Assembly: GCA_016932575.1 (NCBI GenBank)
Contig: JAFGCO010000007.1
Coordinates: 62,001 to 126,000 of the forward strand
From: a bacterium
Lineage (GTDB): Bacteria > Zhuqueibacterota > QNDG01 > JAFGCO01
Direction: 5' to 3'
DNA length: 64,000 nucleotides
Shown: one piece after another, positions 1 to 64,000 of the stretch
How positions within the stretch are numbered: position 1 is the stretch's first letter
How the letters are laid out: the number at the start of each line of letters is the position of its first letter
The notes under the pieces: model-generated
What the model saw: only the letters and a program-made list of their open reading frames with translations
Told to the model about the DNA's origin: nothing
The model's database searches: none
Translations under genes and position numbers: made by a program

Positions 1-1
1 T

Positions 2-1150
2 GTCTTTCGCGATCGCTTAAAGAAAGCCGGGATGCTCGATCAGAATCTTGACTTTCAAAAAGCATCCGGTGCATGGTCTGCCCTTTGTTACAAGGCTGAA
101 ATGGAAGCAGCGTTGCGTACAAAGGGTATGGCAGGATTTCAATTGCTTGATCTGCAGGATTTTCCAGGCCAGGGCACTGCATTGGTGGGTATTCTTGATG
201 CATTCATGGATAGCAAAGACGTGATCGACCGTGAACACTGGCTGGAATCGTGTAATGATGTGGTACTGATTTTACTGTTTTCCAAATATTACTGGCAGAT
301 CAACGAAACCTATCAGGCAATCTTACAGGTGGCAAATTATTCGAATAAGACAATAACTGATGAAATCACCTGGGAGATTATCAATCAACAGGGTCAGGTT
401 CTCAAGGCCGGTCGCTTTTCAAACCTCAGCGTAGCGCAGGGCAGACTCGAAAATATCGGTGAGATCGAAGCTGCCCTGGACCGGGTTGAAAATGCGGAAA
501 AACTGACTGTCCATTTGGCATTTCAAAAAGCCGGTTATACAAATAATTATCCAATATGGGTTTATCCTGCACCTGAAAAGGACATCACTCATGACAGCAT
601 CATAATAGCTGAAAATTTGGACGACACCGTTCTTGCCAAACTTCGACATGGCAAAAAAGTACTGCTCTTTCCAGACGAATCGATAAAAGAAAAAAGTGTT
701 GCCGGATTGTTTCCCCCCGATTTCTGGAATTATGGTATGTTCAAGGGGATCAGTGAATGGGCCAAAAAACCGGTTTCCCCGGGGACACTGGGATTATTCA
801 TGAATCCCGAACATCCCCTGTTTAACAGTTTCCCGACCGATTTTCATACAAACTGGCAATGGTTTTCGATAATAAAAGCAAGCCGTTCCCTGATGCTCAA
901 TCAAACCGCATCTGATTACAGACCTGTTGTACAGGTGATCGATAATCTTGAAAGAAACAATAAATTGGGATTAATATTTGAATTTGCCGTTGGAAAGGGC
1001 AGACTATTGATATGTATGGCCCGTTTGAATGACATATCCAATGATCCCGTGGCTCAGCAACTGTTTAAATCAATGATAAATTATATGAAATCAGAAGATT
1101 TCTCTCCTAAGTACAATGTGAATGAAACTCTTTTGAAAGAATTGCTTTGA
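2..1150 (+). CDS. Partial glycoside hydrolase, GH2-like (beta-galactosidase type), C-terminal part
   Basis: The reading frame is open from the first full codon, so the true start lies upstream of the window. The visible ~383 residues begin at the end of a TIM-barrel-like region; the phrase GFQLLDLQDFPGQGTA near residue 45 is of the kind seen in sugar-binding-domain GH2 enzymes related to beta-galactosidase. The rest looks like C-terminal beta-sandwich domains (for example ITWEIINQQGQVLKAG, then a region ending in LICMARLND). The usual GH2 catalytic glutamates are not in the visible part, so family and substrate are inferred. It is followed by a secreted GH5-like enzyme on the same strand, which fits hemicellulose or galactan breakdown. 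Confidence 0.6.
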   Translation, partial: VFRDRLKKAGMLDQNLDFQKASGAWSALCYKAEMEAALRTKGMAGFQLLDLQDFPGQGTALVGILDAFMDSKDVIDREHWLESCNDVVLILLFSKYYWQINETYQAILQVANYSNKTITDEITWEIINQQGQVLKAGRFSNLSVAQGRLENIGEIEAALDRVENAEKLTVHLAFQKAGYTNNYPIWVYPAPEKDITHDSIIIAENLDDTVLAKLRHGKKVLLFPDESIKEKSVAGLFPPDFWNYGMFKGISEWAKKPVSPGTLGLFMNPEHPLFNSFPTDFHTNWQWFSIIKASRSLMLNQTASDYRPVVQVIDNLERNNKLGLIFEFAVGKGRLLICMARLNDISNDPVAQQLFKSMINYMKSEDFSPKYNVNETLLKELL

Positions 1151-1275
1151 TTACTTTTCAGCATCAAATTCCTTTCTGTGGCCTCTGTAATATCCCGGAA
1201 AAACGAACAGAATGGAATTTATTACGCTGAATATATGTCTTTTAATCTATACTTAACCTGGCAGGAGAATCCACC

Positions 1276-2613
1276 ATGGATAAAACAAAAAACATAAATA
1301 GGGCTGTCTTTATATTTATCTTTCTACAGAATCTTACATTATTCGGGCAACGAATCTCAGTAAGCGGGACCGAGTTCAGGACGAACGGCGGCCGTATATG
1401 GCTGAACGGCACCAATACGCCATGGAATCAATGGAATGATTTTGGGGGAGGCTTTAACACTGATTGGTGGGATGACGAGTTTCAACAACTCAAAGATCTG
1501 CATATTAACTGCACCCGCATCTGGATAACCTGCGACGGTAATAATGCAGGAATTGATATCGATGATGATGGCTTTGTCAACGATGTCAATCCACTTTTTT
1601 GGTCTCATGTCGACCAGTTGATGGAAATCGCACAAGACAAACAAATTTATGTAATGATTGCACTGATATCTTTCAACCACACCAAACCAGGCAATGCGAA
1701 CGCGTCAAAATGGATTAAAATGTACAACAGCGAGGAAAACCGTCAGTCATTTGCGGACAATTACGCTGAACCCTTTGTGGATCGGTACAAGGATAATCCA
1801 TATTTCTTTGCCGTGGATGTCGGCAACGAACTTGAATGGGTCTGGGAAAATCATGGCGTCCCGTCAGCCAATGTCATTGATTTGATTTTTCGGGTAGCTG
1901 AGGCTGTGAAATACGACAGTGAAGTTTTGGTATGCCAGGGAATGGGCGCCGGGATTAAATACAACACATCGGTTCGGGGAGGCGTTGGTAATTATCTCGC
2001 GAATGTGAATGTTGACTTTTATAATATCCATTATTATGACTGGATGAATCAATGGTTTGGAAATCCTTTTGACCGATCTCCCTCATACTATAACATGGAT
2101 TCAAAACCATGCATTGTCGGAGAAGCACCTGCCAAAGGATCCGCCGGATATACGGCAATGCAATGCTATCAGAAAGCTTTTGAGAACGGCTGGCAGGGTC
2201 TGATGGTATGGACATCCAACGACGTTGATGATAATGGAAATAAATGGGATTCAAAACCCGGGACAGACTGGTTTTTTAACAATCATCCCGACTTGGTCGC
2301 CGGTATAGGAACGGTTGTAAACAATGATAGAATTCCGGATTTCAAATTATTTCAAAACTCGCCAAATCCATTTAATTTAACAACAACCATTAAATTTACT
2401 TTACCGCATGAGAGCAAGGTTAAAATTCAAATTTTCAATACAAACGGAAATTTAGTAAAAACTCTGGTTAATGACGATTTTTCTTCAGGGCAGCACTCCA
2501 CTGTGTGGAACTGTTCCGATCATATGGGAAATACCATAGCATCGGGTACATATTTTTATCAAATGACTTATGGTGATTTTTCTGAAACGAAACAAATGCT
2601 GATCATTAAATAG
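1276..2613 (+). CDS. Secreted GH5-like endoglycanase (mannanase/cellulase type) with type IX sorting domain
   Basis: A 445-residue protein. An N-terminal hydrophobic segment (residues ~8-24) serves as a signal peptide. The catalytic part (~26-340) is a clan GH-A barrel: VGNELEW supplies the likely acid/base Glu185 after Asn184, and CIVGEAP supplies the likely nucleophile Glu283. The opening (GGRIWLNGTNTPWNQW) resembles mannan endo-1,4-beta-mannosidases. From ~355 a type IX secretion C-terminal domain follows (FQNSPNPFN, then SGTYFYQM and a lysine-ending tail), so the enzyme is probably secreted across the outer membrane. AGGAG lies about 10 bases before the ATG, which supports this start. Substrate (mannan or beta-glucan) is not certain. 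Confidence 0.8.
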   Translation: MDKTKNINRAVFIFIFLQNLTLFGQRISVSGTEFRTNGGRIWLNGTNTPWNQWNDFGGGFNTDWWDDEFQQLKDLHINCTRIWITCDGNNAGIDIDDDGFVNDVNPLFWSHVDQLMEIAQDKQIYVMIALISFNHTKPGNANASKWIKMYNSEENRQSFADNYAEPFVDRYKDNPYFFAVDVGNELEWVWENHGVPSANVIDLIFRVAEAVKYDSEVLVCQGMGAGIKYNTSVRGGVGNYLANVNVDFYNIHYYDWMNQWFGNPFDRSPSYYNMDSKPCIVGEAPAKGSAGYTAMQCYQKAFENGWQGLMVWTSNDVDDNGNKWDSKPGTDWFFNNHPDLVAGIGTVVNNDRIPDFKLFQNSPNPFNLTTTIKFTLPHESKVKIQIFNTNGNLVKTLVNDDFSSGQHSTVWNCSDHMGNTIASGTYFYQMTYGDFSETKQMLIIK

Positions 2614-2778
2614 GCTGCGAATAACAAAGTGCTTACACTGAACTGCCTCGGCGTTGAGATTTTACAAACACTCGGTGGTCTGGTCGGTTTATGTACATCT
2701 ATAACTCGATGTGAAAAATTTTTGTTAAATTAAATGTGGGTGAATCGCGGCGCTTTTATCAAAGGAAGGAAAACACGT

Positions 2779-3585
2779 ATGAATATTAAAACAAAGATTA
2801 AATTATCAAATCTGACGCTCTCAGTGGTAACATTCATGACATTCTTTATCATCATCTGGTTCATTATATTTTTAATCTCAACGGTCTTCAAATTAAATGT
2901 GTTTGCAGAAAAAACAACTGAATTTTACTATCTGACGATTCTTGCCGCTCTGGCCATTATTGCAAGTTGTGCGATATTGAGCACAACGATTAATATCAGC
3001 ATGATTGCCGATTCAAAAATTAAGGAAATGAAGCTCGACCGGACTTTGGGATTCGGAAAAAAATACTGGATCGGCGCAATGACATCATTGATTGTATTAA
3101 TCGCATTTCTTTTTACGGGAGATTTTATTTCACGCAGTCACTCGAAAAGAAAATTAATCAATGAATCAAGCGATATTGTACAGCGGTATCATAAATCGAT
3201 TGATGAATTGCCGGCATTGCTGGCGGATACAAGTAAAATTGGTAAAATACCTTCCCTGTTAAAATTTTTATCCAATCAAAAGAAAGAATTTCCGACCGTC
3301 ATATTGATCACAAGTTCCGAGTTTGACGGTCAGCTGGCCTATTTGAAAATCAACAAGTCCATGACTCAATCAGAACTTAAACAACCTTATTATAATGATT
3401 CATTTTACGAATGTGATAAGAAAGACTGTGAATACCTGGAAAGTGTGTTTACAAAGGGCAATAACAGTATTTACTGCATTTCCGAGGGGGCCGATTACAG
3501 ATTGTACTATCCATACGTTCACGATCAAGAAAAGTTGATATTACTATTTACCCGCTATTCACGATATGGTAAAATCGGGTCATAA
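2779..3585 (+). CDS. Membrane protein of unknown function
   Basis: I do not recognise the family. From the ATG at 2779 the protein has 268 residues; this start has AAGGAAGG about 8 bases upstream, so I prefer it over the in-frame ATG at 2734, which lacks a ribosome binding site. Three hydrophobic segments are visible at about residues 15-42, 52-78 and 96-116, followed by a ~150-residue soluble C-terminal part with a CDKKDC pair of cysteines. It stands alone between a secreted glycanase and a convergent gene. No link to carbohydrate metabolism can be read from it. Confidence 0.6.
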   Translation: MNIKTKIKLSNLTLSVVTFMTFFIIIWFIIFLISTVFKLNVFAEKTTEFYYLTILAALAIIASCAILSTTINISMIADSKIKEMKLDRTLGFGKKYWIGAMTSLIVLIAFLFTGDFISRSHSKRKLINESSDIVQRYHKSIDELPALLADTSKIGKIPSLLKFLSNQKKEFPTVILITSSEFDGQLAYLKINKSMTQSELKQPYYNDSFYECDKKDCEYLESVFTKGNNSIYCISEGADYRLYYPYVHDQEKLILLFTRYSRYGKIGS

Positions 3586-3901
3586 AACACTTGATTATTT
3601 CATTGCAGCCGGGTTTGATTCCAAGGCAAAATCGCATAAAAAACAGTGGTTGTCGAAAATGCAGCAAAAAAGACAGCATTAGAATAATTTCGTATGAATA
3701 TCAGCCACATGTGTTGAGCGCAACAATGCCTCCGATTCTATTTCTGTAGGCAGAACCGCTCAACGGATAAAACGATTGTGCGAAAAAATATAAAATCCCT
3801 AAAATAGATTTTCACAGAGTGAAAACATCAATATTTTTCACTCTGTGAAAATAATTATTTATTGATAATAATTACAACCATCAATTAGGATAAACAGGAT
3901 T
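3586..3901. other. Convergent intergenic region
   Basis: A ~315-base gap between convergent genes. It holds a strong inverted repeat (listed separately) and an open stretch of 38 codons (3566-3682) without a convincing ribosome binding site. I see no RNA gene. Confidence 0.6.
3809..3851. terminator. Bidirectional stem-loop terminator between convergent genes
   Basis: A perfect 17-bp inverted repeat: left arm TTTTCACAGAGTGAAAA and its exact complement on the right, with a 9-base loop (CATCAATAT). Both arms end in A/T runs, so the hairpin gives a U-rich tail in either direction. It lies between the + gene ending at 3585 and the - gene ending at 3902, the usual place for a shared rho-independent terminator. 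Confidence 0.75.
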
Positions 3902-4972
3902 TTATTTCATCATCATCATCTTACGAGTGCTGGTTTTCGAATCCATCGATAGTTTACAGACATAGATGCCGCCGGGAAACCCCTGCCCATTAAAACGAAC
4001 TCTATAGAATCCTTCGCCTTGGATCTCATTCACTAACGTTGCCACCTCCCGGCCGCGAATATCATAAACGGCCAGGCAAACCTGAGCAGTTTTCGGAATT
4101 GTATATGATATGGCTGTAGACGGATTAAACGGATTGGGATAATTTTGATTTAATGCAAAATCATCAGGAAAGTGAGCTTCATCCACAGCACTAATACCGG
4201 CTCCGGTTAACAATGCGACTTCATTGAAATAAACCTGTTTTGCGGCTTCAGAGAAATTATAGTAATTGAAAATATGGGTGCCTTCGGAATCGGTTGGATC
4301 ATCATTTCCATTTCCGATATATGTGCGAGGACCTGCAGGCATATCGACAGAACCCGGATAAAACTCAAAACCGGCTTCAAAACGGGCAAACTGAATCGTA
4401 AAATCATCAGCGATAACCAAAGCGGTACCATTACCCGCATCCAGAATGTCAAGGACATCATAGGCGCCTTCGGCCCATAGTACCAATTCGTTGAGTACAT
4501 ATTTACCCTCAAATACGGGATCATCTGGTTCAATAATATGCGCGTAGAGTGCTCCAATATCATTGTAGTGCACGCAGGATTCGGTTTCAAACCAGTTCAT
4601 CCGCTGTGATCGTGCGCACCACAGATGAAGCATCAGCATGGGAGCGGTCACATCATTCCAGGCTTCTTTATGAGGCGGTCCGAAATCATTACTCGAAGTG
4701 GATCTCCCGACAATCACCAGGTCGGCATTATTCAATGTATCCAATGTGGCTTCTGAGGCCAGTTCCAAAGCTGTATTATAAAAGGGTATGACATTGTAGC
4801 CCAGATCAATCAGATCGTCAATAAATAGTTTATCTGAATGTTCCCCTGTGAAAGGATCCAGATAGCCTGGCCGGCTGACAAACACAATGGTTTTTTGCTG
4901 GGCATACACAAGATTAAAGGATGCGATAATAAGCAACAATCCAAGCGACACAACGAACGGTTTTTTTTGCAT
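3902..4972 (-). CDS. Secreted protein of unknown function with type IX sorting domain
   Basis: About 356 residues from the preferred start MQKKPF, which has GGAGGG 7-9 bases upstream; the earlier in-frame ATG at 4987 overlaps that ribosome binding site and is less likely. A signal peptide ends near VYAQ. The N-terminal half starts KTIVFVSRPGYLDP and has a strand-helix pattern reminiscent of flavodoxin-like or ThuA-like folds, but I cannot assign an activity. The last ~85 residues are a classic type IX secretion sorting domain (ALNQNYPNPFNPSTAISY, GREVATLV, lysine at the end). It lies head-to-tail with the GH10 xylanase gene and may be co-transcribed. Confidence 0.75.
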   Translation of the reverse strand: MQKKPFVVSLGLLLIIASFNLVYAQQKTIVFVSRPGYLDPFTGEHSDKLFIDDLIDLGYNVIPFYNTALELASEATLDTLNNADLVIVGRSTSSNDFGPPHKEAWNDVTAPMLMLHLWCARSQRMNWFETESCVHYNDIGALYAHIIEPDDPVFEGKYVLNELVLWAEGAYDVLDILDAGNGTALVIADDFTIQFARFEAGFEFYPGSVDMPAGPRTYIGNGNDDPTDSEGTHIFNYYNFSEAAKQVYFNEVALLTGAGISAVDEAHFPDDFALNQNYPNPFNPSTAISYTIPKTAQVCLAVYDIRGREVATLVNEIQGEGFYRVRFNGQGFPGGIYVCKLSMDSKTSTRKMMMMK

Positions 4973-5046
4973 TTTCTTTCCCTCCATTTTAGGTGTGCAA
5001 TTAATAAAGTATCATCAACTTATCCGTATTCCCCGTTCACCCCCTT

Positions 5047-6321
5047 TCACTTCACCAGCATCATCTTCCTTCCGGCTGTATAGAATCCGGCCTGTAATTT
5101 AGCCAAATAAATCCCGGAGGGCAGCTGACCGGCATCGAATTGCACATGATGCATTCCTGCTCCCTGTCTTTCATCTATCAGAGAGGCGACCTCTCGGCCT
5201 TGAATGTCAAACACCCGGATCCGAACAGGGGTTTCTGCCCCAAGGCGATAACGGATGATTGACTGATGATTGAATGGGTTGGGATAATTTGGGTACAGTT
5301 CGAATTGAGCCGGTGATCCGGCCTGATTTTTTACTTTCGTATCGGCCAGATAATCCCTTAGCCATTCAAGGGCCGGTCTCTCTGTGCCGTCGGCCCGAAG
5401 AAGGTACCCGTCTTCCCGCCACATTTGGCCTTGTATATATCCCCAGAGCGTAATACCCTCCACCGCCGGATGCTCCCATAATATCGGGAACACTTCCTGA
5501 TATTTTTCCAGTTGTTTCTGGTCGTCGGCAATATTTAAATCAAATTCCGTGATCTGAATCGGCAGCCCCGTCGTTGCGAGTTCATCGAGCACATATTGCA
5601 GACGAGTCGTACTGGTATTTTCAATAAAATGGCCCTGCTCGCAGACACCGTCGATTAAATCTCTCTCCTTAAGTGACTCGACGATGTCTAAATATTTTTT
5701 CAGAGATTTATTTCCGCCAAACAGCTGATATTCGTTTAAATAAAGTTTGGAATCCGGGAAATATTCCCGAGCTTTTTCGAAAGCCCAGATCACCCAATCC
5801 CAACCGGTATCCCCTTCCCCGCCCAGCGCTTCATAATAAGAAGGATAATAATCCCAAGGAGACCATTCGATGGCTTCGTTGACGACTTCCACATATTCCG
5901 CATCTGGATACATGTCACCCGCCTCCTCGATCCACTCTTCCACTTCTTCAGCCTGTTCTTCGATGCTCAAAGCATCGATCCATGCAGGCTGCTGTTTGCC
6001 CCAGATAAGCACATGAAACCGAATGGGAAAATCATAATCCTCGGCAAATTCGTAGATTTCATCCAGATTATTCCAATTGCAGACATCCCGCGACCATTCC
6101 ACCGATCCCCATTTTGATGCATTCTCTGGGGTTACCTGATTCCAGTAATCTTCAAATGTGTCTGGTATTTCACCTCCCACACAACAGCCCAAAAACTTGT
6201 TATGTCCCTCTGCCAGCTGAGGATATGCAGGAAACCCGCCGATTATAATGCAAACAAACATCATCACCGGCAATATTCTGAAAATAAACCCGATTTTTAA
6301 GCTCGTCATGGTACTCATCAT
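5047..6321 (-). CDS. Secreted endo-1,4-beta-xylanase, GH10, with type IX sorting domain
   Basis: A 424-residue GH10 xylanase. A signal sequence occupies residues ~10-35. The barrel shows TPENASKWGSVE (~64-75), the acid/base Glu149 in VEVVNEAIEW, and the nucleophile Glu259 in IQITEFDLN, in the order and spacing expected for GH10. A type IX secretion domain starts near residue 340 (FELYPNYPNPFNHQS), so it should act outside the cell on xylan chains. AGAGGA stands 5 bases before the ATG. The upstream 0.5 kb is AT-rich and divergent from the TonB receptor gene, suggesting shared regulation of xylanase and importer. Confidence 0.92.
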   Translation of the reverse strand: MMSTMTSLKIGFIFRILPVMMFVCIIIGGFPAYPQLAEGHNKFLGCCVGGEIPDTFEDYWNQVTPENASKWGSVEWSRDVCNWNNLDEIYEFAEDYDFPIRFHVLIWGKQQPAWIDALSIEEQAEEVEEWIEEAGDMYPDAEYVEVVNEAIEWSPWDYYPSYYEALGGEGDTGWDWVIWAFEKAREYFPDSKLYLNEYQLFGGNKSLKKYLDIVESLKERDLIDGVCEQGHFIENTSTTRLQYVLDELATTGLPIQITEFDLNIADDQKQLEKYQEVFPILWEHPAVEGITLWGYIQGQMWREDGYLLRADGTERPALEWLRDYLADTKVKNQAGSPAQFELYPNYPNPFNHQSIIRYRLGAETPVRIRVFDIQGREVASLIDERQGAGMHHVQFDAGQLPSGIYLAKLQAGFYTAGRKMMLVK

Positions 6322-6821
6322 TATTCCTCTTTTTTTATTCTATATAATAAAAAATTGTATTCTTTCATCCAAATAAAAAAAATGCGGTTATTTCAATTGT
6401 AGAATTATTATTATATTATACGAAATCACAATTTATTAAATGGAATGATTGCCTTATGTATATACCGTTTTTACATTCGCGCTATACCGGATGATCAATA
6501 ATAAACAACTTTTTTTTTAAATATGAAAGTGAAAAACCGTAAATTGAATGTTTAATCCGATATTCACTGATTCGACAAATCGTGTTTCATCAATCATTTG
6601 TATGGATAGTGCGTTGTGTCAGGCACAGTATTTCAGAATTTAAACGAAAATAACGATTCATGATGATTCAACATATAAAATTCAAGAATAAAATCAATTG
6701 TAAAAATTTGTCATAATTTCAAAATATTATAAAACCGGGGATTATATTACAGCGTTTAATTGTCAATATAGTAAACAAGCAAACTGAAGTGAAATAAAAT
6801 TTGGGATTAAAAGGAGATGAT
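6322..6821. promoter_or_regulatory. AT-rich divergent intergenic region between GH10 and TonB receptor genes
   Basis: About 500 bases without a gene, markedly AT-rich. It must hold the promoters of the two divergent genes, but I could not pick out a convincing -35/-10 pair or an operator, and no RNA gene is evident. Confidence 0.5.
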
Positions 6822-9296
6822 ATGAAGCCATTTTGGTTCAGGGAAACGATTACGATAATTCTTATACTCGTGATGGCAGATCTTTTAAATGCACAGGCCA
6901 GACCGGATTCTCCGGCAGGGGTTACCGGAATAACACTTTCAGGAACAGTTCTTGATTCCATGAATCGAGCGCCTCTGGAATATGCCACGATCATCCTGAT
7001 TTCACAAAAGGACAATCAGCAAATTACAGGAACAGTCACAAACCATATCGGAAGGTTTGAGCTGTCGAAACTGCGTCCGGGTAAGTATACCGTTAAAGTG
7101 GATTTTATCGGATATAATTCAACCCGCCTGACTGATATCGAACTTACACCCCGGCGTCCTGAAACAGATATCGGACAGATACTTCTGGAACCGGCTGTTC
7201 TGGAATCTGAAGGTGTAGAAGTATCTGCAGAAAAACCGGTTTTCGAATACAAAATTGATAAAAAAGTCATCAACGTGAGCCAGCAGCCCACGGTCATTTC
7301 CGGTACAGCCGTGGATGTTCTGGAAAATGTGCCTTCAGTGACAACGGACATTGAAGGAAACGTTGAGCTTCGCGGCAGCAGCAATTTTACAGTATTAATA
7401 GACAACCGCCCCACTGTACTGGAATCCAATGATGCACTGCAGCAGATTCCTGCAAGCACAATCGAAAATATTGAAATCATCACGAATCCATCTGCTAAAT
7501 TTGATCCTGAAGGAACAGCGGGTATTATCAATATTATTACCAAGAAAAAGCAACGATCCGGAATTACGGGGATTGCAAACATCAATCTGAGTCTTGAAAA
7601 CAGGAGAAACGGCGGAGACATTCTGCTGAACCGGAGAACGGAAAAATTTAATTTCTTCCTGGGAGCAGATTACAATAAACGGTCATTTCCGAGAGATATT
7701 GAAATGGAACGAATCACCTATGGAGATACCGTATATAACATCAACGCAACAGGAACCGGTGAATGGGGCGGTACCGGATATGGGATACGCGGCGGCCTGG
7801 ATTACTCTGTAACGGATCAGGACTTGCTGACACTCAGTTTCCGCGCGGGCGGACGTGACCGCGGCGGCGATTCTGAAAATCATTATGAGGAATGGTCCGA
7901 ACCCGGTGATACGGTGAACTATTATACAAGCATGGACGAACGCAACCGAAAAGGCAATTTTTATTCTCTCAGTCTGGATTACAAACACGATTTTCAAAAA
8001 AAAGGACACGAACTGCTCGGCCATTTCAATATCAGCAAACGGAGCGGGGATGAAGAATCAAAAAATAAACTTCTGAATATTGCGGATGAAATCACCTACG
8101 CACAGCATTTTACAGAAAAAGGCCCTTCTCAGCGCATTCGCTGGAATCTCGACTATACCCTGCCACTGAGGGAAAACGATAAATTTCAGACAGGAATACA
8201 GAGCCGTTTGAATGATTCAGAAGATGAAACAGAACGATACGACTATAATCTTGAAACTCGGGTTTACGAACTTCAGTCCCTGTACAGCCATTTTGTAGAA
8301 TACCAGGATAATTTTCATGCGGCCTATGCAATGTATGCCGCTGAAATCGGACCCCTGGGAATTCAGGGAGGACTGCGAACAGAATACACGGATCGGAATA
8401 TTACATTGACAAAGACACAGGAAACGTATATCATCGATCGCTGGGATTTCTTCCCTACTGCCCACTTTTCATATACAATCAGTAAGGGTCAGCAAATGAT
8501 GGCCAGTTATACCCGTAGAATTGACCGTCCCCGCGGCTGGGAGCTGGAACCTTTTAAAACATGGATGGATGCCTATAATGTCCGGCAGGGAAATCCTGAT
8601 CTCAAACCGGAATATATCGATTCTTATGAACTGGGAGCACAAACATTCTGGGGAAAAAATCTGATTTCTCTTGAGGGATATTATCGCGTGACCCATAATA
8701 AAGTGGAGCGGATTCAGTCAAGTTATGGCACCAACGTGACCATGCAAACGATCGAAAATGTCGGTAAGGATTATACACTCGGTGCGGAATTAATGACCAA
8801 TGTGGATCTGATAAAATGGTGGAATGTGAATCTGATGGGCACACTCTATCATTATAAAGTGGAAGGCACTCTGTTCGGGTCATCCTTTTCCAGAGACAGC
8901 CATAACTGGAGATTACGATTCAACAACACGCTGAAATTAAGCGGAAATACACGACTCCAATTAACCGGTATGTACAACAGTCCCTCCGTATCATCACAAG
9001 GCCGGCGGGAAGATTTTTATTTGGTAAATTTTGGATTGAAACAAAGTTTCTTCAATCGAACTCTATCTGCCACCTTCCAGGTTCGTGACCTGCTGAAAAC
9101 AGGAAAATGGGAATTCAGTACCGAAACGCCCAATTTCGATTCGCATAATATTTTTAAGCGGTCTCCCATGGTCATGCTGACATTAACCTATAATATCAAC
9201 AATTACAAACAGGAACGCAACCGTCAGCTTGATCAAAACGGCGGAGAAGAAAACGGGAACGGGGGTGAGATGCAAGGCGGAGGAGAAGAGTATTAA
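6822..9296 (+). CDS. TonB-dependent outer-membrane receptor with carboxypeptidase-regulatory-like domain
   Basis: About 824 residues. The ATG at 6822 follows AAGGAG with 6 bases between; the in-frame TTG at 6801 would place the ribosome binding site inside the gene. Order of parts: signal peptide (to ~26, ending LNAQA), an Ig-like carboxypeptidase-regulatory domain (~40-120, LSGTVLDSMNRAPLEYATI), a plug region (~140-245, with LRGSSNFTVLIDNRP and PSAKFDPEGTAGIINIITK), then a long beta-barrel. This is the outer-membrane beta-barrel group close to SusC-type receptors, but no SusD partner lies nearby. Placement beside xylanase genes suggests uptake of xylo-oligosaccharides. A Gly/Glu/Asn-rich tail follows the last barrel strand, which is slightly odd. 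Confidence 0.9.
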   Translation: MKPFWFRETITIILILVMADLLNAQARPDSPAGVTGITLSGTVLDSMNRAPLEYATIILISQKDNQQITGTVTNHIGRFELSKLRPGKYTVKVDFIGYNSTRLTDIELTPRRPETDIGQILLEPAVLESEGVEVSAEKPVFEYKIDKKVINVSQQPTVISGTAVDVLENVPSVTTDIEGNVELRGSSNFTVLIDNRPTVLESNDALQQIPASTIENIEIITNPSAKFDPEGTAGIINIITKKKQRSGITGIANINLSLENRRNGGDILLNRRTEKFNFFLGADYNKRSFPRDIEMERITYGDTVYNINATGTGEWGGTGYGIRGGLDYSVTDQDLLTLSFRAGGRDRGGDSENHYEEWSEPGDTVNYYTSMDERNRKGNFYSLSLDYKHDFQKKGHELLGHFNISKRSGDEESKNKLLNIADEITYAQHFTEKGPSQRIRWNLDYTLPLRENDKFQTGIQSRLNDSEDETERYDYNLETRVYELQSLYSHFVEYQDNFHAAYAMYAAEIGPLGIQGGLRTEYTDRNITLTKTQETYIIDRWDFFPTAHFSYTISKGQQMMASYTRRIDRPRGWELEPFKTWMDAYNVRQGNPDLKPEYIDSYELGAQTFWGKNLISLEGYYRVTHNKVERIQSSYGTNVTMQTIENVGKDYTLGAELMTNVDLIKWWNVNLMGTLYHYKVEGTLFGSSFSRDSHNWRLRFNNTLKLSGNTRLQLTGMYNSPSVSSQGRREDFYLVNFGLKQSFFNRTLSATFQVRDLLKTGKWEFSTETPNFDSHNIFKRSPMVMLTLTYNINNYKQERNRQLDQNGGEENGNGGEMQGGGEEY

Positions 9297-9796
9297 ATAA
9301 AAAATGAATAAATTTAAACAAAACAGTTATTTTTAGGATCCGCTGGCAAATATAAAATCGCAGATATCTGACTGCAAATATTATCCAAGAAATTTACTCC
9401 TATTCCCTCTCCCCTTCTCATCAGGTGCCGCTCATGCAAAAACAGGCGGCACCTGACCTTCTCTAATAATCTCGTTACACTGCAGGTTCAGATTCTTCGC
9501 CCCCGGCAAAAAACGCCGGAAGCTCAGAATGACACTTTTTTTATCTTCTCTTGTCTTCTTGATTCGTAGGGCTTCTCTCTGTTTCATCGTCTCTGTTTGT
9601 ATTTCCGCAGACCGCAAGGATGCAGAATATAGGTAAACGAGTAGATGTATTGATGGGTCCACCCCCTTACTACACCAACTATTCTTATAGAATTTGATTC
9701 TCAGGTGCAGGAATGAAGGGAACACTTCGATTTTTGACTCTACGACCCAACGACACAAAGACACTATGACTCTATGACCTAACGAATCAAAGGCTT
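9297..9796. other. Non-coding region with dispersed-repeat and low-complexity sequence
   Basis: 500 bases between convergent genes. Around 9490-9533 the words AGATTCTTCGC and GCTCAGAATGAC, separated by a small CCGGC/GCCGG stem, resemble a short repeat word I know from many bacterial genomes. From about 9730 to 9785 there is low-complexity sequence of near-repeats (GACTCTACGACC, ACACTATGACTCTATGACC). The open frame across 9432-9764 is built from this repeat material and is not a believable gene. Confidence 0.5.
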
Positions 9797-12037
9797 TTAT
9801 TTGACTTTCAGCACGACCTTCTGCAGATCCTCATCCCGTGAAGAGCTTCCAACCATTATTTCAAACTCCCCCGGCTCAACCACAAAATCCATGTCATGGT
9901 TATAAAAAGCCAGATGCTCCGGATTGATATTCAGTGTGACCGTTTGCATTTCACCTGGCTGAAGTGTGATCCGTTTGAATCCCTTGAGTTCCCTGACCGG
10001 CCGTACAACGGAGCTGATCTTGTCATGGATGTACATCTGAACCACTTCGTCACCCGCTCTGTCACCGGTATTGGTTACATCCACATGGACTGATGTGGAT
10101 TCGTCCTTGCGGATCTTGGATTTTCCAAGCCTTGGCGGGCCATATTGAAACGTGGTATAAGAAAGACCATATCCAAAGGCAAACTGAGCCTGCTCTCCCC
10201 GAAGATCCACATAGTCATCCGTTCTGCCGGAAGGCGTGTAGTTGTAATACAGCGGCAGCTGACCTGTGGTTTTGGCGAAGGTGATTGGCAGCCGCCCGCC
10301 CGGATTGACATGGCCGAACAGCACATCTGCAATCGCGTGACCGCCCTCCTCTCCGGGATACCACGCCTCGAGTATCGCCTGAACACGATCCGCCCATTTG
10401 CCCATTGTGACCACACTGCCGCCAATGAGAACAACAATCACCGGCGTTCCGGTTTTGATGATTTCCTCAATAAGAGATTCCTGCACACCCGGCAGATCCA
10501 GATTGCTCCGGTCCCTGTGCTCGCCTTCAGTCATCACCGAATTGCCCATAAACATCGCAGCCACATCCGATTCCGCGGCCGCTCTGACGGCTTCTTCAAA
10601 TCCGTCTTTCGACAGATCCAGATTGTCGCATCCGCGGGCAAAACGAATCGACAGGACGGAGGACGCCCTGTCCCGGATCCCCTGCAAAGGTGTCACCACT
10701 TCAATCTCTCCCCCGCTGTAGCCTCCGAGGCGTTCTTCATCGGCATTCGGGCCAATCACAGCAATAGACTGAACGCTCTCACTGAACGGCAACAAACCTG
10801 AATCATTCTTTAATAAAACAATGGACTTCTGAGCCGCCTTCAAAGCCAGCGCGCGATGAGACTCGCAATCATTAACCTTCTCAGCGGTTACCGGATCAAC
10901 ATAAGGATCATCAAAAAGTCCCAACCTGAACTTGAGCCGAAGAATCCGTCTGACACATGCATTGATGGACTCGATGGATATTCCTTCTTTCTCGACAAGC
11001 GCAATGAGTTCCAGATAACAGTCCCGATGCGGAAGTTCGAGGTCCAGTCCCGCTTCAACCGCCTGCCTGGCTGCATCGCTTTTACTCATGGCGGTTTTGT
11101 GTTTATTATAAATCCAGAAAACGGAAAAGTAGTCGGAGACCACCACACCCTGAAAACCCCATTCATCCCTCAGCACGTCCGTCAACAGCCGCCTGTTTGA
11201 AGAACAGGGGACACCATCCAGTGAATTATACGCTGCCATGACAGAGAGGACGTTCGCTTCCTGTACGCATGCTTTGAAGGCTGTAAAATAGATTTCCCGC
11301 AAATTACGCTCAGACAACTGGATTTCATTGCTGTCCCGTCCCCCGATCCCCACAAAATTCGCGACAAAATGTTTGGCCGTGCAGGCAACGCCTTCAGACT
11401 GAACACCCTTCACAAAGGCCACAGCCATACGTGAACACAGGTAGGGATCCTCACCATAAGTTTCCTCTGTGCGTCCGCAGCGAGGGTCCCGGGCAATATT
11501 GATGGTCGGCGAGAGGCAGTGATGAATACCGCGGCTCCTCGTTTCCTTTCCAATGGAAACTGCTACCTCTCGTAAAAGTAAGTCATCCCATGTGCTGGCC
11601 AGACCAATGGCCTGGGGAAAGCTGGTGGCGTGAATGGCCATCAGGCCGTGAAGACATTCATCATGAATGATAACAGGGATTCCGAGCCGCGTCTCTTCCC
11701 TGGCAAATTTCTGAATCGCATTGGCCCGTTCCGCACCCTTTTTTGGCGTACAGTAGCGTCCGATGGTGCTTAACTGCCCAATGCCTTTGCCCATAACCTT
11801 TTTGGCTTTCCTGACTGAAAATTCACCATTCTTAAAAATATCATGAAACAGGGCTTCTTCCAGTTTCGGATAGCCGTATCGTCCTTCTTCGATGATAAAA
11901 ATATCAATGTTCTGAAAATCACCCACTGCCATCATCTGCTGGACTTTTTCCTCAAGGGTCATACGTTTTAAAAGATCCTCTGCGCGTTCATCAATCGATG
12001 CATTTTCATTCTTGTAAAGCGGAACTGATTCACTCAT
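9797..12037 (-). CDS. GH3 beta-glucosidase/beta-xylosidase, three-domain
   Basis: A 746-residue GH3 enzyme. The N-terminal barrel (~20-385) carries EETYGEDPYL, AKHFVANF and the nucleophile Asp302 in GVVVSDYFS. The second alpha/beta domain (~405-615) and a fibronectin-III-like C-terminal domain (~650-746, DVTNTGDRAGDEVVQMYI) follow, as in BglX-type and xylosidase-type GH3. There is no signal peptide, so it probably acts in the cytoplasm on imported oligosaccharides, releasing glucose or xylose. AGGA stands about 7 bases before the ATG. The specificity within GH3 cannot be read with certainty from sequence. Confidence 0.92.
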   Translation of the reverse strand: MSESVPLYKNENASIDERAEDLLKRMTLEEKVQQMMAVGDFQNIDIFIIEEGRYGYPKLEEALFHDIFKNGEFSVRKAKKVMGKGIGQLSTIGRYCTPKKGAERANAIQKFAREETRLGIPVIIHDECLHGLMAIHATSFPQAIGLASTWDDLLLREVAVSIGKETRSRGIHHCLSPTINIARDPRCGRTEETYGEDPYLCSRMAVAFVKGVQSEGVACTAKHFVANFVGIGGRDSNEIQLSERNLREIYFTAFKACVQEANVLSVMAAYNSLDGVPCSSNRRLLTDVLRDEWGFQGVVVSDYFSVFWIYNKHKTAMSKSDAARQAVEAGLDLELPHRDCYLELIALVEKEGISIESINACVRRILRLKFRLGLFDDPYVDPVTAEKVNDCESHRALALKAAQKSIVLLKNDSGLLPFSESVQSIAVIGPNADEERLGGYSGGEIEVVTPLQGIRDRASSVLSIRFARGCDNLDLSKDGFEEAVRAAAESDVAAMFMGNSVMTEGEHRDRSNLDLPGVQESLIEEIIKTGTPVIVVLIGGSVVTMGKWADRVQAILEAWYPGEEGGHAIADVLFGHVNPGGRLPITFAKTTGQLPLYYNYTPSGRTDDYVDLRGEQAQFAFGYGLSYTTFQYGPPRLGKSKIRKDESTSVHVDVTNTGDRAGDEVVQMYIHDKISSVVRPVRELKGFKRITLQPGEMQTVTLNINPEHLAFYNHDMDFVVEPGEFEIMVGSSSRDEDLQKVVLKVK

Positions 12038-12352
12038 ACGAATATCCTATCATTAAATGAACAGATGATTTGATAAAATAAGAGACACATACTTCAAATT
12101 CAAATGCTTTTTTAGCTAAAATCCATAAAAAATAGTTTAAATATTAGATATATCAATATACACATCGCTAATTAAAGCGCTTCTTCAAAGAAAATGTTTG
12201 CATATCTACATATGCCACTTATATTGAACATAAAGAATAAACCGTTTCTGAATAATTTATAGAAGATTATATAATTATGGCCGGATAAAAATCTAAACAT
12301 GAACAACAATATATATTAAAATAAGATATCTTTTTGAAAAGCTTAAAAAGAA
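12038..12352. promoter_or_regulatory. AT-rich divergent intergenic region, left edge of the defense island
   Basis: About 315 bases, very AT-rich, separating the minus-strand GH3 gene from the plus-strand defense island. It must contain promoters for both sides. An 8-bp palindrome AAGCGCTT near 12175 could be an operator half, but is too short to claim. No repeat or attachment site marking an island boundary was seen. Confidence 0.45.
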
Positions 12353-15304
12353 ATGAATAACTTCAAATACGATGAGTTGAAAAGGAAATATGACGTCCTG
12401 CTTGAAGAGAATAAACGCCTGAAAGCAAAAATTAATGAATTAACCGACAAACCACGAAGTAACATTTCACACCATAAGCCCGTCCAAGCCAGCGAAACAT
12501 TATTTAGCCAGACTGATATTGAGACCTTAAATCAGCAATCAGATGCAGAAATAAACAATACTACCTTCAATAATAATGGTTTTATCACAAAGTATTCTCA
12601 AAACCATGAGAAAATTGCTCTCTTTATGTCACTGTTTAAAAGCAGGACAGATGTATATGCAAAAAAATGGCACACTAAAAAAGGATATTCAGGATACAGC
12701 CCGGTTTGTCTGAATGAATGGAAACCCGGACTCTGTCATAAACCCCGTGAGAAATGTTCCAACTGTAAGAATCAAGCGTATGAAGCGCTCAGTGATTCTA
12801 TCATCGAAAAGCATTTAAAGGGTGAATACATCATCGGGATTTATCCGATGCGGTCTGATGAAACCTGCCATTTTCTGGCCGTTGATTTTGATAACGAAGG
12901 CTGGGAAAAAGATGTCGAAGTGATTCGTGATATCTGCGCCGAGATGAATATTCCAATTGCCGTAGAGCGCTCACAATCCGGCAATGGATGCCATGTCTGG
13001 TTTTTCTTTAAACAAAATCTTTCAGCTGCTCTGGCTCGTAAATTCGGAACCTCTCTACTCACATATGGAATGAGCAAACGATACGTGATTTCGTTTAAAT
13101 CTTATGATAGATTATTCCCCAATCAAGATACTATGCCAAAGGGCGGTTTTGGCAATCTCATTGCTTTGCCGCTTCAGAAAATGGCCAGGGAAAACAATAA
13201 CTCTGTTTTTGTTGATGAAAATTTTATGCCCTATGCTGACCAGTGGCAGTTTCTGGCTGGTGTCCAAAGACTAACTAAAAAAGATTTGACATCGATTATT
13301 ACCAGACTAAACCAGGAAAATGATCTTGGAATTTTGAAAGCGGATGCGTCAGAGACAAAACCATGGAAAAAACAATCTATTGTCCTGGGCAGGCAGGATT
13401 TCCCCAAAACGGTAACAATTGTCAAATCCGGTATGCTTTATATTAAGAAAAAAGGATGGAGCCAGAAAGCGTTAAACACAGTAAAGAGATTCGCTGCCTT
13501 TCAAAATCCGGAATTTTATAAGGCCCAGGCGATGCGATTATCCACTTTTGGAAAGCCAAGGGTCATTTCATGCTCTGATGATTTTGAAAACCATCTGGCG
13601 TTGCCGAGAGGCTGCGAAGCAGACATAAAATCTTTGCTGATGGAAAACGATGTTACTGTGGCAATGGAAGATGAATCCAACCCGGGCAAAGTGATAAAAG
13701 TTGAGTTCAATGGTGTATTACGTGAGGAGCAGGAAGAAGCATATAATGCGTTGACAGGCCATGAAAATGGTGTATTGTCCGCTGCACCGGCATTCGGGAA
13801 GACTGTTATTGCCGCAAAATTAATCAGTTCAAAAAAAGTGAATACATTGATATTGGTTCATCGACGGCAGCTGCTTTCCCAGTGGCGCGAAAAATTGGGA
13901 GAATTCCTTATCATTAATGAACTCCTGCCTGAACAACCAAAAAGTAGGGGCAGAAAAAAAGAATGGCAACTAATTGGGCACATGGCAGCGGGCAAGGACC
14001 GGTTCAGTTCAATTATTGATGTAGCCGTCATGCAATCGTTGTATACGAAAGGAACGGTCAAGGACGCAATTAAAAATTATGGGATGATCATTGTCGATGA
14101 ATGCCATCATGTCCCGGCTGTCACTTTTGAACAAATCCTGAAACAGGCCACGGCGAAATATATTTATGGCATGACAGCAACACCTGACAGATCTGACGGA
14201 CATCATCCGATTATTTTCTTTTATTGCGGGCCTGTTCGATTTTCAGCGGATTCAAAGAAACAGGCGAAAAAAAGACCCTTTGATCACTATCTGGTCCCAA
14301 GATTTACCTCATTTAAAACCACATCTGATGGAAAGGAAGAGACTTTATCTCTGCAAACAATTAAAAGCCGCATGATCTCGGATGAAATCAGAAATCAACG
14401 AATCCTGGACGATGTCGTGGAGTGTTATAAGAAAGGACGAAAATGCCTGATTCTGACAAGCCGGACTGCTCATGTGGAAACGCTGGGTGAAAAACTTAAT
14501 AAGAATTTATCCAATATTATTTGTCTTACAGGCGGCATGAGTGCAAAAAAGACGGCTCGGGTTATGGAGCAGATTAATGCCATCAAACCTGCGGATCCTT
14601 TTGTGCTGGTCGCTACCGGCAGTTATATTGGTGAAGGATTCGATGAAGCACGACTGGACACCCTGTTTCTGGCAATGCCCATTGCCTGGAAAGGAACATT
14701 GCAGCAATATGCCGGCAGGCTTCACAGGTTTCATGAAAACAAAAAGGATGTACAGATCTATGATTATGTCGATCTCCATGTAAACATGCTTGAAAAGATG
14801 TACGGGAAAAGATTGAAAGGATACGCATCAATCGGGTATCAAGTGAAAGCCTCTCCATTTCCCGATGCGCCGACAAATATTATTTTTAATAAAGACAGCT
14901 TTTTCCCGGTGTATCTGCGGGATATAACTGCAGCATCAAAGCATATCCTGATCGTGAGTCCGTTTGTCACACAAAAAAGAATTGAACAAATGATTGGCCA
15001 CTTCAGTGAGCTGATGAAAAAACAGGTAGAGATAACCATGATCACACGACCTGCCGGGGATTTCCAGGAAGAGAGAAGAAGCCGCCTCAAATTATTATTC
15101 TCCAACATAGAATCAAGTGGCATCCGTCTGGTTCTCAAATCCAAAATTCACCAGAAATTTGCGGTGATTGATCATCAAATTACCTGGTACGGCAGCATCA
15201 ATCTGTTGAGCTTCGGCTTTTCTGAAGAGAGCATCATGCGTCTTGAAAGCAGCAGTATTGCCTGTGAACTGGAGGAAAGCGTTCAAGTGGAACCAGATTC
15301 GTAA
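12353..15304 (+). CDS. Primase-helicase-nuclease fusion (AEP-SF2-PLD, TOTE-type conflict system protein)
   Basis: 983 residues. Order: coiled coil (~5-32); a zinc-cluster-like C119-x8-C128-x6-C135-x2-C138; an archaeo-eukaryotic primase domain with DFD (Asp178/Asp180) in FLAVDFD and the SGNGCHVW motif (His214); an SF2 helicase with Walker-A-like APAFGKT (~478-484), DECH (582-585), TATP (608-611) and QQYAGRLHR (~784-792); and a C-terminal PLD domain with H933-x-K935-x4-D940 followed by GSIN. This matches the AEP-helicase proteins described for TOTE conflict systems, which are thought to copy or degrade invader nucleic acid. It sits 90 bases upstream of mod on the same strand, so it may be part of one defense transcript. 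The ribosome binding site is weak, so the start is the least certain part. Confidence 0.85.
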   Translation: MNNFKYDELKRKYDVLLEENKRLKAKINELTDKPRSNISHHKPVQASETLFSQTDIETLNQQSDAEINNTTFNNNGFITKYSQNHEKIALFMSLFKSRTDVYAKKWHTKKGYSGYSPVCLNEWKPGLCHKPREKCSNCKNQAYEALSDSIIEKHLKGEYIIGIYPMRSDETCHFLAVDFDNEGWEKDVEVIRDICAEMNIPIAVERSQSGNGCHVWFFFKQNLSAALARKFGTSLLTYGMSKRYVISFKSYDRLFPNQDTMPKGGFGNLIALPLQKMARENNNSVFVDENFMPYADQWQFLAGVQRLTKKDLTSIITRLNQENDLGILKADASETKPWKKQSIVLGRQDFPKTVTIVKSGMLYIKKKGWSQKALNTVKRFAAFQNPEFYKAQAMRLSTFGKPRVISCSDDFENHLALPRGCEADIKSLLMENDVTVAMEDESNPGKVIKVEFNGVLREEQEEAYNALTGHENGVLSAAPAFGKTVIAAKLISSKKVNTLILVHRRQLLSQWREKLGEFLIINELLPEQPKSRGRKKEWQLIGHMAAGKDRFSSIIDVAVMQSLYTKGTVKDAIKNYGMIIVDECHHVPAVTFEQILKQATAKYIYGMTATPDRSDGHHPIIFFYCGPVRFSADSKKQAKKRPFDHYLVPRFTSFKTTSDGKEETLSLQTIKSRMISDEIRNQRILDDVVECYKKGRKCLILTSRTAHVETLGEKLNKNLSNIICLTGGMSAKKTARVMEQINAIKPADPFVLVATGSYIGEGFDEARLDTLFLAMPIAWKGTLQQYAGRLHRFHENKKDVQIYDYVDLHVNMLEKMYGKRLKGYASIGYQVKASPFPDAPTNIIFNKDSFFPVYLRDITAASKHILIVSPFVTQKRIEQMIGHFSELMKKQVEITMITRPAGDFQEERRSRLKLLFSNIESSGIRLVLKSKIHQKFAVIDHQITWYGSINLLSFGFSEESIMRLESSSIACELEESVQVEPDS

Positions 15305-15395
15305 AAACAGCGTTGCCTGTTTGCCCATTTATCTGTAAATTAACAGAGCTGCCAGGAACAACATTTCGATCATCATAAAACAGGTCAGGGTGAAA

Positions 15396-17318
<1,923 letters not shown>

Positions 17319-17327
17319 CATGATGCG

Positions 17328-17355
17328 GTAGAGACGCAAAATCTTGCGTCTCTAC
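17328..17355. repeat. REP-like palindrome, copy 1 (between mod and the transposase gene)
   Basis: 28 bases: arms GTAGAGACGCAA and TTGCGTCTCTAC, perfect 12-bp pairing, loop AATC. It begins ~10 bases after the mod stop and ends ~10 bases before the transposase start. The same unit recurs twice inside the transposase gene. Such hairpins are the known substrates of REP-associated tyrosine transposases. Confidence 0.85.
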
Positions 17356-17365
17356 ACATTGACAT

Positions 17366-17995
17366 ATGGATAAATACAGACAAAAATATCGAATCAAATC
17401 AACACGATTGCCCTATTGGGATTATGCTTCAAATGGCTATTATTTTGTGACAATTTGCACCAAAGAGAAAGTTCACTGGTTTGGGAAGGTGATAAACTGT
17501 AGAGGCACAAAATCTTGTGTCTCTACAAAAGATGCGCCTCACATGGCCTTGTCGCCCATTGGAAAAATCGCCCGAAAATGCTGGACGGAAATAACGCATC
17601 ATTTTCCATTTGTAACATTGGATGAATTTATCGTCATGCCCAATCATGTACATGGGATTATCATAATTGATAAACCGGATGTAGAGACGCATAATCATGC
17701 GTCTCTACAATCAAACGGAAATAGGTTTGGACCACAATCAAAAAATTTGGCATCCATTATTCGCGGATACAAAATTGGTGTAACGAAATCTGCCCGAAAA
17801 ATCAATCTCAATTTCTCCTGGCAACCCCGGTTTCATGACCACGTCATCAGAAACGAATCTGCTTTAAATCAAATCAGAACGTATATCCAGTTTAATGTTG
17901 AAAAATGGGAGTATGACCGGGAGAATGCAAATGATATCCCAATTGCCATCAAACGAAATGTCTGGAAATCGCTTAAGGAGACTTGCCTGACATGA
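17366..17995 (+). CDS. REP-associated tyrosine transposase (RAYT, Y1/HUH, IS200-like), carrying two internal REP palindromes
   Basis: 209 residues. The HUH metal site is H94-V-H96 in VMPNHVHGIII, and the likely nucleophile is Tyr173 in IRTYIQFNVEKW; the WQPRFHDHVIRNE stretch is typical of RAYTs. The reading frame contains two copies of the same 28-bp palindrome found just upstream, coding residues ~45-54 (RGTKSCVST) and ~106-115 (VETHNHASLQ). Both sit in surface-loop positions: one between the first strands, one directly after the HUH strand. The gene lies between mod and res, and its TGA stop overlaps the res ATG (ATGA). RAYTs are usually single-copy and domesticated; whether this one is active cannot be judged. 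No ribosome binding site is evident. Confidence 0.92.
   Translation: MDKYRQKYRIKSTRLPYWDYASNGYYFVTICTKEKVHWFGKVINCRGTKSCVSTKDAPHMALSPIGKIARKCWTEITHHFPFVTLDEFIVMPNHVHGIIIIDKPDVETHNHASLQSNGNRFGPQSKNLASIIRGYKIGVTKSARKINLNFSWQPRFHDHVIRNESALNQIRTYIQFNVEKWEYDRENANDIPIAIKRNVWKSLKETCLT
17499..17526. repeat. REP-like palindrome, copy 2 (inside the transposase gene)
   Basis: 28 bases: arms GTAGAGGCACAA and TTGTGTCTCTAC, one G-T wobble in the 12-bp stem, loop AATC. It is translated in frame within the transposase. Confidence 0.85.
17681..17708. repeat. REP-like palindrome, copy 3 (inside the transposase gene)
   Basis: 28 bases: arms GTAGAGACGCAT and ATGCGTCTCTAC, perfect 12-bp stem, loop AATC. It lies 182 bases after copy 2 and is translated in frame directly after the HUH motif strand. 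Confidence 0.85.
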
Positions 17996-20619
17996 AACTC
18001 CATTTCGATCCCAATCAATCCTACCAACTCGAAGCGATTCAGTCGGTAACGTCCATTTTCGAAGGTCAGCCCCTCAGCAAAAGCGACTTTGAAATATCCT
18101 TTCAGACTCAGGATATTTTTTCTTCCATCCAGGGTGTTGCCAACCATTTATCTCTCTCAACCGATCAAATCCTGAAAAACGTACAATCCATACAAAAACA
18201 AAACGAATTGCCGATTTCCAAAGCACTGGACGGTATGCACTTTTCCGTTGAAATGGAAACAGGCACAGGCAAGACCTATGTGTATCTTCGGACGATCTAC
18301 GAATTGAACAAGCTGTACGGCTTCAAGAAATTCGTCATTGTTGTACCCAGTATTCCCATACGGGAAGGTGTCTTGAAGAACCTGGAAATTACTTACGATC
18401 ATTTCCAAACGCTCTACAATAAAGTGCCCTTGCATTTCGAGGTGTACGATTCTAAGCGTGTCTCCAGTCTTCGAAATTTCGCTATTAGTAATACCATTCA
18501 AATTATGGTCATCAATATCGATTCTTTTGCAAAAGATGAAAACATTATTAATCGTCCCAACGATAAATTGACCGGCCAGAAACCCATCGAATTCATTCAA
18601 TGCACCCGACCCATTGTCATTGTGGACGAACCCCAGAATATGGAAACCGACATCAGACGCAATGCCATTGAAAATCTGAACTATCTCTGCACACTGCGTT
18701 ATTCGGCCACCCATATCAACCGTTATAATATGATATTCAGTCTCGATCCCGTGAAAGCCTATGATTTGGGTTTGGTCAAGCAAATTGAAGTGGACTCTAT
18801 TGTCACTGAAAATGATTTTAATGAAGCTTACGTCTGTCTAGAAAGAGTGACGGCTGCGAAAACCTTTACATCCGCGAAAATAAAAATCGATGTCAACACC
18901 AGAGATTGTGTACAAAGGAAAAGTGTGACTGTTCGTGTCGGGGATGATTTGTATTCAAAATCCAATCAACGGGATATTTATCGGGATGGATACATCATCA
19001 ACGGTATTGATGTGGAATCGAAATTTATTTCATTGTCCAATGGCGAGGATGTGTATATTGGTAGTCCCCTGGGTGGATTGACGGACGAGGTGATGAAAGT
19101 TCAGATTCAAAAAACCATTCAGGAACATTTCATTAAAGAAAAAAAATATAAAGAAAAGGGTATTAAAGTGCTCTCGCTGTTCTTTATCGACCGGGTCGCG
19201 AACTATCGTTCTTACGATGAACAGGGCCGATCTGTGCAGGGTAAGTTAGCCCAATGGTTTGAAGAAGCATATAAATCGTTTTCGAACAAATCCGCCTATA
19301 ACGGTCTTATTCCCTTTTCGGTGACAGACGTACACAATGGTTATTTTTCTCAGGATCGCAAGGGATATTGGAAAGACACAAAAGGAAATACTCAGGCTGA
19401 CGACGACACTTATAAATTGATCATGAAAAACAAAGAGCAGCTACTCGACCCTAATGAACCGCTTCGTTTTATTTTCAGTCACTCCGCCCTGCGTGAAGGT
19501 TGGGATAATCCCAATGTGTTCCAGATCTGCACGCTTAATGAAACCCAATCCGAATTGAAAAAGCGCCAGGAAATCGGACGAGGGCTTCGTTTATCTGTCA
19601 ACAGTAACGGCAACCGTGTTTTTGATAAAAGCATTAATCATCTCACTGTGATTGCCAACGAAAGCTATGAAGACTTTGCACGGCAACTGCAAACAGAGAT
19701 TGAAGAAGATTGTGGTGTCACATTCACAGGTCGTATAAAAAATAAACGCGAACGAGTGACCGTTAAATACCGCAAAGGTTTTGAACTGGACGAAACATTT
19801 AGATCAATTTGGGATAAGATTAAATATCAAACCACCTACCAGGTCAATTATAATATAAAAGATTTGATCAGCCGGGCTTCAAAAGCTGTTTCCCAAATGC
19901 CGGAAATTAAGAAAGCAGTCATCAAAACTACAAAAGCGTCTCTGGACATCGAAAAAAGTGGTGTGGTTCATGATATCCGAGCTTCTTATGTAGCGGTTTG
20001 GGAAGGCAAATTTCCAATCCCGGATATACTTGGCTACATTCAAGAAAAAACTGGTCTTACCCGAAAAACCGTCTTTGAAATATTAAAAAAATCGGGTCGG
20101 CTGACAAACGTATTAATTAACCCGCAGCACTTCCTGGATAATGCGGTTTCCATTCTTTCTTCCGTTTTAAATCAATTTTTAATCGACGGCATTAAATATG
20201 AGAAAATTGGGAAAAAAGAATATGAGATGAGATTGTTTGAGGAGTTTGATATTCATCTTAATGAACTAACATTTCGAGTTGAAGACAAAAAGAAAACCAT
20301 CTATGATCAATTCATGCCTTTGGATTCCGGAGTTGAATATGATTTTGCACGGGAGTGTGAAAATCGAGAAGATATCAAGTTCTATTTCAAACTCCCCTTC
20401 TGGTTTAAAATCAAGACTCCTATCGGCCCTTATAATCCGGACTGGGCGTTGATAAAAAAGAATGAGAATACGGTCTATTTTGTCGCGGAAACCAAGTCGG
20501 AAAGACAGGAATTAAGAGAATCAGAAAATCAAAAAATTGAATGCGGTAAAGCTCATTTCAAGGAATTTGACGATATTGAATTCAAACAAGTTTCAAAAGT
20601 ATCAGAGCTTGATTATTAA
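17992..20619 (+). CDS. res: Type III restriction-modification system restriction subunit (Res)
   Basis: About 875 residues. An N-terminal SF2 motor carries Walker A (METGTGKTY, ~92-99), a Walker-B-like VDEPQNM (~210), and motif VI KKRQEIGRGLRL (~525). The C-terminus carries a PD-(D/E)xK nuclease: NPDWALI followed by VAETKS (~815-835). All parts needed for ATP-dependent cleavage with Mod are present, somewhat shorter than the classical ~970-residue Res proteins. The ATG at 17992 overlaps the transposase stop (ATGA), and AAGGAG lies about 11 bases upstream inside the transposase gene; the in-frame TTG at 17983 is too close to it. This suggests translational coupling of res to the transposase. 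Confidence 0.93.
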   Translation: MKLHFDPNQSYQLEAIQSVTSIFEGQPLSKSDFEISFQTQDIFSSIQGVANHLSLSTDQILKNVQSIQKQNELPISKALDGMHFSVEMETGTGKTYVYLRTIYELNKLYGFKKFVIVVPSIPIREGVLKNLEITYDHFQTLYNKVPLHFEVYDSKRVSSLRNFAISNTIQIMVINIDSFAKDENIINRPNDKLTGQKPIEFIQCTRPIVIVDEPQNMETDIRRNAIENLNYLCTLRYSATHINRYNMIFSLDPVKAYDLGLVKQIEVDSIVTENDFNEAYVCLERVTAAKTFTSAKIKIDVNTRDCVQRKSVTVRVGDDLYSKSNQRDIYRDGYIINGIDVESKFISLSNGEDVYIGSPLGGLTDEVMKVQIQKTIQEHFIKEKKYKEKGIKVLSLFFIDRVANYRSYDEQGRSVQGKLAQWFEEAYKSFSNKSAYNGLIPFSVTDVHNGYFSQDRKGYWKDTKGNTQADDDTYKLIMKNKEQLLDPNEPLRFIFSHSALREGWDNPNVFQICTLNETQSELKKRQEIGRGLRLSVNSNGNRVFDKSINHLTVIANESYEDFARQLQTEIEEDCGVTFTGRIKNKRERVTVKYRKGFELDETFRSIWDKIKYQTTYQVNYNIKDLISRASKAVSQMPEIKKAVIKTTKASLDIEKSGVVHDIRASYVAVWEGKFPIPDILGYIQEKTGLTRKTVFEILKKSGRLTNVLINPQHFLDNAVSILSSVLNQFLIDGIKYEKIGKKEYEMRLFEEFDIHLNELTFRVEDKKKTIYDQFMPLDSGVEYDFARECENREDIKFYFKLPFWFKIKTPIGPYNPDWALIKKNENTVYFVAETKSERQELRESENQKIECGKAHFKEFDDIEFKQVSKVSELDY

Positions 20620-20942
20620 TAGACACATATAACAACAAAATCAATATTAATGTGAACCAGCTGAAGTCAAGTCATATATCATTGATTTGTTGAAATTACT
20701 TCGACTCAATGATCCAAAACCCTTATTATTCTATCATCCATTTTTCAACTGCCTCATCAAGAAAAGGTGGGGCAAGCCCCACCCTACAAGATATCATCTA
20801 TCTGATTTTCATATTACCCAATTACCATATTACCAGTTTACCATAAATCGATTCAGGGGTAGGGGCTTGGGGCCTTTTACCCTATACCCTATACCTTAAT
20901 ATCCCTCTTTATTCTTATTTCTTATTTCTTGGTTCTTGACTC
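20620..20942. other. Convergent intergenic region with repeat words, right edge of the defense island
   Basis: About 320 bases between the ends of res and the GH116 gene. It holds a small GC-rich palindrome (listed separately) and then runs of near-repeats: ATTACCCAATTACCATATTACC near 20815-20837 in style, ACCCTATACCCTATACC near 20879, and TTCTTATTTCTTGGTTCTTG near 20918. These resemble the low-complexity tracts near 9740 and 38770. No gene is supported. Confidence 0.5.
20766..20783. repeat. GC-rich palindrome, REP-like or terminator
   Basis: Arms GGTGGGGC and GCCCCACC separated by AA, followed by CTAC. The word is similar to REP units found in many bacteria. It lies ~145 bases past the res stop and could also end that transcript, but no T-run follows. 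Confidence 0.55.
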
Positions 20943-23465
20943 CTACTTCATCAAATCTTTCATAAACGCTTGAAGCACCTTGGCATCGACTTTCTTCGAT
21001 CCTGTGCGTTCCTGTACCTCTTTAACATACTGCATGACAATTTGTGTCATCACAGCTCCGGGTCTGGGATAAGCGGCCACGATATAATGCGGTCCCGGAG
21101 CAGATTCGCCCTCTTCCTGTTCCAGCTCGGCCCTGAGATTGTCCGGTGAGATCAAAGAATTCGCATATTCAAAAATCACCCGATCCATGGCCTTGTATAC
21201 CTCCTTGCTCTCCTTGGTCAGACCATAATAATCGAGCAACTGCGCAAACACATAATTGGACGTGGTATAGACATCCTGTCCCTGCTCAGATTCGACCTCT
21301 CCGCCGTCCTCGGTGCGGCACATGGCCCAGCCCATGAACGTGCGGTTATTACTGTAAAGTGTCTTGAGAATTTTCCTGGCATGATCATCGGAAATAAACG
21401 GTTCTTCACCCATAGCAATCAAAGCCCAGATCGCATCCAGCTGATTGACCCAGGTATCTGTATTCATTTCTCCGGTTTCGGAATCATAACAGGTGACATA
21501 ATACTGCAACCTCTGACCCTTGCTGTTTTTTTCATCTCGCCATAGTTCCTCGAATATGACTGACACTTTTTCAAAGTGCTCTTCATATTGTTTTTTGGCT
21601 TCTTTGTCCTTCATGATTTCAGCCATTTTGATCATGGCCTGTGTGCCTGCCATGAAAATGGTGACATCATAGGCATCGACGCCAAACAGGGTCAGATTGT
21701 CGAAGGTATTCTTTACCTCATTCGGATTCCCTTCGGGGATGCCGTCACCGTCGATATCATGGGTTTCTAAATGTTCAAATCCATATTTTAAGGTCTTCCA
21801 ATTCTTTTTCAGGAAATCGGTATCCCCGGTAAATTTAACATTTCGCAGAACACGGGTTGCGAGTTTGGGGAAAAGATCGACCCAGTAATTATCATTATAC
21901 CAGGCATAATCGCTGCTGTTACGTAAAGGATGTCCCTTTGGCAGAGCACCCACATCATGAGAGACAGCACCTTTCACCTTCTGGACATCTTGAATCTGAA
22001 CCATGGATACATTTTCATATTCTTCCGGATAGGCTTTCAGGTGTTGTCTGGCTTCTGTAAAAGAGGCATGAAAATGATAATACCGCAACGAATCGTTTTC
22101 TTGCAGAATTGAATCAATGAAACTCTGTGTCAGTTCCATTTCGATATCCGGAAACAGAATGAGCAGAACCATGGAATACCAGTCCACATCAGACGGATCG
22201 ATATAAGCATAATCAAAACACTCGAGGAAGCGTGCCCTCTCTCTGCCATTCTTATCTTCCACCCATACGCATGCATTGGACAATGGAAAACTGAACTCAT
22301 TGAGTATGAGCCTTGTGACCCGCAGCGCGCCTGTCTTGTCATTTTTATAGGAAGGTGTATTCTGAACAAGATCGAAGATCCGGTTTTGTACGGTGAGCGT
22401 GCGTTCCAGCCATTTTGAATAATTGGCCAGGGCTATTTTGGTCATATCCAAGGCACGTGTTTTCTTGTTTTCAAAGTATTTGACATATTTTCGGTCAAAT
22501 GTCTTACCATCAATGAATCGCTGTACAGGAAAATCGAAGACAATGGCTACGGGAATTTTAATGACCGCGTTTGCTTTCAATTTAAAATGAAGGCTGATGG
22601 CTGCGCCATAATCCTGATTCAGGATGGCGTCCCGCTTCTCATAGAAACTGCCGTCTTCGTTGAGCAGTAAATCCTGTTTCAGAAGATTCAAACAGAAATA
22701 GGGTTGTGTATCCACATCCACGCCTTTCATATCAGGCACTGCAATAACCATTCTGTCCTGACATTCCTTGCTGGCCATGACCACGCCCTGAATACCCTCC
22801 GATTCAAAGGATTCATGCACATGATCTTTGACCGGTGTTGAGCAAACATACACCGTATCCTGATCCGTGGGTTTGAGTTCCTTTTCCTGTAAATTGACCA
22901 GTGAAGGTCTGGGAATCACCAGTGTCACATCCTGAGTTTTATTGGATGTGTTCTCAATTTCGAATTCTTCCACACCCATGGGTATCAAAGCATCTTCTTT
23001 TGACAGAAAAGGAGAAATTATACGTCGAGTAACTGTTACCTTGCCCGTTTTAAAACTCATTTCAGCCAGAGGCGTGGCAATTGAAATGGACACTTTATTC
23101 TCTGAAATAGGGGTATGATAATAATTCTTTAACGCCGGCACATCTTGCGGACCTTCCACCTCTTTCGGATCACGGGTTGTCAGCATGACTGCATCCTCGC
23201 CCACTTTAATAAAGGGGGCAGAACCTAACTGAATGGCATTGTCATATAAGAGAATGAGCCTGCCGGCATTGTTGAGTCGATTATAAAGACCTTCCGGAGA
23301 GATTCCGACTGAACAGGTCGGTGCCCCCTGCAGGGCGATGGTATGCGGAAATTGAAGCGTTTTTGACATGCCCTGAAAATGGACTGTCATTTTATTTTCT
23401 TTATAAATATTGGATATCTGTTTCCCTTTGATGGTATAGATATCTTTAATTTGAATACCTTGCAT
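20943..23465 (-). CDS. GH116 glycoside hydrolase (beta-glucosidase/beta-xylosidase type)
   Basis: About 840 residues from the ATG at 23465, which has AGGAGG 9 bases upstream; the longer frame to 23492 contains that ribosome binding site. The N-terminal half is a beta-sandwich (~1-340) and the C-terminal half an (alpha/alpha)6 barrel, as in GH116 (human GBA2, archaeal SSO1353). RFLECFDYAY (Glu ~415) and DIDGDGIPEGN with TFDNLTLFG (Asp ~589) match the likely nucleophile and acid/base positions. No signal peptide, so it should work in the cytoplasm on short beta-glucosides or beta-xylosides. It is the last gene of the xylan operon. Family assignment is good; substrate is inferred from context. 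Confidence 0.82.
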   Translation of the reverse strand: MQGIQIKDIYTIKGKQISNIYKENKMTVHFQGMSKTLQFPHTIALQGAPTCSVGISPEGLYNRLNNAGRLILLYDNAIQLGSAPFIKVGEDAVMLTTRDPKEVEGPQDVPALKNYYHTPISENKVSISIATPLAEMSFKTGKVTVTRRIISPFLSKEDALIPMGVEEFEIENTSNKTQDVTLVIPRPSLVNLQEKELKPTDQDTVYVCSTPVKDHVHESFESEGIQGVVMASKECQDRMVIAVPDMKGVDVDTQPYFCLNLLKQDLLLNEDGSFYEKRDAILNQDYGAAISLHFKLKANAVIKIPVAIVFDFPVQRFIDGKTFDRKYVKYFENKKTRALDMTKIALANYSKWLERTLTVQNRIFDLVQNTPSYKNDKTGALRVTRLILNEFSFPLSNACVWVEDKNGRERARFLECFDYAYIDPSDVDWYSMVLLILFPDIEMELTQSFIDSILQENDSLRYYHFHASFTEARQHLKAYPEEYENVSMVQIQDVQKVKGAVSHDVGALPKGHPLRNSSDYAWYNDNYWVDLFPKLATRVLRNVKFTGDTDFLKKNWKTLKYGFEHLETHDIDGDGIPEGNPNEVKNTFDNLTLFGVDAYDVTIFMAGTQAMIKMAEIMKDKEAKKQYEEHFEKVSVIFEELWRDEKNSKGQRLQYYVTCYDSETGEMNTDTWVNQLDAIWALIAMGEEPFISDDHARKILKTLYSNNRTFMGWAMCRTEDGGEVESEQGQDVYTTSNYVFAQLLDYYGLTKESKEVYKAMDRVIFEYANSLISPDNLRAELEQEEGESAPGPHYIVAAYPRPGAVMTQIVMQYVKEVQERTGSKKVDAKVLQAFMKDLMK

Positions 23466-23516
23466 ACGATACATCCTCCTGGTGTATTTCAATGTGACTT
23501 GAAATTTATATTTTTA

Positions 23517-23553
23517 CACACAAACACGAGGCGTTCGGCCTCGTGTTTGTGTG
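23517..23553 (-). promoter_or_regulatory. Strong intercistronic hairpin between GH3 and GH116 genes
   Basis: A 16-bp near-perfect stem (arm CACAAACACGAGGC and complement) with a 5-base loop GTTCG. It lies ~82 bases after the GH3 stop and ~52 bases before the GH116 start. No T-run follows on either strand, so it is more likely an mRNA-stabilising or processing stem, or a partial terminator, than a full rho-independent terminator. Confidence 0.6.
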
Positions 23554-23634
23554 AACGATTCAAATGTATAACATGCCTTTATTAGGCTAAAAGTTCAATC
23601 ACTGAATTGACAATGGACATTCTATAACATCATC

Positions 23635-25452
23635 TTACGATCTACCCATTGTAAACGGATTCTTTTTCGGGGGTTTGAGCTTCTTGGTCGAAGTGGCCTT
23701 TTCGCCTTTGAGCTTGACCGGTATTTTGGTCAAGGTCGAAGGTTTGATCTTGCCGAAGAGCACACCGGCCGAAATCCGGATAGAATCAGGCGTGCCGCTG
23801 AAGTTACAAACCACCGCGTCGGCTTCCTTGGTTGTACCCTCGACATAGGGATAGTTGGTCACCACCACAACCTTTTTTCCGGCAGCCTTGAGTTTACGCA
23901 CCAGCAACTGGTTGTTCCCGGTTTTGACGATACGGGCATAATAATTGGTTAAAACCACCACATCTGCTTGTTTGGCGAGCTTGAGACATTCGTCAATCTC
24001 TTCCTTGAGCGCGGAAAAGCCGGTATCCACCAGGATCAGATCCTGGGCATATTTGTACATCTCTTCGCAGAACACGTGGGTATGATTGTATGGATCCTTG
24101 CCCACAAATTCGTACGGGATACGCTGCTCGACTACCATGATCTTCTTGTTTTTATTCAACGGTAGCGTCTTATCATTATTGCGGACAATGATCTGGGCTT
24201 TCTTGGACACATCCCAGCAGAGATCGACCACCGGCTTACTCAGATTATAAGACTCGGCTTTCTTGGCATCCTTCTTGCCCGCAGTCTCAAACAGGCCCTG
24301 GTCGTATTTCATGCGTAAGAGACGCGTTACGGCATCATTGAGACGCTCTTCCGGCAAATCACCGTTTTCCACGGCCCGTTTGAGGCCAAAGAAGCACTGG
24401 GACCGGGATTCGTCGTCTGCCTTGAGCAGAATGGTATCGCAGCCGGCCGCGATGGCCATGGCGCATGCCTTGGGTAAGGGCCATTTTTTCAGAATAGCAG
24501 CCATGCCGATGGCATCTGAAACGATCACGCCGTCAAAACCCAGCTCGCCCTTGAGCAGATCCGTCAACAGTATCTTGGACAGTGTTGTCGGATATTTATT
24601 GTCGTAGCTTGGATAAACCGAATGACCGGTCATGATCGCCATACATCCGGCATCGATAGCAGATTTGAACGGAACCAGATCCACATCGTGCATCCTCTTT
24701 TTACTGAGGTTGAGGATTTCGAGCACGTCGTGGGCATCGGTGCCCGACGCGCCTCGGCCCGGATAATGTTTACCGGTTGCGGCGATACCAGCATCCTGAT
24801 ACCCTTTCACAGTCGCTGCCACGTGAGCAGCACAGACCTCGGGATCATCGCTGAACGATCTGACACCGATTTCCGGGTTCTTCGGGTTGGTGTTGCAATC
24901 GCAAACCGGATGGTAAAACTGGGTCACCCCCATATTACTGCAAATCTTGGCGAGTGTGTTGGCGACTTTGTAGGTCAGCTTAAGGTCGCCTACAGCGGCC
25001 AGTCCCATAGGCGGGGGAAACTGCCTGATACCGCCGGACATATAATCGTTCTTGAAATCGCCTTCCATATCAATCGTCATATGCAGAGGAATACCTGAAG
25101 GTCTTTTCAGTGCAATTTTCTGCAGCTGGTTCAGCCTTTCCGTGTATTCGCCTGGTGTGATGCTGAGGCCAAAGCCGCCACCATAGAAATATGTGTGGGC
25201 TATGTCAAAGTAATCTTTCGGCGGTTTGAATGTTTGATCGATTTGAGAATTACCCCAGTACAGGTTCTTGCAGGTTTCCAGGGCGTACGGCTCCAGACAA
25301 AGACCGCCGCAATGCAACCGGGTGATCTGCTCGACACCGCTCGGGGTCAGCATCGTACCACGCCATGTAAATGTTAAAAGCTGGCCAACCTTTTCTTCAA
25401 GGCTCATCTTGGCTAAAATTTTACTAATAAATGTCTCTCTTGCTTTTGACAT
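23635..25452 (-). CDS. GH3 glycoside hydrolase, NagZ-like (beta-N-acetylglucosaminidase/beta-glycosidase)
   Basis: 605 residues with AAGGAGG 6 bases before the ATG. The barrel carries KHYPGRG (228-234) and then D239-A-H241, the Asp-His pair that NagZ-type GH3 enzymes use as acid/base, plus the nucleophile Asp313 in VIVSDAIGM. A second alpha/beta domain follows (~430-570), then a Lys-rich tail (KKLKPPKKNPF). No signal peptide. The Asp-His dyad points to the NagZ branch rather than the BglX branch, yet it sits inside a xylan operon, so it may act on another beta-linked sugar. Substrate is unknown. Confidence 0.87.
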   Translation of the reverse strand: MSKARETFISKILAKMSLEEKVGQLLTFTWRGTMLTPSGVEQITRLHCGGLCLEPYALETCKNLYWGNSQIDQTFKPPKDYFDIAHTYFYGGGFGLSITPGEYTERLNQLQKIALKRPSGIPLHMTIDMEGDFKNDYMSGGIRQFPPPMGLAAVGDLKLTYKVANTLAKICSNMGVTQFYHPVCDCNTNPKNPEIGVRSFSDDPEVCAAHVAATVKGYQDAGIAATGKHYPGRGASGTDAHDVLEILNLSKKRMHDVDLVPFKSAIDAGCMAIMTGHSVYPSYDNKYPTTLSKILLTDLLKGELGFDGVIVSDAIGMAAILKKWPLPKACAMAIAAGCDTILLKADDESRSQCFFGLKRAVENGDLPEERLNDAVTRLLRMKYDQGLFETAGKKDAKKAESYNLSKPVVDLCWDVSKKAQIIVRNNDKTLPLNKNKKIMVVEQRIPYEFVGKDPYNHTHVFCEEMYKYAQDLILVDTGFSALKEEIDECLKLAKQADVVVLTNYYARIVKTGNNQLLVRKLKAAGKKVVVVTNYPYVEGTTKEADAVVCNFSGTPDSIRISAGVLFGKIKPSTLTKIPVKLKGEKATSTKKLKPPKKNPFTMGRS

Positions 25453-25482
25453 TCTTTTCCTCCTTTTATAGAAAACTTGATC

Positions 25483-26697
25483 TTACTCCCATTTTCCACT
25501 GTTGTCCGGACCGACCCAGAACTGTTTTTCAAGTTTCCAGCCCGGTGCGTCAATCTTGAATTCTTTGGTTTTCCATCCGGCTTCAATACGCCGGGTCAGG
25601 TCTTTAAATCCTTTGTTCCAAGTCAATCCGTCCGGAACCGTCACATTCATGCTGCCTGCCGCATTCGCGTATCGCAGGCAGGATTCGATCGAATGGTTCC
25701 TGACAAATGCGGACAGAAATCCTGCGATGGCAGAGTCGCCGGAACCCAGGGCGCCGACAAATTTTTCTTCTTCATACACAGGAAACCACAGTTCACGATT
25801 CGCCCAGTTTTCCAGATCCTCGCATCCGGCTGCACCTAATTGTTTCAGTCGCTCCGGACCCGCAGTTCGGACATACAGTCCCAGATGACCGCATTTCACC
25901 ATGGCAATCGCCGTTCCCATATCGATCATATCTTTTGCAAGAGTTGATATTTCTTCAACTGTCATATGATCAAGCACAGTGTCCTTGGATCCGAGACCCT
26001 CTTTTCTTTCAAGAAATTTATCCTTATATAGAAAATAAAAAATCTCTTCGGCGCTGGGAACCATAATATCTGTGAGAGGAATCCAGTTCTTCATAATAGT
26101 CAGCCAATCGACCTTATCTCCATACCCGCTGACATCCGGAATGGAAAGATCAAGTGCCGTTGTAGTGCCGAGCTCTTTGGTTTTTTTGAGAATTTTGGTC
26201 AGCTCTGCGCCATCGTTCTTATACAGGGTTTCCATCCAGGGCGGATAGCCAAACAGCATCAGTTTTGAACGTTCAACAATATCAAAACTCACATCGTTAT
26301 ACCCAAACGTATCATTTGCACCGCAATGATGCAGATAAAAACGGTCGATACCGGGAATACAAATCGCAATTGTATAGGAAGTGGATTCACCTTCAACTAC
26401 CTTCAAACCTTCAAAATGACCTTCATGCTCTTCGTACCATCGGAGAATCTGCTGACCAAAATCGTCATCTCCGATTTTACCAATCAATTCGGTTTTGACA
26501 CCCAACCGCCGGATAGAGACACCGGCATTGGTCACCGGACCACCTCCGACGACAACACATTTTCCCATATTGATCATTTTACCCGGTACGAGAACATCCG
26601 TCATTTCCTCGACATCACCATCAATCGTAAAAGCTGGGATTAAATCAAGACAAGTGTGACCCGCGGCAACAATTTCAAGATCTTTTTCTAACGCCAT
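25483..26697 (-). CDS. PfkB-family carbohydrate kinase
   Basis: 404 residues. The ribokinase/PfkB fold shows GGGPVTNAGVSIRRLG (~51-66) near the sugar site and GALGSGDSAIAGFL (~316-328) with catalytic base Asp321; the anion-hole motif is GSGD rather than the common GAGD. It should phosphorylate a sugar or sugar acid with ATP. The 30-base gap to the GH3 gene and the shared strand indicate one operon. In a locus with an alpha-glucuronidase, a 2-keto-3-deoxygluconate or pentose kinase role is possible; this is inference only. It is longer than the typical ~310 residues. Confidence 0.88.
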   Translation of the reverse strand: MALEKDLEIVAAGHTCLDLIPAFTIDGDVEEMTDVLVPGKMINMGKCVVVGGGPVTNAGVSIRRLGVKTELIGKIGDDDFGQQILRWYEEHEGHFEGLKVVEGESTSYTIAICIPGIDRFYLHHCGANDTFGYNDVSFDIVERSKLMLFGYPPWMETLYKNDGAELTKILKKTKELGTTTALDLSIPDVSGYGDKVDWLTIMKNWIPLTDIMVPSAEEIFYFLYKDKFLERKEGLGSKDTVLDHMTVEEISTLAKDMIDMGTAIAMVKCGHLGLYVRTAGPERLKQLGAAGCEDLENWANRELWFPVYEEEKFVGALGSGDSAIAGFLSAFVRNHSIESCLRYANAAGSMNVTVPDGLTWNKGFKDLTRRIEAGWKTKEFKIDAPGWKLEKQFWVGPDNSGKWE

Positions 26698-26785
26698 ATT
26701 ACAAACTCCTTATGAATTGGATTTATTGAATAATAATGCATATTCTGATACTTGAACAATGAAGACCCTCTTTAAAAAACACTCT

Positions 26786-27934
26786 CTATTGAGTCTGATT
26801 TTTAAACAACGGATTTTGAATCACTTCCGCGACAGCGTAAAAAGCCGGTTTTGGCTGGTATTTGCGGTCGAACAACAGGGGATGATTCGTTCTTCCCCTG
26901 ATCGGCCAGTAATTCAGCCAGGATTGCCCGTCATGAATTCCCCAGATGGTGACTCTGCTGATTTTATCCTGGTGTTTTAAAAATAATTTAAAGAATTCAG
27001 CGTAACGGTCTGCCAGCTTCTGCTGCATTGAATCGGGAAAAACGTCCCGATAAGGGTCGAGTCCTTCCTGCATCGCATATTTCAGAGTAATTTCAGCGCC
27101 TCTCTGTTTATCCGGCAGTGGAAGTACGTTGATATCCAGCTCGGTAATCATAACCTCCACACCGAGTTCTGAAAACGCCAGGATACTTGCCTCAAGCTCT
27201 TCCAACTTTTCAGGATAATCAAGACCCCAATGTCCTTGCAAGCCAATGCCATCCACCCGAATTCCTTTGGACTGCAGATTCCGGATCAATCGTACCACAC
27301 CGTTTCTTTTAGCTGGAAAATAAAGCGAGTAATCGTTATAGTATAATTTTGCCCCGGGATCCGCTTCATGGGCGTATTCAAAGGCCTTTTCAACATAATC
27401 CGCACCGATAATGTTAAACCACTTGCTTGTTCTCATCCGGCCGTCATCTTTCACTGCTTCATTCACAACATCCCAGCCGTGAACTCTTCCTTTATAACGA
27501 CCCACAACCGTGTGAATATAATCCCGCATCCGCTGAAGAAGCGTTTCACGATCCGTTAAGTTCCCCGACGAATCTTGAAATACCCAGTCAGGCGTCTGAT
27601 TATGCCAGACCAAGGTGTGCCCCACAATAAACATATCATTCGCTTCACCCAGCACAACAAGATCATCTGCATCTTTAAAATTATATTTACCCGGATGTTT
27701 GCCGATTGTCGACCATTTCATCTCATTTTCGGCTGTTATGGAATTAAAATGATTTTTTAAAATCTGAAGCGTCTCGGGTTCATGTCCGTCAACCTGTCTG
27801 TCATTGAGGGCAGTTCCAAGATAAAAAACATTTTTAACCAATTCCTTTAACATAACTGTTTGACCATAAGAAACAGGGGTGAAACCGATCAGGAAACACA
27901 CGATCAGGAAATATCTGGTTTTATTCATCCACAT
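26786..27934 (-). CDS. Endo-1,4-beta-xylanase, GH10, without sorting domain
   Basis: 382 residues, a nearly minimal GH10 domain with a signal peptide (cleavage near SYGQ, residue ~25). TAENEMKWSTIG, VVGHTLVWHNQTP, the acid/base Glu159 in GWDVVNEAV and the nucleophile Glu265 in VMITELDIN are all present. No type IX sorting domain follows, so unlike the other GH10 of this window it should stay in the periplasm and cut imported xylo-oligosaccharides. It lies in the operon between the symporter and the PfkB kinase. Confidence 0.94.
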   Translation of the reverse strand: MWMNKTRYFLIVCFLIGFTPVSYGQTVMLKELVKNVFYLGTALNDRQVDGHEPETLQILKNHFNSITAENEMKWSTIGKHPGKYNFKDADDLVVLGEANDMFIVGHTLVWHNQTPDWVFQDSSGNLTDRETLLQRMRDYIHTVVGRYKGRVHGWDVVNEAVKDDGRMRTSKWFNIIGADYVEKAFEYAHEADPGAKLYYNDYSLYFPAKRNGVVRLIRNLQSKGIRVDGIGLQGHWGLDYPEKLEELEASILAFSELGVEVMITELDINVLPLPDKQRGAEITLKYAMQEGLDPYRDVFPDSMQQKLADRYAEFFKLFLKHQDKISRVTIWGIHDGQSWLNYWPIRGRTNHPLLFDRKYQPKPAFYAVAEVIQNPLFKNQTQ

Positions 27935-28033
27935 CTGATTCTTAATGATCTCTTCCTTTTATAATACTTTAAATACAATACATATAAATTCTGTTCATAC
28001 TGCAATTGTATTGAAGACGATTGTGACCGTTTA

Positions 28034-29716
28034 TTATTTTTCTTTCAGTTCTTTCATAATATTATTATAGAGCGCCGGATTAATATTATAAAAATTGAGT
28101 GCAACTATACAGAGCAATGAATAAATTGCCGGAACAAGGTTGAACAGCCACAAAATGCCGGAGTGGGCCGGAGTCCCCGGATCAATCGCAGTATCAGGTA
28201 CATAGTGCGTTAATTGTAAAATCAGCCCGGGAACCGCACCGGCCAGGGCCATACCCGCTTTCTGCATAAATGAAAAAACAGCGAACGGGATCCCTTCAGA
28301 CCGTTTTCCTGACTTCCAATGGCCGTATTCCACGGTGTCCGGGAGCATGGCCCATTGACAAACTGAACAGAGCATCTGTCCAACAGCGAATATTCCGGAA
28401 ACTATCAAAATCATTTCCACTTGGCTTGGGGGTGTAAAATATCGAACAATACCAAAGGTCGTTACAACCGCACTGCCTGAAATGAATATTGTGCGCTTTC
28501 CAAACTTCTTTGTCAAAGTTGGCGCAATAAGTGCCCCGATCAGATTTGCTGCCACGCTGACCGCGAAAAAGTAAATGCTCAGTTTTTGGTCGTTTAAAAT
28601 ATATTTAAAATAATAAAGCGCGACAGCATTTCCTGTGACCCAGACGCCTGTATTCAGCAGCATGGCCAGAGAGAGCGCCATGAGAGCGTCATTTTTAAAT
28701 GCAATGGAAAATATATCTTTGAGCTTGTATCTTTCTGATTTGACTTTTACCCGTTCCTTTGATACTTTAAAAGCAACAAGAAGCAAAAAAACCGAGCCGA
28801 TTGCCAGCATAACCACCGATTTGAAATAGGATTTCTGTTTGACAACAAGTATATAACTGATATATTTTTCAATATGCTGTTTAATAATAAGTGTGTAATG
28901 ATCTGTATTTTCAAGGTCCTGATGCGAATCCATGGACTCGCCAACGGGAGCGACTGCCTCATTCTGCGCACTTTCACTTTCTAATTTATCCAGTTTTTCC
29001 AGCACATCAACATAAGCTTCGTTTTGCACAATGGCCGGAATCTGTTTTTCCACCTGTTTCATCACATCATCAGAAGATTTCTTTTCTTTAATCAACTGTT
29101 TACGGATTGCCAGTTCTTCCATCATGCGGTCATATGATGCATTTTGTGCAACTTCCTCATAATGACTTTCGAAGGGTTCTGCCTTCTCATATTTTGTAAT
29201 AAACTGATCAACCATCGCCGGTACGCCCAGAGTCACCACTCCCTGAGCGATCACACATGCGAAAAACATTCGATAGGTCGCGATAACGGCCCTTTCCTGC
29301 TGATTCTGGGTCATGACCGCACTTAAGGAGGAGTAAGGCAATCCAAGCATGGTGAATGCCATTCCATGCAGAATATAGGTCACGTAAGCATAAACCACCC
29401 GTCCTGTCTCAGAGATTTCCGGAGTAAAAAAACAGGCAAGCAGAATTAGATTCAACGGGACTGCACCAAACAGAATATACGGCCTGAATTGTCCCCAGCG
29501 GGACTTGGTATGGTCCGCAATGTAACCCATCAGAGGATCATTGATTGCGTCCCACATTCTGGCGACTAAATATAATCCGGCCACATGGCCTGGCGAAATC
29601 TTGAATATGTCTGTGTAGAAAAAGGCGAGAAAGAAAGCGATCGCCTGAAAATTAAAATTTATGCCCAGGTCGCCAAGCGCATAACCAAATATTGATCCTT
29701 GTTTAAGTTTCTCCAT
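28034..29716 (-). CDS. GPH-family sugar:cation symporter with a large charged loop
   Basis: 560 residues. The glycoside-pentoside-hexuronide family is shown by GYALGDLGINFNFQ at the start, WDAINDPLMGYIADHTKSRWGQFRPY (~55-80, with the DPLMG and RxGxxRPY motifs) and 12 probable membrane helices. It should import xylose oligomers or glucuronate-bearing sugars with Na+ or H+. The family norm is ~450-480 residues; here ~125 extra charged residues (~172-296, rich in K/E/Q, likely helical) sit between helices 5 and 6, a loop expected on the periplasmic side. The gene is 37 bases downstream of the GH67 gene, in one operon. Confidence 0.9.
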   Translation of the reverse strand: MEKLKQGSIFGYALGDLGINFNFQAIAFFLAFFYTDIFKISPGHVAGLYLVARMWDAINDPLMGYIADHTKSRWGQFRPYILFGAVPLNLILLACFFTPEISETGRVVYAYVTYILHGMAFTMLGLPYSSLSAVMTQNQQERAVIATYRMFFACVIAQGVVTLGVPAMVDQFITKYEKAEPFESHYEEVAQNASYDRMMEELAIRKQLIKEKKSSDDVMKQVEKQIPAIVQNEAYVDVLEKLDKLESESAQNEAVAPVGESMDSHQDLENTDHYTLIIKQHIEKYISYILVVKQKSYFKSVVMLAIGSVFLLLVAFKVSKERVKVKSERYKLKDIFSIAFKNDALMALSLAMLLNTGVWVTGNAVALYYFKYILNDQKLSIYFFAVSVAANLIGALIAPTLTKKFGKRTIFISGSAVVTTFGIVRYFTPPSQVEMILIVSGIFAVGQMLCSVCQWAMLPDTVEYGHWKSGKRSEGIPFAVFSFMQKAGMALAGAVPGLILQLTHYVPDTAIDPGTPAHSGILWLFNLVPAIYSLLCIVALNFYNINPALYNNIMKELKEK

Positions 29717-29753
29717 TTTGCACCACCCTTGACTTAGTTTGACTGTTCACCTG

Positions 29754-31898
29754 TCATTCTTGTACAATTTCTCTTTGGCTGAACTTCTGAAAATACTTCA
29801 AGCAGGTATCCCGCCAAACATACGCGTCCTGCTGATGTTTGATTAGTTTCTCTGAAACTTCCTGATAAATACAGTCATCGACCTGCCCCTGCAGCGACTT
29901 CCAGGTTTCGACCATATGATCCACATAATCAGTTCCGGCATAATAATGAAGACAAAATTCCTCCCATAATGTCCGGCCAGACTTCATCGAATATGTCCAT
30001 GGCAAATGATGAAACCAGAGCAGATATATTTCCGGACAAGTGTCAGGGGAATTGAATCGTTCCTTCCAGGGCGAAAAATACTGGCTCACCGCATTGCTTC
30101 CTGTTGATGACCTGTCGAAACCGATTCCGTTTGTACCTGCCTTGTGATAATAGACCGAGGTCCAGTCCAAACGTGAGGCATGAGCGAAACTGGGCTGAGG
30201 ACCGTAATGAAAACCCGCCTGCATGATATGATGAAGTCCCAATGGCGTCATATAGTTGACACAGGCTTCCCGGCTTCCCATCATCATCGATTGAATGATA
30301 TTGGCGACAGAATCGTCCTGAGTCAATGACATTCGAATCCATTCGTCGGCAATTTGTTCAGCGGTCAGTTCATGATCCCAGGCCAGACGTCCAAATGCGT
30401 ACCAATTGGCCTGAGCGAAAAAATGCCCGGTCCAGTTGGTATCATCACCGATATTGGACACACCGGCAATACCGGTCATCTTATAGTCATGCAAAGAGCC
30501 ATCAATCACAGACGACAAAGTCGATCCCTCACCCTTTGCATGTGTATCGAATTGCAGATACTCTTTCCACATGGGTGCGAGATAGACCAGATGTGTTGAA
30601 TGACCCAGATATTCCTGTGTAATTTGTAATTCCAGCATTAAGGGAGTTTGTGGCATGGCCCCAAATAGAGGATGAACAGGCTCTCTGGGCTGAAAGTCAA
30701 CGGGTCCATTCTTCGATTGAACAAAAACATTGGATTTGAATTGACCATCCAGTGGGACAAATTCCATATAGGCACGTTTTGCTCGATCCGGGTCCACATT
30801 GGCGTTATAAACAAAAGACCGCCACATGACCACACCGCCGAAAGGTGCCAATGCTTCTGCCAGCATATTGGCGCCATCCGCATGCGTGCGTCCATACTCC
30901 TGCGGACCAGGCATGCTTTCCGAATTGGCTTTCACTAAAAATCCGCCAAAATCCGGAATGAGCCGGTAAATTTCTGCAGCCTTTTCTTTCCACCACATTC
31001 GTACATCAGGATTCAGGGGATCGGAATCCGGCAGATCTCCAATACCTGCGCGTCGGTTCCCTTCAATATGAAATTTTGCGGAGATCGGAGAAGAAAAATT
31101 CACAGAAAGAAATACCCGGATTCCATAGGGCCTGAATACATCAGCCAGTTTCGCCGCCTTATTAAGGTATTCCAATGTTAAAAAGGTCGGATTGGCATTC
31201 ACATTATTTAAAACAACGCCATTAATGCCGATGGAAGCATTGGCCCGCGCATAGTCTTTGTACCGAAGATCGATTCGGTCCGGAAGTTCGTCCCATTTCC
31301 ACAGGGATTTTCCTGCATATCCCCGCTCTACGGAGCCGTCCACATTATCCCAGTGATTGAGAAGCCGGTACTGAATTTTTGGACGGGACATTATATGAAT
31401 ATCATACAGATCCCGACCGGTTTGCAGCATGCGGAGAAAATGAAAAGCACCGTATAACAGACCTTGATCTTGACTGGCTGTAATCAGAATAACCGGATTG
31501 TCAATAAATTTCATGGATTGAATGATAAATCCTTCGTCTCCAATATATGCCAATTGTGATTTTCCGATCTGTTTTTCAATGCCCGGTAACTGCTTCGGTG
31601 TGGCTATGATTAAATCTGAAGATTCGGACAATGAAGTATTCACGAGAATATCTTCTCCGTACATACACGAAAGCCATGCATACATTTCATCCCGGATAAT
31701 CTGGCAGGTTGCCGAACTGCCGGAAACACAAACAACTGAAATCATAGAGGAATATTGTTCGAGAAGATCTTTATTCTCAATTTTCTGATACTTCAGCCAC
31801 AAATCATGGCCGCAATCACTGTGTGATTTTGCCATATTCGAACACTGTAAAAAACATATCAATAAAATTATTCCCGCCCGTGATAAGCAAAATCGCAT
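29754..31898 (-). CDS. Alpha-glucuronidase, GH67
   Basis: 714 residues, full length for GH67, with AGGAG 5-6 bases before the ATG. It removes (4-O-methyl)glucuronic acid from xylo-oligosaccharides. The conserved acidic residues are in FLVKANSESMPGP (Glu327), MEFVPLDGQF (Asp384) and GPVDFQPREP (Glu ~406), in family order. An N-terminal hydrophobic stretch (~8-22) is a signal peptide, so the enzyme is exported, probably to the periplasm, unlike the intracellular GH67 of Geobacillus. It is the first gene of the operon with the symporter, GH10, PfkB, GH3 and GH116 genes. Confidence 0.94.
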   Translation of the reverse strand: MRFCLSRAGIILLICFLQCSNMAKSHSDCGHDLWLKYQKIENKDLLEQYSSMISVVCVSGSSATCQIIRDEMYAWLSCMYGEDILVNTSLSESSDLIIATPKQLPGIEKQIGKSQLAYIGDEGFIIQSMKFIDNPVILITASQDQGLLYGAFHFLRMLQTGRDLYDIHIMSRPKIQYRLLNHWDNVDGSVERGYAGKSLWKWDELPDRIDLRYKDYARANASIGINGVVLNNVNANPTFLTLEYLNKAAKLADVFRPYGIRVFLSVNFSSPISAKFHIEGNRRAGIGDLPDSDPLNPDVRMWWKEKAAEIYRLIPDFGGFLVKANSESMPGPQEYGRTHADGANMLAEALAPFGGVVMWRSFVYNANVDPDRAKRAYMEFVPLDGQFKSNVFVQSKNGPVDFQPREPVHPLFGAMPQTPLMLELQITQEYLGHSTHLVYLAPMWKEYLQFDTHAKGEGSTLSSVIDGSLHDYKMTGIAGVSNIGDDTNWTGHFFAQANWYAFGRLAWDHELTAEQIADEWIRMSLTQDDSVANIIQSMMMGSREACVNYMTPLGLHHIMQAGFHYGPQPSFAHASRLDWTSVYYHKAGTNGIGFDRSSTGSNAVSQYFSPWKERFNSPDTCPEIYLLWFHHLPWTYSMKSGRTLWEEFCLHYYAGTDYVDHMVETWKSLQGQVDDCIYQEVSEKLIKHQQDAYVWRDTCLKYFQKFSQREIVQE

Positions 31899-32307
31899 TC
31901 AAACTCCTGTCATCAAAAATTAAAATTGCTCATATCAAGGATTATTTTTCTACCGCCACTTCAAAATGAATTGTTAAAATAAACCCCGCTTAGCATGGCG
32001 GGGTGATAACAGCCTTTTCTCACATTGATATTATTTCTTTAAGTTTTACTAATAAGGCAAATTGAATAATCAAGCTGTTCGCCTTCGACTGTTTTTTATT
32101 TTCTGAGCCAGATAACATCCTTAAGAATGAAATATTCCAAGCTTTGGTGTCTATATTAAAGAGAATGAAAGTACCCGATATCTGTTGATCCAAAAACTTC
32201 AGCCTGGAAATGCCAGAAATAATATAATAAAACTCAAGTGAACCGCAAGCATATAATGGTTGTTAAATCAAATCCATAACATGTGAATAACAATAATTAA
32301 CAAGCGT
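31899..32307. promoter_or_regulatory. Intergenic region upstream of the xylan operon
   Basis: About 410 bases between galM and the GH67 gene, both read leftward. It contains one hairpin (listed separately) and AT-rich sequence that should carry the promoter of the GH67-to-GH116 operon. No operator could be identified. Confidence 0.5.
31982..32003 (-). terminator. Probable rho-independent terminator
   Basis: Stem ACCCCGC/GCGGGGT (7 bp) with an 8-base loop. Read on the minus strand it is followed by TTTATTTTAAC. It lies ~300 bases past the galM stop and ~85 bases before the GH67 start, so it probably separates the two transcripts. Confidence 0.5.
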
Positions 32308-33450
32308 TTATTTTACTGAAAATTGATAAACTGTTCGTGTCTGATAAACCTCTCCCGGATTTAAAATTGTGCTCGGGAAATGCGGATGATTGGGTGAATC
32401 CGGATAGTGCTGGGTTTCCAGGCAGAATCCGCTGCGTATTGGATACGATTTACCGCTCTTCCCGATCAAATTCCCGTCCAAAAAATTGCCACTGTAAAAC
32501 TGAATGCCGGGTTCAGTGGTAAACACTTCCATGAACCTTCCGGTTGTAGAATCAATAACAGTCGCAGCCATGATGAGTTCACCGGCTTGATTATTCAGCA
32601 CCCAGTTATGATCATAACCCAGCCCAAATTTCAACTGCTCATGATCCATATTGATACGCTCGCCAATTTCATGCGGTTCGGTAAAATCCAAGGGGGTTCC
32701 TGCTACGGGTAATATTTCTCCGGTCGGGATGAGCCCTTCATCAACCGGTGTCATATAGTCGGCAAAAATTGTAAGCTCATGATCCAGAATATTCCCGTTT
32801 CCTTCGCCTTTAAGATTGAAATATGCATGATTGGTCAGGTTCACCGGCGTGGGCTGATCGGTCGTCGCATTGTAATCGATGATCAGCTTGTTCTCATTGG
32901 TCAACTGATACGTCACTGTCACATCCAAATTTCCGGGATATCCTTCCTCTCCGTCTTTGCTCACATAATGGAGCTTTAATCCTTTGCCTGCTTCACCGTC
33001 AATGAATTTGGCGTCCCATATCCGCTTATCAAAACCCTTGATGCCTCCATGCAGGTGACATGGAATGCCTCCAGGTTCGTTGTTGGCAGCCAACGTATAG
33101 GTTTTTTCATTTAAAACAAATTTTCCATGGGCAATCCGGTTTCCATACCGGCCAATCAGGCAACCAAAATACGGGGATTTATCCACATAATCCTCGATGG
33201 TGTTAAATCCAAGTGTGATATCTCCCAGGTTGCCCTCCCGGTCCGGCACCAGCCACCTTACGATGGTACCTCCATAATTGGTAATTTCCAGCCTGACACC
33301 ATTCTCATTCTCCAGAGTATAAAGATAAACTTCCTGTCCATTTACCTGGCCAAAGGGCTTAACGGATGAATCCGGTTTCCGGCACTGAAAAAATGCAATC
33401 AACAGAAAAGCGAATATGGTTGACATCAGTATCCAAAATTTGATCTTCAT
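32308..33450 (-). CDS. galM: Aldose 1-epimerase (mutarotase), exported
   Basis: 380 residues. It interconverts alpha and beta forms of free aldoses. GalM marks are ITNYGGTIVRWLVPDREG, RYGNRIAHGKF, LHGGIKGFDKRIWDA (His), NLTNHAYFNL (His) and EPGIQFYSGNFLDG (Glu). The N-terminus is a hydrophobic signal ending FFQC, with Cys23 as a possible lipid attachment site, although the lipobox is not strict. Export is unusual for textbook GalM but common in polysaccharide-degrading bacteria. It helps sugars released outside the cytoplasm reach the transported form. It lies just upstream of the xylan operon. Confidence 0.93.
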   Translation of the reverse strand: MKIKFWILMSTIFAFLLIAFFQCRKPDSSVKPFGQVNGQEVYLYTLENENGVRLEITNYGGTIVRWLVPDREGNLGDITLGFNTIEDYVDKSPYFGCLIGRYGNRIAHGKFVLNEKTYTLAANNEPGGIPCHLHGGIKGFDKRIWDAKFIDGEAGKGLKLHYVSKDGEEGYPGNLDVTVTYQLTNENKLIIDYNATTDQPTPVNLTNHAYFNLKGEGNGNILDHELTIFADYMTPVDEGLIPTGEILPVAGTPLDFTEPHEIGERINMDHEQLKFGLGYDHNWVLNNQAGELIMAATVIDSTTGRFMEVFTTEPGIQFYSGNFLDGNLIGKSGKSYPIRSGFCLETQHYPDSPNHPHFPSTILNPGEVYQTRTVYQFSVK

Positions 33451-33571
33451 GATCCCTCCTTTTATTTTGTCTTTTTATCAACATACGGATTTCATCATTA
33501 AAATGAATCCGTTCTTAACCATCACAATTCACTTTAAATTGCTTTTGTTCATTATGGAATATTAAAAAAAA

Positions 33572-34600
33572 TTATTGTTTCTGTACGGTCTCAATAAATG
33601 CACGAATATTTTCCGTGGTAACGCCCGGCGGCATCCCTCCTCCACATGAAAGCAGCACCATGGATTGATTATCCAGACCTGAGACTAAATCCCGAGTGGA
33701 TTTTCTGACTTCCTCAGGATTGCCTGCGGCAAGAACGTCCCGGGGCGGTATATTACCCATCATTGCCACTTTGTTCCTTGTTGCGTTTTTCAAGTCATTC
33801 AGACTGACCTCAAAGCCCATATTGAACAAATTCACACCCATCTCCGGCAAATAAGGGGCAGACACTTCACAGGCCGCATCATTATGTAAAAATTTCACAG
33901 ATACGTCGACACTGAACAATTCTTTGAAATAGGGCAAACCAAACGTCTTAAATGCGTCTTCGCCTACAAACCCAATGATATCATCCAGCAACAATATACC
34001 GTCAATCGTGGGAAACGTTTCCATCTGAAGATGCAGCCAGTCCTTGAGAAAAAATGTGATTTTATCAATCAGAGACTGTATTTTATCCGGTTCCATCATC
34101 ATGGCCGTTAAAAATTCTGTGGATCCCATCAAATAGCTGGCAATATTCAATGGCCCTCTTGCCACAGCAAAACGAATTTTATGGCCCTGGTCTTCGATTT
34201 TTTGTTGAGCAAGTTTCAAACGATTCAGCATAAAGGGCAGTAATCCGTCGGTTTTGGGGTTTGGCACATGCATATCATCAATTTCTGAAGTTGAATGGAG
34301 AACTTTATACGCGTGGGGAAATTCATCGGCCGGAAAGTTCGATCGCGCCCCAAACGCGGATGGCTCGGTGCACATACCATATTCGGACCAGAATCCCGGT
34401 AAAAACATCACTTCCGGGAATTCGTTGAGCGCTTTAAAATTGGCTTCAAGCCAAAGGGAATCACTGGTAAAGTAATCCAGTATCTTTATCCCTGCCCAAT
34501 TGGGCAGCCACGGGCTGTCAATAATAAAACCCACGGGTAAAGGATCCAGTATATCACCTGCAATCACACGAAGCAATTCGTTCCATTGTTTATCTGTCAC
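33572..34600 (-). CDS. Uroporphyrinogen decarboxylase (UroD)-family protein, methyltransferase-like
   Basis: 342 residues from a GTG start with AAGGG 6 bases upstream. It is in the UroD superfamily, which contains the heme enzyme and also MtaA/CmuA-type corrinoid methyltransferases. It lacks the N-terminal substrate motif of the true decarboxylase. KFLHNDAACEV and LLSCGGGMPPGVTTENIRA occupy the places of the MtaA zinc ligands (His-x-Cys and Cys), with the middle ligand probably replaced by Asp. There is no corrinoid protein next to it. Its place in a 4-O-methylglucuronoxylan locus suggests a methyl-handling role, but that is inference. Confidence 0.8.
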   Translation of the reverse strand: MTDKQWNELLRVIAGDILDPLPVGFIIDSPWLPNWAGIKILDYFTSDSLWLEANFKALNEFPEVMFLPGFWSEYGMCTEPSAFGARSNFPADEFPHAYKVLHSTSEIDDMHVPNPKTDGLLPFMLNRLKLAQQKIEDQGHKIRFAVARGPLNIASYLMGSTEFLTAMMMEPDKIQSLIDKITFFLKDWLHLQMETFPTIDGILLLDDIIGFVGEDAFKTFGLPYFKELFSVDVSVKFLHNDAACEVSAPYLPEMGVNLFNMGFEVSLNDLKNATRNKVAMMGNIPPRDVLAAGNPEEVRKSTRDLVSGLDNQSMVLLSCGGGMPPGVTTENIRAFIETVQKQ

Positions 34601-34640
34601 TGTTACCCTTTCTTGTTTTCGATCCCCAACATAAGCATAA

Positions 34641-35051
34641 TCAGGCCAATACTATCGGAATTAAATATAGTACACATAAAGATAAAAAACAAACCATCAG
34701 GATATAATGCATCCAAAAATATTTTTCAAGCCTTCGGTTTCTCGAAGGCTTAAAATAAATTATTTGCCACAGGGCACGCCAAAACCAAAATATTACCAGC
34801 ATAAATAAGAGACCCTGGGCGAGATGCTGCGCCCGGGCCAGAACCTGATAGTACCATAGAGATACCGCACCCAATCCAAAAAACAGCAAAAGCAAAGCAA
34901 TATGAATGGTATACAGAATTCTGCGATTCTGTCCGGTTATTTTGGTAAAGTCGCGTTCCCATAAAAACAATTTATAAAAACGTGTATGAAAAAATCCCAT
35001 CAACAATGTAAGAACGCCACCAATTAAAATACAAATTTCACTGATTGTCAT
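34641..35051 (-). CDS. Small four-helix membrane protein of unknown function
   Basis: 136 residues with four hydrophobic segments at about 4-20, 48-66, 77-96 and 112-134. RRILYTIHIALLLLFFGLG and RALWQIIYFKP lie between them. I do not recognise the family. It ends 40 bases upstream of the UroD-family gene on the same strand and may be translated from the same message. Confidence 0.6.
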   Translation of the reverse strand: MTISEICILIGGVLTLLMGFFHTRFYKLFLWERDFTKITGQNRRILYTIHIALLLLFFGLGAVSLWYYQVLARAQHLAQGLLFMLVIFWFWRALWQIIYFKPSRNRRLEKYFWMHYILMVCFLSLCVLYLIPIVLA

Positions 35052-35241
35052 TGATATTCACTCCCATATTGATTAAAAAGCGACCTGAAAGACATGCATC
35101 AAAGCCATTTTCCCTGAACCCGGATCAAATGGCCTAAGCATCATTGTCCCTCTCTGTATTATTGTCTTTACTGCATATCAAGCCTGTCACCAAATGATGA
35201 CAAGCCTCACATGATATCCCGGATTGATTGCACAGAAGGGA

Positions 35242-37071
35242 TTATCGAGTCATCCCCTTTGTCCTCATCCATAATTCAAGCACAGCCAGTGCCCACAACC
35301 GGTGGCTGTGATTTCGAATTCTGGCCTGATGCTCATCCCACATTTTTTGGACAAATTCAGGGTTGAACAAACCCCGTTTTTTCAACGTGGGTGCAGATAT
35401 CAGATCATTTACAAATGATCTGGCACGTTCATGATCGCGAATCCAGTTCTTAAGAGGAATGCTGTGACCCAGCTTGTCCTTTCGGTGTACGATTTCACGA
35501 GGAAGCAGGGGATCTGCAGCCACTTTTTCAATATATTTGGTATCATTCCAACCGCGAATTTTATATCTGGAAGGGATACGGGCACAAAGTTCAACGATTT
35601 CCGGATCCAGCATTGGGAGGCGGGGAGACAGGCCAAAATACCGGGCCATTTCCATACGGCGCAGATAAAACTGCACCACGGTCTGATAGTCTGCATATAA
35701 AGACCTGCTCAATGCATCCGGTCCATTCGCTTCTTGATTAAACCGGATCATCGGATCGAAAATATCATCCTTTAAAATATCTTGTAAAATATCGGGGTGA
35801 AGCAAATCTGCAAGATCTTCCCATCGATAATAAATACGCCAACGCTGAGTTCCCAGAGCCTGTGGAAAAGCATAACTTTCGGAAAAACGTTTCAGCTTGA
35901 CTTTCCAATCTTTTTTCTGCTCTGAATCTGGCAGGCTGCGGCCCAATGTAAAAAGCGGATTTCGAATCATCGGCGGAATCCATCTAAATAATGTACCCAC
36001 CTTGTCCGCCATGTATACCGGATGTCCGGCAAACAATTCATCACCACCGTCTCCCGTAAAAAGAAGTTCTGCCTCTCCTCCTGCTGTTTTGGATAACAGA
36101 TATGTGGCCACATTAATCCCCACATCACAAAAGGGTTCATCCATTAAAGCGACCATAGAACCGGTTTCTAAAATATCTTCAGCGGAATACTCAATGACCT
36201 GATGATTTGCATGCACGGCATCCGCAACGATTTTAGCATAATGAGATTCATCAAACGATTCACCGCGACAGCGGAAAGAAAATGTGGATAATACTGTCTC
36301 GCCTTGCCGATTCAAAAGCGACACAATACTGGAAGAGTCCAGACCGCCGCTTAAAAAGGCTCCCGTTTTCCTTGATTCCCGCCGGATACGGACAGCTTCA
36401 TCCAGAGCTTCACGTACATCATGTCCCCAGGCATCAACAGGTTTTAAATCATCCGGATCAAACCTGATACTCCAATATTTTTCTGTACGCACCCTGCCTG
36501 ATTCCCAGTGTAAAATATGCGCCGGTGGCAATCGGTTTACGTTTGCGTACAGGGAGTGAACACCAGGATTATAACAATAGAGTAAATACTGTACCAACGC
36601 CGGAGCAAAAAGCGAGTATGATGAAACAGCTGCTTCCTTTATTCTACCAGGATCCCCGGAAAATAGCAGCCCCTTATCACTCTTTCCGTAGAAACACTGC
36701 AGAATGCCGATCCTGTCACGAACAATCTGAAGCTTCTTCAAAGTACCGTCCCAAATAGCCAGGACATATGCGCCATTCAATTGATTAAACAATCCCTCCC
36801 CATGATTCAGATAAAGATACCACAGGGCCTCGGCCAGACAGGAGGTTTTTTTACATCCCAATGTTTCCAGATTATACATTTCACCGCGGATTATTAACGC
36901 ATGTTCTTTATCCTCAGCCGAAAAAACGGAAACCGGTGCTTTGGATGCATGCCGGGTGTCTTCATAAAAAACACAATCAGCTGATTTGGATTGATACTGC
37001 AACCGATACTTATTATCATGGAACTTCGACTGACAGGCATGGATTATTTCTTTCCCGACAATACCGAACAA
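35242..37071 (-). CDS. Asparagine synthetase-like protein lacking the glutaminase cysteine
   Basis: 609 residues. An Ntn-type N-terminal domain is followed by an AsnB-type synthetase domain with the PP-loop SGGLDSSSIV (241-250) and FTGDGGDELFAGHP. The N-terminus reads MFGIVGKE: Phe is in the place of the catalytic Cys2 (MCGI in normal enzymes), so glutamine hydrolysis should be lost. The start codon is TTG, with GGGAG 6 bases upstream. It may use free ammonia or another nucleophile to amidate a sugar or peptide, as seen for AsnB-like proteins in capsule and antibiotic clusters. It lies downstream of proS at the end of the polysaccharide locus. Confidence 0.87.
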   Translation of the reverse strand: MFGIVGKEIIHACQSKFHDNKYRLQYQSKSADCVFYEDTRHASKAPVSVFSAEDKEHALIIRGEMYNLETLGCKKTSCLAEALWYLYLNHGEGLFNQLNGAYVLAIWDGTLKKLQIVRDRIGILQCFYGKSDKGLLFSGDPGRIKEAAVSSYSLFAPALVQYLLYCYNPGVHSLYANVNRLPPAHILHWESGRVRTEKYWSIRFDPDDLKPVDAWGHDVREALDEAVRIRRESRKTGAFLSGGLDSSSIVSLLNRQGETVLSTFSFRCRGESFDESHYAKIVADAVHANHQVIEYSAEDILETGSMVALMDEPFCDVGINVATYLLSKTAGGEAELLFTGDGGDELFAGHPVYMADKVGTLFRWIPPMIRNPLFTLGRSLPDSEQKKDWKVKLKRFSESYAFPQALGTQRWRIYYRWEDLADLLHPDILQDILKDDIFDPMIRFNQEANGPDALSRSLYADYQTVVQFYLRRMEMARYFGLSPRLPMLDPEIVELCARIPSRYKIRGWNDTKYIEKVAADPLLPREIVHRKDKLGHSIPLKNWIRDHERARSFVNDLISAPTLKKRGLFNPEFVQKMWDEHQARIRNHSHRLWALAVLELWMRTKGMTR

Positions 37072-37092
37072 ACTAAACTCCCTTTCCCGAAT

Positions 37093-37116
37093 AAATCCCC
37101 CTCAACAGGGGGATTT
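37093..37116. repeat. REP-like or terminator hairpin after proS
   Basis: Stem AAATCCCCC/GGGGGATTT (9 bp) with a 6-base loop TCAACA, followed by TAAAGGGGTG. The word resembles a widespread intergenic repeat. It lies ~45 bases past the proS stop and ~20 bases before the next start, so it could lower read-through into the asparagine-synthetase-like gene. Confidence 0.55.
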
Positions 37117-37162
37117 TAAAGGGGTGATAATCAACTGTATCTTTTTTATATGAAACGGCGGA

Positions 37163-38686
37163 TCAATACGCCTTTGCAAAAATCACCTCTGTCCTGCTCT
37201 CTTTGCCGCATATCACACATGTTCCTTTGGATTTGTGATCCTGGTCAAAAGGGATGCAACGAATGGTCACACCAAGCTCATCATTTACCCTGGTCTCGCA
37301 GTCAGCATCTTCGCACCAGTAAGCACGAACAAATCCCCCGTGGATCTCCGGCTTTTCCTGATTCTTAGGAGTATAAAACACCTTGAATTCTTCCCATGTT
37401 GTCAGACGGTGCAAATGGGCATCCCGATAAACTTTGGCCCGTTCAAACAGCCCATTCTGAATGTCATCCAGAACAGAGATCACACTGTTTATAAATTCCG
37501 TCCGGTTTTGACTGTATCTGTCACGGCGGCCCTGATCTCTTCGTCCGACATACACGGAGTTCTCTTCAATGTCACGGGGACCAATTTCAACAGTTATTGG
37601 AATGCCTTTTTTGACCCATTGCCAGCTCTTTTCACCGGCATTTACCTCACGTTTGTCAATCACCACTTCCAAATCACGTTCATAATATCTCAACTTGCGA
37701 ATATCCGCTGCCAATGATTCGCAATAGGGGAGCACAGTTTCCATGTCCGAATCATTACGGATAATCGGCAGAATAACCACATGGCTGGGTGCCAGCCGGG
37801 GCGGTATAACCATACCATTGTCATCACCGTGAGCCATGATCATGGCACCAATCAGACGGGTAGAAACACCCCAGGAGGTGGTCCAGACATATTCAAGCTG
37901 GCCCTCCCTGCTCTGATACTGAATCTGTGCGGATTTGGCAAAATTTTGTCCCAGAAAATGAGACGTGCCGGATTGCAGAGCTTTTCTGTCCTGCATCATT
38001 GCTTCAATACAGAATGTATGATCCGCTCCGGGAAAACGTTCTCCGGCTGTCTTCTCACCTGTAATCACCGGAACAGCCATGTATTTTTCAGCAAAGGTCT
38101 TGTACACGTCCAGCATTTTCATGGTCTCATCCCATGCCTGATTTCGGGTTTCATGGGCCGTATGCCCCTCCTGCCATAAAAATTCAGTCGTTCGTAAAAA
38201 AAGGCGGGTTCGCATTTCCCATCGAACAATATTGGCCCACTGATTAATTAAAATCGGCAAATCCCGATAGCTCTGTACCCACTTTGCATACATTTCGCCA
38301 ATAATGGTTTCAGAGGTTGGACGCACCACCAGTGGTTCTTCAAGCTCGCCTGCCGGTTTAAGTCCGTTTTTTCCGTCTTCTTCGAGACGATGATGGGTCA
38401 CTACTGCACATTCCTTAGCAAATCCCTCCACATGCTCAGCCTCTTTCTCCATCAAGCGAAGCGGAATAAACAAAGGGAAATAAGCATTTACATGCCCGGT
38501 CTCCTTGAACAGTTTATCCAGGCAACGCTGTATATTCTCCCAGAGTGCATATCCCCAGGGCTTGATCACCATACATCCCCGCACCGGACTCGTTTCCGCC
38601 AAATCTGCGGCGCGAATCACTTGCTGATACCATTCCGAATAGTCTTCCTCTCTTGTTGGCTGAATCGCTGTTTTTTCTTTTTTCAC
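37163..38686 (-). CDS. proS: Prolyl-tRNA synthetase, archaeal/eukaryotic-like type
   Basis: 507 residues. It charges tRNA-Pro with proline. The class II motifs are clear: VRPTSETIIGEMYAKWVQSY, RWEMRTRLFLRTTEFLWQEGHTAH and PGADHTFCIEAMMQD. The absence of the ~180-residue editing insertion of the bacterial ProS type, together with the ~500-residue length, marks the archaeal-type (ProS3) form. The start is GTG. It is a housekeeping gene inside a polysaccharide cluster, so it may be read from the cluster transcript or from its own promoter. Confidence 0.96.
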   Translation of the reverse strand: MKKEKTAIQPTREEDYSEWYQQVIRAADLAETSPVRGCMVIKPWGYALWENIQRCLDKLFKETGHVNAYFPLFIPLRLMEKEAEHVEGFAKECAVVTHHRLEEDGKNGLKPAGELEEPLVVRPTSETIIGEMYAKWVQSYRDLPILINQWANIVRWEMRTRLFLRTTEFLWQEGHTAHETRNQAWDETMKMLDVYKTFAEKYMAVPVITGEKTAGERFPGADHTFCIEAMMQDRKALQSGTSHFLGQNFAKSAQIQYQSREGQLEYVWTTSWGVSTRLIGAMIMAHGDDNGMVIPPRLAPSHVVILPIIRNDSDMETVLPYCESLAADIRKLRYYERDLEVVIDKREVNAGEKSWQWVKKGIPITVEIGPRDIEENSVYVGRRDQGRRDRYSQNRTEFINSVISVLDDIQNGLFERAKVYRDAHLHRLTTWEEFKVFYTPKNQEKPEIHGGFVRAYWCEDADCETRVNDELGVTIRCIPFDQDHKSKGTCVICGKESRTEVIFAKAY

Positions 38687-38761
38687 CGAACAACATCCTT
38701 TTCAATAATTCTTCATTCCTGAAATTCTTTATCCTCACCGTTTCCCAATGATCCGGCCCAG

Positions 38762-40090
38762 TTACTCTTGTTCCATGTCTCTTGTTTCTTGATTCTTGTT
38801 TTTTGTTACTTGATTCTCGATGCCTGAATTCGATACCTCATTTTCCGTTGATGGCAAATTCTTCATCTTATAAATCTCGCCACTCGTCTTAAACCAGTCC
38901 GGACTGCTTCCACAAATATTTTCAATCTTCGGCACAATGTTTTTTTCAATATAAACCACAACCGCCGCCATATTCTCAACAGCCTTTTCAAAAGAATCCC
39001 TGGAGACGATCGGGTACTGATAATAATCCGACAGAATAGGAACACGAATCCGTTCTTCCCAAAACAAGCCTCTTATCTTGAACAGACAGCTTAACTGACT
39101 TGGGTGTGATCCAAAAATCAATACAGCATGCAAGGAATTGTTATTTTTTGTAGATTTACCAAGCGTGATAGATTCTCGTGTGTCCAGTTTTGGACGATAG
39201 TGATATCCCTTTAATCCAAAATAAAATTTTACAATCGATTCCTTAGGTATTTTCTTGTCCGTTTGATTCGGCTTTTGTTTTGCATTTTTCAATAAAAAAA
39301 ATGGATCGGGCAACTCGTTCGGTTTTTTCAGCCCGACGAGTTCATCATATAAATTTTGACCGCCTTCTCCCAACAATTGCCGGGCTTCTTTATTCTTTTT
39401 TCCCCATTGCGAGAATTCAATCTCATCCGGAATATAAAATGCCTCAGTGGTTTCGACCGAACCGATACCATGGATACTGCCCAATATCGAAGACGGCAAT
39501 TCAGGAAGGGTATTCGCATGATAAACACTGTTTGGCAATCGTAAATAAAAAACCAGCTGATTGTTTCGATTTTTTTCGCTCAGTTCACCTATAAAAACCA
39601 ATGTGGAATCTTTATAGGGTGTATTCTGTAAGAATTCGCGCTTGTAGTGAGCATGTACCGGATTTTCTTTATCCGGCAATGCATCCAGCTGACTGGCAAT
39701 ATGAAGATCAAAAGCAATCGAAGCACGGATAAAGGGATAAATTCCGGGAATATTCTGAAGAATGGAAAGAAATTGTTTTTCGCGCAAGTCCCCTAAATTT
39801 TTATAGGGATTCGGCGAAACCCATGTATCATCCAGATTTGACAAAACAGGCTCTTCAAATATTTCATTTCCCCACTCCCGTTTGGAAAAATACAAAAATT
39901 CCCGCATTTCCGGATATTTTTGTATAACAACATTGGTCCCCCGATGTTTACTCATAAAAGAATCCTCGAACTTAAACCATTGTTTCTTCAACTCATAAAC
40001 ATCTAAAAAATAATCCTGAATACGGCGGTACACATTTCCAAACGGTTCGTCCTTTGAAATCTGATAGGTAAATTTTAAATAAAGTCTCAT
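38762..40090 (-). CDS. Protein of unknown function with repeat-derived C-terminus
   Basis: 442 residues, no signal peptide or membrane segment. I do not recognise the family. The main part (1-~405) reads as a mixed alpha/beta protein (RLYLKFTYQISKDEPFGN, IPFIRASIAFDLHIAS in style). The last ~30 residues (NQVTKNKNQETRDMEQE) are coded by a low-complexity tract of CAAGAATCAAGAAACAAGAG-type near-repeats that also occurs between genes elsewhere, so the natural stop may have been lost to repeat sequence. It is flanked by the GT2 fusion and proS. Confidence 0.6.
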   Translation of the reverse strand: MRLYLKFTYQISKDEPFGNVYRRIQDYFLDVYELKKQWFKFEDSFMSKHRGTNVVIQKYPEMREFLYFSKREWGNEIFEEPVLSNLDDTWVSPNPYKNLGDLREKQFLSILQNIPGIYPFIRASIAFDLHIASQLDALPDKENPVHAHYKREFLQNTPYKDSTLVFIGELSEKNRNNQLVFYLRLPNSVYHANTLPELPSSILGSIHGIGSVETTEAFYIPDEIEFSQWGKKNKEARQLLGEGGQNLYDELVGLKKPNELPDPFFLLKNAKQKPNQTDKKIPKESIVKFYFGLKGYHYRPKLDTRESITLGKSTKNNNSLHAVLIFGSHPSQLSCLFKIRGLFWEERIRVPILSDYYQYPIVSRDSFEKAVENMAAVVVYIEKNIVPKIENICGSSPDWFKTSGEIYKMKNLPSTENEVSNSGIENQVTKNKNQETRDMEQE

Positions 40091-40109
40091 TTTAAAAAAT
40101 GCCGTGGTT

Positions 40110-41882
40110 TTATTTAATCAGACGCCTGGCAAAGATCCAGTATACCATAAAAAATCCGTTCAATATTGTATTAGCCAAACGAACAGGCAAAGACAGCTTG
40201 ACCGCTCCTATCATATCCATGGGTTTGGCAGACAAAACATCTTTATCATAAACCTTTTTTAACCTCTGAACCGATTTACGTTTCTTTAAGACCAAAGGCA
40301 GTGTTTTCCAAACGTTCAGTGAGCCAATTAAAAAATCTGACATTTTTCCCTTAAGTGTGAGAAGTCCAAATATAGCCAACTGGTAAATAAGAATTGCAGG
40401 AAACAGGACAAAAAGCGTTCTCCAATGATAAATTTTCAACATGAACCACCATCGATTCCGCACCTGCAATTTCACCCAGGACAATCCGGCCTTTTCTTTT
40501 GCATGAAAAACTTTGGCACCCGCCACCTGAACGCAAGGATAACCTGAAATGGTCATCCGGAACGCAAAATCACCATCGGCCCAGCCATAAAAATAATCTT
40601 CATCCCATAATCCAATTTCCAGGGCTCGCTCCCGGTGAATTAATAAAGCGCCTGCCGGAACGGCACCTACAATCACCGGATCATCAAACGGAAATTTATT
40701 TGCAATGGCGCCACCCGCATAGTGAATGTTTGCCGCATTATATTGAATTTTCTCCGGATCCTTTGCATATCGAATCTGCGCACCGGCAATACCAGCATTT
40801 GGATGCTTTTCCAAAGCCTCTGCAAGCCGTCCCACCACATCCGGACTGAGTGTAATATCATTGTCTATAAGTAATATATAGTCTGTCTTGCATGCATTGA
40901 TAATCGCATTGCGGGCAGGATTCGGGCCCTTGTTTACCGGAATCTGAATAATCTCCACTTGTGGAAAACGATCTCGGACAAGATGAACACTCTTATCAGT
41001 AGAATCATTATCCGCCATAATAATTCTATCTATATGAGGGTAATCCTGTTTCAACACGGATTCCAATGTATCTGAAAGCACGGATTCTCCATTGTAATTG
41101 ATGATACCGACAGTTACCCATTTTTCCGGCTGCATTGGAATATCTGCTTCACGTCTTCTGACAATACGTATCGGAATTCCCGCTGCCACAGCATAATCCG
41201 GTACTGCTTTGTTAACCGCAGAGTTTGCTCCGATGACGGCATTTCGTCCGATTGTCACACCATCAAACACAGTCACATGAGCTCCCAGCCATCCACCGGA
41301 TTTTAATTTAATGCCTTTCGATTCTCTGGGCTGATGCAGTACCGGAATTGACGGATCGTCAAACCTGTGTGTACCGCCCACCAGATAGCAATACGCGGCT
41401 ATCAAATAATCGGCGCCGACACGTACTTCACTGGCCGAAAAAATCGTGCAATTAAAACTGATATTGACATTATCCTCCAGAATAATGTCACCATTTTTAC
41501 AATTAAGAATTGTGTTTCGGCCAATAAAAACACCGTCTCCAATCAGAATTCCCCGGTTGTTTTGTCCTTTGGCATCCAGCACACAGTGATCATCGATAAC
41601 CACATTGTTGCCGACATAGATTTTTCCAGGGTGCCGCAAAACAACATGAAGACCAAAGGTCACATTTCCTCCGCACCCGCCCAGCAGTTTCGGATAAAGC
41701 TTACTGCGCAGCAGCAATCCAAAAGCTCCGGGCACCCAGCTGCACAGTCCGATAATCATCTCATATTTAACCAGGCTGAACAATCCTGCTCGACCCAAAA
41801 TCAGCATTTCATATTTTTTCAGTTTGCTGCCTTCGTTAAACAGCTCTTTCTGAATTTCAATGGTTTCCTGTTTTCTGCTCAT
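40110..41882 (-). CDS. Fusion of hexapeptide acyltransferase and GT2 glycosyltransferase
   Basis: About 590 residues from the ATG at 41882 (MSRKQET); a TTG at 41915 is the alternative. The N-terminal ~240 residues form a left-handed beta-helix acyltransferase (IYVGNNVVIDDHCVLDAKG, GVFIGRNTILNCKNG, GGWLGAHVTVFDGVTIGRNAVIGANSAV). The C-terminal part is a GT2 glycosyltransferase (VGIINYNGESVLSDTLES, LLIDNDITLSPD with an acidic metal-binding pair, FYGWADGDFAFRM) with hydrophobic membrane-associated segments near the end. The protein probably both transfers a sugar and O-acetylates the repeat unit of the exopolysaccharide. Confidence 0.9.
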   Translation of the reverse strand: MSRKQETIEIQKELFNEGSKLKKYEMLILGRAGLFSLVKYEMIIGLCSWVPGAFGLLLRSKLYPKLLGGCGGNVTFGLHVVLRHPGKIYVGNNVVIDDHCVLDAKGQNNRGILIGDGVFIGRNTILNCKNGDIILEDNVNISFNCTIFSASEVRVGADYLIAAYCYLVGGTHRFDDPSIPVLHQPRESKGIKLKSGGWLGAHVTVFDGVTIGRNAVIGANSAVNKAVPDYAVAAGIPIRIVRRREADIPMQPEKWVTVGIINYNGESVLSDTLESVLKQDYPHIDRIIMADNDSTDKSVHLVRDRFPQVEIIQIPVNKGPNPARNAIINACKTDYILLIDNDITLSPDVVGRLAEALEKHPNAGIAGAQIRYAKDPEKIQYNAANIHYAGGAIANKFPFDDPVIVGAVPAGALLIHRERALEIGLWDEDYFYGWADGDFAFRMTISGYPCVQVAGAKVFHAKEKAGLSWVKLQVRNRWWFMLKIYHWRTLFVLFPAILIYQLAIFGLLTLKGKMSDFLIGSLNVWKTLPLVLKKRKSVQRLKKVYDKDVLSAKPMDMIGAVKLSLPVRLANTILNGFFMVYWIFARRLIK

Positions 41883-42284
41883 TCTATTTCTTCGTCGTTG
41901 ATAAAATCGGACCAATAATTATCAAAAAGTATTTTTTCAATTCAATCATTCCAATGATAATAAAACCATTCAATCAAAAATATAAATCTGATTATCCTGT
42001 AATAGCATTCTGCCCTCTGTTTGTTCACATCACCCATTCCGCTTAAACCTTGATAATAAATATTAATATATTAAATATTGATTCATGATTCAATGAAAAA
42101 GACTTTTACTGTTTAATACAAAAAAACCAGCCGCATTCTGCATGAAATGAGAGTCACTTTAAATTTTGAACTTGTACGGAACAGATATTACCCCATAAGC
42201 TGCCCGCTGAAAGCAATAAACGGCTGCCAGTAACAGGATGCCGACAACAAAGCCGAGCTTATTTCATGATCATATTACTTTAAA
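41883..42284. other. Intergenic region with no recognised feature
   Basis: About 400 AT-rich bases between two co-directional genes. I see no gene, RNA or strong hairpin. It may carry a promoter for the acyltransferase-GT2 gene. Confidence 0.45.
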
Positions 42285-43271
42285 TTAAATCATCTTCTGT
42301 TCCATATACCAGGCTGCCGTTCTTTTTAATCCTTCTTCCAGACTCACTTTGGGCTGATATCCCAGTATTCGCTTGGCTTTGCTGATATCAAACGCCCGGT
42401 CCTTCATAAATATTTCCACGCGGCGGCGATAAATCGGGGGATGAATCCGAAACGGTCGGCAGACCGCCTCAAAAAAGGCCCCTGCCACCCAGAGCGGCCA
42501 GACCGGATAATGGATTTTTGAAAGGGGTTTATTTAAAATTTTAGCAATGGTTTCCACAAAATCGCTCAGTGTCGTATTCCCTTCCCCTCCGAGAGTGAAA
42601 ATTTCTCCCTCAATACCCTGGACCGTCCCGCAAAGCAGAATACCGTTGACAAGATCATCAATATAAGTAAGATGATACAACACCTGACCGGATCCGAACA
42701 TGTGAAATTTGCCATTTTGTATATATTTAAAAAATTTCAGGAAACGCATATCACCCGGGCCATGAATACCTACCGGCCTGAATATCACAGCAGGAAGATT
42801 TTTTTTCTGGATATATTCCAACACCAGCAATTCTCCCTCCATTTTGGAAGCCTGATAATGATCACCGGGATTGTAAGGATCATCTTCCTTGGCTGGCGGA
42901 TGTTTGATCTCACCCTGAACACCAACGGTGCTGCAATGCACAAACCGTTTCACACCCGATTTCAAAGCTTCATCCATTAAATGCTGTGTACCCTTGACAT
43001 TAACATCCCAGAAAAATTGTTTGGGAACGCCTTCTTCCCGAAAGGCAGCCGCAATATGATAAACCGTATGCACACCCTCTGCTGTACCCTTGAGAGAATC
43101 AGGATTGGTTAAATCTCCCCGCACAATCTCCATGCCGGCTGCCACGAGATTTTTCACATCTTCTTCCGGCCTGGCCAATACACGAACCATATATCCTTCC
43201 TTTATCAGTCGATGCGCAAAATGACCGCCGGTAAATCCTGTTGCCCCTGTTACCAAAACTTTTTTCTTCAT
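42285..43271 (-). CDS. NAD-dependent epimerase/dehydratase, extended SDR
   Basis: About 328 residues from MKKKVLVTGATG; the ATG at 43283 is an alternative, and the longer frame to 43343 would overlap the radical SAM gene. The Rossmann motif TGATGFTGGHFAHRL is at the N-terminus and the catalytic pair is YQASKMEGE (YxxxK). The STVGVQGE and FRPVGIHGPGD motifs fit the 3-beta-HSD/dihydroflavonol-reductase-like branch. It probably modifies a nucleotide sugar or a lipid-linked intermediate. The product is unknown. AGGAG precedes the start region. Confidence 0.88.
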   Translation of the reverse strand: MKKKVLVTGATGFTGGHFAHRLIKEGYMVRVLARPEEDVKNLVAAGMEIVRGDLTNPDSLKGTAEGVHTVYHIAAAFREEGVPKQFFWDVNVKGTQHLMDEALKSGVKRFVHCSTVGVQGEIKHPPAKEDDPYNPGDHYQASKMEGELLVLEYIQKKNLPAVIFRPVGIHGPGDMRFLKFFKYIQNGKFHMFGSGQVLYHLTYIDDLVNGILLCGTVQGIEGEIFTLGGEGNTTLSDFVETIAKILNKPLSKIHYPVWPLWVAGAFFEAVCRPFRIHPPIYRRRVEIFMKDRAFDISKAKRILGYQPKVSLEEGLKRTAAWYMEQKMI

Positions 43272-43300
43272 ATTTCCTGTCATATCTCCTTGTAATATTT

Positions 43301-44293
43301 CTATTCCTTGATATACTTCAAGCTTGCCAAAGGTATTCTGCAAGCTTGCTTCCTTCGTACAGAATCACATTCACGGCAGGGTAATTCCAAGCACTCAAAT
43401 CCCGACTGCATTTTATTTCGCAGAGACTGCATGGGCGGCGCATTAAAAATTTCCTGCAATGTCTGTTCATTTGCATTTCCCAACTGAATCGTTCCAAAAA
43501 AATCATGCGGACAGGGTCCGACTGTTCCATCCCATGAAACAACCACAGCATGCCATGGAAACGTACATGGTGTAAATTCCAACGACGTATAAGTATTCAG
43601 ATGAACATTTCCGCCCCAATTATGCGGTTTTTTAATAATGAGCCGATCGAGCCCGCGATTATCCAAATCAGCAATGAAATCGGATTTCACTTTCGGATCC
43701 ATCGAAACTGAATCCAGCTCCATGATTTCCATGACGGTTTTCGGTTTATCAGCGCCAGTCTGTCTTTTTATTAAAAGAAACCGATGGATATTATCGAGTG
43801 TACCTTGAAATCGAGCTCCCTGCCGTATCTTTTCATATCCTTTCGCTTCATATCCGTCAAACGAGAAAGAGATTAAATCCAGACCCGATTCTATCAATAA
43901 TCGAGCTTTCTTCTCATTAAGTATTGTGCCGTTTGTATGAAGTTTAACTAAAAGTCCTCTTGTGTGAGCATATCGAATCATTTCAGGCAATTGAGGATGC
44001 AATGTTGATTCACCCCGATGGTGTAAGTTGATATCATAAATATAATCTTTGATTTCATCTATGATCTTTTGAAACAATCGAAATTCCATAAATCCCAACG
44101 CATCTTCCGAAAAATACTGGTTGGGACACATCACACACTTTAAATTGCATCGATTGGTTGGTTCTATCCAAACACGATAGGGCCTGTAAGGTACAACAGC
44201 TTGTCTTTTACAGTGATAACTCCACATAATTTGCATCAGACGATAATAATAGGGCATTCTTTTCACATGATACTGAATCGAATGTTTTTTCAT
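43301..44293 (-). CDS. Radical SAM/SPASM domain protein
   Basis: About 330 residues from the ATG at 44293, which overlaps the stop of glpD (ATGA). The 4Fe-4S site is C49-N-L-K-C53-V-M-C56, and a SPASM-type C-terminal cluster is suggested by CTFPWHA, GPCPHDFFG and CLELPCRECD. It uses SAM-derived radicals for an unknown chemistry. SPASM proteins of this type are common in polysaccharide and lipid clusters. Tight coupling to glpD and a short gap to the SDR gene suggest the three work together. Confidence 0.9.
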   Translation of the reverse strand: MKKHSIQYHVKRMPYYYRLMQIMWSYHCKRQAVVPYRPYRVWIEPTNRCNLKCVMCPNQYFSEDALGFMEFRLFQKIIDEIKDYIYDINLHHRGESTLHPQLPEMIRYAHTRGLLVKLHTNGTILNEKKARLLIESGLDLISFSFDGYEAKGYEKIRQGARFQGTLDNIHRFLLIKRQTGADKPKTVMEIMELDSVSMDPKVKSDFIADLDNRGLDRLIIKKPHNWGGNVHLNTYTSLEFTPCTFPWHAVVVSWDGTVGPCPHDFFGTIQLGNANEQTLQEIFNAPPMQSLRNKMQSGFECLELPCRECDSVRRKQACRIPLASLKYIKE

Positions 44294-45975
44294 ACGACAG
44301 TCACTCCCATACGCTGGTAATACTGCCGCAGCTTTCTGATCTCTTCCTCCTTTTGCACATCTTTCCATCCTAACGCATTTGCCATTATTGTGGCAGCCGC
44401 TTCCACAGCCTCATTTCCCGGATAACCAGCCGATCCCATATCTGTCCGGCGCAGCACAAGGTCGGTCAGATAATGGACCATTTCATCAGTGACCGCGTGA
44501 AAAATCTCTGAATTCAGCACGTCAGTAGAGCCGGGCAACAAATTAACAGGCTCCGATCCGGCCGCCCCTTTCTGAAGTAATTTTCGATAGTTGGTACCAT
44601 AATTTTTCACCAGTCGGGACATGACATAGTCATTACATGCCTGAAGGGGATTGGACTGAGCAATGGATAAAATATCTTCAAATCGCTTCATATCTCCGCC
44701 AAAGACACGCAGATACCGAATCCGGTTAGGTATTGGTTTACGATTTAATTTTGTAAATACCCGATTGATCACTTTTTCTGAGACATCGCGGGCCGTGGTA
44801 TATTTTACACCTACTACACTGAGCATGCCATCCAATTGATCTTCTTCAGCATGGTCGTAGATCTTATAGTGCTTCGTCAGAATCACATCGCCGGTTTTGG
44901 GCTGAATGCCATCCATAGGCAAAAATCCCTTATGCACAAACGTGATTTCTTCCTGTCTTATGGGATCTCCTGACCAGGCGCTGTTGATTTCTTTCAGAAA
45001 GCACGCAATCTCATCATCTGTTACATGAAGGTCGTCCGGATTGCCATCATACGGACGGTGATAGGTGCCAACCATCGTGTGGTTCCGCCATGGTGACATA
45101 AAGAGCACCCGATACCCTTTATATACGCCGCCGTTTGGTCTGGGATATTCGAATCGGGCACGAATACCTGCAGCACATTCAGACAAGAGAGGCCGGTTGA
45201 TTATCAGATTCATCGCCGTAGACAATCGAATCCGGGAAGACGGCTTGCCGAGTGTCTGCAATAATGTATCTGTCCATCCGCCGGCCATATTCACAACGAT
45301 CCGACTTCGAATTTCGAACATATTGCCGGTAATCAAATCTTTTGCCTGAACGCCTTGAATACGGTCCTTGTTTTTAATAAACTTTACTGCCCGGACATAA
45401 TTGGCCGCTTGGGCGCCTGCAGATTCAGCCGATTGAATAAATGCCAATACCAGACGGTCTGAATTAAACATCTGCGCATCTGTCCAAAAAGCACCGCCAT
45501 TGATGCCATCTGGTTTTACTCCCGGAAGAAGTCGCAGTGCTTCCGTTCTGGTCAATACTTTACCCATAGGAATAAACTTTTGCGGATCACTCAGGTGATT
45601 GCGGTCATAACTGATAATATCATTCAGCAGCAATCCGATGCGCATGATTTCAGGACCTTTCATTAAATGCCCATACGTAGGCATCACACAGGAGAGCGGA
45701 TGGACAAGATGGGGAGCCATCTGAAGTAATAATCTCCGTTCCCGGATGGATTCCCGCATCCGGATAACATCCAGCTGCTGAAGATAACGAAGGCCTCCAT
45801 GCACGGTCTTTAAACTGTTGGCAGAAGTAGCCCAGCCAAAATCCCCCTGGTCAATCACAGCAACAGACAATCCGCGAGTGGCTGCATCCCATGCCGCAGT
45901 CGCCCCATAAATACCGGCACCGACAATCAGTATGTCAAAAGTTTCTGATGATAATTCCGAAATATCTCGCTTCAT
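44290..45975 (-). CDS. glpD: Glycerol-3-phosphate dehydrogenase, FAD-dependent (GlpD type)
   Basis: 561 residues. It oxidises glycerol-3-phosphate to dihydroxyacetone phosphate with FAD. The dinucleotide fold is FDILIVGAGIYGATAAWDAATRG at the N-terminus, then SANSLKTVHGGLRYLQ and the MDGIQPKTGDV region; the C-terminal DAO_C-type domain carries ARDVSEKVINRVF. Its place in an exopolysaccharide locus, coupled to a radical SAM protein, suggests a role in a glycerol-phosphate-linked decoration, or simply genetic linkage. Confidence 0.92.
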   Translation of the reverse strand: MKRDISELSSETFDILIVGAGIYGATAAWDAATRGLSVAVIDQGDFGWATSANSLKTVHGGLRYLQQLDVIRMRESIRERRLLLQMAPHLVHPLSCVMPTYGHLMKGPEIMRIGLLLNDIISYDRNHLSDPQKFIPMGKVLTRTEALRLLPGVKPDGINGGAFWTDAQMFNSDRLVLAFIQSAESAGAQAANYVRAVKFIKNKDRIQGVQAKDLITGNMFEIRSRIVVNMAGGWTDTLLQTLGKPSSRIRLSTAMNLIINRPLLSECAAGIRARFEYPRPNGGVYKGYRVLFMSPWRNHTMVGTYHRPYDGNPDDLHVTDDEIACFLKEINSAWSGDPIRQEEITFVHKGFLPMDGIQPKTGDVILTKHYKIYDHAEEDQLDGMLSVVGVKYTTARDVSEKVINRVFTKLNRKPIPNRIRYLRVFGGDMKRFEDILSIAQSNPLQACNDYVMSRLVKNYGTNYRKLLQKGAAGSEPVNLLPGSTDVLNSEIFHAVTDEMVHYLTDLVLRRTDMGSAGYPGNEAVEAAATIMANALGWKDVQKEEEIRKLRQYYQRMGVTVV

Positions 45976-46080
45976 AAGAATCCCGTCTGATTAAGTGGAT
46001 CGCTTTGTTAAAATTTTTTAATCACGCCGTACATTGACATGATTCATTAAATATAACGCATACTTATTGATAAAAACCAT

Positions 46081-47262
46081 TTAATAATCAATTTGTCCTT
46101 TGATACGCCGCTTTAATTTTAAAAAACCCAATTTGAAAAGCGAATACCGGCCTTTTCCTGGCAGTCTCCATATAAAATCATGTTTCAGCCGCACCAGATG
46201 AAACAGATCGCTTCCAACCTGATTTTTAGACCGGCCGGGAAGCACAGACCAAAAATTGGCCGTATACCCAGCTTCCCGAGAGCATTGAACAGCCACATCC
46301 GATCCAGTGCCCCACGGGTAGGCCAAATATCGAACTGTATGCCCTGTAAGATGAGATTCAATGGTTTGCCTGGCCTGAATTAATTCTGCAGTTATCCTCT
46401 TTTTTTGTTCATCTTCAGATTCAAAGCAATATTTTGAACCTGTCTTACGATAACTATTTACATTCTTTTTCAGTATCTTTTTCCACTCCGGTTGATCGAA
46501 AAAATGAATACCACCATGGTTTATGACAAATGCAATACAATGTTTCCGCAGATCATCTTCAATGAACATCCTGTACCCGCTCAATGACGGTGCACTTTGA
46601 TAAACCGGTGCTCCCATATAGGCTGATTGATCCGTCTTCCCCGGAATTATATCCGGATAGTAAGGAATGCCAAATTTGAAATAATGGGCGCTGATGATTT
46701 CGGGAGACACGAAATTCACAATCTTCGGCCCTACACTAATACGTTGATGCAAAAACGAATGGCATTGAAAATCGACCAGACCGCTGCAATGCATGTGTTG
46801 AATTTCCTTCCATGTTAATGTGGGGAAATCTGCCTGATCGGCTTTAATAATTAAATCGGATTTCGTCCTGCCCTGCCATACATCATCCAGATTGTATGAA
46901 ACACGATCAGAATCATCCATAATTCCCGGACTTAAAAATACTGTGGCTTGCATTTCATATTTTTTTAACAAAGGAAAAGCCACACTCCATACACTTTTAC
47001 GTCCGTCATCAAACGTCAGCATAACAGCCTGATCCCAGTGTTTCTCTCCATACTTGATATAGCGGTACAATGACTCAGTCGTGATGGTTTGATAATCATT
47101 GCTTTTTAAAAACAAAAGTTGAGCTTCAAAACTGTCCGGCTGCACCGTATGAAACATGAATACAGGCACATAATCTGCAATCCGTTTAGGAGAGCGCTTC
47201 CAGATCCATTCAGGATACGAACCCTGAACAATCTCCTGAAATTGTAAAATAATCGGATGCAT
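46081..47262 (-). CDS. Polysaccharide deacetylase family protein (NodB domain)
   Basis: 393 residues. The NodB fold is shown by motif 1 VMLTFDDGRKS (~96-106), an HSFLHQRI motif corresponding to metal-binding HxxxH (~168), and AYPWG near the end. It probably removes acetyl groups from the exopolysaccharide or its lipid-linked unit. It lacks a signal peptide. The gene ends 105 bases upstream of glpD on the minus strand and starts 9 bases after the GNAT gene stop, consistent with one operon. Confidence 0.88.
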   Translation of the reverse strand: MHPIILQFQEIVQGSYPEWIWKRSPKRIADYVPVFMFHTVQPDSFEAQLLFLKSNDYQTITTESLYRYIKYGEKHWDQAVMLTFDDGRKSVWSVAFPLLKKYEMQATVFLSPGIMDDSDRVSYNLDDVWQGRTKSDLIIKADQADFPTLTWKEIQHMHCSGLVDFQCHSFLHQRISVGPKIVNFVSPEIISAHYFKFGIPYYPDIIPGKTDQSAYMGAPVYQSAPSLSGYRMFIEDDLRKHCIAFVINHGGIHFFDQPEWKKILKKNVNSYRKTGSKYCFESEDEQKKRITAELIQARQTIESHLTGHTVRYLAYPWGTGSDVAVQCSREAGYTANFWSVLPGRSKNQVGSDLFHLVRLKHDFIWRLPGKGRYSLFKLGFLKLKRRIKGQIDY

Positions 47263-47271
47263 ATGAATGGC

Positions 47272-48336
47272 TTATATATTATCCGTATCTGCCTGTGAAA
47301 ACATCCATTTCAGCGGATCTCTGATATCCGGATAAGAATTTACGTTTTTGTGTTCACCTCGCATGACTATCCAGAATGGTTTTTTCCGCATGATAAATCC
47401 GAACCGCCTCAACTTCTGCGTGCCGTGAGGATCCAAAACCATCCACGTATTCACCAGATCTGCATTCTGTGATTTCAATTCAGTTAGCAGACAATCCCAA
47501 AGCCCCGGCCATTCGGTATCATTCACGGGTATGGTCAGGTCAGCCACATGCCCGCACATAACATTTTGCAGGGGTGTATATTTAAAAACAACATAGCCGA
47601 CTGGCTTGTCTTCCCGTTTTATCAACTTGACATGAAAATTTTCCGGACTGTCAATAAACCGCCATTGAATATAAGAACGGTTCTTCACCAGCGAACAGGC
47701 GATACGACTGCGCATGGATGCCCATAAGGCATCGAATCGTTCATCCGGTTTTTGAACTGATTCCAAGTTGAATCGAACATTACATGCCCGCGGCCAATAA
47801 ACGCCCTTGTGCATTCCGTTCAGCTGCCAACCCAGCAGACCGGATATCCATGGAATGTTGAATTTCATTCGAATTAACGAACCGAATCGCAATGGCCGAA
47901 CCAGAGACCGGTAATGAAATAACTCTTCATAACCGAACAACTTGGTCACAATATCGTATGAAACCGGATTTGGAGTGCCGTAAATCATCTGCATACCGGC
48001 TCGATGGCAATCATGAAACACATGATCGGCAATATTGAGAAATACATTTTTTCCCTTCGCATCCGGATCCATAAATGTGTCACCGCTCTCACCGCAATAC
48101 CAGGCTTCTCCGTCAATCCATAGTTGTTTCGGCACGACCGACATCAGACCAACAATTTTATCTGAAGCCTCAGCAACCCAGACGACCGGACTGCCCCAGG
48201 GATTGGAAGAATATTTCCATGCATAGTAATCCGGTGCATGTGACCGTATTTCATAATTGATATGCCGGATAAAACAGCGGTTTATAAATTCCGATATTTT
48301 CGGAGCATCGCCTTTTTTATATCGCCTGATAAGCAT
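47272..48336 (-). CDS. GNAT-fold N-acetyltransferase/FemAB-like protein
   Basis: 354 residues. Two GNAT-like halves are visible: one starting MLIRRYKKGDAPKISEFIN with WVAEASDKIVGLMSVVP and MDPDAKGKNVFLNI, and a second with KPVGYVVFKYTPLQ and VADLTIP. It may acylate a sugar amine. Such proteins often stand beside the deacetylase in exopolysaccharide loci. The acceptor is unknown. Confidence 0.75.
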   Translation of the reverse strand: MLIRRYKKGDAPKISEFINRCFIRHINYEIRSHAPDYYAWKYSSNPWGSPVVWVAEASDKIVGLMSVVPKQLWIDGEAWYCGESGDTFMDPDAKGKNVFLNIADHVFHDCHRAGMQMIYGTPNPVSYDIVTKLFGYEELFHYRSLVRPLRFGSLIRMKFNIPWISGLLGWQLNGMHKGVYWPRACNVRFNLESVQKPDERFDALWASMRSRIACSLVKNRSYIQWRFIDSPENFHVKLIKREDKPVGYVVFKYTPLQNVMCGHVADLTIPVNDTEWPGLWDCLLTELKSQNADLVNTWMVLDPHGTQKLRRFGFIMRKKPFWIVMRGEHKNVNSYPDIRDPLKWMFSQADTDNI

Positions 48337-48361
48337 CTTTAATGATACAATATTTTCAATT

Positions 48362-48398
48362 AAAAAAAAAGGGGATATTCTCTATATGGCTTCCCCTT
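48362..48398 (-). terminator. Rho-independent terminator after the methyltransferase gene
   Basis: On the minus strand: stem AAGGGGA/TCCCCTT (7 bp) with a 16-base loop, then a run of about nine T. It lies ~90 bases past the methyltransferase stop and ~25 bases before the GNAT start. Confidence 0.7.
48371..48390. repeat. Inverted repeat, left copy, flanking the methyltransferase gene
   Basis: GGGGATATTCTCTATATGGC. Its near-exact reverse complement occurs at 49422-49443 (two single-base insertions). The 12-base core TATTCTCTATAT is shared. The pair brackets the 48485-49279 gene. Confidence 0.55.
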
Positions 48399-48484
48399 AT
48401 TGTTGATATAAAATCTGCATTCACACCCGGATAATAACGTGAAAATAAAATTATGGATTTCACCTCTTTGTTACTGCAGTATTT

Positions 48485-49279
48485 TTATGCCGGTGATATC
48501 ACTGATTTCTTTGCAAATGCCATCAGATGCCATCCGCTCCTTCGTACCCAGGATCTGGGAAGGGCGTTAAATGCGCCTACAAAACATGTATTAAAAAGAA
48601 GCCCCTTAATCCCTCCATGCAGGCGAGACTTCACCGGAAACCTCTCCGGAATAATTTTTACATCCGAAAACCTTGAAAGAAGCTTCCTGAACTCATGGAT
48701 GGTATACTTGTCCAGCACAGGCGCGTCTTCGTGTTCCAATTCCACTTTGAAGAATTTCGACATCACATTAAGCCAGCCGCGTCGATTATAGACCATGCCA
48801 ATCAATTCACCCCCGGGTTTCAGAATACGGTAAGCTTCGTCCAGCATGGCCTGTGCATCGGCTGTATATTGAAGCACACCGTGCAAATATACCATATCAA
48901 ATGAATTTTCTTGAAATTTCAAAGATTCACCATTCATCACTTTCAAATCGGCAGTAAGATTTTTATATGCAAAATTCTTCTTTGCCAGTTCAACGGCTGT
49001 CTGGGATAAATCAACACCACTCACTCTGGCGCCCCCCTGAGCAAAACGAACCAGGTCAATACCAGCGCCACACCCGATTTCTAAAACCTTCTTACCCCGG
49101 TATCCGTTAAAATTAACAATTTTGGGAAGATAATGAAGTTTATCAAACCGGTACTCTGTCAGATCTTCAAAAAATTCTTTGGTGCCCACCGGATGGGTTG
49201 CGACTTCCAGATCATGAATTCGTTTATTCCAGTATGTTTGAATATGCTCGATTAATATTCGATATTCCTGCTCATTCAT
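48485..49279 (-). CDS. SAM-dependent methyltransferase, class I
   Basis: 264 residues. The Rossmann-type SAM site is VLEIGCGAGIDLVRFAQGG (~66-84), with VSGVDLSQTAVELA and DMVYLHGVLQYTADAQAMLDEAYRILKPGGEL downstream. It probably O-methylates a sugar, a lipid carrier or an acid of the exopolysaccharide. The gene is bracketed by an inverted repeat and followed by a terminator, so it may have its own expression unit. Confidence 0.9.
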   Translation of the reverse strand: MNEQEYRILIEHIQTYWNKRIHDLEVATHPVGTKEFFEDLTEYRFDKLHYLPKIVNFNGYRGKKVLEIGCGAGIDLVRFAQGGARVSGVDLSQTAVELAKKNFAYKNLTADLKVMNGESLKFQENSFDMVYLHGVLQYTADAQAMLDEAYRILKPGGELIGMVYNRRGWLNVMSKFFKVELEHEDAPVLDKYTIHEFRKLLSRFSDVKIIPERFPVKSRLHGGIKGLLFNTCFVGAFNALPRSWVRRSGWHLMAFAKKSVISPA

Positions 49280-49421
49280 TCAATCATTTCTCCTTAGTAG
49301 TCATAATGAAACAGTCTGATGCTTCCCCGCTTTGAAACTTATGAATTTTCAAGATTTTACTCTTATATAGCGATCAGTGCTGTCAAACAGCACCTTATTG
49401 TAAATCAAAATTTTTCATATT

Positions 49422-49443
49422 GCCTATATAGAGAATACTCCCC
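49422..49443. repeat. Inverted repeat, right copy, flanking the methyltransferase gene
   Basis: GCCTATATAGAGAATACTCCCC, the reverse complement of the 48371-48390 unit apart from two single-base insertions. It lies just past the asnB stop. Confidence 0.55.
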
Positions 49444-49453
49444 CGTACTGAAC

Positions 49454-51346
49454 TCATGAAATTGTTTTGCTATATATTTCATTCCACTGCTGAAATACCA
49501 TCAGAGCCCATAAGGTATGACTATGATTTTCTATGCCTTCAAGATGTTCATTGATCCATCTGTGAACAGTCTCCGGGCGAAATAACCCCTGCTGACGAAT
49601 ACGGTCTTCTGACAGCAAATCCAGCATCATGGGTCTTAATTCTCCACGAATCCAGTTCTTAATAGGTATACTGAATCCCTGTTTATCCCGGCGCTGCACT
49701 TCTGAAGGCAGTAAATTCCAAAATGTTTTTTCTAACAGATATTTGGTTCTGTAGCCTTTCATTTTCAGAACAGGCGGAAGCGAATAACAAAATTCAACGA
49801 TTCGGTGGTCAAGATAAGGGACTCTGGCTTCTAGTGAAACAGCCATGGACATCCGGTCCACTTTGACAAGAATATCATCGGCCAGATAGGATTTCACATC
49901 GATATAACCTGTTCTGGTCACATCATGAAGGCCATCCGCCTGCCTGCTGTACTCATGAATAAAATCATAAGGATCGACCGGAGCCAGCTCGTCCAGAACA
50001 TCATCCGTGAATATCTCTTTTCTTTCCATTGCCTGTAAAAAAACCATCCATCGGACATGATACAGAGACTTCGGAAGGCGTGTTCCCTGAATAAAACGTT
50101 TGTAACTGTTGATCCATCCCTTCTTCTTTTCCGTTGGTTTCATTCGCCCGGCCATCGGTTCTAAAATACCGTATTTAAGAATTTTTGGCAGCCTATGATA
50201 AAACTGGCGATCGAACCGATGGGCCCTGTATGTATCATACCCGGCGAAAAGCTCATCGCCGCCATCACCCGAAAGCACCACAGTTACATAATCCCGCGCC
50301 ATTTTTGAAACCAGATAGGTCGGAAAAATGGAAAAATCCCCGAACGGCTCATCCAGATGACAAATCAGTTTCTCGGTGAGCTCAAGAGCATTGGCTTCTA
50401 TGACAAACTCATGATGTTCTGTCTGATATTTTTTTGCGACTGCGCGTGCATAATTCAACTCGTTGTAACTTGATTCTTTGAATCCTATGGAAAATGTTTT
50501 GACCGGTTGATCCATCAGTTCGGCCATCTGTGCCACCATAATTGAAGAATCCAGTCCGCCTGATAAAAATGCGCCCAGAGGAACATCAGAAATGAGACGC
50601 AGCCTGACTGCATCGTTCAATAACACGGACAATTTCTCACCGGCTTCTGCTTCTGAAATTGAATTCTCACAGGGCGCTAATTTCCAATAAAATTGGTCCA
50701 TTAATTGATCTGCCTGCCATCGCAGCCAGTGACCGGGACGCAGTTTTCGAATTTCCCTGAAAATCGACCGCGGCGCAGGAATATATTCAAATGTAAGATA
50801 ATTATTCAATGCGACAGGATCCAGTGTGCAGTCCAGACCCGGACATTTTAAAATAGCCTTTAACTCCGATCCAAAAACAAGTTTTTGGTCATCCTGATAA
50901 TAGTATAGCGGTTTGATTCCCAGCCGATCCCGCCCTAAAAACAGGATTTTATTTTTTTGATCCCAGACCGCAAAGACAAACATACCGTTTAAACGCTGAC
51001 AGACATCTTCGCCCCATTCTTCATATCCGTGAAGAATAATTTCTGTATCAGACCGGGTTTTAAATTGATGTCCAAGATTTTCGAGTTCTTTCCGCAATCG
51101 TTTAAAATTGTAAATTTCTCCATTGAAGACAATCCAAAGGGTGTTCTCCTCATTGGCAATGGGTTGGTGTCCTGTTGAAAGATCAATAATAGAAAGACGG
51201 CGCATTCCCAAGCCGACCTGCCCCAACATAACCTGTCCCTGGTCATCGGGGCCGCGATGAATGATCGTGTCACACATCGAGCGCAGTACGGATTGAGACA
51301 CCTTCTGGCGGTCATCAAAATAAAGAATACCGCATATACCGCACAT
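49454..51346 (-). CDS. asnB: Asparagine synthetase (glutamine-hydrolysing)
   Basis: 630 residues. The Ntn glutaminase starts MCGICGI with nucleophile Cys2, RGPDDQG and FNGEIYNF; the synthetase domain has SGGLDSSIM (~262-270) and SGDGGDELFAGYDTYR. It transfers the amide nitrogen of glutamine to aspartate or, in capsule loci, to another carboxylate such as a uronic acid. One base separates it from the GT4 stop. The window holds a second, Cys2-lacking homologue at 35242-37071. The sequence alone does not decide the acceptor. Confidence 0.92.
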   Translation of the reverse strand: MCGICGILYFDDRQKVSQSVLRSMCDTIIHRGPDDQGQVMLGQVGLGMRRLSIIDLSTGHQPIANEENTLWIVFNGEIYNFKRLRKELENLGHQFKTRSDTEIILHGYEEWGEDVCQRLNGMFVFAVWDQKNKILFLGRDRLGIKPLYYYQDDQKLVFGSELKAILKCPGLDCTLDPVALNNYLTFEYIPAPRSIFREIRKLRPGHWLRWQADQLMDQFYWKLAPCENSISEAEAGEKLSVLLNDAVRLRLISDVPLGAFLSGGLDSSIMVAQMAELMDQPVKTFSIGFKESSYNELNYARAVAKKYQTEHHEFVIEANALELTEKLICHLDEPFGDFSIFPTYLVSKMARDYVTVVLSGDGGDELFAGYDTYRAHRFDRQFYHRLPKILKYGILEPMAGRMKPTEKKKGWINSYKRFIQGTRLPKSLYHVRWMVFLQAMERKEIFTDDVLDELAPVDPYDFIHEYSRQADGLHDVTRTGYIDVKSYLADDILVKVDRMSMAVSLEARVPYLDHRIVEFCYSLPPVLKMKGYRTKYLLEKTFWNLLPSEVQRRDKQGFSIPIKNWIRGELRPMMLDLLSEDRIRQQGLFRPETVHRWINEHLEGIENHSHTLWALMVFQQWNEIYSKTIS

Positions 51347-51347
51347 T

Positions 51348-52541
51348 TTACACGCCCCTTTCCATCACCACATCGATGACCTGTTGTATTTTTTGAATAT
51401 AATGAGTATAGCTGTATCTGGCCTGGGCCAGGGTGCGAGCCTGTTTGACAAGTGCGTTTCTGCGATTTTTATTATTAAGAATGGTAATCATTCCTGCTGC
51501 AAAATTTTCAGGATCCGGTTCTGTCAATTGAGCCGTTCTTTCATCCAGCACCTGAGTATGCGTCAGAATGCGTGTGGCCACAATGGGAACCCCTGAACGA
51601 AGATAGGCATAAATCTTCAGCGGTGTATTGGTCCCCGAGATTCGAGGAGTGAGAAGCATATCTGCACAGCGAATATAGCTGTCTATTTCTTTCGGGTGAA
51701 CCTGACCGGCAAAAACAATATGGGACAACACGCCGGCGGACTCTGCTTTAGAACGATAATAATCAACCTGGTCCGGATATCCCCCCACGATCAGAAAAAT
51801 AATATTTGGATTTTTCCGTATGACATGCTGAGCACTATGAATTAACAAATCCAGCCCTTGATATGGTTCCAGGGTGCCTGTATAAAGCGCCACCTGTTTT
51901 CCACGTAATCCCCATATATTGATAATATCACCGGATCGATCCTGGGTGCCAAAAATCGTGCTGTAGTCGACCACATTTTCGATGAGAACAGAACCGCGCT
52001 CCGGAAATAGTGCGGCCACATAATTTTCCAGATCCGGACAGATCGTAATAACCGCACTGGCATATTTTAAAATCCATTTTTCCAGTGCGTTGAAAAGTCG
52101 TTTGATCATTTTGGATTGTGTAAACTCAAAATTTTCCAGTTGCTGGGGCAGGCTTGAATGCATATCATAAACATGCGGCACTCCGAACCATCGGGAAAAA
52201 ACCGTTCCCCAGAATCCGGCTTCTTCATGGGTATGGAGCATATCATAAGATCCCTGCATAAGCCGGTGAAATGTATACACCATTAATAAAAAATCCAGAG
52301 GGATCTTTTGAAGAGACGGCCCTATCCTGATCTTTCGAATACCAGGAATCGATGGGACTCTCAGGATGCGAAGTCCCTGCAGCGAGATGTTTTCCCCGAT
52401 ACCATATGTGACCAAATCGACCCGATGTCCCATATCAGAAAGGGCCTTTAAGCGGCCCACCACGCTGAATGGTGTCCCCCGGGGTTCAAAAATCGGTTCC
52501 GGGGCCACCATAAGTACTTTTAAGCATTTCTTATGTTTCAG
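51348..52541 (-). CDS. GT4-family glycosyltransferase
   Basis: About 397 residues. A GT-B fold: first strand KVLMVAPEP, FEPRGTPFSVVGR, HTHEEAGFW, YTGTLEPYQGLDLLI, MLLTPRISGTNTPLKIYAYLRSG (EX7E-like region). The first ATG (52511) lies inside the first beta-strand. The frame continues upstream to a CTG at 52541, with AAGG 7 bases before it, which would restore the usual N-terminus (KCLKVLMVAPEP). The start is therefore uncertain and may be non-ATG. It builds the exopolysaccharide repeat from a nucleotide sugar. Confidence 0.88.
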   Translation of the reverse strand: MKHKKCLKVLMVAPEPIFEPRGTPFSVVGRLKALSDMGHRVDLVTYGIGENISLQGLRILRVPSIPGIRKIRIGPSLQKIPLDFLLMVYTFHRLMQGSYDMLHTHEEAGFWGTVFSRWFGVPHVYDMHSSLPQQLENFEFTQSKMIKRLFNALEKWILKYASAVITICPDLENYVAALFPERGSVLIENVVDYSTIFGTQDRSGDIINIWGLRGKQVALYTGTLEPYQGLDLLIHSAQHVIRKNPNIIFLIVGGYPDQVDYYRSKAESAGVLSHIVFAGQVHPKEIDSYIRCADMLLTPRISGTNTPLKIYAYLRSGVPIVATRILTHTQVLDERTAQLTEPDPENFAAGMITILNNKNRRNALVKQARTLAQARYSYTHYIQKIQQVIDVVMERGV

Positions 52542-52677
52542 AAGAATACCTTATCAAACCAAAATAGTATAATAACTCAATATGATAATGACCTCATCCG
52601 GATTTATTTCATTATGAACTGTCAGTCGCCAACAGACAATAAAACATCATGAGCGACTTTGATAACACCCTGTATCC

Positions 52678-53976
52678 TTATCGTCCGATGGCTGTATAAT
52701 GAAATCCCATAAGTTCTAATTTTTTACGATCATAGATATTTCTCAGATCCACAATCACCGGCCCGTGCATGCTCTTTTTCAAACGGTTCAGATCCATATT
52801 GCGGAACTGATTCCATTCTGTTACAAAAATCAAAACATCGGCATCAGCCGCCGCTTCATAAGCATCGTGACAATAGGTAACATTTTCGATTACCTTTTCA
52901 GCCTGGTCCATGGCCACGGGATCATATGCTTTGACGATACCTCCCGCCGCCTGTATATTACGAATAATATCAATTGAAGGCGCATCCCGCATATCATCTG
53001 TATTGGGCTTGAATGAAAGACCCAGCATCCCAATGGTTTTCCCCTTCAAATCACCGGCAGCTTGTTGAATTTTTTCAAAGGCTGTCTTTCGCTGCTGCGT
53101 ATTGACTTGTATGGCCGCCTCAACAATTTTAAATATGTATCCATGCTTTTTCGCCACATCCACAATGGCATTTGTATCTTTTGGAAAACAACTGCCGCCA
53201 AAACCTGGCCCCGGATGCAAAAATTTAGAACCGATACGGCGATCAAGCCCCATCCCCTTGGCGACATGATGAACATCTGCATTCACCCGATCGCAAATCT
53301 GTGCTATCTCATTGATAAAAGAAATTTTTGTTGCCAGAAAAGCATTGGAAGCATATTTAATAAGCTCAGCACTCTCGATATTTGTAATAACAATCGGGGT
53401 TTCAATCAGATAAAGAGGTGCATATAAATCTTTCATAATCGCAATAGCTTCGGCATCTTCTGCGCCGATTACAACACGATCCGGACGCATAAAATCCTCA
53501 ATGGCCGAACCTTCTCTGAGAAATTCAGGATTGGAAACCACGCTTACCCGATGACTTTCTTTCTGATATTTTTTAATGGTTCGTTTTACCCGCTGTCCAG
53601 TACCGACCGGCACGGTGCTTTTGTTCACCACAACTTTATAACCGTTCATATGCTCGGACACACTCCTGGCCACGGCATCCACATAAGAAAGATCAGCAGA
53701 ACCATCCGATAGAGGCGGTGTACCCACAGCAATAAATATAACCAATGATTTTTTAATGGCAGACTGAAGATCTGTAGTAAAGTTTAATCGGCCTTCCTTG
53801 ATATTCTTGGCAATCAGCGTATCCAATCCCGGCTCATAAATCGGATTGCCACCCTGATTTAAAAGATCAATTTTTGATTGATCAATATCCACACAAGTGA
53901 CATCGACACCAAACTCTGAAAAACATGTGCCTGTTACAAGTCCGACATAGCCGGTCCCGACCACAGCTATATGCAT
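52678..53976 (-). CDS. ugd: UDP-glucose/GDP-mannose 6-dehydrogenase
   Basis: 432 residues. It oxidises UDP-glucose to UDP-glucuronate with NAD. N-terminal Rossmann motif IAVVGTGYVGLVTGTCFSEFG, catalytic Cys in PGFGGSCFPKDT, and the C-terminal binding domain MLGLSFKPNTDDMRDAPS are all present. UDP-glucuronate would feed the neighbouring epimerase and the exopolysaccharide. The gene lies 26 bases after the sugar transferase stop on the same strand. Confidence 0.95.
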   Translation of the reverse strand: MHIAVVGTGYVGLVTGTCFSEFGVDVTCVDIDQSKIDLLNQGGNPIYEPGLDTLIAKNIKEGRLNFTTDLQSAIKKSLVIFIAVGTPPLSDGSADLSYVDAVARSVSEHMNGYKVVVNKSTVPVGTGQRVKRTIKKYQKESHRVSVVSNPEFLREGSAIEDFMRPDRVVIGAEDAEAIAIMKDLYAPLYLIETPIVITNIESAELIKYASNAFLATKISFINEIAQICDRVNADVHHVAKGMGLDRRIGSKFLHPGPGFGGSCFPKDTNAIVDVAKKHGYIFKIVEAAIQVNTQQRKTAFEKIQQAAGDLKGKTIGMLGLSFKPNTDDMRDAPSIDIIRNIQAAGGIVKAYDPVAMDQAEKVIENVTYCHDAYEAAADADVLIFVTEWNQFRNMDLNRLKKSMHGPVIVDLRNIYDRKKLELMGFHYTAIGR

Positions 53977-54002
53977 AAATCTTCCTCAATGAATACAAAC
54001 AA

Positions 54003-55460
54003 TCACGATGCGCCATATCCGGTTAAAACAACAAACACTGTTCGCACAAGTATTGTAAAATCCAGCCATAAAGAAAAGTTATCAATATATCGTAAATCCA
54101 TTTCCATCCATCGATCAAAATCAATTTTATTACGACCGCTGACTTGCCATATACAGGTTATACCAGGTTTCATGCTCAATCGTCGACGCTGCCAGACTTT
54201 ATACATTTCCACTTCAGTGGGTAAAGATGGCCGGGGTCCCACAAGACTTATATCCCCTTTTAAAACATTAAACAGTTGCGGATATTCATCAATACTGAAT
54301 TTACGCATAAACCGGCCAAATTTGGTAACACGGGGATCGCGTCGCATCTTAAAAGTCGGACCGTTCATTTCATTTTGTCTTTCCAATTCCCGTTTCCGCA
54401 TCTCAGCACCGTCTACCATGGAACGAAATTTATATAATGTAAATAACCGTCCGTTCATTCCAACTCGTGTTTGCCTGTAAAAAATGGGTCCGGGGGACGA
54501 TAATCTTATTACAACCATTGAAATGATAATCACGGGTGAAAGAACGATGAGGACAATCAGAGATACAACCAAATCAATAATTCGTTTTGAAAAGATCTGC
54601 CATTCTTTTGCAATAGATGTTTGGAAAACAAGAAGCGGGATATTCACAAATTTTGATTGCCGGATTTGCGCTAATTTAGGATGAAATAAATCCACAGCCA
54701 CAGCCGTATCAATACCCTCCATTTCGCAGTGTTCAATCGCCGGTTCAATCCGGTTCAACCATAGCCGCGGCACAATAAAAATCACACGGTCTATCACATG
54801 TTCTCTTAAAATGCGGGGAATATCACGAAGGCGTCCGATTATTTCATAATCGAGCACTTTCTTTCCCAGTAATTTCGGATCATCATCGACCAATCCGACA
54901 ATTTTTAATCCCCAGTGGGCATGCTCTCTGACAAGTTTAATGAAACCCTGGGCACGTGTACCTGAGCCCACAATCAACAGGTTTACCAGATTGTATCCTC
55001 GTCGAAAAGCCAGATCCATCACCTTTTTCCATACAGCCTTTCCAACTGCCAGGCTTAAAAAAGCCGTGGTTGCAAATACAGCCACAAAAAGCCGGCTTGT
55101 TATGGTCATCTTTAAAATAAATACAATGCTCCCCATTACCAGTACAGAAAGGAATCCTGTACGGAAAATCCTCCAGACAATTTCAATATATAATTTAGTT
55201 CTGAAGTTTTGATAAACACCATCCAGCGACATCAGACTGATCCATGCAGGAATCGTAATCAGCATAAGTGAAAGATGATTTTTCAGAAAGAATAATGGTC
55301 GTTCAATTTCACTGGAAGGAGCAAAAGGCAGCGGCAGGCCGATAAGCTTCTGCCGAAGCACTATGCCGATAAAAAAGGCCATAAAAAAAGAAAGAACGAT
55401 AATGAAGGCATCGGTGATTTTCATCAACCGAATGAGGAAGACTTCCTTTTCATGCACCAT
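54003..55460 (-). CDS. Initiating sugar transferase (polyprenyl glycosylphosphotransferase, WcaJ/WbaP type)
   Basis: 485 residues. Five hydrophobic segments in the first ~130 residues are followed by a nucleotide-binding-like domain (NLLIVGSGTRAQGFIKLV) and the C-terminal Bac_transf domain with KRIIDLVVSLIVLI, SSPGPIFYRQTRVGMNG and KFRSMVDGAE; DEYPQLFNVLKGDISLVGPRP completes it. It transfers the first sugar-phosphate to undecaprenyl phosphate, starting the exopolysaccharide repeat unit. It ends 26 bases before ugd and starts 3 bases after the epimerase stop. Confidence 0.95.
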   Translation of the reverse strand: MVHEKEVFLIRLMKITDAFIIVLSFFMAFFIGIVLRQKLIGLPLPFAPSSEIERPLFFLKNHLSLMLITIPAWISLMSLDGVYQNFRTKLYIEIVWRIFRTGFLSVLVMGSIVFILKMTITSRLFVAVFATTAFLSLAVGKAVWKKVMDLAFRRGYNLVNLLIVGSGTRAQGFIKLVREHAHWGLKIVGLVDDDPKLLGKKVLDYEIIGRLRDIPRILREHVIDRVIFIVPRLWLNRIEPAIEHCEMEGIDTAVAVDLFHPKLAQIRQSKFVNIPLLVFQTSIAKEWQIFSKRIIDLVVSLIVLIVLSPVIIISMVVIRLSSPGPIFYRQTRVGMNGRLFTLYKFRSMVDGAEMRKRELERQNEMNGPTFKMRRDPRVTKFGRFMRKFSIDEYPQLFNVLKGDISLVGPRPSLPTEVEMYKVWQRRRLSMKPGITCIWQVSGRNKIDFDRWMEMDLRYIDNFSLWLDFTILVRTVFVVLTGYGAS

Positions 55461-55463
55461 GGA

Positions 55464-56423
55464 TTATCCATTCCCCTCCATTTTCTTACGATACCAAGAT
55501 ACAAATCTTTCGACCCCCTTTTCAATAGAAACTTGCGGATTGTATCCGATTTCTTCCCTGGCGCGTGTGATATCTGCATATGTTTTCAACACATCACCAG
55601 GCTGGAGCGGCATTCTGTTAATTTTTGCTTCCTTACCGACAGTTTTTTCAAGCAATTTAATTAATGCTGCAAGTTCGATGGTTTGCGATTCTCCAAGATT
55701 ATAGACACGATAACCTTTGCAATGTTCAATTGCCCTTATGACACCGTCAATAATATCATCAATATAGGTATAATCGCGTTTTGTTTTTCCATCTCCGAAA
55801 AACGGCACTGATTCGCCTGCATCAATCAATTGAGTGAATTTGTGGATAGCCATATCCGGTCGCTGTCTGGGACCATAGACTGTAAAAAACCGTAGACAGG
55901 TCACCGGCAAATTATAAATGACGTGGTATGTATGGGCAATCAATTCGCAGGCTTTTTTGGTGGCCGCATACGGTGAAATAGGATGATCTACAGGATCATC
56001 CTCATGAAATGGCACCTTATCATTATTCCCGTATACAGATGAAGTGGAGGCGAGAACAAACTTGGGAACTTGAGTTTTAGCACATATTTCCAGCATATTC
56101 ACCGTCCCTTCTATATTCACCTTTTGATAAAGTCGGGGGTGCTGAATAGAAGGACGGACACCCGCTCGTGCCGCCAGATGTACAACGCCATCAAAGGATT
56201 GATCCTGAAACAGATGCTCCAAAAGCGGCCAGTCCAGAATATCACCTTCGATCAGTTGAAATCTTTCGTGATTTTTAATAGAAGCCAGGTTTTGATGTTT
56301 AATTTTTGGAGAATAATAGTCATTGAAATTATCTAAACAAAGAAGCGTGTGGCCTTTCCGAATAAGCTGCTCGCATAAATGAGATCCGATAAATCCTGCT
56401 CCGCCCGTAACCAAATAATGCAT
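55464..56423 (-). CDS. UDP-glucuronate 4-epimerase-like NAD-dependent epimerase
   Basis: 319 residues. Extended SDR with TGGAGFIGSHLCEQL at the N-terminus, catalytic YAATKKACE, and AARAGVRPSIQHP and FFTVYGPRQRPDMAI, motifs typical of UDP-glucuronate 4-epimerases. With the nearby UDP-glucose dehydrogenase it would supply UDP-galacturonate. It follows the autokinase gene by 9 bases, in the same transcript. Confidence 0.9.
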   Translation of the reverse strand: MHYLVTGGAGFIGSHLCEQLIRKGHTLLCLDNFNDYYSPKIKHQNLASIKNHERFQLIEGDILDWPLLEHLFQDQSFDGVVHLAARAGVRPSIQHPRLYQKVNIEGTVNMLEICAKTQVPKFVLASTSSVYGNNDKVPFHEDDPVDHPISPYAATKKACELIAHTYHVIYNLPVTCLRFFTVYGPRQRPDMAIHKFTQLIDAGESVPFFGDGKTKRDYTYIDDIIDGVIRAIEHCKGYRVYNLGESQTIELAALIKLLEKTVGKEAKINRMPLQPGDVLKTYADITRAREEIGYNPQVSIEKGVERFVSWYRKKMEGNG

Positions 56424-56432
56424 GTACTTCCT

Positions 56433-58736
56433 CTAATATGAATAATAACTATATCCTTCATGAGCCACTTCAACCCCTGCGCAATTCAGAACAGCACCAA
56501 GAACCCTTGCCTGTACATTTTGGAATAATTCCAATTTGCGCTTAATTGTATCACGATGCGTTTGCCCGGAACGCACAACCAGAGCAACACCATCGACAAG
56601 GGTGCCAAGAATCACCGCATCTGAAGCGGCCAACAGTGGCGGCGTATCAAATACCACCATATCGAAACGCTTAGAAATACCGGACACAAACTTTTGCATT
56701 CGTTCCGAACCCAGCAGCTCGGACGGGTTGGGAATCATGGAACCACAAGAGATAAGTGACAGATTCGGAATGTACGTTTCCTGAAGAACGTCTTCTAAAG
56801 AAACGACACCCGTTAAATAATTAGTAAGCCCCGGTTTCTTCTGACAGTTGAATGTATTATGGAGAACACCCCGGCGTAAATCCGCATCAACCAGCAGGGT
56901 TCTCGATTTCTGCTGCGCCATGGTAATGGTTAAATTTGCTGATGTAAATGATTTGCCTTCTCCCGGAGCTGCGCTGCTGATGACCAGGGTTCTTATGGAA
57001 CCGGTGGATTTGGAAAACAGCAGACTGGTTCGCAGCGCACGATAGGCTTCTCCGACGGGTGTAGGCGAATAATCGTGAGTAACAATTTGCGAGCTGATAC
57101 TCTTGGCTTTTTCTGAATCCTGCAGTTCATAGGAATCAAACTTCACCTTGGGGATGGTGCCAAGAATTTTAAGACGCAAATGATGTGAAACATCATCACT
57201 GTTTCGCACACTCTTGTCCGCCATTTCCAATAAAATCGCCAATCCGATGCCCCCAAAAACGAAAGCCATTAACCAGATGATAAAAATCTGTTGTTTATTC
57301 GCACTGACAGGCTTAAAATTCGGCACTGCCGGATCCATAATCGAAACCCGTTCCATCGGTATCGCTTCTGTGATTTCTGCCCCTTTCAGGCGATTCAGCA
57401 AATTCTCATATAAATTTTCATTGGCCCGCCGGTCCCGATTTAATCGAATGAACCGTAATTCATCCTCCGGTAACTTTACCAGTTTCTTCTGCAACTCATC
57501 CATTCTTTCATCCATCATTTTTAATTTTTCATCCAACTCTTCAAGTTTATCTGAAGCCAGCTGATGGATTTTTTCTTCAGCAAGAATAATTCTATCACTT
57601 AAATCCTCAACTTCGGGATTTCTTTCCGGTAATCCCTCACTCAATAAAAGATTTTTGCGATTCAACAAATTGTTTAATCCGTCCTTGGTAATATTCATCT
57701 CCGATTCATTTCTAAACACAGAATGATTCGCAATCTCTCGATAAATGAAATTGAGCGGAACTGTCTGATCGAAATTGGTATTTGAAGGATCCAGTTTATT
57801 CAATAACGATGTCAGCTCTTTTTTCTGGAAATTTATATCATGAATTTGTGTCTGAAGTGCGTTAACACGATTCACTGTTTCTTCTGTTTCCTGATCAAGC
57901 CCCTGTAAATAAGAACTGCGGAAAGATTTCAATTCATAGTCTGACTGATCCAGGGCCTGCTTAACCAGTGTTAGCTGTTCTTCAAGATATTGCCGATTAA
58001 ATCGTGTCGCATCCCGACGAAGATCTTCACTTTTCTGAACGAAAAGTTCGGCGAGCATATTCACCGTCCTTGCAGCAATCTTTGGATTACCATCCTGCAA
58101 TACAATTTTCATCAAGCTTCCATCCGGTAGCGGACGGATCTTCTCACGGCCAATTAAATTTCGCACCGTTCCCTGAAAATCTTTAACCTGAAAGTGTACT
58201 CCATCTTGTTTCTTGATAATATCCGGATTCAACTTAAAATAAAGACCATTTATGGAAACCGTATCCTTAATACAATCCTGAACAGTACGAACACCAATCC
58301 GGTCCGTATTATAATAAATGTGACAGCTGCCTGATTCCATAAAACGTAATTGGTATTCCCCGTTTGCCGGATTTCGATTGGTGGCAAAATAAGAAAAAAC
58401 ATCTTCACGCAATAATGCCTGTTTGTTGGATCCTTGTTTGATCGTAAGTGTCAAGCCCAACTTTGCAACGGCTTCTTCAGCAAATGACCGGCTTCTAAGT
58501 TTGGCAATTCTATTTTGAATCAGATGATCTGGAATTACACCCTGAATATTGTCAAAACTAATCCATGCTTCTGACTCATATAAGGGTTTCTGACTTTTTA
58601 CCTTAACATAACTTATGATGAAACCGACAACAAAGAATACGGCCACCAACCACCATCGTTTAAGCAGTCCGCGAATGTAACGCATAAAATCGATGGATGC
58701 GGTCTCCTCCATCGGTTCTTCAAAAAATTCATCCAT
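56433..58736 (-). CDS. Exopolysaccharide tyrosine autokinase/chain-length regulator (Wzc type)
   Basis: About 767 residues from the ATG at 58736 (MDEFFEEP), with AAGGAG 12 bases upstream. Wzz domain with a membrane segment near 25-45, a long coiled-coil region (~240-460), a second membrane segment (~505), then a BY-kinase: Walker A SSAAPGEGKS, Walker A' LLVDADLRRG and Walker B MVVFDTPPLL. The C-terminus is Tyr-rich (EGYSYYSY), the autophosphorylation cluster. It controls polymerisation and export of the polysaccharide with the export protein encoded 58 bases upstream. Confidence 0.95.
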   Translation of the reverse strand: MDEFFEEPMEETASIDFMRYIRGLLKRWWLVAVFFVVGFIISYVKVKSQKPLYESEAWISFDNIQGVIPDHLIQNRIAKLRSRSFAEEAVAKLGLTLTIKQGSNKQALLREDVFSYFATNRNPANGEYQLRFMESGSCHIYYNTDRIGVRTVQDCIKDTVSINGLYFKLNPDIIKKQDGVHFQVKDFQGTVRNLIGREKIRPLPDGSLMKIVLQDGNPKIAARTVNMLAELFVQKSEDLRRDATRFNRQYLEEQLTLVKQALDQSDYELKSFRSSYLQGLDQETEETVNRVNALQTQIHDINFQKKELTSLLNKLDPSNTNFDQTVPLNFIYREIANHSVFRNESEMNITKDGLNNLLNRKNLLLSEGLPERNPEVEDLSDRIILAEEKIHQLASDKLEELDEKLKMMDERMDELQKKLVKLPEDELRFIRLNRDRRANENLYENLLNRLKGAEITEAIPMERVSIMDPAVPNFKPVSANKQQIFIIWLMAFVFGGIGLAILLEMADKSVRNSDDVSHHLRLKILGTIPKVKFDSYELQDSEKAKSISSQIVTHDYSPTPVGEAYRALRTSLLFSKSTGSIRTLVISSAAPGEGKSFTSANLTITMAQQKSRTLLVDADLRRGVLHNTFNCQKKPGLTNYLTGVVSLEDVLQETYIPNLSLISCGSMIPNPSELLGSERMQKFVSGISKRFDMVVFDTPPLLAASDAVILGTLVDGVALVVRSGQTHRDTIKRKLELFQNVQARVLGAVLNCAGVEVAHEGYSYYSY

Positions 58737-58793
58737 ATGACTTAGATGCTCCTTTAAAAATTCGATTAACAGGAAACTGAACAACAATTGATA

Positions 58794-59489
58794 TTACCAG
58801 GAACCTCTTCGCAGCCTTAAATAAAGCAATACAATAGATGCCACCAGGTTTACAATACCAATAATTACGTTCAAGTTCAGGCCTGAACGCCGAGGTGCAA
58901 TAATTTGATCCCCTGTTTCTATGCCCACTTCTTCCAAAGAATATCCCTTTTCAAAACTCCGCAGTAATTCATCAATGACAACCTGACCGCCTCGTTCAAC
59001 CCATATTTTCCGAAGATCACAATCGGCTCTCGGACCTCCTGCAGCCGCAACCAAATCCCATAGAGAATGGGACGGATCGACACGATATGAACCAGGCCGG
59101 TTAAATGCACCCTGCATGGTAACCCGAATCAGGGGCCGAATCATAACATACGGATTTCTTAAATAAGCTTTGAGCTTTTCTTCCAAGAGCTTCTGCAATT
59201 CATGAACTGTCAAGCCTTTAACCATGATTTGTCCTATCAGAGGGATAATAATAGATCCGTCCTGATGGATAGGATAATCTGCCGATAGATTCGGATTCTT
59301 TTGGTCATCTTCATATAATTCCCAAACATGAATACGTATCGCATCCCCTGGCTGAAAAACCGTCAATGAACCGGCTGTTTTGGTCCATTGATATGTTTTC
59401 TTCTTCTGGGCAATGGCAGTAAAAGACATGAAAACCAATAACAAAGCAACCAATTGTTTAAACTTAAAATAGCTCGTTTTTCTAAACAC
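58794..59489 (-). CDS. Polysaccharide export protein (Wza-like, short)
   Basis: 231 residues. A signal peptide (to ~28, TAIAQ) is followed by a Poly_export domain (LTVFQPGDAIRIHVWE, IPLIGQIMVKGLTVHELQ) and an SLBB-type domain (VTMQGAFNRPGSYRVDPS, LWDLVAAAGG). The C-terminus has one hydrophobic segment (~207-225). It is much shorter than E. coli Wza (~380 residues) and has no lipobox. It is the first gene of the exopolysaccharide operon as seen here. Confidence 0.9.
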   Translation of the reverse strand: MFRKTSYFKFKQLVALLLVFMSFTAIAQKKKTYQWTKTAGSLTVFQPGDAIRIHVWELYEDDQKNPNLSADYPIHQDGSIIIPLIGQIMVKGLTVHELQKLLEEKLKAYLRNPYVMIRPLIRVTMQGAFNRPGSYRVDPSHSLWDLVAAAGGPRADCDLRKIWVERGGQVVIDELLRSFEKGYSLEEVGIETGDQIIAPRRSGLNLNVIIGIVNLVASIVLLYLRLRRGSW

Positions 59490-59573
59490 ATCAAATCCTT
59501 TCTGCCAATCGACTGAACATCCTCAGTAAATCTTAGAGTTTATTAAAAATGCAAATGTCATACCAGCCGATAG

Positions 59574-59600
59574 AAAAAAAGCATCCGTAGAGCGGATGCT
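59574..59600 (-). terminator. Rho-independent terminator after the STAS gene
   Basis: On the minus strand: stem AGCATCCG/CGGATGCT (8 bp), 5-base loop, then seven T. It lies ~40 bases past the STAS stop and separates the glycogen synthase-STAS unit from the exopolysaccharide operon. Confidence 0.88.
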
Positions 59601-59635
59601 GCTCGTCTATAAATATCTTTTTAATACTATTCAAC

Positions 59636-60319
59636 TTAACGAGACCGATAATAGCGATAACGTTTTTCCTTCGTCTCCAGACTGAGGCTTTTAAGCACAG
59701 AATGTAATTTGAACCACCCGATATTCACTTGACCGTATTGATCCGAAGTTAATACTTTTTTAATTTCGAAAAGACTTAAAAACGGATTTTCGAGAACGAT
59801 CCGTTTGATTTTTTCAACAAGCGGAAAATCGCTCACCGACATCTGTTCATTTGAAAAAGCAACAGCCACGCCGGGCACTGTCTCTGTAATGGCACTGGAA
59901 CTCAAACTGCTTTTTTTTGTATTTGCAGGTTTGGATTCAGATTGTACAATATCCAGCCCCCTTAGCAAATCAAACTCATTAATCGCTTCTTCTACAGAAT
60001 CGTAATAATTGAGAATCCGATTAAATTCCAGCATTTCAAAAACTTCAAACACTTCAGGATTCATATGGACAACTTTTATGTCGCCTCCCTTTTCACGAAT
60101 CCCCTTAATCTCTCCCATAAAAACACCCCATCCGGCGCTGCTGATATAGCTTACTCCTCCCAGGTCCGTAATAAACTGTATGTGACCTTCCTCAGTGAGT
60201 CCCTGAACAGTCTGGGTGAGCTCCTGGCAAGTCGTTGTATCGACATATCCCGAGATCGCCAGTAAAATGATATCGAATTTCGCACCAACTTTACGAACGC
60301 CAATTTTTATTCCCTGCAT
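59636..60319 (-). CDS. STAS-domain regulator with C-terminal winged-helix-like domain
   Basis: 227 residues. The STAS domain (~1-110) has the anti-anti-sigma pattern DLGGVSYISSAGWGVF with the likely phosphorylated Ser66, followed by a linker (~112-160) and a C-terminal helix-rich domain (~165-227: VEKIKRIVLENPFLSLFEIKKVL, with basic KRYRYYRSR at the end) that resembles a small winged helix. It may switch partner proteins by phosphorylation, controlling polysaccharide or glycogen genes. It starts 12 bases after the glycogen synthase stop, so the two are co-transcribed. Confidence 0.82.
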   Translation of the reverse strand: MQGIKIGVRKVGAKFDIILLAISGYVDTTTCQELTQTVQGLTEEGHIQFITDLGGVSYISSAGWGVFMGEIKGIREKGGDIKVVHMNPEVFEVFEMLEFNRILNYYDSVEEAINEFDLLRGLDIVQSESKPANTKKSSLSSSAITETVPGVAVAFSNEQMSVSDFPLVEKIKRIVLENPFLSLFEIKKVLTSDQYGQVNIGWFKLHSVLKSLSLETKEKRYRYYRSR

Positions 60320-60331
60320 TTTATTGGCCTG

Positions 60332-61813
60332 CTATGTTTTATCGATACAAAGTTGATATAAGTTGATATATTCTTCTGCCGATTTTTCCCAGGAAAAATC
60401 AACTTTCATGCCGTTTCTGATTACACGTCTCCATATTTTGGCATCCCGGTAATGTGTAAGGCTTTGTTTTATAGCCTTCAGCAAAGCTTTAGATATCGGT
60501 TTTTGAAAGAGATAACCATTGCCCTCAGACGATCCTCCGTTAAACGGTTTAATTGTATCTGCAAGTCCTCCGGTCTCAAAAACCACGGGGACAGTCCCAT
60601 ATTTAAGCGCATAGAGCTGAGTTAATCCACAGGGCTCGAATAATGACGGCATTAAAAACAAATCTGCACCGGCAATAATTCGATGAGCCAATAAATCATC
60701 AAATTTTAAATGCACCGATACTTGCTTGGGATATTTTTTCGCCATTTTTATAAAAAATTCATGAAAACGCTTTTCTCCCAATCCCAGGAGAACGAATGAG
60801 ACAGGAATCGCCAACATTTCTTCAAAAATATCCTGGAGCAGATGCATTCCCTTCTGTTCAGTCAGCCTTGAAATGATGGCCACAAGGGGCCTTTCATTGT
60901 CTTTTAATCCCAACTCTTCGATTAATGCCTGCTTGCATACAGATTTTCCAGAGAAATTATCGATCGAATACTTCTCAGCAATTAATGGATCTGTTTCAGG
61001 ATTCCATACTTTTGAATCCATCCCATTCAGGACGCCTTTTAAATCATCTGAGCGATTTTTCAGCACATTCTCCATGCCAAATCCATAATCTTCTGAATGT
61101 TTCACTTCATAAGCGTATCGATTGCTTACAGTATTTACCATCGTTGCAGACAATAATCCGGCTTTCAAAAAACTGCATTGCCCGTTTAAATCCAATTCAC
61201 TGTCTTCAAAAACAAAATTGTTGGGCAAATTCATTACAGACAGACATTCCCTGTTAAAATTTCCCTGGAATGCAAAATTATGCACAGTCATTAAAGTATG
61301 TACTTTTAAGAAAAATGGATTATCACGATAATGATGCTGTAATAAAAATGGAATCATTCCCGTTTGCCAATCATTGCAGTGAATGACATCGGGCTGCCAC
61401 TGTAACTTTTTTAATGTTTCCAACGTGCCCTTGCAAAACAGATAATAACGTTGGGCATTATCAGAATAATCTTCATTTTTTTTGGGATTGGAATATAGTC
61501 CGTCTCTAAAAAAATAAGGCCGATAATCCATAAAATAAACCTGCACTTTCGAATTGGGTAAAAATGCAGATTTAACATTGATGGAGACGACTTCACCGGC
61601 CATTTCAACCTTGATATCCTGTAAACGAATCACATCGCGAAGCACATATTTTCTTTCATTAATTCTTCGGTATTGGGGTGTAATCACTCGAACGTCATGC
61701 CCCATATCTTTTAATACTTTTGGCAATGCACCGCCGACATCACCCAACCCTCCGGTTTTAGAAAAAGGAGCGACCTCAGAAAACACCATTAGAATATTTA
61801 ATCGATTCTTCAT
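60332..61813 (-). CDS. glgA: Glycogen/starch synthase, GT5
   Basis: 493 residues. It adds glucose from ADP-glucose to the glycogen chain. VAPFSKTGGLGDVGGALP (KTGGL), HNFAFQG, and LFEPCGLTQLYALKYGTVPVVFETGGLADT (EX7E) are all present at the expected places of a GT-B enzyme. It is full length. Its operon partner is the STAS protein, and it lies just before the exopolysaccharide locus. A second function in exopolysaccharide supply is not shown. Confidence 0.96.
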   Translation of the reverse strand: MKNRLNILMVFSEVAPFSKTGGLGDVGGALPKVLKDMGHDVRVITPQYRRINERKYVLRDVIRLQDIKVEMAGEVVSINVKSAFLPNSKVQVYFMDYRPYFFRDGLYSNPKKNEDYSDNAQRYYLFCKGTLETLKKLQWQPDVIHCNDWQTGMIPFLLQHHYRDNPFFLKVHTLMTVHNFAFQGNFNRECLSVMNLPNNFVFEDSELDLNGQCSFLKAGLLSATMVNTVSNRYAYEVKHSEDYGFGMENVLKNRSDDLKGVLNGMDSKVWNPETDPLIAEKYSIDNFSGKSVCKQALIEELGLKDNERPLVAIISRLTEQKGMHLLQDIFEEMLAIPVSFVLLGLGEKRFHEFFIKMAKKYPKQVSVHLKFDDLLAHRIIAGADLFLMPSLFEPCGLTQLYALKYGTVPVVFETGGLADTIKPFNGGSSEGNGYLFQKPISKALLKAIKQSLTHYRDAKIWRRVIRNGMKVDFSWEKSAEEYINLYQLCIDKT

Positions 61814-62050
61814 ATTGATTCCTTTCAGTGCATCAGATCACTGGCAAGGCTTTCCTCTATTTCCACATATACATTTTGAATAATAGAATCAGGAAAGATT
61901 AGATGAAAATAAAAAATATATGTATACGCCACAAAATCATGAAAGGACGACAAAATTACCCCTTACCACAGACTCGCCAAATAATATCCCCCGCACTGCT
62001 TTTCATAAAAAATGAATAAAACCTGTGGATTTCAACAAACATCTTTTGTA

Positions 62051-62845
62051 CTATTGTGAAATCTGGTTTAGAAGCCTTCTTGCCAGGCCAACCGATTCGC
62101 TACTTGGATAATTATTGATTAACTTTTGTAACTCTTCTCGGGCTTTGGCCTGATCATTTAACTTCATATAACATAGGCCCAACTTCAACTGAGCGGCATC
62201 GTCTTTATTGGAATTACTGAACGTGAAGACCTTTTCAAAAGACATAATCGCCTTTTGGTAATTCCCCAATCCATAGTATGACTCTCCGATCCAGTACTGG
62301 GCATTATCCGACAGACTGTTATGACTGTCTTGGCTTAACAAGGTTTCAAATTTTGTTATTGCTGTCCGGTACTGTCTGGATCGATAAGTCTGTAAAGCCT
62401 CCTGATATTGTTGACTGAAGGCTGATTGCGGATGCCTGGTTTGCGATTTGGGAGTATCATACTGCATATCGGCGATTCTATTTTCCTGTTCTTCAATTTT
62501 GTTTTGAAGGGTCCTTGTCTGATCGTCCAGCTGATTCTGCCTCGACTCTAATTGCTGGACCTCTGAATTCAATCCACCGGAGCCTGATTGCTCATCAATG
62601 CCCAGCTCTTCAAATTCATCCTGAATGGCAGACTCTTCGGCAATTCCCAGCATCTCCAGCACTTCATCTTCACCGATGGTGTCACTATCCGAATCACCCA
62701 AACCCAATAATTCATCAATATTGGCCATTTCATCAGAAGAAGATGCATCATAATTCTGACCTGTTGAAGCGCATCCTGCTAAAAAAAACACACCGAGGAG
62801 AGCAATAAAAATCATAATCAACGTTCTGTTCGTTATTAAATGCAT
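62051..62845 (-). CDS. YbgF/CpoB-like lipoprotein with TPR domain
   Basis: 264 residues with AAGGAGG 6 bases before the ATG. The lipobox is LAGC (Cys ~25). An acidic low-complexity segment (~38-92) contains three look-alike motifs (DELLGLG, DEVLEMLGI, DEFEELGI), followed by a coiled coil (~93-130) and TPR repeats (~145-262; SDNAQYWIGESYYGLGNYQKA). The layout matches YbgF/CpoB and BamD-like outer-membrane proteins. It probably acts in envelope maintenance. It is separate from the polysaccharide operon. Confidence 0.85.
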   Translation of the reverse strand: MHLITNRTLIMIFIALLGVFFLAGCASTGQNYDASSSDEMANIDELLGLGDSDSDTIGEDEVLEMLGIAEESAIQDEFEELGIDEQSGSGGLNSEVQQLESRQNQLDDQTRTLQNKIEEQENRIADMQYDTPKSQTRHPQSAFSQQYQEALQTYRSRQYRTAITKFETLLSQDSHNSLSDNAQYWIGESYYGLGNYQKAIMSFEKVFTFSNSNKDDAAQLKLGLCYMKLNDQAKAREELQKLINNYPSSESVGLARRLLNQISQ

Positions 62846-63224
62846 TGCATCCTCCTTTTCCCCATTAATACGGGCAATCCGTAACTAAATGTATGGAAAT
62901 TCAATGTAAAAATCAAGATTTTTGTACCACCTACAAGACGATCGCTTCAATTAAATGGCTTTGAGCGACAAGCAGAAAAACAGTATTTTCCGGTTGCAAA
63001 TAGAGTGCCTGAGCAAAGCTCGAAGTTCTCTTTGCGAATTTGAGCCTCGAGCTATGAATAATAACCGGTCGTTTATTTATTTTCAACGACCGACAATAGG
63101 GCAATGCGTTACAGAAAGTATCAATAAGAAAGGTTTAATTCATGCGAAATGCAATAACTCCATTTATCAGACGAGAACATTCCTTCCTCTATTTGGATGC
63201 ATTTACTGTCTCATCCGGAGGTAA
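62846..63224. other. Intergenic region between the ABC exporter and lipoprotein genes
   Basis: About 380 bases. It holds an 8-bp inverted repeat CGGTCGTT/AACGACCG near 63066-63092 without a T-run, and an open frame on the + strand (62955-63224) without a ribosome binding site. I see no RNA gene. Confidence 0.5.
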
Positions 63225-64000
63225 TTACGACACTTCCACATTATCCATAAACTGCATTTCATAGAGCATTTTATAGAGCGGACAGGTTTTCAACAGTTCC
63301 CGATGCTTTCCTTGTCCGACCAATCGGCCCTGCTGCATAACAATGATTTTATCAGCGTTAATGACAGTGGAAAGACGATGTGCAATAACCACGACAGTAC
63401 GATTTTTCATTAAATTATCGATGGCGTCCTGCACCAGCCGTTCTGACTCAGTATCCAGAGCAGACGTGGCCTCATCCAGAATGAGAATCGGCGGATTTTT
63501 TAAAATGGCCCGTGCAATGGATATCCTCTGTTTTTGTCCGCCCGAGAGCTTCACACCCTTCTCTCCCACCAGACTGTCCAGACCATTTTCCATTCTCTCA
63601 ATAAATTCCAGGGCATTGGCTACTCTGGCCGCCTCAATAATCTCGTTTTCGCTGGCACGAATATCTCCATAAGCAATATTGGCCCGGATAGTATCATTGA
63701 AAAGAATAGAATCCTGGGTGACCAAACCCATTTTTTCCCGTAAAGAGGTCAGTGTAAATTTCCGGATATCTGTGCCGTCGATTCGGATTTCTCCACGGTC
63801 CACATCATGAAAACGCAACAGCAAATTTACCAGAGTGGTTTTACCTGAGCCACTGGGGCCCACCAGCGCTACCATTTGACCTTTTGGCACACAAAAATCC
63901 ACATTCCTGAGCACATCCGGATTCTCGCTTGAATATCGAAAAAAGAGATTATGATAACATATCTCGTTTCGAATTGTCTCAAATTTTTTCGAATCGGGCA
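63225..64000 (-). CDS. ABC transporter, C-terminal ATPase part (MsbA-type exporter), cut by the window end
   Basis: The frame is open to the window end, so the N-terminal membrane domain lies beyond it. The visible ~258 residues are a complete ATP-binding domain: Walker A GPSGSGKTT, Q-loop VTQDSILF, signature LSGGQKQR, Walker B LILDEATSALD and the H-loop IAHRLS. The upstream piece (FETIRNEICYHNLFFRY) is the usual start of such a domain in half-size exporters of lipids or peptides. The exact substrate is unknown. Confidence 0.93.
   Translation of the reverse strand, partial: PDSKKFETIRNEICYHNLFFRYSSENPDVLRNVDFCVPKGQMVALVGPSGSGKTTLVNLLLRFHDVDRGEIRIDGTDIRKFTLTSLREKMGLVTQDSILFNDTIRANIAYGDIRASENEIIEAARVANALEFIERMENGLDSLVGEKGVKLSGGQKQRISIARAILKNPPILILDEATSALDTESERLVQDAIDNLMKNRTVVVIAHRLSTVINADKIIVMQQGRLVGQGKHRELLKTCPLYKMLYEMQFMDNVEVS

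What the first reader, a model, noticed from the sequence alone, without database searches (positions are those of the whole stretch)
12353..20619. Four-gene defense island combining a TOTE-type primase-helicase-PLD protein with a type III R-M system split by a RAYT transposase
Seen: all four genes are on the + strand, set between minus-strand sugar genes, with gaps of ~90, ~47 and -4 bases. Known: AEP-SF2 proteins belong to TOTE conflict systems, and Mod/Res form a type III restriction enzyme. Inference: the primase-helicase-nuclease may work together with Mod/Res, for example copying or destroying DNA cut at unmethylated sites. I do not know of this combination as a described system.
Basis: partly seen in the sequence, partly recalled or inferred. 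Interest (0 to 1): 0.8.

Follow-up and report, generated by a model that had tools for sequence, protein, structure and literature searches.

The report
Primase-helicase-nuclease gene beside restriction system
Four genes between sugar-degradation genes are really there, but they are three separately mobile, already known modules (a stand-alone primase-helicase-nuclease, a type III restriction system and a small transposase) that landed together, not a new joint defence system.

Summary
Four + strand genes lie at 12353-20619: an AEP primase-polymerase/XPB-like SF2 helicase/PLD nuclease fusion, type III Mod, a RAYT transposase, and type III Res. They sit inside a sugar-gene cluster where a related genome has a single sugar kinase, so the block was acquired. 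The proposed joint machine is not supported. In 80 loci from many phyla that encode the same protein (nearly all full-length), none has a type III Mod or Res in the fetched flanks (60 have at least 2 kb upstream, 58 downstream). The gene instead sits alone or beside varied defence genes: AbiE, XhoI- or AlwI-type restriction enzymes, Schlafen/AlbA-type proteins, DUF6079. Conversely, relatives of this Mod/Res pair occur without it, often with a different accessory gene between mod and res. 'TOTE' applies only to a domain name; the TPR, OB and TBP components are absent. The AEP domain is closest to CRISPR-associated primase-polymerases, whose helicase-fused form is published; the added PLD domain is the less-documented part. 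The RAYT carries cognate GTAG palindromes inside its own reading frame, a published trait of TnpA-REP subclass 2.4. Best reading: an ordinary composite defence island holding an untested, widespread one-gene candidate.

The parts
12038..20942 (.). acquired block between GH3 and GH116 genes; in a genome of the same order (L154) one PfkB sugar kinase occupies this site
12353..15304 (+). AEP (PrimPol) - SF2 (XPB/UvsW-like) helicase - PLD nuclease fusion, 983 aa, with N-terminal coiled coil and Cys4 cluster
12608..13294 (+). AEP domain (residues 86-314); DxD D178/D180, H214 conserved; CAPP-like fold
12707..12766 (+). invariant Cys4 cluster C119, C128, C135, C138 (putative zinc site)
13715..14731 (+). 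SF2 helicase domains (Walker A GKT 482-484, DECH box 582-585, motif VI R789/R792)
14915..15277 (+). PLD-type nuclease domain, single HxK(x4)D motif H933, K935, D940
15390..17318 (+). type III R-M modification subunit Mod (GTG start; ATG 15396 possible)
16041..16690 (+). Mod middle region between DPPY and FAGSG motifs (target-recognition region), 31.8% GC against 52% on both sides
17328..17356 (.). double-foot GTAG REP palindrome upstream of RAYT
17366..17995 (+). RAYT / TnpA-REP transposase (HVH motif, WQ, YI), subclass 2.4-like
17499..17527 (.). degenerate GTAG palindrome inside RAYT reading frame
17681..17709 (.). GTAG palindrome inside RAYT reading frame, between HUH and Tyr motifs
17992..20619 (+). 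type III R-M restriction subunit Res (ORF opens at TTG 17983; ATG 17992 preferred, 4-nt overlap with RAYT stop)

Best explanation
The island is a composite of three independently moving modules that landed in a sugar-utilisation cluster of a Calditrichota-lineage bacterium. (1) A stand-alone primase-polymerase/helicase/PLD protein. Most likely it dimerises through its N-terminal coiled coil and single-HKD PLD domain, its XPB/UvsW-like motor moves along forked or replicating invader DNA, its PLD domain cuts it, and its AEP domain binds 3' ends or extends/primes strands. It would act as a DNA-targeting defence effector on its own. Shown: domains, fold, intact active sites, wide distribution, varied defence-type neighbours. 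Inferred: dimerisation, substrate and defence. (2) An ordinary type III R-M system: Mod methylates one strand of its site, and Mod-Res cuts between unmodified sites after ATP-driven sliding. (3) A subclass 2.4-type RAYT element sitting in the mod-res interval, a slot that holds other accessory genes in relatives. No functional coupling between (1) and (2) is needed or supported.
For: 0 of 80 loci with the AEP-SF2-PLD protein have type III Mod/Res in fetched flanks, by blastp and HMM. Neighbours vary: DUF4143, AbiEi/ii, Schlafen/AlbA, Fic, XhoI, AlwI, DUF6079. Closest Res/Mod relatives lack the AEP gene and either have mod and res adjacent (L144, L093) or split by PDDEXK nuclease (L142), AAA+DUF4276 (L134), RhuM-like (L135), VapBC-like (L136) or a hypothetical gene (L143). 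Alternative site with PfkB in L154 shows acquisition. EcoP15I Res and Mod are the PDB matches. Active sites nearly invariant in 72 full-length homologues; AF2 fold matches CAPP PrimPol (TMt up to 0.83) and XPB/UvsW helicases.
Against: Four same-strand genes with short gaps could still be one transcript here. Restriction genes of other types do lie directly upstream of the AEP gene in a few relatives (XhoI-type in L011 and L015, AlwI-type in L044), so a loose functional link with restriction in general is not excluded. The defence role of the AEP protein is not demonstrated by any experiment found; repair or mobile-element replication remains possible.
Confidence: 0.8

Rival explanations
1. The primase-helicase-nuclease and the type III R-M system form one machine: Res cuts unmethylated invader DNA, and the AEP-SF2-PLD protein loads on the ends and copies or destroys them.
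For: Same strand, short gaps. Type II restriction genes adjoin the AEP gene in a few relatives.
Against: No type III Mod/Res in flanks of 80 homologues, including the closest ones at 60-72% identity; Mod/Res relatives lack it.
Confidence: 0.07
2. The AEP-SF2-PLD protein is a DNA repair or mobile-element maintenance enzyme, not a defence effector; its neighbours are cargo of the same islands.
For: Helicase part closest to XPB/UvsW/RadD repair helicases. AEP-helicase proteins are common in mobile elements (PMC8211822). A Thermus Ppol first reported as a defence protein (PMC7693054) was later linked to AddAB and genome stability (PMC9751324).
Against: Sporadic distribution (9 of 82 genomes of the phylum match at E<=1e-60); neighbours rich in defence and toxin-antitoxin genes; no replication or integration genes evident in the window block.
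Confidence: 0.3
3. The AEP-SF2-PLD gene is a genuine TOTE conflict-system effector.
For: Pfam AEP-TOTE E=1e-102.
Against: TOTE means TPR, OB, TBP, Effector (PMC12458937); no TPR, OB/CSD or TBP gene lies in the block, and none was among the commonest neighbour families.
Confidence: 0.05

Closest known systems
CRISPR-associated primase-polymerases, CAPP_A type 3 (PrimPol-helicase) and non-CRISPR relatives (PMC8211822)
   Same: AEP domain aligns with Marinitoga CAPP (7nqd, E=1e-10; fold TMt up to 0.83), followed by a helicase; often outside CRISPR loci
   Different: carries an added C-terminal PLD nuclease, a Cys4 cluster and an N-terminal coiled coil; no CRISPR array in the window or in the 80 loci by a simple repeat scan
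Type III R-M (EcoP15I, 4zcf; Mod 6k0w)
   Same: Mod with DPPY before FxGxG and target region between; Res with SF2 motor and C-terminal PD-(D/E)xK nuclease
   Different: Res is shorter (about 875 against 970 aa); a RAYT lies between mod and res
TnpA-REP subclass 2.4 (PMC6006769)
   Same: NHVH and WQ motifs, double-foot GTAG REPs flanking and inserted in frame between HUH and Tyr
   Different: Y motif is YIQFNV rather than YIxNNP; the REP is confined to this locus in its genome
DISARM/Druantia/Dpd helicase-PLD defence systems
   Same: SF2 helicase combined with PLD nuclease
   Different: XPB-like rather than YprA-like helicase, AEP fused, no DUF1998 partner seen

Membership tests
Type III R-M system | Mod: beta-class N6/N4 methylase with DPPY upstream of FxGxG | tested here: met
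   IDPPYNTGND and DFFAGSGTTAH in that order; Pfam, PADLOC MTase_III E=1e-182, PDB EcoP15I Mod
Type III R-M system | Res: SF2 ATPase plus C-terminal PD-(D/E)xK nuclease | tested here: met
   GTGKT, DEPQ, NPDW...AETK; RE_endonuc E=9e-35, EcoP15I Res E=2e-53
Type III R-M system | activity (methylation, two-site ATP-dependent cutting) | not testable with these tools
   needs enzymology or methylome
TOTE conflict system | AEP-TOTE effector domain | tested here: met
   PF22548 E=1.2e-102
TOTE conflict system | linked TPR, OB (CSD) and TBP components | tested here: not met
   block holds only the four genes; definition
CAPP (CRISPR-associated PrimPol) | CAPP-like AEP catalytic domain | tested here: met
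   (NCBIfam PrimPol_Msp matched at 106 bits, below its 200-bit cut-off)
CAPP (CRISPR-associated PrimPol) | location in a CRISPR-cas operon | tested here: not met
   no array found, no cas gene in the block
RAYT / TnpA-REP subclass 2.4 | HUH and Tyr motifs, double-foot GTAG REP flanking and inside the ORF | tested here: met
   flanking REP found on the upstream side only
New joint AEP/type III R-M system | recurrent gene association | tested here: not met
   0 of 80 loci

The most novel reading that the evidence does not exclude
AEP-SF2-PLD is a widespread, so far uncharacterised single-gene anti-invader system (found here in Desulfobacterota, Bacteroidota, Clostridia, Planctomycetes, Omnitrophota, Calditrichota and others) that couples primase-polymerase, translocase and nuclease in one chain and is placed beside whichever defence module is at hand.
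Probability: 0.4. Interest if true: 0.5.

Novelty: new member of a known kind. Interest (0 to 1): 0.25.

Why it matters
It removes a tempting but unsupported four-gene system and points to a cleaner target: one gene, conserved with all three active sites across many phyla, that can be tested alone. If it defends, it would be a DNA-copying and DNA-cutting defence enzyme in a single polypeptide, and would bear on why primase-polymerases keep appearing in defence islands.

Tried and rejected
Joint AEP/type III system: rejected by neighbourhood survey. TOTE membership: rejected on missing partners. CRISPR link: simple array scan of the window and 80 loci found none. RNA family in the block: none. 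Viral origin of the AEP protein: only one weak helicase match in viral contigs and helicase-only matches in phages. In-frame REP palindromes inside RAYT looked new and were followed in 44 homologues, but PMC6006769 already describes them for subclass 2.4, so the novelty claim was dropped. Promoter/terminator scans were barely above shuffles and not used. The count of AbiE and similar genes by distance is biased because families were chosen from near neighbours, so it is only supportive.

Full report
OBSERVATION. The four genes are present at the stated coordinates on the + strand. Pfam, PADLOC and NCBIfam identify an AEP primase-polymerase / SF2 helicase / PLD fusion, a type III Mod, a RAYT and a type III Res. 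PDB sequence matches give CAPP PrimPol and XPB helicase for gene 1, EcoP15I Res for gene 4, and Mod structures including EcoP15I for gene 2. The Res start is best placed at ATG 17992, since homologues align from residue 4, giving an ATGA overlap with the RAYT stop.

SURROUNDINGS. The block lies between GH3 and GH116 genes in a long minus-strand sugar cluster. In another genome of the same order (G013, locus L154) the GH116 and GH3 relatives (62% and 77% identical) are separated by one PfkB kinase gene, and several further window genes match the same contig. So the four genes were acquired at this site, and the flanks make a chimeric contig unlikely. GC of the AEP, RAYT and Res genes is 39-42%. 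The Mod middle region is 31.8% GC against 52% on both sides, as expected if the target-recognition region was exchanged.

IS THE COMBINATION REAL? A scan of 84,980 species genomes with an alignment of gene 1 kept the 80 best loci, nearly all full-length and from many phyla. None has a homologue of Mod or Res in the fetched flanks, by blastp or by HMMs built from six Mod and seven Res sequences. In all, about 946 kb of flank was available; 60 loci have at least 2 kb upstream and 58 at least 2 kb downstream. Nearest neighbours include DUF4143 ATPases, Schlafen/AlbA, AbiEi/AbiEii, Fic, XhoI, HipA and ParE. Individual checks show MTase-XhoI directly upstream (L015), AlwI (L044), Schlafen/AlbA with a 4-nt overlap (L012), DUF6079 (L014) and an AbiE pair (L137, which by length and sequence appears to be the same contig as L038). 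Many others are housekeeping genes. The gene therefore behaves as a single-gene cargo of defence islands. A weak general association with restriction genes is possible; an association with type III R-M is not seen.

THE R-M SYSTEM. Relatives of this Mod/Res occur on plasmids and chromosomes without the AEP gene. In L144 mod and res are adjacent and in L093 the Mod end directly precedes Res; in L142 a PDDEXK nuclease lies between them with the same 4-nt overlap onto res; in L134 an AAA ATPase plus a DUF4276-like gene; in L135 a RhuM-like gene plus another; in L136 a VapBC-like pair; in L143 a hypothetical gene (some of these names are by eye from the sequence). The mod-res interval is thus a variable slot, here filled by a RAYT.

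THE RAYT. Three GTAG double-foot palindromes lie at 17328-17356, 17499-17527 and 17681-17709; the last two are inside the reading frame. They are the only copies in the 4.4 Mb genome at up to 3 mismatches. Among 44 RAYT homologues of the phylum with an HUH motif, 32 have a palindrome between HUH and Tyr, against 4% expected from synonymous shuffles. The internal palindrome matches the flanking one of its own gene (0 of 10,000 permutations as good, 13 genes). 23 of 26 GTAG-type copies are in one reading frame. One such palindrome was found only in 4 of 82 genomes, mostly at the RAYT. The sample was chosen by similarity to a query that itself contains the insert, a small bias. This trait is already published for TnpA-REP subclass 2.4 (PMC6006769), so it is known, and it identifies the element.

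HOW GENE 1 MAY WORK. Shown: AEP catalytic residues D178, D180 and H214, Cys4 cluster, Walker A, DECH box, motif VI and HKD motif are 94-100% conserved in 72 full-length homologues. The AF2 model (mean pLDDT 81) matches CAPP PrimPol domains (TMt up to 0.83) and XPB/UvsW helicases. Inferred: coiled-coil and PLD-mediated dimer; motor-driven tracking on forked or replicating DNA; PLD cleavage; AEP binding or extension of ends. The published PrimPol-helicase architecture (CAPP_A type 3 and its non-CRISPR relatives, PMC8211822) is the nearest described relative; the PLD addition was not found described in the papers searched, but much literature is outside the library. The history of Thermus Ppol (defence phenotype later tied to AddAB; PMC7693054, PMC9751324) is a warning against assuming defence.

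VERDICT. The locus is a composite of known kinds with one interesting uncharacterised component.

Noticed in passing
window 17328-17709: GTAG double-foot REP palindromes, two inside the RAYT reading frame, found nowhere else in the genome; known for TnpA-REP subclass 2.4.
   Followed up: yes
window 17318-17992; L134, L135, L136, L142, L143: The interval between mod and res of this type III family is a variable slot that holds unrelated accessory genes (nuclease, AAA+DUF4276-like, RhuM-like, VapBC-like, RAYT), in two cases with an ATGA overlap onto res.
   Followed up: partly
window 16041-16690: Mod target-recognition region is 31.8% GC inside a 52% GC gene, suggesting exchange of specificity.
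   Followed up: no
L137 3466-5009 (same contig as L038), L043, L051; L041, L053, L066: AbiEi/AbiEii genes, or an AbiEi-like gene alone, sit directly upstream of the AEP-SF2-PLD gene on the same strand; a more recurrent partner than any restriction system.
   Followed up: partly
L006 1501-2694: Closest same-phylum relative by identity (70%) of the AEP gene is cut off after residue 378 near a contig end, next to a tyrosine recombinase.
   Followed up: no
L154 11691-12578: A PfkB kinase lies between GH116 and GH3 in a related genome, where the window has the defence block.
   Followed up: partly
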